From: a virus
DNA length: 35,061 nt
Direction: 5' to 3' (one strand)
IMG/VR virus record: IMGVR_UViG_3300046012_000198
Coordinates: 1-35,061 of that record
The translations under genes were made by a program, and so were the position numbers. Below are positions 1 to 35,061 of this stretch, one piece after another. Within the stretch, counting starts at the first letter, position 1. Each line of letters opens with the position of its first letter. Under the pieces are notes generated by a model, which made no database searches, was not told where the DNA came from, and saw only the letters and a program-made list of their open reading frames with translations.

Positions 1-34
1 AGAGATCAGGGCAGCGGCGCGCCTGTCTGAGCGC

Positions 35-55
35 CTGTCTGCTCCCACCAGACCA
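35..55. promoter_or_regulatory. operator-like site 1 (8-5-8 inverted repeat)
   Basis: Arms CTGTCTGC and CCAGACCA are separated by 5 bases. They match the perfect site at 6150-6170 in 7 of 8 and 6 of 8 positions with the same spacer. A further CTGTCTG half-site lies at 23-29. The site is in the gap left of the gene ending at 110, so it probably controls a minus-strand gene beyond the left edge. A repressor operator is an inference from the shared architecture. Confidence 0.45.
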
Positions 56-72
56 GACTAACTCGCCGGGCC

Positions 73-114
73 GGTAGCGGTCCACAGGGTTGTACCCATC
101 TGTGGACTGCTACC
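73..114. terminator. strong hairpin at the end of the 110-334 gene
   Basis: Arms at 73-87 and 100-114 pair over 15 positions (14 Watson-Crick plus one G-T) around a 12-base loop that contains its own GGGT/ACCC pair. It overlaps the stop codon of the minus-strand gene ending at 110. No T-run follows on either strand, so it is either an atypical terminator or an mRNA-stabilising structure at the end of the recT operon. Bases 1-72 hold no gene that I can support, only this hairpin's flank and operator-like site 1. Confidence 0.55.
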
Positions 115-334
115 CGGTGAATTCCCACACCCGGCACTGGACCTGTGGATACACCGGGTGCGGCTCGAATCGCTCGGTCGGGCGGTACACCATCGTGCGG
201 CCCTGATGCTCGGTCGCTCGTTGCTCGACCAACGCGTCGTCTTCGAAGTAGCACCAGCGGTCCCGGAAGCCACCCCGGAAGATGACCACCGGGCGCGCGG
301 TGTCCCAGGGGACCTTGCTAGCTGTTGTCGCCAT
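110..334 (-). CDS. small hypothetical protein downstream of RecT
   Basis: This is a 74-residue protein I do not recognise. The ATG at 334 lies inside the end of the recT gene (17-base overlap), so translation is probably coupled. It is rich in aromatic and basic residues (RWCYFEDD, MVYRPTERF) and has two cysteines, with no membrane segment. The stop lies within the hairpin at 73-114, which makes it the last gene of the early operon visible here. Upstream in-frame codons exist, but they are antisense-like Arg/Ser/Pro-rich sequence, so I chose the ATG at 334. Function unknown. Confidence 0.6.
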   Translation of the reverse strand: MATTASKVPWDTARPVVIFRGGFRDRWCYFEDDALVEQRATEHQGRTMVYRPTERFEPHPVYPQVQCRVWEFTG

Positions 335-1613
335 CGGGGTCGTCTCCGAGGTCGATCTCGGGCTCCATGTGCTCGGCCTCGTAGGCGGCGTCCAGCGCGG
401 CCTCCTGCTCCTCGTCAGACAGTACCCGGTCCTGGGGCTGCGCTGGCACGGCCGGGGCCGGCTCGGGCTGATCTGGCCCCGGCGCGGGCTCCTCGAACGC
501 GACCGCAGCACGCAGCTCGTCGGGCGTGGCGAACTCCAGCGGCATCACCGCGCCGCCCTGGATGGCCATCAGGACCGTCGGCAGGCGATCACCGTGCTTG
601 TCGATCGCCGCGTCACGCAGCGCCTTCCACACCGCCGTCTGACGGATCTTGGGCCGCGCGGTGCCCTCATCCTCGACCTTCGCCCTCACCGACTGCGACG
701 AGGACGGCTCCTCGGGCGCCTGGCTGGCCTCGGCCGCGTCGGCGGCCGCTTGGGCCTCCTGCTCCTCGGCTGTGGGCTCGGCGGCGCCGGTCTCGGGCTC
801 GACACCGCCGGTGCCGCCCGGCTGGCCGTCGAAGGCGTCCAGGGCGTCGGGGGACAGGTCGACCCGGATCGACTCGTCGGAGGCGATGGCCTGGGCGAGC
901 AGCGTCGACTTCGGCAGGAACTTGAACATCTGCCGTACCGCCGACTTGGTGGCCATCGCGTCGTAGTCGGTCGCCCACGGGGAGCGGGCGTTGCGCCCGG
1001 ACTGGCTGCGCAGCCGGATCCGTTCGACGTCGTCGCGGCCCATCACGTGGAACACCCGGCCGCCGTTCACCATCCGGGCCACGGCGTAGTACAGGATCGG
1101 CTTGCCCTTCTCGGCGTCGAACCGGGGCCGGTGGATCAGCTTGTCCTCCAGCCCGTACTCGATCTCGTACTCCTCGTTTTCGAAGATCGCGTGCGCCTTG
1201 ATCTCGGCGACGAGCTGGCTGCGCTGAGCCAGTTCGATCATGCCCTGGTAGCCGAGGATCCACTGTGCCTCATGCTGGCCGCGCCGGCTGTTGTGGAACG
1301 GCAGCACCCAGCCGTGCCCGAGCGCGGGCACGTTCGGGCGCAGCCCGAGCTGTGCGGCGGTCATCAGCGCGCCGAGCAGGGTCTGCTTCGTGCAGCGGAT
1401 CAGGTCCGGCACGGTGCGCACGGCGGTAATGGCGTCGCGGATGAGCTGGGCCGCCTCCAGGCCGCGCGGCATCGCGGCCTGGAACTGCTCCTGCATCAGC
1501 CACAGCTCAGCGGACAGGTTCGCGACCCGGTCGACTTCCTTGCCGGACTTGGCCGGTTCGAGGCCGGCGGCCGCTCGGGCGCGGTCGGCTGGGGTCTCGG
1601 TGGGTTCACTCAT
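318..1613 (-). CDS. recT: RecT-family single-strand annealing protein
   Basis: The 431-residue product is a RecT-type recombinase that coats single-stranded DNA and anneals homologous strands during phage recombination. The conserved core spans about residues 40-265. It includes the helical stretch after CTKQTLLGALMTAAQLGL, the GHGWVLPF strand, the LGYQGMIELAQRS block and the AVRQMFKFLPKS block near the core end. The C-terminus (about 280-431) is acidic, Pro/Ala-rich and probably flexible, so the protein is longer than RecT proteins of about 300 residues. The ATG at 1613 overlaps the preceding gene by 8 bases and follows a CCACCCAAGGAG leader. The YqaJ exonuclease gene (2204-3283) is the expected partner, as in exonuclease/annealing protein pairs. 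Confidence 0.93.
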   Translation of the reverse strand: MSEPTETPADRARAAAGLEPAKSGKEVDRVANLSAELWLMQEQFQAAMPRGLEAAQLIRDAITAVRTVPDLIRCTKQTLLGALMTAAQLGLRPNVPALGHGWVLPFHNSRRGQHEAQWILGYQGMIELAQRSQLVAEIKAHAIFENEEYEIEYGLEDKLIHRPRFDAEKGKPILYYAVARMVNGGRVFHVMGRDDVERIRLRSQSGRNARSPWATDYDAMATKSAVRQMFKFLPKSTLLAQAIASDESIRVDLSPDALDAFDGQPGGTGGVEPETGAAEPTAEEQEAQAAADAAEASQAPEEPSSSQSVRAKVEDEGTARPKIRQTAVWKALRDAAIDKHGDRLPTVLMAIQGGAVMPLEFATPDELRAAVAFEEPAPGPDQPEPAPAVPAQPQDRVLSDEEQEAALDAAYEAEHMEPEIDLGDDPDGDNS

Positions 1614-1887
1614 GGCGTGCTCCTTGGGTGGGGACGTAGGTCACGGTCAGCTTGCCGTGGATTCGGGATTCGTCAACGCTCAGCGGCCGGAACGCCGCTG
1701 AGGGGTAGACGTCGCGTGGATGGATCAGGATGCCCTCGCTGATCAGGATCTCGATCAGGTCCGGCCACGGCGGGATGAGCGGCGGCAACAGTGGCGCCTT
1801 CGGGCGCCACCCCTGCGGGGACCACACGATCAGTCCCCGGCGGGCCGCGCCGATCAGGATCTGCCGCTGCCCCGGCGTGGCCATCAT
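1606..1887 (-). CDS. hypothetical protein between the Zn-binding protein and RecT
   Basis: This is a 93-residue protein of unknown function. The ATG at 1887 overlaps the preceding stop in an ATGA arrangement, and the end overlaps the recT start by 8 bases, so it is an integral member of the operon. It has a basic N-terminal part (residues 1-30, RQILIGAARRGLIVW) and a Pro-rich middle. A putative helix around DLIEILISEG is followed by a C-terminal segment ending KLTVTYVPTQ. It has no cysteine clusters or membrane helix. By position it may accompany the recombination genes, but nothing in the sequence gives a function. Confidence 0.7.
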   Translation of the reverse strand: MMATPGQRQILIGAARRGLIVWSPQGWRPKAPLLPPLIPPWPDLIEILISEGILIHPRDVYPSAAFRPLSVDESRIHGKLTVTYVPTQGARHE

Positions 1888-2207
1888 GTCGGCCGGCCGA
1901 ACAGCGCGAGCTGGGTCGGCGCGGCCACCAGGTGCCGCTGCCATTTCGAGGTCGGGTCGAATAGCGGCGGCTCGGCCGAGGTGTGGCAGTCGCAGGCGCA
2001 CCGCCAGATGTGGATCGGGCCGACCTCGACCGGACGGCCTTTGATCGTGACGACCTGCCCGGCCGGGTTGGTGAGGTAGCCGGCGGGGTGGCGCACGCCG
2101 AACTGGGCCGGGCCGCCAACCGAGCACTGACAGTCGTGGTGGCGTCCGAGCTGGCAATGCTGGGTCGGCCCCCACTCGCAAGGCGTCACTGGCCGACCTT
2201 TACTCAC
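1884..2207 (-). CDS. Cys/His-rich putative zinc-binding protein
   Basis: The product is about 107 residues long. The N-terminal third carries a dense Cys/His cluster (CEWGPTQHCQLGRHHDCQC), and a second cluster (WRCACDCH) lies near residue 70. This suggests one or two zinc sites formed by the paired clusters. Similar short Cys/His-rich proteins are common in Streptomyces phages, but I cannot assign the family with certainty. I chose GTG at 2207 because it overlaps the stop of the exonuclease gene (GTGA), the coupling used elsewhere in this operon. A GTG at 2189 with an AAAGG upstream is an alternative. Possible roles are DNA or protein binding in the early region. Confidence 0.7.
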   Translation of the reverse strand: MSKGRPVTPCEWGPTQHCQLGRHHDCQCSVGGPAQFGVRHPAGYLTNPAGQVVTIKGRPVEVGPIHIWRCACDCHTSAEPPLFDPTSKWQRHLVAAPTQLALFGRPT

Positions 2208-3283
2208 GGTGCCGTCGTCCACTGCCAGTTGCGCCGGTACCGCAAACCGCCCGGCTCGGTCAGGGCCTCCGGGTGCGCCTCGATCAGCGCCTTCAGCCCC
2301 GCCGCATCCAGCGTCGGCTTCGGCCGCGAGTAGTCCTCAGCCCACTCCGGGTGGGCCTTCTGCCAGTCCTTGTTCGCGCCGTCGATCTGCTTACTCGGGC
2401 GCCACGACGCGATCGGGGTGCCGTCGGGCCAGGTCAGCTCGGTCGCGTTGCCCAGGACCGCCTGAAGCTCAGCAACCAGGCCGTTGTACTCGGCCTCCAC
2501 GGCTGCCTTCTCGGCATACAGCTTCTGCGCGCGCCGGACCTTGTCGCCCAGCTCGTCGGGCAGCTCCCGCACCTCACCTGGCTGCGCGTCGGTGTACAGC
2601 AGCTTCAGCAGGCCCGTTGACTTCTCGCTTGGCGCCGGGGGCAGGTCGCCCAGTACGTGCTTGGCCCACCAGTCATCAACGACGGTGAAGATCCGCCGGA
2701 TCAGCTCCTCGTCGCGACCCATCAGCCGGTGCTCGATCTTGAACCGGGGACCCAGGGCCAGAAAGTGGATGTGATGGCGGCCGGTCACGCCGAGCTGGTG
2801 CGCCCCGGTGAACTGAAACGCCGTCGGCACCTCGTCCTCACCGTCAGGGCCGAACCACTGCGACAGGTCGCCTTGGGTCTTGACCTCGATCAGGCACTTG
2901 CCCTGCGGGCAGATCGACAGGGTATCCACGCTGGCCCCGGCGTAGGGATTGATCCGGGAGCGGAGCAGCCCGCAGCGGCGGGTCTCGATCGGGAAGCCGG
3001 CGAACCGTTCAGCCCACAGGCGGATGATCTCCGGTTCGAAGATCTGGCCCCGGGCCATCGCGTCGTTGGCGGCCTGGTCGGGGGCGCGGCCGGTCTTGTC
3101 GGCCCACAGGCCGAACTCGTCACGGTAGGAGGACTGGCCGAACAGCACGGCGACGTCTGAGGCGCCGATGAGTTTGCGCCGTTCAGCCAGCCACACCGCC
3201 CGTTCGACGTCGACGCTGCACACGAGCTGCCCGCCGGGGGTCGCCCACGGGCGGATGATCTGCTTGGACAGGGGTTGCGGCAT
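2204..3283 (-). CDS. YqaJ-like (lambda-exonuclease fold) recombination nuclease
   Basis: The 359-residue product looks like a YqaJ/lambda-exonuclease-family nuclease of the PD-(D/E)XK superfamily. It would resect double-stranded ends to make single strands for RecT. Visible motifs are IGASD at 39-43, RGQIFEPEI at 78-86 (acidic residue E83), an Asp at about 120 and the E133-V-K135 catalytic core. An AFQFTGAHQLGVTG segment follows, typical of the helix after the core. The C-terminus has a coiled stretch (about 215-255). I chose the ATG at 3283 because AAGGGAG lies 7 bases upstream; the longer in-frame start at 3319 would overlap this ribosome site. It sits directly upstream of the recT cluster. 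Confidence 0.88.
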   Translation of the reverse strand: MPQPLSKQIIRPWATPGGQLVCSVDVERAVWLAERRKLIGASDVAVLFGQSSYRDEFGLWADKTGRAPDQAANDAMARGQIFEPEIIRLWAERFAGFPIETRRCGLLRSRINPYAGASVDTLSICPQGKCLIEVKTQGDLSQWFGPDGEDEVPTAFQFTGAHQLGVTGRHHIHFLALGPRFKIEHRLMGRDEELIRRIFTVVDDWWAKHVLGDLPPAPSEKSTGLLKLLYTDAQPGEVRELPDELGDKVRRAQKLYAEKAAVEAEYNGLVAELQAVLGNATELTWPDGTPIASWRPSKQIDGANKDWQKAHPEWAEDYSRPKPTLDAAGLKALIEAHPEALTEPGGLRYRRNWQWTTAP

Positions 3284-3299
3284 GACGGTCTCCCTTGGG

Positions 3300-4328
3300 T
3301 CAGGACTCGACGAGGTCAACGACGTCGTCCCAGCGGTCCGAGACGCCCTGAAGCTGCGCCCGGGCGATCGAGCGGATGTCTTTGCGGGCCTCGAACTTGT
3401 CGTCGTCGACGAGCCCAGCGATGGTGTCGCTGATCAGTGCGTCCAGTGTCGCCGGGTCCAGGGCGTCCAGCTCCCATGACTGCCGGCCGTACGCGGCGAT
3501 GTAGCTCTCGATCCGGGAGTCGGTCAGCTTCGCCGGGTTCGGCGGCGGCTGATACTCGCGGATCTGGTCCATGTTCAGCGCGATGCGGGTGATCTCGATC
3601 GGCGCCGCACCCTGCATCACCTCAGGGTTGCCGGTCAGGAACCATTCGCCAACCTGGAACGCGGCGTCATCCCAGTCGACCGACTCGTCCGGGTCGTCGT
3701 CCAGCTCGACACCCATCGAGGCGTGCAGGTCGGTGTAGGCGAACTTCGTCAGCCGGTCCTGGATGTCTCGGGTCATGTCGATACCGGACGGGTCGTGGTC
3801 ACCGAGATGGATCACCACGACCCGCTGCCCGGCTTCGATGTGGCCCATGAACCGGCGTGCGGCGCCCCACATCTCCGACTGCGACACGTAGCCCCGGCAG
3901 GAGAACCAGGGGCAGTCCCAGGGTTCGGCCGCGCGGGCGACCACGCCGGCCAGGGCTTCCTTCTCGACCCACACCTCGACCCGCAGGTCCTGGTCTTCCC
4001 AGAGGTCGACGTGGTACTGGTCGGCGACGGCCTGCACGATCTCGGCCGGGCTGTTCCACCGGGAGCGGCTACGCAGGTTGCGGGTTCGGTCGGTGATGTG
4101 GTCCCAGTCGATCAGCCCGGCCAGACGGGCACTGTTCACGATCTCGCCTAGCCGCTTGTAGTTGTTCTGGGTGTTCGCGAGCCAGCCGCGCTGCACGAAC
4201 TGGTAGTAGAGCTGGCGCAAGGTGAGGTCGTAGCCCTGGGCGGCGTAGTCGGCGGCCAGGTCATCAGCGCGGCGCACGATGGCCATGGTGGCCGCCTGAG
4301 GCGCCCAACGGGTGTACTGGATCTTCAC
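3300..4328 (-). CDS. topoisomerase VI subunit A / Spo11-like Toprim protein
   Basis: The 342-residue protein has the layout of Spo11/TopoVI-A proteins: a winged-helix-like N-terminal part with LRQLYYQF (37-44), then a Toprim domain. In TopoVI-A the equivalent Tyr attacks DNA. The Toprim signature is visible as E122 in VWVEKEAL and D177-x-D179 in HLGDHDPSG. This shorter phage form lacks a partner B subunit in the window, so it may be a DNA-cleaving or nicking factor rather than a full topoisomerase. I chose GTG at 4328, which follows AAGGAG by 6 bases; the first in-frame GTG at 4352 lies before this site. It starts a transcription unit behind operator-like site 2. Confidence 0.8.
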   Translation of the reverse strand: MKIQYTRWAPQAATMAIVRRADDLAADYAAQGYDLTLRQLYYQFVQRGWLANTQNNYKRLGEIVNSARLAGLIDWDHITDRTRNLRSRSRWNSPAEIVQAVADQYHVDLWEDQDLRVEVWVEKEALAGVVARAAEPWDCPWFSCRGYVSQSEMWGAARRFMGHIEAGQRVVVIHLGDHDPSGIDMTRDIQDRLTKFAYTDLHASMGVELDDDPDESVDWDDAAFQVGEWFLTGNPEVMQGAAPIEITRIALNMDQIREYQPPPNPAKLTDSRIESYIAAYGRQSWELDALDPATLDALISDTIAGLVDDDKFEARKDIRSIARAQLQGVSDRWDDVVDLVES

Positions 4329-4358
4329 GTCGTTCTCCTTGGGTGGGGTCACTAACTA

Positions 4359-4379
4359 GTATCTGGTTAGACCGGACAG
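4359..4379. promoter_or_regulatory. operator-like site 2 upstream of the Toprim gene
   Basis: Arms GTATCTGG and CCGGACAG are separated by 5 bases, matching the perfect 6150-6170 site in 6 of 8 and 7 of 8 positions with the same spacing. It lies in the 54-base gap before the gene starting at 4328. On the minus strand a GATACT hexamer overlaps the site and could be a -10 element, although no good -35 is visible. Confidence 0.45.
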
Positions 4380-4382
4380 TTT

Positions 4383-4670
4383 CTACCGGCTGCGGGTCGC
4401 GACCAGGATGCCCAGCGCACCGAACGCGATGACAGCCCAGATGCCGAGGCAGCCGAGCACCCACGCCGCGACCGTCGGGCGGCGCCCCGGTTTCGGGTCG
4501 CGCTGGGTCGGGTCGTAGGTCCAGCGCACGATGTCCATCCGCTGCTGGCAGGGCCAGTCCGGCACGGCCGGGTTGACCATGCCGCACCAGCGGGGGTCCG
4601 GCGGCCCGAGCAGCCCCGAGACCTCGTGCCCGGGGTGCGTGGGGCAGGCGTAGACGGGGTAGAAGCTCAC
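4383..4670 (-). CDS. small membrane protein with Cys/His N-terminus
   Basis: This 95-residue protein has a probable zinc-binding N-terminal half with scattered Cys/His (CPTHPGHE, RWCGM, PCQQRMD) and one hydrophobic helix near the C-terminus (about 69-91, VAAWVLGCLGIWAVIAFGAL). A short basic tail, TRSR, follows. It begins with GTG at 4670 in a GTGA overlap with the previous gene. It is probably a type II or tail-anchored inner-membrane protein with the Cys-rich part in the cytoplasm. I do not recognise the family. Its location in the early operon would suit a host-modifying or exclusion function, but that is speculation. Confidence 0.7.
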   Translation of the reverse strand: MSFYPVYACPTHPGHEVSGLLGPPDPRWCGMVNPAVPDWPCQQRMDIVRWTYDPTQRDPKPGRRPTVAAWVLGCLGIWAVIAFGALGILVATRSR

Positions 4671-4969
4671 CGCCGATCCTCCGCACGGTCAGGCTGGTCG
4701 CCGAGCGGAGGACGGTCCAACACCGGCAGCTCGTGCAGGGTGCGATGCATCCGCTCGGCCAGGATCGACTCGATCTCAGCGAGCCGGGCCAGCCGCGCAC
4801 TGTGCTGCTCCCACACGCTGGCCTCGCGGATGCGGCCGGTCTGCTCCAGCAGCTCGATCAGCGTGGCTCGGGCGCGGTACATCCACTCCGTGCCCCGGTT
4901 CTGCACGACCGGCCACGGCGCCATCAGGTCCGCGAGCGGGATCGGCAGCGGGCCAGCGTCGGCGCTCAC
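4667..4969 (-). CDS. hypothetical helical protein
   Basis: This is a 100-residue protein of unknown function. It is mostly predicted helix, with a long amphipathic stretch rich in Ala, Leu, Arg and Glu (about 33-80). The C-terminus is basic/acidic (DQPDRAEDRR). It starts with GTG at 4969 in a GTGA overlap and ends overlapping the next GTG, so it is translationally coupled on both sides. No catalytic motif is visible. Confidence 0.68.
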   Translation of the reverse strand: MSADAGPLPIPLADLMAPWPVVQNRGTEWMYRARATLIELLEQTGRIREASVWEQHSARLARLAEIESILAERMHRTLHELPVLDRPPLGDQPDRAEDRR

Positions 4970-5403
4970 CGCTGACCGTTCGCGTAGAACCCGTAGACCG
5001 CGCGGGTGCCGTCGCGGGACGGGTCGTGGGTGTCATGGACGACGCCGTCGATCACCGCGCACAGGTGCTTGGTGACCCGCACCAGCAGCCGGCCAGCCGG
5101 CAACTCACCGGCCCGCAGATGCACGGTCGTGCCTGACCCGATGCTCATCGTGGGCTCCCACCACCAGCCGGCCTCGAACAGGTACGGCTCGTAGACCCGG
5201 CGGGTCACGCCATCGCGGGGCGAGCGTGATCCCCTCACTTTGGCCGGCTGCGCGCGCAGCATCTCGTGCAGGTCGTCGTACACCTCGCGGTACGGGCGGC
5301 CGGTCGCGATCGCGATGGCCCGGGTCACGCAGTCGTCCGTGCTGCCCCGGAACCCGGCAGCGGCGCGGCCACCGTCGTCGTGGACCCACTCGATCGCGGC
5401 CAT
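4966..5403 (-). CDS. papain/C39-like cysteine peptidase fold protein
   Basis: The 145-residue protein carries the pattern of small phage cysteine-peptidase-like proteins. There is an N-terminal Cys in GSTDDCVTRAIAIATG (C25) that starts a helix. A His lies in TKHLCAVIDG (H113) and is followed by an Asp in VVHDTHD (D124 or D127), giving a plausible Cys-His-Asp triad. The middle part contains WWWEPTMSIGSGTTVHLR. Its substrate is unknown; it could be a protease or amidase acting on a host protein in the early phase. The ATG at 5403 shares one base with the upstream stop (TGATG). The triad is seen in the sequence; enzymatic activity is inferred. Confidence 0.72.
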   Translation of the reverse strand: MAAIEWVHDDGGRAAAGFRGSTDDCVTRAIAIATGRPYREVYDDLHEMLRAQPAKVRGSRSPRDGVTRRVYEPYLFEAGWWWEPTMSIGSGTTVHLRAGELPAGRLLVRVTKHLCAVIDGVVHDTHDPSRDGTRAVYGFYANGQR

Positions 5404-5645
5404 CAGACTTGCCCGCCGTCGACATGCACGACCTTGGCAGACTTCACCGTCGGCGCGCCGATCCGAACGATGTCGACCTGGGCCTCGCCCGGGGCGAGCC
5501 GGTTCAGCCCGGCCTCGATCTTGTAGCGGGCGCGGCTGGCCAGCTCGACATCGCGGAAGTGCCCGTGCGCTGAGACGATCAGCGTGCCGTCCTCCATGTT
5601 CGAGGTCACCACGACCGTCCAGTAGGCGCGGCCCGGCGCGGGCAT
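5403..5645 (-). CDS. hypothetical 80-aa protein
   Basis: This 80-residue protein begins with ATG at 5645 in a TGATG overlap with the upstream stop. It appears to be a small alpha/beta domain: strands AYWTVVVTS, GTLIVSAHG and VDIVRIG, with a helix around ASRARYKIEAGL. I do not recognise the family. It lies in the tightly coupled early operon. Confidence 0.68.
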   Translation of the reverse strand: MPAPGRAYWTVVVTSNMEDGTLIVSAHGHFRDVELASRARYKIEAGLNRLAPGEAQVDIVRIGAPTVKSAKVVHVDGGQV

Positions 5646-5884
5646 CAGAGCGCCCCTGACCGGAGTTGGTCGAGCACGGCCGCGTGCGACACCCGGGTCA
5701 GCATCGCGATCGACTGCACCCAGGCCGACTGCATCCCGTCCTGATACAGCCACTGCTCAGACGGCAGACCGGAGTCCTTGCGGGCCTCGGCGCGGTGCCA
5801 GCGCGCGGCCAGCTCGGCCACGGCGTCGGTGATCCGGGCGGCCAGATCCTCCAGCAGCTCCTCGACCGGCGCGATCGTGGTCAT
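5645..5884 (-). CDS. hypothetical 79-aa helical protein
   Basis: This is a 79-residue, mostly helical protein. The N-terminal helix is PVEELLEDLAARITDAVAEL, and the C-terminal helices hold two tryptophans (WLYQDG, SAWVQSI). The ATG at 5884 shares a base with the stop of the first gene of the operon. In-frame sequence upstream of this ATG is antisense-like and Pro/Ala/Arg-rich, so the longer reading is not credible. Function unknown. Confidence 0.7.
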   Translation of the reverse strand: MTTIAPVEELLEDLAARITDAVAELAARWHRAEARKDSGLPSEQWLYQDGMQSAWVQSIAMLTRVSHAAVLDQLRSGAL

Positions 5885-6036
5885 CACAGGCCCCGGCGTG
5901 ACAGCAGGCGCCCGATCAGCCGGCGCTCCTGACGGCGCAGCAGCCGCTGCGCCAGGGTGCCGCGCTGCGCGGCCTGGTAGTCGCCGATGGTGCGCTGCGT
6001 GAAGTACAGCGCCCGGCGGATGGATGAGAGGTTCAT
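5884..6036 (-). CDS. 50-aa basic protein, first gene of the early operon
   Basis: A short gene of 50 codons plus stop. The product begins MNLSSIRRALYF and ends in an Arg-rich helix (RLLRRQERRLIGRLLSRRGL), so it is strongly basic and could bind nucleic acid. The ATG at 6036 follows the leader CCACCCAAGGGAGCACGCC, the best copy of the repeated start-associated sequence in this region. It is the first gene downstream of the minus-strand promoter candidate. Short Arg-rich proteins of this kind open early operons in several actinophages, but the function is unknown. Confidence 0.7.
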   Translation of the reverse strand: MNLSSIRRALYFTQRTIGDYQAAQRGTLAQRLLRRQERRLIGRLLSRRGL

Positions 6037-6058
6037 GGCGTGCTCCCTTGGGTGGGGC

Positions 6059-6079
6059 GTGTCTTGTCAACCCAGACAG
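6059..6079. promoter_or_regulatory. operator-like site 3 over the minus-strand promoter
   Basis: Arms GTGTCTTG and CCAGACAG are separated by 5 bases; the second arm is identical to that of the 6150-6170 palindrome and the first matches 6 of 8. It overlaps the -10 element and probable start point of the minus-strand promoter candidate, the expected place for a repressor. Confidence 0.5.
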
Positions 6080-6106
6080 TATTTCACCTCCGTCAAGCCC
6101 GGGCAA
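6078..6106 (-). promoter_or_regulatory. candidate promoter for the early operon
   Basis: On the minus strand TTGCCC (6106-6101) and AATACT (6083-6078) are separated by exactly 17 bases. Each matches the sigma-70-type consensus at 4 of 6 positions. The start would fall inside operator-like site 3, about 30 bases before the leader of the gene beginning at 6036. Confidence 0.45.
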
Positions 6107-6121
6107 GTTCACCGAGCCGAC

Positions 6122-6151
6122 TTGACGAACCGATCAACAGCCCGCCATCCT
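6122..6151 (+). promoter_or_regulatory. candidate promoter for the surface-protein gene
   Basis: TTGACG (6122-6127) is a good -35. The best -10 at 18 bases is a poor CATCCT (6146-6151). It is divergent from the minus-strand promoter, and its start would lie in the palindrome at 6150-6170. The long leader to 6316 (about 150 bases) contains an AAGGAGG at 6197-6203 and a plus-strand copy of the CCACCCAAGGA leader near 6236, but no convincing ORF. Confidence 0.3.
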
Positions 6152-6170
6152 GTCTGGGCACGCCAGACAG
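6150..6170. promoter_or_regulatory. operator-like site 4: perfect 8-5-8 palindrome
   Basis: CTGTCTGG and CCAGACAG are perfect inverted arms around GCACG. This is the best copy of a motif found four times, in intergenic positions of the early region (35, 4359, 6059, 6150). A dimeric HTH repressor is the simplest reading; no repressor gene is visible in this window. Confidence 0.6.
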
Positions 6171-6315
6171 CGCGTGAACGGCGCCGGCCCCACAAGGAGG
6201 ACCGACGCCGCCCGCACCGCCCGAGGCCGAGGGACCCCACCCAAGGACTCGCCATCGACCCAGTCAGCGGTCCCCAGAGCATAGGGCGCCCGCTGACCTA
6301 GAGAGGAACCGAACG

Positions 6316-7314
6316 ATGAAGATCCGCGCCCTACTCGCGGGCATCCTGCTCGCGACCGGCCTCGGCGCCACACTGGGCATCGCCCACGCCAGCGCCTGGA
6401 CCGCCAGCCTCGCAGGCGAAGCACGCTGCGAACCCGCACCCCGCAACGCCACCGACACGTGGGTCGTCACGTGGGGGTACACCAACACCGACAGCCACCC
6501 CGCCGTGATCACCGCCGAGACCGACCAGCATTCCAGCGACCAGCAGCTCATCGGGCATCAGCTCCCGGGCGGATCCGGCGGATTCCTGACCGTGGCCTAC
6601 CCGGCCTCGGCGCCCTCCGATCAGCTTTCACTCACATTCACCTGGAAGAACGACGACGGCAGCATCGCCGACCATAAGACGGTCACCGCGACCGTCCAGC
6701 AGCCCTCCGGCTGCACCGTGTACGCGTCTCCCGTCGTGCCCGCACCGACCTGGCAGGGCCTGGTCTGCGGCGGGGTCGGCGGGGTCGGCAGCCCTATCCC
6801 GGCAAGTTTCACCACGACCGCCGTCACCGGTGTGCACTACGACGACGTCATCGACGGTGTGCACTACGACAACCAGCCGGCCGGCAAGCACATCGTGGTG
6901 ATGCCCGGCCGTGACGTGACCGCCTACGTTCAGGCTTGGGATGACACCAGCGGCGCCCTGATCCAACAGTGGAGCCACACGTTCACCTACCACAAGTGCA
7001 TCGTGGTGACGCCCACCGCGACCCTGCCCGGTGCGCACAGCCAGCCAGTGGCCCCAGGGACCAGCAGCAGCTCGTCCACCCACCGCCCGGCCAGCACACC
7101 GGCTAAATCGCCGGTCGCCGCGCGCCACGTGAACCTAGCCGTGCACACCACGGCCAACCCCACTGCGCCGAGCAGCACCGCGACCCAGTTGGCTTCGACT
7201 GGCACCAGCTACCCGGCCGGCAAGGCAGCCCTGATCGGGCTCGCCGCGATCCTGGCCGGCTCGCTGCTGATCGGCGGCGGCTACTACGCGACCCGCGCTC
7301 GCCGCCAGCACTAG
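6316..7314 (+). CDS. secreted surface protein with LAXTG sortase signal
   Basis: This 332-residue protein is the only clear stand-alone plus-strand gene. It has a signal peptide (1 to about 26, ending AHASA) and a secreted domain with several cysteines (about 27-235) that includes a GVHYDDV / GVHYDN repeat. A Ser/Thr/Pro/Ala-rich wall-spanning region follows (about 236-291). It ends in a classical sorting signal: LASTG (292-296), a hydrophobic helix (about 303-322) and RARRQH. LAXTG is the motif used by class E sortases of Streptomyces and relatives, so the product should be attached to the host wall. It is probably a lysogenic-conversion or exclusion protein. The start follows GAGAGGA; the stop precedes the hairpin at 7341-7372. 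Confidence 0.88.
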   Translation: MKIRALLAGILLATGLGATLGIAHASAWTASLAGEARCEPAPRNATDTWVVTWGYTNTDSHPAVITAETDQHSSDQQLIGHQLPGGSGGFLTVAYPASAPSDQLSLTFTWKNDDGSIADHKTVTATVQQPSGCTVYASPVVPAPTWQGLVCGGVGGVGSPIPASFTTTAVTGVHYDDVIDGVHYDNQPAGKHIVVMPGRDVTAYVQAWDDTSGALIQQWSHTFTYHKCIVVTPTATLPGAHSQPVAPGTSSSSSTHRPASTPAKSPVAARHVNLAVHTTANPTAPSSTATQLASTGTSYPAGKAALIGLAAILAGSLLIGGGYYATRARRQH

Positions 7315-7340
7315 ACCATCTGGCCCCCTTGGGAAGGGCG

Positions 7341-7372
7341 GCGGCCCCGCACCAATGAAGGTGCGGGGCCGC
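7341..7372. terminator. bidirectional terminator-like hairpin
   Basis: A perfect 13-bp G+C-rich inverted repeat (7341-7353 with 7360-7372) has a 6-base AATGAA loop. It lies between the convergent ends of the surface-protein gene (7314, plus) and the holin gene (7411, minus), so it can serve both. There is no clear T-run, as is often the case in actinobacteria. Confidence 0.85.
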
Positions 7373-7410
7373 TGTGTCCCCAAGGTTGACGCGGGAGCCA
7401 GGATAGCCGA

Positions 7411-7755
7411 TCAGGCCGCCGATGCGCTGGTGATCACCAGCGCCTGCCCGTCGATCGTCGGCGTCGCGGTGATCATGGCCGACGGCGCGACGTAGACCGG
7501 CTTCTGCGGAGAGCCGATCAACCAGCCGAGCTGAGGCCAGCGGTGCTCCAGGAACCGGGCGGCCAGCCACCACAGATAGGCCAGGACGAGCCCGAACAGC
7601 GCCGAGAGGATCTGCTCAGCGCGGTCGGTATCGACGCCGAGCCCGGACAGCAGCGCCGGCACGACCGGCAGCGACAGCAGCCACCCGACGAGCATCGGGA
7701 CACCCGTGCGTAGAGCTGAGGCGATCAGGTTGTTGCGTACGAAGCCATCGAGCAT
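7411..7755 (-). CDS. putative holin
   Basis: The 114-residue protein has two hydrophobic helices (about 17-38 and 48-68) joined by a short loop containing VDTDRAEQ. A mostly soluble C-terminus follows. Directly downstream of the endolysin gene, this fits a two-helix actinophage holin that permeabilises the membrane for lysin release. I prefer ATG at 7755 with AGGAG 7 bases upstream; a GTG at 7770 that overlaps the endolysin stop is possible. Assignment rests on topology and position only. Confidence 0.7.
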   Translation of the reverse strand: MLDGFVRNNLIASALRTGVPMLVGWLLSLPVVPALLSGLGVDTDRAEQILSALFGLVLAYLWWLAARFLEHRWPQLGWLIGSPQKPVYVAPSAMITATPTIDGQALVITSASAA

Positions 7756-7766
7756 GGTCGGTCTCC

Positions 7767-8888
7767 TCACCAGCGGAATAGGTGGTCCCAGTCATCGGCC
7801 CAAACCTGGCCGAACAGGCTGGTGCTCGCGGCGTATCTGGCGTGCTGCCAGCGGGCGACCGCGTCGCGAGTCGGCTGCTCGAACAGGCCGTCGGCCCAGC
7901 CGCTGGCCGGGTTGTGGATCCCCGGCACGTACCCGAGGGTGATCAGCCGCTGCTGGATCGCCCGCACGTCGCCGCGCTCGTTCGCGTAGTACCCGCCGTG
8001 GCTCACGGCCGGGCCGGTGATCAGCCCGAAGTAGTTGCCCGGCCGCATGTAGACCGGCCACGGCCGGTGCAGCGTGGTCTTGATCGGCGGTTTCACCGGG
8101 GGCTTGACCGGCGGCGGGGCCGACGTGCCGACGTGTTCCTGGTGCGCGCCCAGCGGCCCGGAGATCAGAACCACATCCTCGTCGACGGCGCCCAGCTTCG
8201 GCCACTGGTTTCCGGTTTGCCAGATGCAGGACGTGAGCCTGTGCCCGCCCATCTTGGACAGCAGGAACCGCATCGCCGGGGCGAGCTGGCTGGCCGTGGG
8301 CTCCCACAAGTCCCAGGTCGTCACGGCCGGCGGGGCGCTGATGCCGAGGTCACGCAGGAGCTGCTTGGCGACCGACCAGGACGCCGCACCGGGGATCCAG
8401 CCGTGCTTCGTGCGCCCGGTCTTGGACAGCGCGACGACGCACGGCAGCGGGCCGTAGAACCCGTCAGCACGGTAGTAACCCCGCCAAATCTCGTTCGTCT
8501 TGTCGATGTACGCCTCGATGCCGCCGAGCATCGAGGGCTGGTAGGCGGTGTCGAGGTTCAGCATGATCGTCGAGCCCTTGGCCAGTCCGTTCGACCGCCA
8601 GAAGTCCAGCGTCACTGGGGCGTCTTGCCGTGCCGCGCTTGCGCCCTCGATGGTGCGGTTGGCGTACCACTCGTCGTTGGCGATGAACAGCTCCCCGGCC
8701 GCGACGACGTCGCGCAGCTCCCCGGGCTTGCACAGCTTGTAGGCGTTCTTGCCGTGGCTCGGGTTCGACGGTGCGGTCGCGGCGCCGGCCGAGTAGCGGA
8801 CCTGGAATCGGCTGCCGGCGGCGTAGGCAGCGTGCGCGTTGACGGTGATGGCGCTGTCGATGCCGTGGATTCCTACGGCGAGGCTCAT
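7767..8888 (-). CDS. endolysin: DUF1906-type glycoside hydrolase plus peptidoglycan-binding domain
   Basis: The 373-residue lysin has two domains. The first (about 5-245) resembles the DUF1906 / Rv2525c-like TIM-barrel family of peptidoglycan-active hydrolases. It starts with GIDSAITV and then GSRFQVRYSAG, with acidic residues at strand ends such as IMLNLDTAY. A Pro/Lys hinge (about 248-260, PPPVKPPVKPPIK) leads to a C-terminal peptidoglycan-binding domain of the PG_binding_1 type (about 292-373, RGDVRAIQQRLITLGY and TRDAVARWQ). It has no signal peptide, so it depends on the holin. The ATG at 8888 follows GGGGAG. Confidence 0.88.
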   Translation of the reverse strand: MSLAVGIHGIDSAITVNAHAAYAAGSRFQVRYSAGAATAPSNPSHGKNAYKLCKPGELRDVVAAGELFIANDEWYANRTIEGASAARQDAPVTLDFWRSNGLAKGSTIMLNLDTAYQPSMLGGIEAYIDKTNEIWRGYYRADGFYGPLPCVVALSKTGRTKHGWIPGAASWSVAKQLLRDLGISAPPAVTTWDLWEPTASQLAPAMRFLLSKMGGHRLTSCIWQTGNQWPKLGAVDEDVVLISGPLGAHQEHVGTSAPPPVKPPVKPPIKTTLHRPWPVYMRPGNYFGLITGPAVSHGGYYANERGDVRAIQQRLITLGYVPGIHNPASGWADGLFEQPTRDAVARWQHARYAASTSLFGQVWADDWDHLFRW

Positions 8889-8945
8889 CAGTGCGGCTCC
8901 CCTCGGGTGGTGGTCAACCCGGCCAGGGTGGCATGCGCTGTCCAG

Positions 8946-9737
8946 CTACGGCGTCGGGGTGGGGCTCGGCGGCGGCGAAGAGCACACCATGATGGATCCG
9001 CCGTCGAGCTGCGGTTGCGGGCTCGCGGTGTAGCCCGCAGGGCAGTCCGGTCCGGGGGGTCCGGCCGGTCCGGATGGGCCTGAGGGGCCGGGCTCGCCCT
9101 GCGGTCCGGTCGGCCCTGGAGCGCCTGGCGTTCCAGGGCTGCCCTCGGCGCCGGGGCTGCCGGACGCTCCGGCTGGGCCCGGGGAACCGGCCGGTCCACC
9201 TGGGCCTGGGGATCCGGCCGCGCCGGACGCTCCAGGGCTGCCCGCCGGGCCAGGTGGACCTGGCGGACCTGGCGGGCCGGCCGGCCCAGGTGGGCCCTGT
9301 ACCCCTGGGGCGCCGGCCGGCCCGGCGACCGTGATCGGTGTCGCGCTGGCGAGCTGGCCAGCCTGCTCACACGAGATACCCAACGCCGCTACCTTCGCCC
9401 GCCCGGCCGGGCTCTTGCATGCCTCGGCGATCTGGTCGGCGATCGCGGTGCCGCGCGCGGCCAACGCACCGTTGGTGGACGCCGCGCCCTCAGCCGTGCG
9501 TTTGCCGGCGATCAGGCGGTTACCGTGATTCACCTGGCTGTACACCCAGATCGCGGTGGCGATGGCCAACGCCACCAGGAACGCCCCGGCCCCCCAGCGG
9601 CGGCGTCTACGGCCTCGCAGGGCGGCCTGCTGCCCCGCCCGGGTCGCTCTCGGGATCGCCTGCTTCCGGGCGAACTCGTGCAGCAGATCCAGGTCCGGCT
9701 CCCGGCTCGGCCCAGCGGTGCTGTTCCCGTTCGTCAT
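8946..9737 (-). CDS. membrane-anchored collagen-like protein
   Basis: The 263-residue protein has a cytoplasmic basic N-terminus (RGRRRRRW), one transmembrane helix (about 49-67) and a short Cys-containing segment (C107, C123). An uninterrupted Gly-X-Y collagen-like tract follows (about 139-230, with GPP, GPA, GSP triplets), then a C-terminal part with two more Cys and a Pro/Ser tail. Collagen-like tracts trimerise and are common in phage fibres, but the helix makes a membrane protein more likely than a virion fibre. It lies between a coiled-coil membrane protein and the endolysin, so a lysis or spanin-like role is possible. The ATG at 9737 has AGGAG 6 bases upstream. It overlaps the upstream gene by 131 bases. 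Confidence 0.8.
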
Positions 9738-10143
9738 GGCTAGCTCCTAGCTGCTGGAGCAGCAAGGTGATCTGCCCCTGCCGTTCGGTGAGCTGCTGAT
9801 CGAGGAAGGCGAGTTGCTGACGCAACTCTCGTATCGTTGACCGGGCCTCAGCGAGCTGCTCGTCGCGCTCATCGAGCATCGCCTGCAACTCGTCGGCCTT
9901 GGCCAGGGCGTAGTCCAGACGTTGCCGTACCGGTGTGATCGCGTACTGCTCCACCCACTGCAAGATCTCCCGTGACGCGGCGTCGGCGGCAACGTGCTCC
10001 GAGGGCATCTCGCCGTCGGACTTGCCTGGTGCCTGGCGTCTGCGTAGCCAGTCGTTGAGCAGCGCGAGCAGGCCGACCACGAGCACCCCGACCACACCCC
10101 ACAGCCCGGTCGTCGCGACTGGGGAATCCTCGGCTAGCAGCAC
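9607..10143 (-). CDS. single-pass membrane protein with coiled coil
   Basis: The 178-residue protein has a short outer or inner N-terminus, a transmembrane helix (about 12-30, [16 protein letters not shown]) and a basic stop (RRRQ). A long coiled coil follows (about 70-140, many Leu/Gln/Glu heptads such as [16 protein letters not shown]). The last 40 residues are Gly/Ala/Pro/Arg-rich and are encoded where the next gene overlaps. I prefer GTG at 10143 because GGAGGG precedes it by 4-5 bases; GTG at 10155 has no ribosome site. Its location beside the lysis genes suggests a holin partner or spanin-like factor. Confidence 0.7.
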
Positions 10144-10155
10144 GGCGCCCTCCAC

Positions 10156-10740
10156 TCATGTCAGCCAGCCGATCTGCTGGATTGAGAGCCAGCACGAATC
10201 CGCCGACAGGGCGGTCACAGTGGCTGTGATCTGGGCGCAGATGTCGTAGAACGTGAACAGGTTCATGACCGTAGAGATGCCGGCGCCGCCCCCGGCGATG
10301 GGTTCGAAGTTCGGTGAGCGCATCGGGAATATCGCGTCGTTGCCTTGGCCCCCGGCCGCGTCGGTGCCGCCCGCCAGCCACAGGTTGACTCCCGACACGG
10401 ACGTGGACTGCGCGATCTGGCAGGAGATCAGGTACCTGGCGTTGATCGGGACGTGCCAGGAGCTGTCCAGAGGCTGCCATCCGTTGTGAGTGTCTTCGAT
10501 CACCGTCCATGGGATCAGCGCCGCGCCGAGGGTGCCTGACCCGGTGATCGCGCCGGTCTTGGAGCCTCGGAAGCTGACCCAGTTAGTGCCGTGGTTGCGG
10601 GCGACCTGCCCGAGCGTTTCGAGTGGTTCATCGACACGCTGGTGCAGCCGCACGTCGTTGATCGGCTCGCCGTCTTGCCACTGCGAGTTGGGCAGGAACG
10701 GGAAGGGCAGCGACGGATTGCCCTGCGTCGGGAACGTCAT
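10156..10740 (-). CDS. short tail-fibre-like protein 1
   Basis: The 194-residue protein is one of three adjacent short proteins with the same plan. A Pro/Asn-rich N-terminus (MTFPTQGNPS) is followed by a helix anchoring region (about 25-50) and a C-terminal beta-rich domain starting around W78. The beta domain resembles C1q/TNF-like jelly-roll trimers and ends CWLSIQQIGW. It probably forms a trimeric appendage on the tail tip. The similar endings (IQQIG) suggest duplication. The start is ATG at 10740, one base after the previous stop. Confidence 0.7.
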   Translation of the reverse strand: MTFPTQGNPSLPFPFLPNSQWQDGEPINDVRLHQRVDEPLETLGQVARNHGTNWVSFRGSKTGAITGSGTLGAALIPWTVIEDTHNGWQPLDSSWHVPINARYLISCQIAQSTSVSGVNLWLAGGTDAAGGQGNDAIFPMRSPNFEPIAGGGAGISTVMNLFTFYDICAQITATVTALSADSCWLSIQQIGWLT

Positions 10741-10741
10741 G

Positions 10742-11311
10742 TCACCACCCCACCTGGATCGCTTCGAACCGGTTCTTGTCGCTGCCCGCCGTGGTGATGC
10801 CCTCGATGCTGATTGCGGCGGTCACCCGCGCCCCGATCTGCTCGCCGCCAGTGAACCGGACCGGCATCATCCGGACCCGGGAGGAACGCCCGATGTTCTG
10901 CACCGCGCAGCCGTTGATGTTGCCTGAGGCGAACACGGCGACAGGGATCCCGCTGATGTAGAGCCGGAAGCTGGCCGCTGTGGCTAATGTCGCGACGGCG
11001 GTCAGCAGGAACAGGCCCCCGGCCGCTGGGACGGTGTACAGCCCGGTCGCGACGTTCCAGCCGCCAGCGGTGTCGGCCAGTGTCGTGTCGAATTTGATCG
11101 TGGCGCTCGCCGCGATCGCCGTGGCACCCGCGCTGCGGTGCGACAGTCGAAGCTGGGCCAGGTTCGAGCCGGGCTGGCCCAGCATGTAGGACCGCAGCGC
11201 GTTGAGGTTGGTGTCGACCTTCGGGTGCAGGTCGGCGGCCGTCTCCAGCACGGACCGGGGATTGGTGGGGTGCTGGAACTGGTCGCCGAGCGGGACCGCC
11301 GGAAACGTCAT
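10742..11311 (-). CDS. short tail-fibre-like protein 2
   Basis: This 189-residue protein is the middle member of the three-gene set. Its N-terminus (MTFPAVPLGDQFQHPT) resembles that of the next protein. A DTNLNALRSYM helix is shared with the third. The beta-rich C-terminal domain contains the typical GLYTVPAAGGLFLLTA strand seen in C1q-like phage fibre domains and ends in FEAIQVGW. It is likely a structural protein of the tail tip or host-recognition apparatus. Confidence 0.7.
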   Translation of the reverse strand: MTFPAVPLGDQFQHPTNPRSVLETAADLHPKVDTNLNALRSYMLGQPGSNLAQLRLSHRSAGATAIAASATIKFDTTLADTAGGWNVATGLYTVPAAGGLFLLTAVATLATAASFRLYISGIPVAVFASGNINGCAVQNIGRSSRVRMMPVRFTGGEQIGARVTAAISIEGITTAGSDKNRFEAIQVGW

Positions 11312-11314
11312 TGG

Positions 11315-11863
11315 TCAGTACCCGATCTGCTGGATCGTGAGGTAGGTCCAGGTCGAGATGCCGGCCGCGTTGGCCGAGGCGAGCGCGCCCCGCATCCGTA
11401 GCGCGATCTGGTTGCCGGTGACGAGCTGCGCGGTCAGGTCGATGTCTTGGCCGTAGGTGGCGGCGTTGCCCATCTGCCCGGAAAGAGTGACCCCGGTGAA
11501 CGGTGAGGGGACACCGAAGATCTCCAGCACCCCGGCCACGGCTGTGGCCTGCGTCCAGCCGGCCTGGATCGCGTACAGCCCGTTCTTCTGCACGACGTAC
11601 CGCTTGTTGACCGAATCCCAGCCCTGACCGACGCCGGTCCAGGCGTTCGCGGCGTCCTCGATGACCGTGCCGAACCCGATATTGGCATCCAACGCGGCCG
11701 GGCTGACAGCGGCTTTGGCCCGGAACACCGCGAAGTCCTGCCCCCACAGCGACATGTTCGCGGCCATCGCGTTGAGGTTGTCATCGACGTTGGCCTTCAT
11801 GTTCGCGGCGTTGACGAACCCCGCCGCCCACTGGTTGGGCAGCGCGGTCGCTGGATAAGCCAT
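11315..11863 (-). CDS. short tail-fibre-like protein 3
   Basis: This 182-residue protein is the first of the three to be transcribed, directly after the hub gene. Its N-terminus (MAYPATALPNQW) is followed by an N-x-x-VDDNLNAMAAN helix. The beta domain includes NGLYAIQAGWTQA, matching the GLY-strand of protein 2, and ends YLTIQQIGY. The shared plan indicates paralogues that could form different or hetero-oligomeric appendages. The start ATG at 11863 follows the hub stop closely, with GGAGG just upstream. Confidence 0.7.
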   Translation of the reverse strand: MAYPATALPNQWAAGFVNAANMKANVDDNLNAMAANMSLWGQDFAVFRAKAAVSPAALDANIGFGTVIEDAANAWTGVGQGWDSVNKRYVVQKNGLYAIQAGWTQATAVAGVLEIFGVPSPFTGVTLSGQMGNAATYGQDIDLTAQLVTGNQIALRMRGALASANAAGISTWTYLTIQQIGY

Positions 11864-11872
11864 GCTGCCCTC

Positions 11873-14221
11873 CTAGATGTAGGTCGTGGAGTCGAGTTCT
11901 GAGCGGCCGGCCACACCGAGGATCCAGCCGCGCGGGCGCCCGATCAGCCGGCCCGTGACGTCCTGCACGAAGCCGCCGTCATCGCTGATGTTGGGGTGGA
12001 TCGAGGTAAGGATGATGTCGTCGTTCATGGTGGCCGGTGGTACGGCCGGCTTGCCAACGGCGGCCAGCTCGCCCCGGTCCTGCACTGTGACCCGGTCGCC
12101 GAGCTGAAGCGCCGCGTCTCCGATGATGGTGAGCTTCGCGAGCTGCGGGCGGGGCACGACGTAGTCGGCCAGGACGTCCTCGCACAGCGTCTGCACTGTG
12201 GCCTGGTCCTGGCGCCACTGCGAGTCCGGCAGGTTGATCGCCGGCAGTCCGGCACCGTAGGTCGCCGACACGGTGACCGACTGGATGCCGGCGGCGGCCA
12301 GCGCGGCACCGGCGTTCAGCGGGTAGCCCACCAGCCACAGCGTGGGGGTGCCGGCCGGTGTCCCCGGGAACAGCGACGGGTTCACGATGTAGGCGATGTG
12401 GTTGGCGGGGTTGGTGATGACGATCTTCACCGTGGTGGCGTCGAGCTGGGTCATCACGCAGTTCAAGGTGTCGCTGTCCGGGCCGGTGCCGTCAGGCTTG
12501 GAGTTGGCCCGGTAGCTGTTCAGCGGGCCAGGTTGGGCTGTCGGGTCCATGCCGCTGACCAGAATCGACGCTCCGGCCGGGACGAACGCGGTCGGACCGT
12601 TCAGCGCCGCGAAGATCGTGAGGCTGCCTTTGGCTGGCACGGCGTAGGTCTGGGTCGCGTTCCACACCACGGCCAGCGGCTGAATCGAGTAGGGGGTCAC
12701 GGTGGCGTTGATGGTGCGGCCCCGGTTGGCCTCGATCGTCTCGTGCGCCAGATCCTTGATTGCGGTCAGTGATGTCACCACTCGCCCAGCAGCGCTGGGG
12801 AAGTTACGGCGGTTCTTGAACCGGAAGATTAGGTCTTCATCGAAGCCGAACGTGGCCAGCTCGGCGTCGGCGATCTGCTGGAGTAGACCCCACGCGTCGG
12901 TGACGCCCTCGACAGCCGGGGTAGCTGTCATCAGGTTCAGCGACGCGTCGAGGTAGGCCGTCGGGGTGAAATCGACCGGTACCGCAGCCGGGTCATCGGC
13001 CCAGACCTGCCAGGTATCCACTGGCAGGTAGAACCACGACGACAACTCCACGAACGTCGCGTCCATGGCCCAGCTACCCAAGGCAACCAGGTTGTACGTG
13101 TTGTGCGTCGCGTCGCCCCACAAATCCACGGTGGCGGTCGTGGCGCCGGTGAACGCGACCCTAGCCATCAGATGCTGGTAATCCGCCGCTGAGGCCGGGA
13201 TGTTCATGATCGGGGTGAAGATGGCCGTTCCGGAGCGGGTCACAGTGACGAAGATGTCCAGCGTGTTGGGGGCTACGCCGATCTGAGCGGTCAGCTCCAC
13301 CTTGTCGGTGGTGCTGTTGCCGACGACGGCCATCGTCATGGCGCTGCCTGCCGCGTTGCTCGCCGGCCGGCGCAACGCGACCCAGCCCTCCATGAGCACC
13401 GAGTGGCCGGTGCTCAGCGACGCCGTCTTGGTCATTGCTTGCCGGATGTAGGCGGTCGCGGCGGTCGCGCCGGCCCACTTGCCCGTCGTCCACGGAGGCG
13501 CGAAATCGTCGCTGATGGTGGCCGCTGCCGCGAAGTCCGCGCTGGCCGGGGAGGAGACCTGCGACCACAGCGTCTGATGCAGCGTGGCGTACCACAGGCA
13601 GCCCGAGCCGGTCGTGCGCGGCTGCGGGGCGGCGTAGATGCCGTTCGCGGCCAGGATGTACTCGATGAACGGCAGCGAGGACAGGCCCGGCGCGGCCAGG
13701 GAGTAGGTCGTGGAGGCCAGCATCAGTGGCAGCGTCGGCACGTTGGACAGCAGCGGCCGGTAGTCCAGCAGCGACAACGTGACCACGCCGGTGCCCCGAT
13801 CGACCGAGACGCCATCGACGTAGCCGGTCATGATGGTGTACGTCTCCGGCAGCAGCACCCCCCGCAGGTAGATGCCCTGCTGGATGACGACTCGGGCGCC
13901 GTTGATGCCGGTCCAGTCGAAGTCATACAGCGGGCTCGACGTGGACCACGAATCGAACAGGGCCATCATCGACCCGGTCGGGTCCTTGACCGCGCCGCCG
14001 AGCACCAGGGAGGCGTTTCGGGCCGGGTATCCGGCGATCAGCCGGGTGCCGGCGGGGGCGTCGGTGGTCAGGTCGGCCTGGCCGGTGATGCCCATGAACA
14101 CCTTCGACAGGTCCGTCGGCGCGCCGACCACGCCGGCCGGCCACGTCACGGTGACCTTGCTCGCTGGCCGCGTCTCGTTCTTGCCGATCGCGGCGGCGTA
14201 GGCCGGGGTGACGGTCCTCAT
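11873..14221 (-). CDS. large minor tail protein (hub / tail-associated)
   Basis: The 782-residue protein follows the distal-tail gene with an ATGA overlap. The N-terminal part (about 1-170) has a hub-like beta fold (ASKVTVTWPAG, ARVVIQQGIYLRG, GVVTLSLLDYRPLL). A middle region (about 230-420) looks like a concanavalin/laminin-type beta sandwich with WVALRRP and VTVTRSG strands. The C-terminal part returns to a hub-like layout with ELATFGFDEDLIFRFKNRRNF and ends in LGDRVTVQDRG and a GWILGVAGRSE segment. I infer a tail-tip protein that carries a carbohydrate-binding insert. No peptidase motif was found. Confidence 0.75.
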   Translation of the reverse strand: MRTVTPAYAAAIGKNETRPASKVTVTWPAGVVGAPTDLSKVFMGITGQADLTTDAPAGTRLIAGYPARNASLVLGGAVKDPTGSMMALFDSWSTSSPLYDFDWTGINGARVVIQQGIYLRGVLLPETYTIMTGYVDGVSVDRGTGVVTLSLLDYRPLLSNVPTLPLMLASTTYSLAAPGLSSLPFIEYILAANGIYAAPQPRTTGSGCLWYATLHQTLWSQVSSPASADFAAAATISDDFAPPWTTGKWAGATAATAYIRQAMTKTASLSTGHSVLMEGWVALRRPASNAAGSAMTMAVVGNSTTDKVELTAQIGVAPNTLDIFVTVTRSGTAIFTPIMNIPASAADYQHLMARVAFTGATTATVDLWGDATHNTYNLVALGSWAMDATFVELSSWFYLPVDTWQVWADDPAAVPVDFTPTAYLDASLNLMTATPAVEGVTDAWGLLQQIADAELATFGFDEDLIFRFKNRRNFPSAAGRVVTSLTAIKDLAHETIEANRGRTINATVTPYSIQPLAVVWNATQTYAVPAKGSLTIFAALNGPTAFVPAGASILVSGMDPTAQPGPLNSYRANSKPDGTGPDSDTLNCVMTQLDATTVKIVITNPANHIAYIVNPSLFPGTPAGTPTLWLVGYPLNAGAALAAAGIQSVTVSATYGAGLPAINLPDSQWRQDQATVQTLCEDVLADYVVPRPQLAKLTIIGDAALQLGDRVTVQDRGELAAVGKPAVPPATMNDDIILTSIHPNISDDGGFVQDVTGRLIGRPRGWILGVAGRSELDSTTYI

Positions 14222-15180
14222 TCGGCCTCGACCAGGGTCAGCACATGCGAGCGGCGGGCGTAGTAGCGCTCGGCGTTGGCAGCCATCGTCGAGTTGGGCA
14301 GCATCTTCGGTACGCCGAGCCCGAGCACCCAGCGGGGCAGCGAGGTCCCGGCAGGACCGTTGTCGGCCGGGTCGACGGTGGCGCTGATCTGCTGGATGTC
14401 CGGGGCAGACACATACACGTGCGGCGGGCCGGCGCTGAGCGCTTTCAGCACGATGCCGTAAGTCACTGCGCTGGCAGGGACAGAGCCGGGCGCCAGCGCG
14501 GCGCCGAAACGCTGCCAAGTCGTGGTGACAGTGGCGCTAGCTACCAGCGATACCGTGCCCAAGCTCGCGCCGTTGATGTCGGCGAAGTAGGCCAGGATCT
14601 GCACCTGTGTCGTCCCCGCCGGGCAGCGCAGCCAGGTCGCGGCGGTGAACGGCTCGGACAAGTTCACCGGTGGAGCGCCGGGCTCGGTGATGTTGGCCGC
14701 GCTGGCGTTCAGCCACAGGAAGCTGTTCAGGGCCGGGGTCCAGTCCTGCACTCCGCACAGCGGGGCATTCGCCGGGGGCGTAATCGAGGTGGCGGCGAAA
14801 GCGACCGACCCGCCGCTGGAGGGGAAGAACCCGGCGCTGGTGGCGTCGATCTGCCCGCCGCCTGAGATGTGCGCGGGCAGCAGATTCCTCCAGGCCGGGT
14901 CGATCAGGTAGTACGGGCCGGGGCCGAGCATCCCCGCGTAGATCGACACGACGAGGTCGGCCTCGTCCCAGTTCCGCTGGCTGAAATCCAGCTCGTAGAT
15001 CCGGCGGGTCTTGCCGAGGCGCTGCACCCCATGGGAACCGCCGACGAGCTGGTGGTCGACCTTGCCCTGATCCAGGGTGACCTTCACCCCAGAATCGGGC
15101 ATCGTCAGCAGCCGAAGGTTGCCGGCCGGGCCGAGGTAGAACTGCTTCAGCGACGGCCCGCACAGCAGGGGGCTGGTCAT
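14218..15180 (-). CDS. distal tail / minor tail protein
   Basis: The 320-residue product of the gene directly after the tape measure is, by position, the distal-tail protein connecting tube and tip. The N-terminal domain contains KVTLDQGKVDHQLVGG and RIYELDFSQRNW, typical of actinophage Dit-like proteins. It is followed by AGMLGPGPYYLIDPAWRNLL. A C-terminal carbohydrate-binding-like beta sandwich (about 150-290, TAATWLRCPAG, TTWQRFGAAL) follows. I chose ATG at 15180 because of its ATGA overlap with the tape-measure stop. Confidence 0.78.
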   Translation of the reverse strand: MTSPLLCGPSLKQFYLGPAGNLRLLTMPDSGVKVTLDQGKVDHQLVGGSHGVQRLGKTRRIYELDFSQRNWDEADLVVSIYAGMLGPGPYYLIDPAWRNLLPAHISGGGQIDATSAGFFPSSGGSVAFAATSITPPANAPLCGVQDWTPALNSFLWLNASAANITEPGAPPVNLSEPFTAATWLRCPAGTTQVQILAYFADINGASLGTVSLVASATVTTTWQRFGAALAPGSVPASAVTYGIVLKALSAGPPHVYVSAPDIQQISATVDPADNGPAGTSLPRWVLGLGVPKMLPNSTMAANAERYYARRSHVLTLVEAE

Positions 15181-17186
15181 GTCCACCGTCCGTTACGCAG
15201 ATTGCGGGTGTTGACCACGGCGGTGAGTTTCTGCCCGTCTACGGACAGCTCGTGGCTGGCCATGATGGCGGCGATCAGCCGGTCGATCTGATCGTCGGTG
15301 AACGTCCCGGCGTCGGCGCCGTCGCCCCCCCTGGCTTTGCCCATCGCGGCGGCGAGCAGGTCGACGGTCTTGGGCGAGTCGAGCGGTGCGACCAGCTCCT
15401 TGCCTGATGGGTTGTCGCCGAGCACCGCCATCATCGGCCCGTCGGTGAGGCCACCAGCGGCCAGGCGTGGGATCAGGGTCTGGCCCCCGATGTGGACGTA
15501 GTGGCCGAACGCGCCGATCTTGATCCGGGGGACCGTGAGCGGCAGGCCCAGCAGGTCGTTGATGCCGTTCTTCATCGCCTCGACCAGGCCCCGGGCGAGG
15601 TCGGCCGCGCCAGAGGCGATGGATTTGAGGCCGTTCCACAGGGCGGTCATCAGTGACTTGCCGGCGCTGGCCATGCGCCCGGCGACGGCTCCGATCTTGC
15701 CGGGCAGCGACGTGACCGCGCTGACGATGTTCCCGACCCAGCCCAGCACCTGATGGTAGGTGCTGGATGCCCAGCGGCTGATCGTCGAGGACACCGCCGA
15801 GAACGCCCGGCCGACGAACCCCGCGATCTGCGACCAGTGCTGCCAGATGACCAGCGGAATGCCGATGAAGGGCAACAGCACCGCGAGCGCGAGCGGCCCC
15901 CACCGCTTGATGAAGGCATAGACGGTGTTCCAGGCCCGTGTGACGAAGGTGATGATCTGGGACCAGTGCAGCCAGATCAGCAGCGGGATCCCCAAGATCG
16001 GCATGAACAGCGCGAGGATGGCCGGCCCCCACCGCTTGATGAAGTTCCACACCCCTTGCAGGACGTTGCGGAAGGTTTCGCTGCGCTGGTAGGCGATCAC
16101 GATGGCCGCCGTGAGCGCCACCAGCGCGACCACGATCAGGATGATCGGGTTGGCCAGCATGACCGCATTCAGGACCGCTTGGGCGATCGCGACGGTCTTG
16201 GTGATCAGCGCGTACGCGGCCCACGCGGCGATGAGTGGGGCCAAGATGATCGCGACCATCCTGATCGTGCCAGCGTTCTGCTGCACCCAGCCGAACACGG
16301 CCGTGAGCGCCGGCACGACGTAGGCGGTCAGCACGTGGACCAGGCCGTTGAGGATCGGGACCAGGATCTGCCCGATGCTGTCCTGAAGGTTGTGCACCCC
16401 GACCATGAGCTGCTTACTGGCGGTGTCCTGGGCCTTGGCGCTGCCGCCGAACTCCTTGTTCAGCTCGCCCAGGATGATCTTCTGAGCCTCCATGGTCTTG
16501 CCCGAATCGACCAGCGTCTTGATCTGCTTCTTCTGCTGATCGGTGAACGTGACACCCACCCGGGACAAGGCGCTGATGCCGGCGATCGGGTCGTTGAGGG
16601 CCTTGCCGAGCTGGATCGCGCCGGCCTTCGCGTCGGTGCCCATCGCCGTGGACATGTCGACCAGGGTCTGCGTGGCCTGGTTGAAAATGTCGTTGCCGGC
16701 CCCGACACCGTTCTTGACGTTGGTGAAGGTCAGCAGCATGTTCTGCCCGGCGAGGATGTTGTCGCCGTCGACCCCGGTCTGGGCCTCGATCTTGTCCGAC
16801 AGGTCACCGACCTGCTTGGCCGTGACGCCGGCCGCGCCGCCCGTCGACTTGATCACCTGGGCGGTCTGGGCCATCACCACCTGATGGTCTTTCCAGCCCT
16901 GCACCGACTCGGCGACGAACGAGCCGATGGCCAGCCCTGTCAGGGTGCCCAGGAGCTGGCCGCCGAACTGCTTGCCCTTCTCCTTCATCTGGGCGCCGGC
17001 TGACTTTCCGGCCTTGTCGCCGAGCGCCTTCCCACCAGCCGTGCCGGCCTTGCCCATCTCGGCCTCGGCGACCTTGGTCGTACCCGAGAGCCCCCGCCTG
17101 AGGTCGTTCTCGGTCTGCGTGCCGAGCTGCTTCAGGTCGCTGGTGGTGATCTCGACCCGCGCTCGCGCGACCACCGGTGCGGACAT
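15177..17186 (-). CDS. tail tape measure protein
   Basis: The 669-residue tape measure has an N-terminal helical part, a TP901-like core (about 90-270; SKQVG-like helices, LTFTNVKNG, MGTDAKAGAIQLGKAL) and hydrophobic helices around 300-370. It then has two tandem 43-residue repeats starting FIKRWGP and containing IGIPLxIWxHWSQI, with DNA copies about 129 bases apart near 16040 and 15910. The C-terminus carries GGLTDGPMMAVLGDN, common in these proteins. The tail would be short to medium. I chose ATG at 17186 (MSAPVVARARVEI); the in-frame start at 17267 would overlap the chaperone gene by 52 bases and adds a Gly-rich leader. Confidence 0.92.
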   Translation of the reverse strand: MSAPVVARARVEITTSDLKQLGTQTENDLRRGLSGTTKVAEAEMGKAGTAGGKALGDKAGKSAGAQMKEKGKQFGGQLLGTLTGLAIGSFVAESVQGWKDHQVVMAQTAQVIKSTGGAAGVTAKQVGDLSDKIEAQTGVDGDNILAGQNMLLTFTNVKNGVGAGNDIFNQATQTLVDMSTAMGTDAKAGAIQLGKALNDPIAGISALSRVGVTFTDQQKKQIKTLVDSGKTMEAQKIILGELNKEFGGSAKAQDTASKQLMVGVHNLQDSIGQILVPILNGLVHVLTAYVVPALTAVFGWVQQNAGTIRMVAIILAPLIAAWAAYALITKTVAIAQAVLNAVMLANPIILIVVALVALTAAIVIAYQRSETFRNVLQGVWNFIKRWGPAILALFMPILGIPLLIWLHWSQIITFVTRAWNTVYAFIKRWGPLALAVLLPFIGIPLVIWQHWSQIAGFVGRAFSAVSSTISRWASSTYHQVLGWVGNIVSAVTSLPGKIGAVAGRMASAGKSLMTALWNGLKSIASGAADLARGLVEAMKNGINDLLGLPLTVPRIKIGAFGHYVHIGGQTLIPRLAAGGLTDGPMMAVLGDNPSGKELVAPLDSPKTVDLLAAAMGKARGGDGADAGTFTDDQIDRLIAAIMASHELSVDGQKLTAVVNTRNLRNGRWT

Positions 17187-17215
17187 GGCGCTAGTGTTCC
17201 GCCCCCCGTCCAGAC

Positions 17216-18033
17216 TCAGCCCCGCATCGAGGCCGCCATCTGCTCCACCAGCACCGCCGGATCCCACTCCGGATCCTCGACCGGCACCCCTGCCAGACGG
17301 TTACGAAGCTGCCGCTCACCCAGACCCAGGACTTCAGGCCACCACCGTTCGATCATCTTCGTGCACGCGACCGGATCATCCAGCGGGATCGCGACCGGGC
17401 CGGCATCACGCTTGTTGACCCGCTCGATGTACTCGTCCAAGCGACGCCGGCCCTGGTCGTCGTAGCTGTTCTCATGCATCGACATCACGAAGTCGATTGC
17501 CATGTCGAGCAGCAGGCTCGGCTCTACCGTCCAGAGGTCTTTACCCGTGGCTTGCGCGAAGCGGCCCCGGATGCGCGGCCAGTACGGCGCGGCTTCGCGA
17601 CAGATGCGGGCCGCGCTCCAGTAGGGCGGTCGAACATCGCCTCCAGCACGCTCTTGAAGATCGGCATCAGGTCGACCAGGTCGAAGCTGTCCTCGGGGTC
17701 AGACAGCCGCTCCTCCAGCAGCGCACGGCCCTGCCGTCGCCCGCCGGGATGCTCGTCGTCGGGTTCTGTGCGCGGCGCGGTCTCGATGTAACGAAACAGG
17801 CCCGAGATCACCCGGAGCAGATCGGCCGACAACTCCAGCGTCGGCCGATCGATCTCCGCGTCGATGAGCTGTACGGCGGTCGTGGCCACGGTCAGCTTCG
17901 GGCGCAGCATCGACATTGGTTCACCGTCGACGGTGAAGTGGATCCGGTCAGCGGCGGTGATCTTGCGGCGCCCGGCGGTCGTGAACTGCATGACCTCGGC
18001 GTCGTCGTCGGGCTCGTGCTGTGCGGCAGTCAC
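17216..18033 (-). CDS. tail assembly chaperone GT-type fusion by -1 frameshift
   Basis: A second reading frame, shifted by -1 relative to the 17524-18033 gene, continues to 17216. In the overlap it reads PPYWSAARICREAAPYW and then GRFAQATGKDLW before reaching the ATG at 17503. This is far more protein-like than the Arg/Lys/Gly-rich end of the upstream frame (KPRRTGRASGAASRKPRVK). The -1 frame is open from at least 17700. Expression as a fusion is the rule for tail assembly chaperones located directly before a tape measure. The 95-residue part after 17503 has a WW-rich helical domain (MIERWWPEVLGL). No canonical slippery heptamer is visible, so the slip site is unresolved. Confidence 0.75.
17524..18033 (-). 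CDS. tail assembly chaperone, upstream (G-type) product
   Basis: The 169-residue protein upstream of the tape measure, with GTG at 18033 preceded by AAGGAAAGGA, is the unshifted chaperone. Its N-terminus is acidic, then KITAADRIHFTVDGEPM and LTVATTAVQLIDAE follow. A helical region ends in EDSFDLVDLMPIFKSVLEAM. The last 40 residues are basic and encoded in the overlap with the -1 frame. It would coat the tape measure while the tail tube is built. The reading upstream of the GTG belongs to the antisense-like part of the previous gene and was rejected. Confidence 0.8.
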   Translation of the reverse strand: MTAAQHEPDDDAEVMQFTTAGRRKITAADRIHFTVDGEPMSMLRPKLTVATTAVQLIDAEIDRPTLELSADLLRVISGLFRYIETAPRTEPDDEHPGGRRQGRALLEERLSDPEDSFDLVDLMPIFKSVLEAMFDRPTGARPASVAKPRRTGRASGAASRKPRVKTSGR

Positions 18034-18047
18034 GTGCGGTCCTTTCC

Positions 18048-18470
18048 TTAGAGGGAGGCGAACACCTCGACCAGGCTCCGTCGCAGGAACGGCCTGGCCT
18101 TGGTGCCGGGGTGGTGCACCCGCCGGGCGAACACCGGCGCGCCTTGGTACTGCCACCCGGTCAGCACCGTGCGCCGGACCGGGTGGATGTCGTGGGGGCG
18201 GGTGCCGTCGTGCACCGCGAGGGAGTAGGACGCGGTGTTCTGGAGAACCGCGACGATCCGGGTGTCGGTGTTGGTCACGATCGGTGGTGCCTGGCTGGAA
18301 CGCAGATTCCCGGTACGGACGTTCACCATGTCGTTGCTCAGCGCCAGCTTGGTGCGGGCATCGACCTTCATGCTGACCATCACGACGTAGCGGTAGATCG
18401 GCCCGGACGGGCCATGCCCGAGGGCGTAGAGCCGCTCCCGGTAGAACTCGATCTGCGTCCTGGCGGCCAT
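18048..18470 (-). CDS. HK97 gp10-like head-tail connector protein
   Basis: The 140-residue protein matches the gp10-like neck/tail-completion family. It has an N-terminal helix, then VNVRTGNLRSSQAP, a strand with VTNTDTRIVAVLQNTASYSLAVHDGTRPHDI, and the characteristic end FARRVHHPGTKARPFLRRSL. These proteins join the head connector to the tail. The ATG at 18470 shares one base with the preceding stop (TGATG), and it ends 15 bases before the chaperone start. Confidence 0.88.
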   Translation of the reverse strand: MAARTQIEFYRERLYALGHGPSGPIYRYVVMVSMKVDARTKLALSNDMVNVRTGNLRSSQAPPIVTNTDTRIVAVLQNTASYSLAVHDGTRPHDIHPVRRTVLTGWQYQGAPVFARRVHHPGTKARPFLRRSLVEVFASL

Positions 18471-18682
18471 CAGCCAGCCGGCGCGCTGTCCGCGCTGTGC
18501 TGCCCGCCGGTGTCGGGCTCGGCCGGCTCCTCGGGCGCCTCGGCCTCGACGACGATGCCGTTGGCCAGCAGCCCGTCGAGGTAGTCGGTGCGCTCGACGT
18601 CGACGAGCAGGTCGCCCTTGGCGCCCAGGCCGACGACGTCCTGATTCACGCGCACGGTGGTCGTGGTCTTGCTGGCTGGCAT
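18470..18682 (-). CDS. small head-tail region protein
   Basis: This is a 70-residue protein with a compact N-terminal half (TTTTVRVNQDVVGLGAKGD, then VERTDYLDGLLANGIVVE) and an acidic, Pro-rich tail. Short proteins with this layout (a strand, a DY-x-x-GLLA helix, an acidic end) commonly sit among the connector genes of actinophages. The function is unknown. The ATG at 18682 follows GGAGGA directly after the upstream stop. Confidence 0.72.
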   Translation of the reverse strand: MPASKTTTTVRVNQDVVGLGAKGDLLVDVERTDYLDGLLANGIVVEAEAPEEPAEPDTGGQHSADSAPAG

Positions 18683-18690
18683 GGCTCCTC

Positions 18691-19230
18691 CTAGAGCATG
18701 GTGAACGGTGCCTCGCACACGATCCTGTCGATCAGCATCCCACCCGAGCATTGCCCGTCCGGGCCGATCGGTGCCCACGGGTCGAGGCGCTGCCCCAGGG
18801 CGCACGGCTTGATCAGGGGCGGCAGGTCGTATGCGACCGCTTTATACAAAGCGCCCCGGTAGTCGCTGTCGCGGTTGGCGTAGCCGGTTTCCTCGGCCGG
18901 GTCGATCGCCGCGCCGTCCGGGTCGATGTTGGTGTGGCACCACAGGCAGCCCATCTCGATCGCAAAGCACACCGCCCGTGTGGACAGGTCGAAGTCGATG
19001 CGGGGCTCGGCGAACGGGTCGGCCCCGCCATCGGTCGGATACTGCGTCGCGACGCGGGTCCACAGCAGCCCGTCGCAGCAGTCCTCGATCGGGATCGTCG
19101 AGCCGGCGATGAACACGGTGATAGCCGGCACCTTCAGCCCCAGTTCGATGATCGCGGCTACCGCCGTGTCGAGCATCTGGGTGGCCAGCACCTTGCCGAG
19201 GTCGGTCATCGTCGTCACGGGCGCCATCAT
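18691..19230 (-). CDS. probable connector / tail completion protein
   Basis: The 179-residue protein has the pattern of a Cys-containing family found among actinophage connector genes. It has an N-terminal helix, a strand and CCDGLLWTRVATQYP, then CFAIEMGCLWCH and an acidic stretch. A C-terminal helix contains DYRGALYKAVAYDL. Two Cys pairs (CC and CLWC) could bind metal. Its position before the gp10-like protein supports a role at the head-tail junction, such as a stopper or terminator, but the exact role is not clear. The ATG at 19230 is first; an internal Met at 19209 is possible. Confidence 0.65.
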   Translation of the reverse strand: MMAPVTTMTDLGKVLATQMLDTAVAAIIELGLKVPAITVFIAGSTIPIEDCCDGLLWTRVATQYPTDGGADPFAEPRIDFDLSTRAVCFAIEMGCLWCHTNIDPDGAAIDPAEETGYANRDSDYRGALYKAVAYDLPPLIKPCALGQRLDPWAPIGPDGQCSGGMLIDRIVCEAPFTML

Positions 19231-19316
19231 GCCTGCGACGGTCCAGCAGAACCGGGGCCAGCCGGGCGCCGTTCAACGCCTCCCGGCCGCGCGGGGTTAC
19301 CCGTGGGTGGTGGCAT
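19227..19316 (-). CDS. possible 29-aa leader ORF
   Basis: A tiny ORF from ATG 19316 ends in a TGA that overlaps the next ATG (ATGATGG). It is Pro/Gly/Arg-rich and has no good ribosome site. It occupies most of the 119-base gap between the GDPD protein and the connector gene. Translational coupling is conceivable, but chance is equally likely. Confidence 0.2.
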   Translation of the reverse strand: MPPPTGNPARPGGVERRPAGPGSAGPSQA

Positions 19317-19349
19317 CCCAGAACCGGCAGGAGGCCGCTCAGGGCCGTT

Positions 19350-21656
19350 CTAGTGCCAGACGGTGCCGGACCAGGCCCGGCGCGCGGCCGGCCGCCAGGA
19401 CGCCCCGTCCCAGGCCCGCACCACTGCCGGGCGCCAGGTGGTGCCATCCCACGTCCGGACGAGCGAGCCCGTCGGCAGAGCCACGGCCAGGACCGCGCCG
19501 ATCAGGATCGGAACCGTCGAGGCCAGTTGCCGCTGCCCGGCCACGCCGAGCGCGGCCGCGATGACCATGGCGATCGCGGCGTCGGCTTCGCGCACTGCGC
19601 CGACAGCCAGCGTCGACCCCACGACGAGAGGCACGCCGGCATGCGTCTCCCGGCCAGCCCCAACCGCCAGCGCCGACGCCAACGCGATGGCCACAGCCGC
19701 GTCAGCTTCGCGCGTCACGCCGACAGCCAGCGACGCCGCGAGGGTGATGGCGACCGTGGCTGTCTTCTGGCCGGCGGCCTGCACGTCCAGCAAGCTTGCG
19801 ACGGGAATCGGGATTGCCGCGTCGGCCTCGCGCCGGCCGGTGAGCGCCAGGGCCAGCGGGATCGCCACACCGATCGCGGAGTCGGCTTCACGCTGCGCCC
19901 CCACAGCGAGGGCGGATGCGAGCGTGACCGCGACGGCAGCGAACGTCTGCCGCTGCACCCCCACAGCCAGGCCCGACGCGACCGGTACCGCCACGAGCCC
20001 TTGGGCTGTGTGCTGTCCGGTCACGGCCAGCGTCGAGGCGACCGGTACCGCGACCGTGACGTCGATCTCGCTGCCGCTGCCGGTGTGCGGCACGACCGCC
20101 TGCACCCCGGACACCATCAGCCCAGTTGCGCCCTTGCCGGTGGCCGTGGACGCCTGGGCCAGCGTCGCGATGATGTGCCCGAACACCGGCTTGCCGAACC
20201 CGAGTGCGGCCGTCCACTGTGTGGAGGTGTCGTCGTATTGCAGCCCCAGCAGCGTCCAGCGGGCCGCCGTGGTCGAGTTGAGGTTGCCGGCGGCGGTGTC
20301 GGCCGGGAACCAATATCCCCACGACTGGTAGCCGTTCGCGGTCGCCGCTGTCGCCCAGCTCGTGGCGCTGTAGTAGCCCTTCAGGATGAACCGGGCCGGG
20401 CCGCCGTAGGTGGCCAGCAGGCTCAGCAGCCCGGCGATGTCCTGCTGGCCCTTGTTGTCGATGAATAGCACCCGGTTGCCGGTCGCCTGCGCGGCCAGCA
20501 TGTCGTCCAGGCGCCCGATCGGCTTGTTCCCGACCGTCGTCGTCAGCGAGGACAGGGCCGCCCACGTCGAGGTGGGGATGTCCATGCTGGTGCCGAACAC
20601 GCGGCTGGTGTTCTGGTCATGCGACAGCACCCACACCCCGTCTGAGGACTGCCATACCGACGCCTCCAGCGCGAGCTGAGGGTTCCACGCGGCGGCGTTG
20701 ACGTAGGCGAACAGGGTCTCCTCGGGCCAGTCGCCGGACCCGCCGCGATGGGCGGCCTCGGGCAGCGGCAGCACGAGGAAGCCCTGCACGGGGGTGGCCG
20801 GGACGACAGCGAGCGTGGACCCGACCGGGATCGGCATCGCGGCGTCAGCCTCGCGCTGGCCGACGATCGCGAGCGAGGTAGCCACCGGCACGGCCACGGT
20901 CGCAGTCTGCTGCCCCGACGGGGTGGCCGCGAGCGTGCTCGGGATCGAGACCGCGACGGCGGCGTCAGCCTCGCGTACGCCGCCGATGGTGAGGGTGCTG
21001 CCGATCGCGACGGCGACGCTGCCCTGAGTCTGCTTCAGGACCACCGGGACCTGGTACGCCGCGCCGTTGGAGTTGGCGGTGCCACCGTAGGTCGTGGTCT
21101 TCGTTGCCGGGCCGGCCGAGTCGTCATAGTGCCCGACGATGACCGAGCCGGCCTTGCCCGTGACCGGGACCTGGCTGACGATCGCGGTGTAGCCGTTCGG
21201 GGTGATCGAGGTCTGCGACGTGGTCTTCTCGTGCGACACGACCAGGTTGGGCTGCGCCGACGTTCCTGTCGACACGGCCGTGGTGTCGTTCGACGCGGAG
21301 GGGCGCGTCGTGACCGTGCCGAGCGCACCGAAGTCGGAGTGCACCGACCCGTCGAGCACCACGCAGGCGACCTGCCCGGTGTTCGAACCGAAGTTCGTGT
21401 TGGACGTGATCGACACTGACGCGCCGTCAGCCAAGGCGTACAGCTTGTGAATGAAGTGCCGGTCACCGGTGCCGACCGCTTGCGAATACTCCAGCGTCCA
21501 GCCGGCCGGCGCGCTGATCGTGCGGGTCGAGCTGTCCCCGGTGATCCATATCCCGATCGGATCACCCACCTGCGGAGTGCCCGGGAACGACCACGAGAAG
21601 GGGTTGCCGGCCGGCGTGGGTCCACCGTTGGATGCGCGGACCGTCACGTCAGGCAC
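19350..21656 (-). CDS. repeat-rich tail protein with GDPD-like domain
   Basis: The 768-residue virion protein has an N-terminal beta domain (1 to about 205) ending YQVPVVLKQTQG, of a type common in phage surface proteins. About four copies of a roughly 20-residue repeat follow (consensus READAAVAVPVASTLAVG). A glycerophosphodiester-phosphodiesterase-like TIM barrel (about 292-522) comes next, with H303 in AHRGG, E331, and H346-D347 in VLSHD. About nine more repeats and three short WDG-x-x-W units (RTWDGTTWRP, RAWDGASWRP, RAWSGTVW) end the protein. The usual second metal ligand after E331 is Ser, so catalysis on wall teichoic acid is uncertain and a binding role is possible. GTG at 21656 has CGGAGG upstream. 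Confidence 0.82.
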   Translation of the reverse strand: MPDVTVRASNGGPTPAGNPFSWSFPGTPQVGDPIGIWITGDSSTRTISAPAGWTLEYSQAVGTGDRHFIHKLYALADGASVSITSNTNFGSNTGQVACVVLDGSVHSDFGALGTVTTRPSASNDTTAVSTGTSAQPNLVVSHEKTTSQTSITPNGYTAIVSQVPVTGKAGSVIVGHYDDSAGPATKTTTYGGTANSNGAAYQVPVVLKQTQGSVAVAIGSTLTIGGVREADAAVAVSIPSTLAATPSGQQTATVAVPVATSLAIVGQREADAAMPIPVGSTLAVVPATPVQGFLVLPLPEAAHRGGSGDWPEETLFAYVNAAAWNPQLALEASVWQSSDGVWVLSHDQNTSRVFGTSMDIPTSTWAALSSLTTTVGNKPIGRLDDMLAAQATGNRVLFIDNKGQQDIAGLLSLLATYGGPARFILKGYYSATSWATAATANGYQSWGYWFPADTAAGNLNSTTAARWTLLGLQYDDTSTQWTAALGFGKPVFGHIIATLAQASTATGKGATGLMVSGVQAVVPHTGSGSEIDVTVAVPVASTLAVTGQHTAQGLVAVPVASGLAVGVQRQTFAAVAVTLASALAVGAQREADSAIGVAIPLALALTGRREADAAIPIPVASLLDVQAAGQKTATVAITLAASLAVGVTREADAAVAIALASALAVGAGRETHAGVPLVVGSTLAVGAVREADAAIAMVIAAALGVAGQRQLASTVPILIGAVLAVALPTGSLVRTWDGTTWRPAVVRAWDGASWRPAARRAWSGTVWH

Positions 21657-21668
21657 GGCAACCTCCGG

Positions 21669-22118
21669 TTACGGCAATGTCGCGGTGAGCTGGCTGACCG
21701 GGATCGCCAGCACATCAGCGGACGCGAACCCCTTGGACAGGTCCGTGCTCGGCCCGAACACCACCCGTTTCGGGGTGCCGGTGGAGTCCATGACCCGGAT
21801 ACCGTTCCACGTCCCGGACGCCGTCGCCGTGATCGAGATGATCGCGTCGTTGTTCTTCGTCGGGACATTCGACACCGGCGCGGCCGCTGTGCCCGCCTTG
21901 CCGGCCAGCGAGACGCTGCTCGTGCCAGTACTCGGGGTGCCGGCGACCGTGGAGGTCGCGCGGGTCGCGTCGAACACCACGTTGAACGGCTTCGTCAGCG
22001 TGATCCCCGCCCCGCCACCAGCAGCCGGGATGGCGATCGTGCCCGAGGTGTCACCGGCCGCGCCGGCCAGCAGGAAGTCCAGGAACGGGTCGCCAACAGC
22101 GGCATCAACCATGGTCAT
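21669..22118 (-). CDS. tail-fibre-like structural protein
   Basis: The 149-residue protein resembles the short phage tail-fibre-like family. An N-terminal helix (DPFLDFLLAGA) precedes beta strands with the TGTSSVSLAGKAGTAAAPVSN block. A NNDAIISITATASGTW strand follows, then GIRVMDSTGTPKRVVFGPSTDLSKGF and a terminal strand. Such proteins precede large tail surface proteins. The ATG at 22118 overlaps the stop of the previous gene (ATGA). Confidence 0.68.
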   Translation of the reverse strand: MTMVDAAVGDPFLDFLLAGAAGDTSGTIAIPAAGGGAGITLTKPFNVVFDATRATSTVAGTPSTGTSSVSLAGKAGTAAAPVSNVPTKNNDAIISITATASGTWNGIRVMDSTGTPKRVVFGPSTDLSKGFASADVLAIPVSQLTATLP

Positions 22119-22417
22119 GACTGGCTCTCCTCGGCCTTGGCCACCTCGGCGGCGACAGCGGCCAGCTCGGCCTCGCGTTCGGCGCGTAGCCGCTCGGCGC
22201 GCTCCTCGGCGAACTGCTTACGGGCCGCGTAGTCGCGGCCGGTGTCGTTCTTGACGTGCTCGATGATGTCGCTGTGCGCGTCGGCCAGGGCGGCCTCGAC
22301 GTCGTGGGGCAGGCAGTCCCAGTGGTAGGACTCCGTGCCCAGGTGGACCATCGGGTGGTCTAGGCCGTTCTCGTCGGTCTGTGGCTGTCCGCAGTGCGTG
22401 CAGGTGTTGTCGGTCAT
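22115..22417 (-). CDS. small zinc-ribbon / coiled-coil protein
   Basis: The 100-residue protein begins with a zinc-ribbon pattern (CTHCGQ, then HWDC: Cys5, Cys8, His33, Cys35 approximately). The rest is a charged helix, likely a coiled coil (about 70-95, ERAERLRAEREAELAAV). Among structural genes it may be an assembly factor. I do not recognise the family. The ATG at 22417 follows GAGAGGA. Confidence 0.7.
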   Translation of the reverse strand: MTDNTCTHCGQPQTDENGLDHPMVHLGTESYHWDCLPHDVEAALADAHSDIIEHVKNDTGRDYAARKQFAEERAERLRAEREAELAAVAAEVAKAEESQS

Positions 22418-22433
22418 CGGTGGTCCTCTCGGG

Positions 22434-22748
22434 TCATGCCGTGTTGTTCCAGGTGTCCAGCAGCGCCAGGACGACGCCGCTGACAGTGGCCGGATCGACC
22501 GGACCGGTGAACACCTTGGGCCGCGTGGTGACCGCGTGCAGCGCGGCCGGCTGGTAGGTGGCGCCGTCCCAGGTCATGGCGATCGGCCCGTCGGCGTAGT
22601 ACGGCAGCGACGCCCAGGCCGTGGCCCCGTCGCCGACCTTGATGCGGCTGGTGTCCAGCTCCAGCCCGGCCTCCCGCGCGGCCAGCACCGGGTTGACCGC
22701 TGCCCACGCGGCGGCGGTGCCGCCACGCAGCTTGATCGTCGTCGTCAC
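22434..22748 (-). CDS. Mtd N-terminal-domain protein
   Basis: The 104-residue protein starts with the fold found at the N-terminus of the major tropism determinant and of many phage fibres. TTIKLRGGTAAAWAAVNPVL, AAREAGLELDT and RIKVGDGATAWASLPYY are textbook matches. This unit normally anchors a long fibre; here only about 50 further residues follow (YQPAALHAV..., LALLDTWNNTA). It could be an adaptor on its own or a reduced fibre. The start is GTG at 22748 in a GTGA overlap with the adaptor gene. Confidence 0.8.
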   Translation of the reverse strand: MTTTIKLRGGTAAAWAAVNPVLAAREAGLELDTSRIKVGDGATAWASLPYYADGPIAMTWDGATYQPAALHAVTTRPKVFTGPVDPATVSGVVLALLDTWNNTA

Positions 22749-23608
22749 GGCCCGCCACCGTCCATGACCATGTCCCCCGGGTCGCCCGGCCCGCCCCCGT
22801 CGATGGGGTCGCCGCCGGTGATCGGGATCGGCGCCCAGTTGTCGATGTTGACCGTCGACCCGGCGAACAGCGGCGCGTTGCGTCTGGTGTCAGGTGACCA
22901 CACTGATGGCTCGCGTTGCAGGCCCTGCGGGTTAACCGTCGCGACCCACTGGTCGACCTCGGTGACGCCGGTTGTGCGCGCGGCCATCAGGATGTCGCGG
23001 TTGATCGTCACCCCGGCCCGGGTGACCGTGGTCGCGTTGAATGCCAGCCGGCACTTGCCCCCGGCGATCTGCTTGCCCAGCTCGCAGGCGAGCACCCCGG
23101 CCGCGTACTGGCCCTCAGCCGGCGGGGTCACGCCCCGGGAGTAGGTGACGGCCCACGTGTTGGCCGAGCCCAGCGCGGCGATCATGTCCTGGCTGGCCGG
23201 CCACTGCCCCCCGTCCTGACGGACCAGATAGTCGCCTTCGAGGCGGTACACGACCGGGTCGACCACGTCACCCTCGACCTGCACCTCGGCGACCGAGACG
23301 GCCGGGCGGGGCAGCTCCAGAATCTTGCGGTACGTCGGGTCAGGAGAGCGGGGGTCATCGGAGAACGGCCAGCCCGAGCCGTAGATCGACACCAGGTACG
23401 GGGGCCACCCATCGCAGCAGCCGCTGGGCAGCAGCGTCTGCGGGCGGTACTGGGTCAGGCGGGTGCCGTAGAACCGGCCTGACAGCGCCCAGATCCGTTC
23501 GATCGCCCGGGCCTGGGCATCAGCCCACTGCGTCGGGGTGATGTTCAGGCTGGCCGCGTCGCAGTCCGGGGCCATCGGCCACAGCAACGCACCCGCCGTG
23601 ATCGTCAT
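22745..23608 (-). CDS. head-to-tail adaptor
   Basis: The 287-residue protein matches the actinophage head-to-tail adaptor family. It has WADAQARAIERIWALSGRFYG, CCDGWPPYLV, SVAEVQVEGDVVDP, a YRLEGDYLVRQDG strand, and NTWAVTYSRGVTPP followed by AAGVLACELGKQIAGGKCRL. It binds the portal and forms the first ring of the connector. The C-terminus is Gly/Pro-rich. ATG at 23608 is the first credible start; the longer reading upstream is antisense-like to the neighbouring gene. Confidence 0.87.
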   Translation of the reverse strand: MTITAGALLWPMAPDCDAASLNITPTQWADAQARAIERIWALSGRFYGTRLTQYRPQTLLPSGCCDGWPPYLVSIYGSGWPFSDDPRSPDPTYRKILELPRPAVSVAEVQVEGDVVDPVVYRLEGDYLVRQDGGQWPASQDMIAALGSANTWAVTYSRGVTPPAEGQYAAGVLACELGKQIAGGKCRLAFNATTVTRAGVTINRDILMAARTTGVTEVDQWVATVNPQGLQREPSVWSPDTRRNAPLFAGSTVNIDNWAPIPITGGDPIDGGGPGDPGDMVMDGGGP

Positions 23609-23619
23609 GGCCCCGGACC

Positions 23620-24336
23620 TTACGGTGTGATCACTACTGGGCCTCCCGGCGCGGTAGGCGCCGGGGCCGCGATCGGGGTCAGCTCGAAGTGTCGGTGAGC
23701 TGCCGGATCGACGTTGGCGATCAGCCGGGACGGGGTGTTGATCGCGTCGGCCGCTACCGGCAGGTAGCTCGTCGGACCCTTCAGCCAGTTCGGGTTGCCC
23801 AGCGTCGTGCCGTGCAGCGTCGCCGTGCACTCCTTGCTGGTGATGTCGTCGAACTCCACCCAGCCGTGGATGATCAGCGGGTACAGCATGTAGCCGTTGA
23901 TCGAGCCCCCCGCGACGCAGGCGACACCGGCGGTCGCCGTCCAGATCTCCATCCCGAAGTTCTGGGACAGCGCCACACCGCCCTTCTCTTCCCAGCCGGC
24001 GATGGTGCCTTGCCAGTCGAGCACGGCGGGGCTGCCCGGCGCGGTCAGCATCACGATCGCGGCCGGGTTCACCTTCACCAGGTTCACCTCGATCGTCATG
24101 TCCAGCAGCGACGTGTTGCCCCGCTGGTAGACCTGCACGACGTCGTTGGCGCCCCGGATGTTGATGTCCGTGCCGTTGTCCATGTTCTTCGTCGTCTTGG
24201 CGGTGATGAACCCGTCGGTGACGAACGACGTGCGGGTCGGGGTGCCGATGAACGCGCCGCACTGGTCCAGCAGGGTGAACCGGACGACGCGTCCACGGAT
24301 CAGGGTCTGCTCGTTGGCGCCGTAGGCCGCAACCAT
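23620..24336 (-). CDS. probable major tail protein
   Basis: The 238-residue protein has the strand pattern of actinophage tail-tube proteins. GFITAKTTKNMDNGTDINI is followed by a QVYQRGNTSLLDMTIEVNL strand and VNPAAIVMLTAP. It then has EKGGVALSQNFGMEIWT, YPLIIHGWVEFDDI and TATLHGTTLGNP. Tube proteins usually lie directly before the chaperones; here the gene is between the capsid and adaptor genes, which is unusual. I cannot exclude a capsid-decoration role. The ATG at 24336 follows GAGAGAGGA. Confidence 0.65.
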   Translation of the reverse strand: MVAAYGANEQTLIRGRVVRFTLLDQCGAFIGTPTRTSFVTDGFITAKTTKNMDNGTDINIRGANDVVQVYQRGNTSLLDMTIEVNLVKVNPAAIVMLTAPGSPAVLDWQGTIAGWEEKGGVALSQNFGMEIWTATAGVACVAGGSINGYMLYPLIIHGWVEFDDITSKECTATLHGTTLGNPNWLKGPTSYLPVAADAINTPSRLIANVDPAAHRHFELTPIAAPAPTAPGGPVVITP

Positions 24337-24357
24337 GAGTGTGGTCCTCTCTCGGGT

Positions 24358-24381
24358 TGCCCGGCCATTGCGCCAGCGGCG
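24358..24381 (+). repeat. 24-bp direct repeat, copy A
   Basis: A sequence beginning TGCCCGGCCATTG is identical over 24 bases to 28033-28056. Both copies lie 20-36 bases upstream of a minus-strand virion gene start (24336 and 27997). On the minus strand it can form a 5-bp stem (CTGGC/GCCGG) with a 6-base loop. Its role may be regulatory, as a 5' leader or processing element. Confidence 0.7.
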
Positions 24382-24401
24382 TTCGGATCTGGATGGTGGT
24401 G

Positions 24402-24926
24402 CTACTGCGCGACGTGCGCCCCCGTCGAGGCGTCATCCGCCGGAGCCTGCTGCCCGGGCGCCGGCTGGCTGGCAGCCTCGGCCTGGGCCGTCCGGTACTC
24501 GCGCAGCCGGGCCTGAAGCTCCTTCTTGTTGCCCGAGGTCGGCTGCTCGCCCGCGCGCAGCTCGGCCTGCATCTGCTCGTTGGTCATCGACTCGATGTCG
24601 TCGACCTCGCCGTCGGCATTGTCGTCGGTGCCGGCCGGGGAGTCGGGCTGCTCCGTGGCCTGCCCGGCGGTCGAGGGCAGCGCGGCCTCGGCCTTGTCCG
24701 CCAGCTCGGCCGGCACCCGGAAGAACCCTTCCCCGGAGTACTGCACGTCCTCCGGGCGCTCGGCCGCGTCCAGCAGCGCCTGGGCGGTCTCGGCTTCCTT
24801 GCCCCGCTCGGGATAGATGTGCGCCCACTCCTGTTCCTCGGCCGGGTCCATGTGCGGTGCCCCGCCCGGCTCGTAGGTCGTGGTGTCGGCAGCCTGGGTC
24901 TCGTCTGGCTTCACATCGTCGCTCAT
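24402..24926 (-). CDS. acidic SAP-motif protein
   Basis: The 174-residue acidic protein is disordered for most of its length (rich in Glu, Asp, Ala, Gln). A single SAP-like helix-turn-helix lies at about 112-146 (IESMTNEQMQAELRAGEQ, then GNKKELQARLREY). SAP units bind DNA in other proteins; in phage genes next to the capsid they are common and may bind capsid or DNA. A pattern YSGEGFFRVPAELADKA lies near 63-79. The ATG at 24926 follows GAGGAGAGAG. A scaffold or capsid decoration function is possible. Confidence 0.72.
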   Translation of the reverse strand: MSDDVKPDETQAADTTTYEPGGAPHMDPAEEQEWAHIYPERGKEAETAQALLDAAERPEDVQYSGEGFFRVPAELADKAEAALPSTAGQATEQPDSPAGTDDNADGEVDDIESMTNEQMQAELRAGEQPTSGNKKELQARLREYRTAQAEAASQPAPGQQAPADDASTGAHVAQ

Positions 24927-24940
24927 TGCGGTCTCTCTCC

Positions 24941-26101
24941 TCAGAGGCTCAGATCGACCAGGGCCGCGCCGACAGCGCAGTCGTAGCCGATCACGTAGGT
25001 CTGCTCGGCGAACACGCCGACGCCGTTGATGGACCGATCCAACGCCTCGGCCATCGTGAAGTCCACGACCGGGGCGCGGCGGATCGTGGGCTGGCCCGTG
25101 GCGTAGATCCAGGTCTGATTCGCGGCCGGCGCGACACCGTTCGGGCCGGTGCCGTCGTAGCCGCCGCCGAATACCCAGCGAGTACCGACCCCGGTGGTCA
25201 GGGCCTCCGGGTTGCCCGGGTCCCGGACCGTCTGATGGTCGCGGCGGGCGAAGGCACTGACACCGCGCTTGGCGTGGATCACCCCCACCCCCGAGTAGTG
25301 GTCGGCCAGCCAGTCCTCCAGCTTGCCGAGCGCCACGGTCAGGTCAGTCGCGGTGCCGGACACGACCGGTGTGGACGCCGCGTTCAACGGCCCGGTGTTG
25401 CCGCCGGCACCGGTCCACAGCGCGGCCTCGGCCGCGTGCTGTCCGGCCAGCTCCAGGATCGTGCGGGCACGGTCCCGGTAGGTGCCCTCACGGTCATAGC
25501 CGACGCTGCCGCACTGCATGCCGGCGTACACCGCGAACGGGAACGCCTTCGTGGTGCCCATCCCGGCCGGCAGCGCCTTGGCCGGGTCGGTGCCGGCCGT
25601 GTTGTTCGTGGGCGGCGTGGCGGCGCTGCCCACAGTGCCGGTGTCGAGGTAGGCCGTCACGGCGCCGAGCGTGGCCACCAGCCGGTTCTCCGCGCCCGCC
25701 ACGGTGCCCCGGTAGACCTTCACTCCGGTGGTCCCGGCGGGCAGCGCGGACCAAGTCAGGTTCGCCGAACCGTTGAGCGCGATCGTCGCGGTGGCCTCGT
25801 TCGACTTAGTCGTCTCACCCTGGGCGTTCGTGCCGGTGACCACCCAGAAGTAGGTGCCGGCGGCGAAGGTGCCACCACCCACGACAGCGCCGGCAGCCAG
25901 CGCCGACGGCGGGGCGAGGACGCCTTGCGAGCAGCGCAGCCCCGCGAGGTAGAACGCGGCCGCGTAGCAGGCCAGAGGCTCCCACTCCACCCCGAGCTGC
26001 CAATGCGGGTCGTCGCTTTGGATCGGCTGGGCCGCGCCGAACAGCCCGAACCGGTACGGCTCGACGACCGGCGGTGCCACGTACAGCAGCGGCTGAGTCA
26101 T
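24941..26101 (-). CDS. second capsid protein (pentamer-type) with Fn3-like insert
   Basis: The 386-residue protein resembles the pentamer capsid proteins that accompany a separate hexamer protein in some actinophages. Core blocks are HWQLGVEWEPLACY and AFPFAVYAGMQCGSVGYDREG, then ARTILELAGQHAAEAALW and HAKRGVSAFARRD. An APVVDF/IGYDCAVGAALVDL end follows. Between them, about residues 62-168 form an immunoglobulin/Fn3-like beta sandwich (GTYFWVVTGTNAQGETTKSN, GVKVYRGT). The insert may protrude at the twelve vertices and bind surfaces. It follows the main capsid gene after a hairpin gap. Pentamer assignment is inference from the pairing. Confidence 0.78.
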   Translation of the reverse strand: MTQPLLYVAPPVVEPYRFGLFGAAQPIQSDDPHWQLGVEWEPLACYAAAFYLAGLRCSQGVLAPPSALAAGAVVGGGTFAAGTYFWVVTGTNAQGETTKSNEATATIALNGSANLTWSALPAGTTGVKVYRGTVAGAENRLVATLGAVTAYLDTGTVGSAATPPTNNTAGTDPAKALPAGMGTTKAFPFAVYAGMQCGSVGYDREGTYRDRARTILELAGQHAAEAALWTGAGGNTGPLNAASTPVVSGTATDLTVALGKLEDWLADHYSGVGVIHAKRGVSAFARRDHQTVRDPGNPEALTTGVGTRWVFGGGYDGTGPNGVAPAANQTWIYATGQPTIRRAPVVDFTMAEALDRSINGVGVFAEQTYVIGYDCAVGAALVDLSL

Positions 26102-26133
26102 GGCTGCTCACCGTCCCTTCCCGGACGTTGTGC

Positions 26134-26168
26134 GGGGCGCCGGCAGGCTCACACCGGGCCGGCGCCCC
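26134..26168. terminator. hairpin between the two capsid genes
   Basis: Perfect 11-bp arms (26134-26144 GGGGCGCCGGC and 26158-26168) enclose a 13-base loop. It lies within the 75-base gap between the hexamer-type and pentamer-type genes. No T-run is present. It may act as a partial terminator or an mRNA-stability element that lowers pentamer expression relative to hexamer. Confidence 0.6.
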
Positions 26169-26176
26169 TGCCGGGC

Positions 26177-27997
26177 TTAGAGGATGGCGTTCGTCGGGTA
26201 GGTGCCCGCGTTGTAGGCGACGCTGGCAGTCGTCACGCCGAGGGCCGGGACCGGGACCGTCACGACGCGCGCGTCGAACCCGCGCAGCAGCGTGAGCCGT
26301 GCCCGCTCCAGGAACAGCGCGACGTACTGGTTGGTCTTCAGCAGGGTGCTGTCGTAGACCGCGTTCAGCTCGATCACGTCGTTGTTGGCCTGCATGAACG
26401 TCCCCGCCGGGTACACGAGGAAGTTCACCGTGGTGGGCCAGCCCACGATCGCGGTGGCCGCGCCGAACCCGGCCGCGACACCGGAGAACGCGTCCTGCCA
26501 GTCGTACACGAACTGCACGGCCGCGCCGCGCTCGGCGAAGTAGGCCACGATCTGGGCGTCGGTGACCGCGCTGGCGTCCTCGACAGCGGTCCGCTTGGCC
26601 AGGTCAGACCGGATCACGCCCTTGATCCACAGCGGGAGGACGACCTCGACCGGGGCGTTCTCGGCCATGCGGTTCTTGTACCGCATGTCGGTGATTTGCA
26701 GCTCGACCGCGCCCAGCAGGTTCTGGCTCGCGCTGCCGCCGGCCGTCGGGCCGGGCAGCGTCACGGCCGTCGAGGCGGTGACCATGTCGGCGATGGTCTT
26801 CATGTTCTGGTAGTGCGCGAACGCCTTCAACGCCTTGCGGGTGAAGTCGGTGTACGCCTCGGGGTAGCCCTTGGAGGTGAGGATGTCCCCGGTCAGGTAG
26901 ATGAAGTCGACGCCCATCCGGTGGTCGGCGAACGTCGGGCACGGGATGTTCACGACCGGCTTGACGGTGCCCGCGATGTTCTGGGCCTCCGTCTGGCTGC
27001 CGATGCCGCTCGCGGCGCCGCTGGTGCCCCACATCGCGGTGAAGTCCGGGCCGAGGGCGTACCGCACGCCACCACGGTTCACCGTGATGCCCGGCAGGTT
27101 CAGGATGCCGTCCTCACTGGTGAAGTCGAGCAGGTCGTACAGCGTCTCGGACGGGGCGCACCAGCCGGCGGCCGTCAGATGGTCCTCCCCGGTCTCGGCC
27201 TTCAACCGCTCACTGGACAGCGCCCAGTCGATGGCCTCGTCGAGGTCGGCGGTGTCCGGGCCGGCGTTGGCCGAGGCGACCAGACGCTCGTCGGCGGTCG
27301 GGATCGCCAGGTCACCGATCCGCTGCACCGACCGGGCCGAACCGGCCCGCTTGGGCAGGGCGTTGAACTGCGACTCGGCCGCGCGGCCGAACGCGTCCCA
27401 GTCGATCGTCGCGCCGGCCTGCATGCCGGCCACGCCGGCACCGGCGACCAGGTGCGCCTCCGGCCCCTTGCGTCGCTGCACGAGCGTGGCCGCCTTGGGC
27501 TGGCCGGCGCCCCGGGCCGCTGCCGCAACGGAGGAGCGCCGGCCAGCGCTGGCCACCAGCACCGGCTCGCCCGCTGGGGCTGCCGCTGCGGGGTCGGTCG
27601 CCGTACCGGCCTGATTCACGGGCACTCCACCTTCGGGCTCCTCGTCGCTGCCCTCGCCGCTGTCCGCGCCGTCGTCGCCCTCAGTGTCGGGCTCGGGGTC
27701 CGGGTTGACCTGGGCCTTCAGCCGGGCGCGGGTCTCGTCGAGCTGCTGCTTCTGCGCGGCGTCGTCGGCCACGATCGCGTCCTGGCGGCCCTTGATCGCC
27801 TCGATCGCGCCGATGTACCAGTTGGCCTTCTCGACCCGCTCGCCCAGCGGCCCCTTGGCGTCGTCGGCCAGCAGCGCATCCGCCGCCTCGGTCGCCGCCT
27901 TGATCATCTCGGTCAGTTCGGCGACGGAAGCATCCTCGGGGGCTACGTACCCCGTGGTGAGGTCGGCCGGCAGTTCGATCTTGCGCTTGGTAGCCAT
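26177..27997 (-). CDS. major capsid protein (hexamer-type) with N-terminal scaffold region
   Basis: The 606-residue protein has an N-terminal coiled/acidic region (about 1-135, including TEMIKAATEAADALLADDAK). A linker follows, and an HK97-fold capsid domain starts around 190. Capsid motifs include YALGPDFTAMWGTSGAASG, YPEAYTDFTRKALKAF, MRYKNRMAENAPVEVVLPLW and WPTTVNFLVYPAGTFMQANND. The end is LERARLTLLRGFDARVVTVP. The N-terminal part would be removed by the prohead protease in the MuF polyprotein. Length and domain order match the hexamer capsid proteins that are paired with pentamer proteins. ATG at 27997 follows GGAGCG; copy B of the 24-bp repeat lies just upstream. Confidence 0.9.
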   Translation of the reverse strand: MATKRKIELPADLTTGYVAPEDASVAELTEMIKAATEAADALLADDAKGPLGERVEKANWYIGAIEAIKGRQDAIVADDAAQKQQLDETRARLKAQVNPDPEPDTEGDDGADSGEGSDEEPEGGVPVNQAGTATDPAAAAPAGEPVLVASAGRRSSVAAAARGAGQPKAATLVQRRKGPEAHLVAGAGVAGMQAGATIDWDAFGRAAESQFNALPKRAGSARSVQRIGDLAIPTADERLVASANAGPDTADLDEAIDWALSSERLKAETGEDHLTAAGWCAPSETLYDLLDFTSEDGILNLPGITVNRGGVRYALGPDFTAMWGTSGAASGIGSQTEAQNIAGTVKPVVNIPCPTFADHRMGVDFIYLTGDILTSKGYPEAYTDFTRKALKAFAHYQNMKTIADMVTASTAVTLPGPTAGGSASQNLLGAVELQITDMRYKNRMAENAPVEVVLPLWIKGVIRSDLAKRTAVEDASAVTDAQIVAYFAERGAAVQFVYDWQDAFSGVAAGFGAATAIVGWPTTVNFLVYPAGTFMQANNDVIELNAVYDSTLLKTNQYVALFLERARLTLLRGFDARVVTVPVPALGVTTASVAYNAGTYPTNAIL

Positions 27998-28032
27998 CGT
28001 GGCGCTCCTTCGGCCAGAGACAGTGTGTGGAG

Positions 28033-28056
28033 TGCCCGGCCATTGCGCCAGCGGCG
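28033..28056 (+). repeat. 24-bp direct repeat, copy B
   Basis: Identical to 24358-24381 over 24 bases; the flanks differ except that GTTC follows shortly in both. It lies in the 94-base gap upstream of the capsid gene start at 27997, so both copies precede highly expressed structural genes. Confidence 0.7.
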
Positions 28057-28091
28057 GCGTTCTGCGGGGGACGCTAGCGCGGCCCGTCCAC

Positions 28092-28268
28092 TCAGGCGCC
28101 GCGCTTCACGATCCGCAGCAGCGTGCCCCGGTCACCGTTGGCCTTACGCTCGGCGTTCGCCTCGACCTGCGTGGCGAACTCCTTGGCCGGCTGCCCGGCG
28201 AGCTGGTAGCGCCACACCTCGACGAACCCCTCGCGTACGCCCCCGCAGTTGCAGCCGATCGAACTCAC
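28092..28268 (-). CDS. GCNCGG small protein (DUF7196-like)
   Basis: This 58-residue protein starts with GTG at 28268 in a GTGA overlap with the previous gene. The N-terminus SSIGCNCGG is the hallmark of a small actinophage family found beside capsid genes. The rest has an FVEVWRYQLAG strand, an EFATQVEANAERKA helix and a short basic end. The CxC may bind metal. Function unknown; the family assignment rests on the N-terminal motif and context. Confidence 0.72.
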   Translation of the reverse strand: MSSIGCNCGGVREGFVEVWRYQLAGQPAKEFATQVEANAERKANGDRGTLLRIVKRGA

Positions 28269-28438
28269 CTCCGACGTAGCGCCTGCCGTTCATTCCAGCA
28301 GGCTAAGCATCCTCGACGTCGTCCAGCGGAGTCGAAACGCTGGGTGCTCGGATCCGTCCAGAGGTGACAGCCGTTGGGGCCGGCCGAGCGGTCCACCTTG
28401 GCCTCGAAGCGTTCCCGCCAAGGCCGTACGGTCCTCAT
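28265..28438 (-). CDS. 57-aa Cys-rich protein, possible HNH remnant
   Basis: This short gene is read from ATG at 28438. The sequence RERFEAKVDRSAGPNGCHLW resembles the N-terminus of many phage HNH homing endonucleases. It ends in a CxxC (GCLACWNERQALRRR) without an HNH core. It may be a truncated endonuclease or a small zinc protein. Its TGA overlaps the next GTG, so it seems to be part of the operon. There is no strong ribosome site. Confidence 0.55.
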   Translation of the reverse strand: MRTVRPWRERFEAKVDRSAGPNGCHLWTDPSTQRFDSAGRRRGCLACWNERQALRRR

Positions 28439-28464
28439 GCCGCCGCACGATACAGCCCACGCCG

Positions 28465-28689
28465 CTACTCCGATGCCGGCTCGTTGCGGGCGATCGAGGC
28501 GTTAGCCCACATCACCGTCTCGTCCAGCTTCGTCAGCGCGATCGACTTCTCACGGCTGTCCGGGCAGTGCCGGTCCAGCAGCGTCGCGAACGCCCGCCCG
28601 GCTTCGCGGATGTCCTGATAGCGGTTGATCTGATCCGGCTTCGGCGGATGGTAGGTGAACCGTCTTGCCAACTCGCTCAGCCCGATCAT
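28465..28689 (-). CDS. acb2: Acb2/Tad1-hairpin-like anti-CBASS sponge protein
   Basis: The 74-residue protein has the diagnostic layout of Acb2. An N-terminal FTYHPP (11-16) is followed by RYQDIREAGRAFATLL. The conserved C-terminal helix runs SREKSIALTKLDETVMWANA (45-64) and continues SIARNE. Acb2 proteins form hexamers that sequester cyclic di- and trinucleotides and so block CBASS and related signalling. The start overlaps the MuF polyprotein stop (ATGA), so it is made late with virion proteins from this operon. Recognition of the family is from the motif; activity is inferred. Confidence 0.85.
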   Translation of the reverse strand: MIGLSELARRFTYHPPKPDQINRYQDIREAGRAFATLLDRHCPDSREKSIALTKLDETVMWANASIARNEPASE

Positions 28690-31600
28690 TCGCCGGACGC
28701 CAGCGAGTGCAGACGCAGCCGCGCCTTGGCCCGGCGCAGCTTCAGCTCGTCAGTGACAGGCGCGGCCGCGACCTTGCTGCGGTCGATGGTCTCCATCATC
28801 GATGCGACCAGGGTTTCGAAGTCGCTGCGGGCCACTTTCGCCCCGGACGGCAGCGTGATGTCGTTGTCGGGCTCGGGTGGGTAGACGATGCCGGCCGCGA
28901 CCAGGGAGGTCTGCTCGCCGTTGGCGTCCAGCCCGACGATCGGGGAGATCCGCTCGACCGGGAAGCTGCCCTGGTTGACCGCGAGCGCGGCCACCAGCTT
29001 GCGGTTCGGGGACCGGCCGCGCCAGTCCCCGGAGAGCTGCCCGGCGGCCATCAGCTCATCGACCTTGTGCGGGTCGATGCCGTGCAGGAGCTGCCCGCAG
29101 ACCTGGATGCCGTAGTCGTCGTAGTAGGCCCGTACCGGCGCGGCGATCGAGGAGGTCCGGTCGTAGTGCTCGATCGCGCCGCGCACGCCACCGGCGCCGT
29201 AGTGCCCGCCGCCGACGGTGATCTTCCCGACCTGGATTGGGCCGTCTTCGGTGACGACCTCCCCGAGGTGGAACATCGAGAAGTCATCCCCCTCGGGGAC
29301 GGTCACGCACATGCCGGTCTCGGCGAGCTTCGCGACGTGGCACACCCCGAACGCGCCCAGGTGCCCGAAGATCTGCCCGGTCTCGCGGTCGAGCTGGATC
29401 GCGGTCGGCCCGTCCAGGGTCTGCTTGCGGAAGAACTCGGCCCGGTAGGGCTGGGTGTAGGACGACGCGAGCAACGCGAAATCCTCGTCGACGGTGTCGG
29501 GCATGGGCTCGCCTTCCGCGAAGGTCTCAGAGGTCGCCGCCAGCCCGGCCGGCGGGGCCTCGTCGCTGCCGGGCTTGTTCGTGGAGGTGGCCGGCGGCGG
29601 GACGAGGCTGCTGATCGGCACGGTCATCGTGACCGGGTTCTCGGGGTCGTCATCGGCATCGTTGTCGCCGTCGGGCAGTAGTTGGACATCGACGGTCGCG
29701 GCCTCGGCGTTGATCGCGGTGATGGCGCCCGTGTCGTCGTCGCCGTCTCTGTCAACGTCGCCCAGGCCGACGACGTCACCGACCGCCACGGTCGAACCGT
29801 CCTGAAGGGTGATCGAGTCGCCGGCATCGGCCAGCACCGGCCCCTCCGGGGTGGCCCCGGCGAAGTCGCCGGGGATCATCATGTCGGCCGCGCCGGGCTG
29901 GACCTCTGGGGCCGGGTCGTTGACGATCCGGGCGAGCGGGAACGCCTGCACCGACACCAAGGTCGCCCCGCAGAACTCCCACTCGACGGCGACAGCGTTC
30001 ACACCGTCCGGGTCGCCCTGATACAGGGCCGGGTCGATCGGGTTGCCCTCGGCGTCGGCGAACCCGACTGCTGTCGGGACGATGTCCACCGAGATCATGC
30101 CGAGGCCGGCGTCGACTTGGGCCATGGCCTGCTGCGCGTCGAAGTTCAGCATCGGGTCCATGTAGTCACCCGAGCCCCACAACACGTCGCCTCGGTCCTC
30201 GACAGCCAGGATCCGGCCGGTGATCGTCGAGTCCTCATGGCCGTAGCCGGATTCACGCTGCCACGACAAAGGCAGCGGCAGTGGGCGGATGGTGCCGCCG
30301 CCGGCCTTGATGATCCGCCCGTCGGAGGACGGGATCCCGAGCTGCGCGAGCGGCCCGGACCAGGTCTGCCCGATCGGGGTCAGATCCGGTGACAGCGCGG
30401 TCGGGGTGTCCCCGCCGGTGGCGGACCCGTCGTTGCCCGGCGCGACAACGTCGGCTGGCGGCGCGGTGGGCGCTGGTGTGGTCACGGGGGCCTCCGTTGC
30501 GGCGGTCAAGGACTGGTCGGTCAGGTCGATGTGATCGGCGCCCCAGGCGAGGATGAGCCGGTCGTAGGTGAGGGTCTGCCCGGCGGCCAGCTCCGGGGGC
30601 AGCGGTTTCGCGGCGTTATAAACCAAGGCGGTATGCGGGATCCAGACCGGGAACGTCGTCGAGGCGAGCCCCCCGATGGCGTCGCTGATGCCTTGGTGCG
30701 CGGCGGCCAGCTCGTCGGACTGCACGAGCAGCACCGAGCAGGGCTCCCTCTCGGGGTCGCTCGCGTTGAATACGGCTGTGGCGAACGCCTTGGCCGGCAC
30801 CGGCCCGGTCCATGCCGAGGCGAGAGCTTCGACCAGGCCCGCCTTGACGTCGTCGCTGTACTCGACGGCGTCCTTGGCGAGGTAGCCCAGGGTGCAGTGC
30901 AGATCCTCGGGTGCTTCCCCGCCGGGCTGGGCCAAGGTGGCGGCGTCGGCGGCCGACAGCATCGCCATGACAGCCACACCCGTCGGGGCGTCCTGCACGT
31001 CGTCAGCCACGGGTGCAGTGTCCGCTGGGGCGTCCACTGCGAACCCGTCCAGGAAGTAGATCGTCTGCGACGGTGCGCCCGAGCCGGCAGCGACCAGTTG
31101 CGTCTCCAGCTCCTGGGCCTGCTCCTGCACAGCCGGCGGCGCGTCGGCCGGGATGTCGAACGTCATCGTGCACCGGCAGTTGGCTTGTATGATGCCGTTG
31201 CCGATGTACCAGCCGTCCCCCGAGTCGAGGTTGTAGACGTGCGCCGCTACCAGATCCCGCTCGACCTTGACGATCTGTTCAACCGTTACGACGGCGGGGA
31301 GTCGGTCAAGGCGCTCGCCGAGCGCTTCAAGGTCAGCAGAACGGTCGTCATCAGCCGTCTCGAAAAGAGCGGACGCAGCACGCGTACCCGCAGTGAGGCG
31401 ATGAGCGAGCGCATGCGCACCGCGACCAGTGGTGAGCGTCGCGCCCTGGCCTCGGCCGCCAATCTCGCCCGGCGCACCGGCAACCATCAAGACGCGGGGC
31501 GGCCCGGATATGGCGGCCGGGCCGCGATCACCGGCGCTCTCACTCGAAGCCGCAAGATCGGCAAGGGCGAAGCCGAGATGCGTGACCTCCTCATCGGTCG

Positions 31601-32819
31601 CGGCCTCGCCGTCGATGAGCAGGTGCCCGTCTACGGGTACAACCTCGACTTGGCCATCGGCGCCGTCGCCGTGGAAATCTGGTGGGCTAAGTCGTACCCG
31701 CTGCGGGTCGGCCACCAGGCGCGCCGCGCGCTCGACCTCGGCGATCTGGGCTGGTCGCTGATCTACATTTGGTGCGCCCATGTCCTGCCCGGCCTGGGTG
31801 CCGCAGACCAAGTGGTCGCCCTTCTGGAACAGGCTGGCAGCCACCCAAGCCCCGGAAACGCTCAATATCGGGTGGTTCGGAGTGACGGCGAGCTTGTGGC
31901 CGGTGGCCGTCTCGATGCGGATGATCTCGCCCTCGTACCACCGGCGGGTGACCGCGCGTAGTCCCGGCATCTCGACTCGCGTGTCTCCGAGCACGCAGTT
32001 GCACACGTTCGCGGCCGAGCCGTCACCTGGGCCGCTGACCTGTTCGCCGCCGACGGTGAACGACCCGGTGATGGCCACGGTCTGCCCGTTTGCGGCGGCA
32101 TGCTCGGGGCGTGTGCGCCCGTCCGGGGTCGACAGCCAGGTCTTGGTCGCGGTGACACCGGCCGCATCAGCCATGGCCGACCACGACGCGAGCGCGCCCT
32201 GGTTGTTGGCTGCGACAGTCTCGGTGCGGGCGATCAGCTCGGCCCGGTTCGCCCACGACGGGTAACCGGTGTCAAGCATCGACTGGACCTCGGCCTGGGC
32301 GTCGTCGACGTTCGTGCCGGTCGCGTTGGCCAGGTCGTCGAGCTTCGTGCGGAGCTGCGAGGTCACCGCGTCGGGGATGTGCACGAGGATCTGGCGGCGG
32401 TCGGCCAACCATTGGCTGCGCCACGCCTGCACCGCGTTGGCCACGACCGGGTCCGCGAGGCCGGCCTGGGTGATGGGGCCGAGCATCGCCGAGTACGCCG
32501 GCATGATCACCCCGTCCAGGATCGGCTGCCACCGGTTCGGGTCGGAGATCATCAGGGTGTAGATCCGGTCGGCGTCGCGCTGGGTGAACGGCTGCGGGAC
32601 CGGCTGGGGGGCGGCGTCGGCGACGAGCCGTGAGATCGGGCCGGTGTTGATCGGCTGCGCGTCCAGCTCAGCGCGCAGCAGGGCGAGGTACTGCCCGAGC
32701 GCGTCCATCAGCACCGGCATGAACTGGGCTTCGCCTCGGGCGTAACGCTGGATCGCCTGCCGCGCGAACAGGGCCTGCCGTTCGGGCGTGACCGTCATCG
32801 GCCACGTGGTCCTAGCCAT
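28686..32819 (-). CDS. MuF / 2H-phosphoesterase / prohead-protease polyprotein with intein
   Basis: The 1377-residue precursor (1104 after splicing) holds several parts. A helical MuF domain (about 1-274) contains TGYPSWANRAELIARTETVAA and STPDGRTRPEHAAANG. An intein (275-547) follows, then the rest of the MuF CxCRC motif at 548. A 2H-phosphoesterase-like domain (about 605-765) has H641-C-T-L and H729-T-A-L. A capsid maturation protease-like domain (about 830-965) includes IIKAGGGTIRPLPLPLSW, GHEDSTITGRI and DAGLGMISVDI. The long C-terminal region (about 1050-1377) is typical of actinophage MuF/protease fusions, with FGHLGAFGVCHVA. It lies between portal and capsid genes and is required for head assembly. 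ATG at 32819 overlaps the preceding gene by 8 bases. Confidence 0.88.
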   Translation of the reverse strand: MARTTWPMTVTPERQALFARQAIQRYARGEAQFMPVLMDALGQYLALLRAELDAQPINTGPISRLVADAAPQPVPQPFTQRDADRIYTLMISDPNRWQPILDGVIMPAYSAMLGPITQAGLADPVVANAVQAWRSQWLADRRQILVHIPDAVTSQLRTKLDDLANATGTNVDDAQAEVQSMLDTGYPSWANRAELIARTETVAANNQGALASWSAMADAAGVTATKTWLSTPDGRTRPEHAAANGQTVAITGSFTVGGEQVSGPGDGSAANVCNCVLGDTRVEMPGLRAVTRRWYEGEIIRIETATGHKLAVTPNHPILSVSGAWVAASLFQKGDHLVCGTQAGQDMGAPNVDQRPAQIAEVERAARLVADPQRVRLSPPDFHGDGADGQVEVVPVDGHLLIDGEAATDEEVTHLGFALADLAASSESAGDRGPAAISGPPRVLMVAGAPGEIGGRGQGATLTTGRGAHALAHRLTAGTRAASALFETADDDRSADLEALGERLDRLPAVVTVEQIVKVERDLVAAHVYNLDSGDGWYIGNGIIQANCRCTMTFDIPADAPPAVQEQAQELETQLVAAGSGAPSQTIYFLDGFAVDAPADTAPVADDVQDAPTGVAVMAMLSAADAATLAQPGGEAPEDLHCTLGYLAKDAVEYSDDVKAGLVEALASAWTGPVPAKAFATAVFNASDPEREPCSVLLVQSDELAAAHQGISDAIGGLASTTFPVWIPHTALVYNAAKPLPPELAAGQTLTYDRLILAWGADHIDLTDQSLTAATEAPVTTPAPTAPPADVVAPGNDGSATGGDTPTALSPDLTPIGQTWSGPLAQLGIPSSDGRIIKAGGGTIRPLPLPLSWQRESGYGHEDSTITGRILAVEDRGDVLWGSGDYMDPMLNFDAQQAMAQVDAGLGMISVDIVPTAVGFADAEGNPIDPALYQGDPDGVNAVAVEWEFCGATLVSVQAFPLARIVNDPAPEVQPGAADMMIPGDFAGATPEGPVLADAGDSITLQDGSTVAVGDVVGLGDVDRDGDDDTGAITAINAEAATVDVQLLPDGDNDADDDPENPVTMTVPISSLVPPPATSTNKPGSDEAPPAGLAATSETFAEGEPMPDTVDEDFALLASSYTQPYRAEFFRKQTLDGPTAIQLDRETGQIFGHLGAFGVCHVAKLAETGMCVTVPEGDDFSMFHLGEVVTEDGPIQVGKITVGGGHYGAGGVRGAIEHYDRTSSIAAPVRAYYDDYGIQVCGQLLHGIDPHKVDELMAAGQLSGDWRGRSPNRKLVAALAVNQGSFPVERISPIVGLDANGEQTSLVAAGIVYPPEPDNDITLPSGAKVARSDFETLVASMMETIDRSKVAAAPVTDELKLRRAKARLRLHSLASGE
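31188..31193 (+). promoter_or_regulatory. possible -10 for the antisense endonuclease
   Basis: TATGAT matches TATAAT at 5 of 6 positions and lies 46 bases upstream of the GTG at 31239. It falls within the DNA encoding the intein C-terminal junction. No good -35 is visible, so this is only a hint of independent transcription. Confidence 0.25.
31239..31961 (+). CDS. antisense homing endonuclease (HTH plus Vsr/EDxHD-like) nested in the intein
   Basis: This 240-residue gene lies wholly inside the intein, on the opposite strand, with codons exactly opposite the intein codons. The N-terminus (PLDLDDLFNRYDGGESVKAL) and AERFKVSRTVVISRLEKSGR form a helix-turn-helix typical of phage homing endonucleases, and a SEAMSERM segment follows. 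The C-terminal part resembles the Vsr/EDxHD nuclease fold: KGEAEMRDLL (E111/E113), YGYNLDLAIG (D137), AVAVEIWW (E146) and LGWSLIYIW. The usual Gly-Gly-x-Trp-His after E146 is replaced by WAKSYP, so activity is uncertain. GTG at 31239 has GAGG 8 bases upstream. The recognisable domain (1 to about 185) fits the gap between the Hint halves; the last 55 residues are antisense to Hint blocks A/B. By my rough hand count, third-position G+C is higher on this strand than on the intein strand. Confidence 0.75.
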   Translation: MRRYQIPLDLDDLFNRYDGGESVKALAERFKVSRTVVISRLEKSGRSTRTRSEAMSERMRTATSGERRALASAANLARRTGNHQDAGRPGYGGRAAITGALTRSRKIGKGEAEMRDLLIGRGLAVDEQVPVYGYNLDLAIGAVAVEIWWAKSYPLRVGHQARRALDLGDLGWSLIYIWCAHVLPGLGAADQVVALLEQAGSHPSPGNAQYRVVRSDGELVAGGRLDADDLALVPPAGDRA

Positions 32820-33174
32820 CCCAGTCCTCTCGCGGCGGGTCGAGCCGAGACAGCAGGTCCAGCAGCCGCACCGGGCGGTGAGGCTGGCCCATCATCAGCA
32901 GGACCCGGGTGTACTGCTCCAGCAGCGCGGCCCAGGCTGCGACGTCGACGGCGAGGCTGTGACGGCCGGCGAGGATCGGGCACAGCACGAACATGTCCTT
33001 CACGACCGGGTCGATCTTCTCCACCGGCACCGGGTTCTGTTCGTAGGCCAGATGCCGCTGGGGCGAAGACACTGGGCCGCGTCGAGCGCGGGACCCGAAC
33101 GTCGCCGAACGTTCCAGCGCCTTCAACACCAGCACATCGGACAGGGCCAGCAGCACCGGGTCGACGTCGGCCAT
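32812..33174 (-). CDS. hypothetical protein between portal and MuF
   Basis: The 120-residue protein is helical. Its N-terminus is ADVDPVLLALSDVLVLKALER, a basic loop follows (GSRARRGPVSSPQ), and the C-terminal helices are AVDVAAWAALLEQYTRVLLM and RLLDLLSRLDPP. It shares a base with the portal stop (TGATG) and overlaps the MuF start by 8 bases. Small proteins of this size at this location occur in other actinophages. A role in portal or MuF assembly is likely, but nothing shows it. Confidence 0.72.
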   Translation of the reverse strand: MADVDPVLLALSDVLVLKALERSATFGSRARRGPVSSPQRHLAYEQNPVPVEKIDPVVKDMFVLCPILAGRHSLAVDVAAWAALLEQYTRVLLMMGQPHRPVRLLDLLSRLDPPREDWDG

Positions 33175-34763
33175 CAGGGGCCAGCCGGCGGCCGGACCTG
33201 CTGCTGCGGGCTCGTTGCTGGCGGCCGGGCCGGCGCGGCGTTGGTTGCCGGTGTCGGGGCCGGTTCGGTTCCGCCGCCGATCGCGCGCGGCGGGGGTGTC
33301 GAATCCGGCGCGACCGGGGCGCCGAGTCCACCGGTCGGGGTCAGCGGCTGGATCACGATGCCCGGGAACAGGGCCGTGACCGCACCGGCCACCTCGGCCA
33401 GCGTCTGCGGGTTGCCCCGTTCGAGCAACGACGTGATCAGGCGGCGGGCGCGTTCGGCGTCGCTGGCCTTCTGCGACGTCGAGAACCCCAGCACCTCCAG
33501 GAATTCATCCTCAGCAAGCAGACCGTCGTCGTAGGCGGTCTTGGCGTTGTCGACGGTGATTTGGTTCGGCAGCAGCCGGTCCAGGTCGAAGTAGATGGCG
33601 TATAGGCGGGGGTTCTTGCGGCGGGCGCGCAGTGCCGGGGCGAGGTAGTAGGTCGTCAGCGCGGCCGCCACCAGCTCCAGCTTCGGGGCGATGTACTGCT
33701 TGGCGAAATCCTCGGTGATCGACCACTGGCCCCAGTGGTTGATGTCCCCCGAGCCCGTCAGCTTCTCCGGGGGCAGATCCATGCCGACAGCCAGGCGCAG
33801 TGCGCACGCATCGCGCAACGGCTGAATCATCTGGTCCAGGTCACGCCCGAACTCCATGTGCGTGATCTTGTCGATCAGATCGCCCTTGACGGTGGACACC
33901 AGCGGCACCACCGCGCTCGCCGAGTCGGGGTCGCGGATCGGCGCGATCATCGCCTCAGTGATCAGATCCAGCCAGCCCTGCGCCCCCGCCGACTCGGACT
34001 TGACCTGCGTGTCGTCGTTGGCATGCGCGGCGGTCGGCTTCGGTAGCTGGATCTCCTCCGGGATCCACAAGATCCCCGCCGAGGCCAGCCTCGACTTCAC
34101 CGTCGCGGACACCATGTTCGTCAGCGCGGCCAGCTCGCGCAGCACCGGCAGCAGCGACTTGGTCGCCGCGTCGGCTTCCCAGCGGCGCTTGGGATGGGGT
34201 TCCCACACCCGGACTAGCAGTTCGTTCTCGGTGTCGATCTCGCGAGGCAGCCCGTCCATCTGCTCGACCGTGATCCGGTTCGCGCTGGTGGCGGCGACCT
34301 CGGTCGTGCCCAGGATCTCCCACGTGGCCTGATCCAGATCCGGGTTGTCGGTGGCCAGCACCCACAGGTCGCCCGCCACCGTGAGGTGCTTGCCGATCAT
34401 CTTCAGCGCCTGCGACTGCCCAGCCGGCCCGCCGAACAGGTCACCCATGATCTCGGCGACATCGGAATCCTTGGACGGCTGCGTGCCGGGCTCACCGGTG
34501 ACCGGGTCAATGTCCACGCCGATCAGCCGAGCCCGCGACAGCGCCCACGCCATCAGCCGCACCCCAGCCCCGAACTCGGGGCAGTTGTCGTAGTGCAGCC
34601 AGCCTTCCTGCTGCCAGTCCGTGGCGCCCCAGCGCACGTTGGAGAAGCCCTGCGTCACTCGGACGTTGACTGCCGAGGCGACCAGGGAGGTCTTCGACCG
34701 CATCGCTGCGGGCTCGACCGTGGCGAGCACCTTGCCGGCGCGGCGCGAGTACTTCCTACGCAT
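33174..34763 (-). CDS. portal protein
   Basis: The 529-residue protein matches actinophage portals. The N-terminal basic helix precedes NVRVTQGFSNVRWGATDWQQE, then EFGAGVRLMAWALSRARLIGV and MIGKHLTVAGDLWVLATD. Next come LLVRVWEPHPKRRWEAD, MVSATVKSRLASAGILWIPEE and LRLAVGMDLPPEKLTGSGDINHWGQW. A Pro/Ala-rich tail ends it. It forms the dodecameric ring at the packaging vertex. ATG at 34763 overlaps the DUF1360-like gene by 8 bases. The terminase should lie to the right of the window. Confidence 0.93.
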   Translation of the reverse strand: MRRKYSRRAGKVLATVEPAAMRSKTSLVASAVNVRVTQGFSNVRWGATDWQQEGWLHYDNCPEFGAGVRLMAWALSRARLIGVDIDPVTGEPGTQPSKDSDVAEIMGDLFGGPAGQSQALKMIGKHLTVAGDLWVLATDNPDLDQATWEILGTTEVAATSANRITVEQMDGLPREIDTENELLVRVWEPHPKRRWEADAATKSLLPVLRELAALTNMVSATVKSRLASAGILWIPEEIQLPKPTAAHANDDTQVKSESAGAQGWLDLITEAMIAPIRDPDSASAVVPLVSTVKGDLIDKITHMEFGRDLDQMIQPLRDACALRLAVGMDLPPEKLTGSGDINHWGQWSITEDFAKQYIAPKLELVAAALTTYYLAPALRARRKNPRLYAIYFDLDRLLPNQITVDNAKTAYDDGLLAEDEFLEVLGFSTSQKASDAERARRLITSLLERGNPQTLAEVAGAVTALFPGIVIQPLTPTGGLGAPVAPDSTPPPRAIGGGTEPAPTPATNAAPARPPATSPQQQVRPPAGP

Positions 34764-35061
34764 GATGATCCTCCAGCCGAGCCGTGAACAGGGCGATCAT
34801 GCCGGTCAGTTGCGACGCGGTCAGCGCCACGAGCCCGATCCAGACAGGCCAGGCGCGCGGCCAGTTGTATGCGCACGCGGCCACGCCAGCCCCCAGATAC
34901 ATCGACGCGCACCAGGGGCAGTGGATCAGGTAGGTCACCGACCCCGGGGCTCGTTCGGCCAGCCACGCCCGTGGCAGATCGGTCACCGCGTCGCGGGTCA
35001 CCAGCCGTGTCAGCCTCGCCGTGGCGAGCACGGCGAGCGTTACGAGCAGCCAGACGGGCAC
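34756..35061 (-). CDS. DUF1360-like membrane protein (start at window edge)
   Basis: The 101-residue protein resembles the DUF1360 family found before the portal in actinophages. It has two hydrophobic regions (about 3-18 and 70-92), the ATARLTRLVTRDAVTDLPRAW motif and a CPWC Cys pair (49-52) that follows YLIHCPW. The reading begins with GTG at the last base of the window, so an earlier start beyond the edge cannot be excluded. It is probably a host inner membrane protein with unknown function. Confidence 0.75.
   Translation of the reverse strand: MPVWLLVTLAVLATARLTRLVTRDAVTDLPRAWLAERAPGSVTYLIHCPWCASMYLGAGVAACAYNWPRAWPVWIGLVALTASQLTGMIALFTARLEDHHA

Follow-up and report, generated by a model that had tools for sequence, protein, structure and literature searches.

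A phage MuF intein with a putative homing endonuclease gene on the strand opposite its splicing element

Results

An intein interrupts a phage MuF gene

We analysed the full length of a 35,061-base virus record, IMGVR_UViG_3300046012_000198, hereafter the window; the features of the locus are collected in Table 1. A gene for a MuF-type minor capsid/head morphogenesis fusion protein contains an intein whose sense frame is stop-free from 31179 to 31997 (minus strand; 273 aa), reads CVLGDT...TPNHP...AHVYNL...GNGIIQAN and is followed directly by Cys. It thus has what marks a Hint intein, namely Cys (or Ser) at position 1, blocks A, B (TxxH), F and G, and a terminal Asn before Cys (or Ser or Thr), with Cys in both places here. 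The sense product matched Pfam Intein_splicing (E 1.7e-7) and scored above the cut-off of TIGR01445 intein_Nterm (NCBI). In its AlphaFold2 (AF2) model, the Hint halves were confident (pLDDT >85 in N and C blocks), and the best Foldseek matches of this model were inteins, including MxeGyrA and MtuRecA, as expected for a Hint fold. The open 273-aa frame and the profile matches bear out an earlier note on this DNA, which had read a complete Hint intein here.

The same note had seen neither a LAGLIDADG nor an HNH motif in the linker, and indeed profile searches with the sense product returned no endonuclease family, LAGLIDADG and HNH included. The sense linker (residues 124-218) was disordered in the AF2 model. 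An endonuclease encoded in the sense linker was rejected on the basis of this predicted disorder and the lack of any profile or fold match. The intein therefore lacks the same-frame nuclease between Hint halves that marks a conventional endonuclease-bearing intein.

Elsewhere in the MuF fusion protein, residues 601-771 matched the PHROG family 'RNA ligase' at E 2.7e-20; a match of this region to Pfam Acb1 was weak (E 0.14). The region may be a 2H phosphoesterase. The window also encodes a RecT-like annealing protein (318-1613, minus strand) and a RecE-like exonuclease (2204-3319, minus strand). No RNA families or tRNAs were found in it.

Table 1. Features of the MuF intein locus and of the gene antisense to it (window positions).
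Feature	Position	Strand	Remarks
MuF-type minor capsid/head morphogenesis fusion gene, intein host	28686..32819	-	1377 aa; Phage_Mu_F E 6.4e-9; PHROG head/portal families
Hint intein	31179..31997	-	273 aa, Cys1 to terminal Asn, then Cys+1
Intein block A, CVLGDT	31980..31997	-	
Intein block B, TPNHP	31869..31883	-	antisense is nuclease strand 'YRV[VI]R'
Sense motif DFHGD, in linker	31665..31679	-	opposite nuclease catalytic A-V-E; codons locked by both strands
Intein block F, AHVYNL	31227..31244	-	antisense is nuclease Shine-Dalgarno and start codon
Intein block G and junction, GNGIIQAN / C	31176..31202	-	antisense is -10-like element
Antisense gene, HTH + DUF559/Vsr/EDxHD-superfamily nuclease	31239..31961	+	240 aa, GTG start, TAG stop
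Nuclease HTH DNA-binding module	31263..31370	+	HTH_7 residues 9-35, helices 10-43
Nuclease catalytic core (predicted)	31560..31781	+	conserved E111, Y134, D137, E146, R163
Nuclease Shine-Dalgarno, GAGG	31227..31230	+	opposite block-F Asn-Leu codons
-10-like element, TATGAT	31188..31193	+	45 nt upstream of start; relatives have TGNTATAAT there; weak match here

A nuclease-like gene lies antisense to the intein

The codons of the plus-strand gene are exactly opposed to those of the intein, and both frames are open over 31239-31961, in keeping with the earlier reading. The GTG start and GAGG ribosome site also stood, with GAGG lying 9-12 nt upstream of the GTG. The gene had been placed exactly within the linker. 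The linker is covered, and in addition the open reading frame (ORF) extends past it, opposite block B, to a stop 13 codons from the intein N-terminus, while its start and Shine-Dalgarno (SD) sequence lie in block F.

The window nuclease matched HTH_7 (E 1e-4) and REase_MTES_1575 (E 0.003), single-sequence scores that fall below the Pfam cut-offs. A profile of the nuclease family matched the solved nucleases 3hrl (DUF559-like; E 1.2e-6) and 3r3p, which is I-Bth0305I (E 2e-5), as well as HTH proteins. REase_MTES_1575 was matched by 11 of 26 aligned members, and Y134, D137, E146 and R163 were invariant in this alignment; since its 26 rows were too diverse for pattern scans, a closer subset was used for these. 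The AF2 model of the nuclease combined an HTH bundle with an alpha/beta nuclease core (mean pLDDT 77.8), and its top two Foldseek matches in the PDB were again 3r3p and 3hrl (probability 1.0 each, with E-values >0.001). The input alignments of the AF2 models were shallow (9-10 sequences). Members of the family carry one to three HTH modules as accessory DNA-binding domains, and because this number varies, differences in intein linker length track the antisense domains; one nuclease (L008:4001-5089) has three in tandem.

Profile and Foldseek comparisons thus both placed the catalytic domain in one nuclease superfamily. Of the EDxHD signature, the A-[VI]-E strand and a Glu (query position 154) could be aligned, and the residue of I-Bth0305I corresponding to D137 of this family is Ala. 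The active-site positions fit the DUF559-like D...VE arrangement of 3hrl better than strict EDxHD or I-Bth0305I, and we therefore name the nuclease by superfamily rather than by the EDxHD family. Taken together, the profiles and the model make the antisense product look like a homing endonuclease of the DUF559/Vsr/EDxHD superfamily, which would cleave DNA. The HTH plus Vsr/EDxHD-like product proposed earlier is upheld by homology in both sequence and fold, with the EDxHD signature matched only in part; endonuclease homologues were found for the plus-strand product and none for the sense linker, so that this claim survived the comparison suggested for it.

The linker evolves as the antisense gene

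Third-position G+C over 31239-31791 was 0.84 in the plus frame and 0.68 in the minus frame, so that the earlier hand count (about 83% and about two thirds) was right. We used a non-redundant set of 142 related inteins ranging from Actinobacteria to enterobacterial phages, 140 of which were tested for openness. The opposed nuclease frame was open in 138/140, with 2 stops observed against 383 expected from extein codon use, and it remained open in phages of 42-50% GC.

When codons are opposed, substitutions at sense position 1 often leave the antisense product unchanged, and those at sense position 3 often leave the sense product unchanged. In a two-strand substitution test on 23 independent pairs, we counted single changes altering only the sense product (Ns) or only the antisense product (Sn). 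The linker gave 830 Ns vs 314 Sn, whereas the exteins gave 194 vs 1157; the intein C-block (32 vs 134) and N-block (125 vs 257) were counted in the same pairs. Linker and exteins differed with a Fisher P of 5e-202, and 22/23 pairs were individually concordant. Pairs and loci are unequally related, so that P values are indicative; the signs replicate across phage groups. These counts identify the linker as an antisense gene and the exteins and C-block as sense genes, with the N-block serving both.

The linker therefore evolves as an antisense gene, and the opposed ORF is open far beyond chance. The earlier suggestion of constraint on the plus strand is confirmed by the linker counts, and relatives were found to keep the nuclease frame rather than a conserved sense linker with a broken plus frame. 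That the antisense frame is open and conserved merely through conservation of the sense intein in a G+C-rich genome is extremely unlikely. The opposed-codon phase and high GC do favour long antisense ORFs, and opposite block B the nuclease C-terminus follows the sense constraint; in the linker, however, the constraint is on the antisense frame, which stays open even in the phages of lower GC, encodes a product with nuclease homologues and a confident fold, and has free-standing counterparts in which the opposed frame is closed. The substitution test refutes this explanation for the linker; it holds partly opposite blocks A-B.

Nor is the sense linker entirely unconstrained: almost every intein of the family retains its DFHGD motif. 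The F-H-G of this motif is opposed to A-V-E of the nuclease. The A-V-E codons GCC, GTG and GAA are each used in 130/132 sequences; at other positions of these nucleases, GAA accounts for 41% of Glu codons and GTG for 17% of Val codons. This codon fixation indicates that both strands are constrained at DFHGD.

Putative expression signals of the nuclease gene coincide with splicing blocks

The nuclease start codon lay opposite one block-F residue, usually His, in 127/142 inteins (ATG 90, GTG 33, TTG 4), and a start was found within five codons of this position in 141/142, the exception (L008) having no ATG, GTG or TTG there. Where the His is replaced by Gln, the codon is CAA and hence the opposed start is TTG. 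Where it is shifted by one codon (L002, L036, L127, L149), the start shifts along. An SD sequence, GAGGTT, lies opposite block-F Asn-Leu in the family, and two loci with differing block-F amino acids (L032, L033) nonetheless have an SD-like run. Codon choice in the sense frame was biased accordingly: block-F Leu was CTC/CTT in 94% vs 38% in exteins (P 3e-42), and block-F His was CAT in 89 and CAC in 32 vs 332 and 764 in exteins (P 3e-20).

Opposite block G, a -10-like element was found, mostly 45 nt upstream of the nuclease start. A perfect extended -10, TGNTATAAT, was present upstream of the start in 21/142 loci vs 0.03-0.4% of background windows, and Ile at N-3 was encoded by the rare codon ATA in 41% vs 9% (P 2e-12). 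Synonymous codon bias at these sites thus supports the start, the SD sequence and the -10 element in turn. In the window, the start is GTG, the -10 match is weak and a sigma-70 promoter scan found none, so that the argument for a promoter rests on the relatives.

A conserved -10-like element and SD sequence within a late gene would also suit an antisense unit that mainly regulates MuF by antisense RNA, the nuclease being secondary or inactive. We regard this as very unlikely: regulation by RNA requires no ORF, and the antisense amino acids are under purifying selection, with the catalytic-type residues D137, E146 and R163 invariant in 26/26 nucleases.

Inteins and free-standing relatives in other phages

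By tblastn, the antisense protein was detected in 102 public phage records and the sense intein in 119, and antisense matches lay opposite a MuF/head gene in the records examined. The hosts include Salmonella, Escherichia, Pantoea, Klebsiella, Edwardsiella, Cronobacter, Pseudomonas and Vibrio, together with Idiomarinaceae, Aggregatibacter, Gordonia and Mycobacterium. Vivi2 and Sedona, phages of Gordonia (G. terrae), and E. coli phage Snoke are among the intein-bearing phages. Scans of IMG/VR and GTDB yielded many more family loci, plasmids a single match. A single-sequence IMG/VR query with the window nuclease confirmed no close relatives. A MuF intein in a Helicobacter prophage (L210:1510-3288) keeps a long antisense nuclease-like ORF.

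Among 80 loci recovered with the sense query, the nuclease frame was interrupted by a stop in only two, L126 and L180, the latter on the same contig as L007. In L007 (4001-4822) and L126, one in-frame nuclease stop each accompanies an open intein, reflecting either early nuclease loss or sequencing error. Such stops are what a degenerate element would show, its mobility over and its nuclease decaying. With 138/140 nucleases intact and under purifying selection, decay is disfavoured for the family and improbable in the extreme.

Free-standing relatives were also found. The Acinetobacter phages IME285 and BUCT629 (obolenskviruses; L207:1801-2694, L208:455-1348) carry an annotated 297-aa nuclease relative. 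Along its full length, this protein shares 32% identity with the antisense nuclease of Aggregatibacter phage S1249 (L030), of which the Aaphi23 nuclease is an identical copy. The Acinetobacter gene has 12 stops in its opposed frame and is convergent with an intein-free head gene, ending ~42 bp from its CKC motif. Similarly, in L065 a free-standing nuclease gene (2327-3193) converges on an intein-free MuF gene (3682-3137) and ends 13 bp from an uninterrupted HPGCRC insertion site; it is possibly a precursor or a derivative. These free-standing genes use GCG-CTG-GAA or GCG-GTT-GAA rather than GCC-GTG-GAA, the codons locked in the intein being released. Caulobacter phage C1 gp458, with free-standing HTH repeats and no catalytic core, was not counted. 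The earlier note had proposed insertion of a free-standing endonuclease into the intein; convergent relatives beside intein-free MuF genes agree with this, the direction of the event being conjectural.

Phage endonucleases are able to exclude competitors. This, and the presence of free-standing relatives beside MuF in L065, L207 and L208 without an intein, would fit a real but standalone selfish or defensive nuclease gene, one that shuts out competing phages or nicks DNA elsewhere, for which the intein is merely a safe harbour. Such an account is unlikely, since nearly all relatives lie inside MuF inteins (85/86 matches to the nuclease query have an open opposed sense frame, L065 being the exception), and precise empty sites together with intein transfer between genera fit homing.

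The empty sites were identified in relatives. Many Jersey-like phages have an uninterrupted MuF gene, and E. coli phage LotteLoewe_Bas71, a relative of Snoke, likewise carries no intein. When the joined intein flanks of phage sam were aligned with intein-free SaTp-04, 600 nt aligned with no gap; the intein is thus absent at an exact codon boundary in a sister allele. Comparison of MuF alleles with and without the intein, suggested earlier as a check, therefore gave a gapless empty site in relatives; for the window MuF no close intein-free sister was found. Between genera, the inteins of Snoke (Kagunavirus) and sam (Jerseyvirus) share 95.7% identity vs 68.9% for their N-exteins, and L223 has exteins closer to those of sam (86.9%) with a less similar intein (89.7%). 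Inteins were also found at other MuF sites, in fEg-Eco06 at TSTT/CRARDG and in Sejanus at WV/CTIDGKTR (L032, L022), not at HPNC/RC, which suggests that the element is capable of moving to a new site. Intein-free alleles and intein/extein incongruence indicate mobility as read from sequence comparison; the incongruence could alternatively arise from ordinary recombination.

Discussion

Computation gave both reading frames, the strand under constraint in each region, the conserved start signals, the fold and homology of the nuclease, the empty sites and the incongruence. In the light of these, we consider it very probable that the locus is a mobile intein and that the strand opposite the splicing element encodes its homing endonuclease. 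A late minus-strand MuF transcript would be translated through the Hint domains and the linker, and self-excision of the intein would restore MuF at the conserved ...N/CRC site. Plus-strand transcription would start from a promoter with its -10 opposite block G, and translation from the ATG/GTG opposite block F, guided by the SD sequence opposite block-F Asn-Leu. The HTH plus DUF559/Vsr-like nuclease would then bind and cut intein-free MuF at or near the insertion site, and break repair templated by the intein-bearing phage genome would copy the whole two-strand element. The RecT-like and RecE-like genes of the same phage could have a role in this repair. With its own promoter, the nuclease may be made independently of the late genes. 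The element may have arisen from a convergent nuclease gene, once free-standing, through invasion of a Hint element or fusion with one.

It is also probable that these loci represent an unrecognised class of intein, coded on both strands over nearly the full length, in which blocks G, F and B double as promoter, SD/start and C-terminal strand, FHG and AVE are locked codon by codon, and nuclease expression is decoupled from the late structural operon. Long antisense gene pairs with both products demonstrably selected are rare and disputed. Here a dual-coded pair recurs in ~140 divergent loci of phages, and the compromise between the two codings can be followed at each site, codon by codon. The origin of an overlapping gene becomes directly testable and, because the nuclease occurs both free-standing and dual-coded, the cost of overlap becomes measurable. 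The arrangement suggests that a homing endonuclease need not belong to an intein in order to mobilise it. Gene finders miss this large phage nuclease family, which is absent from most annotations. Compact dual-strand inteins may be of use in protein-splicing and nuclease engineering.

Like inteins of the PI-SceI and PI-PfuI type, the element has Hint halves, an endonuclease within the intein DNA, a conserved site in an essential gene and empty alleles. In PI-SceI and PI-PfuI, however, nuclease and intein form one polypeptide encoded on the same strand, whereas the antisense nuclease described here would be a separate protein initiated at its own start codon, and disorder is predicted for the sense linker. 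The catalytic domain resembles that of I-Bth0305I, an EDxHD enzyme of a group I intron, and DUF559 3hrl in profile and fold, and N-terminal DNA-binding modules are likewise present. Unlike I-Bth0305I, the host element is an intein, the gene is antisense and the catalytic positions are nearer those of DUF559/3hrl. Dassa et al. (2009; cited in PMC12350094) reportedly described 'fractured gene' split inteins, phage-associated and with a Vsr-related homing endonuclease; the genes are said to be split, with the nuclease between the halves. If so, the present loci differ in that gene and intein are each unsplit, with the nuclease overlapping them.

None of the open-access papers searched described an intein with a nuclease gene antisense to it. 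The intein of the Jerseyvirus 'intein-containing capsid morphogenesis protein' (PMC8425127) belongs to the same intein family and occupies the same MuF site. The passages on this protein and the records examined, including that of E. coli phage Snoke, give the sense intein only and no antisense nuclease.

The closest published parallel is the antisense homing endonuclease genes of nuclear rDNA group I introns, Dsq.L2066 of Didymium squamulosum and Dir.S956-2 of D. iridis, for which expression from their own promoter has been proposed (PMC9548176). Common to both systems is a nuclease gene antisense to the splicing element that it would mobilise. In the Didymium introns, the other strand encodes a ribozyme and rRNA, and the nuclease gene lies in a peripheral loop (PMC9548176). 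In the phage inteins, by contrast, both strands are protein-coding over ~240-300 codons, and the splicing blocks appear to double as expression signals.
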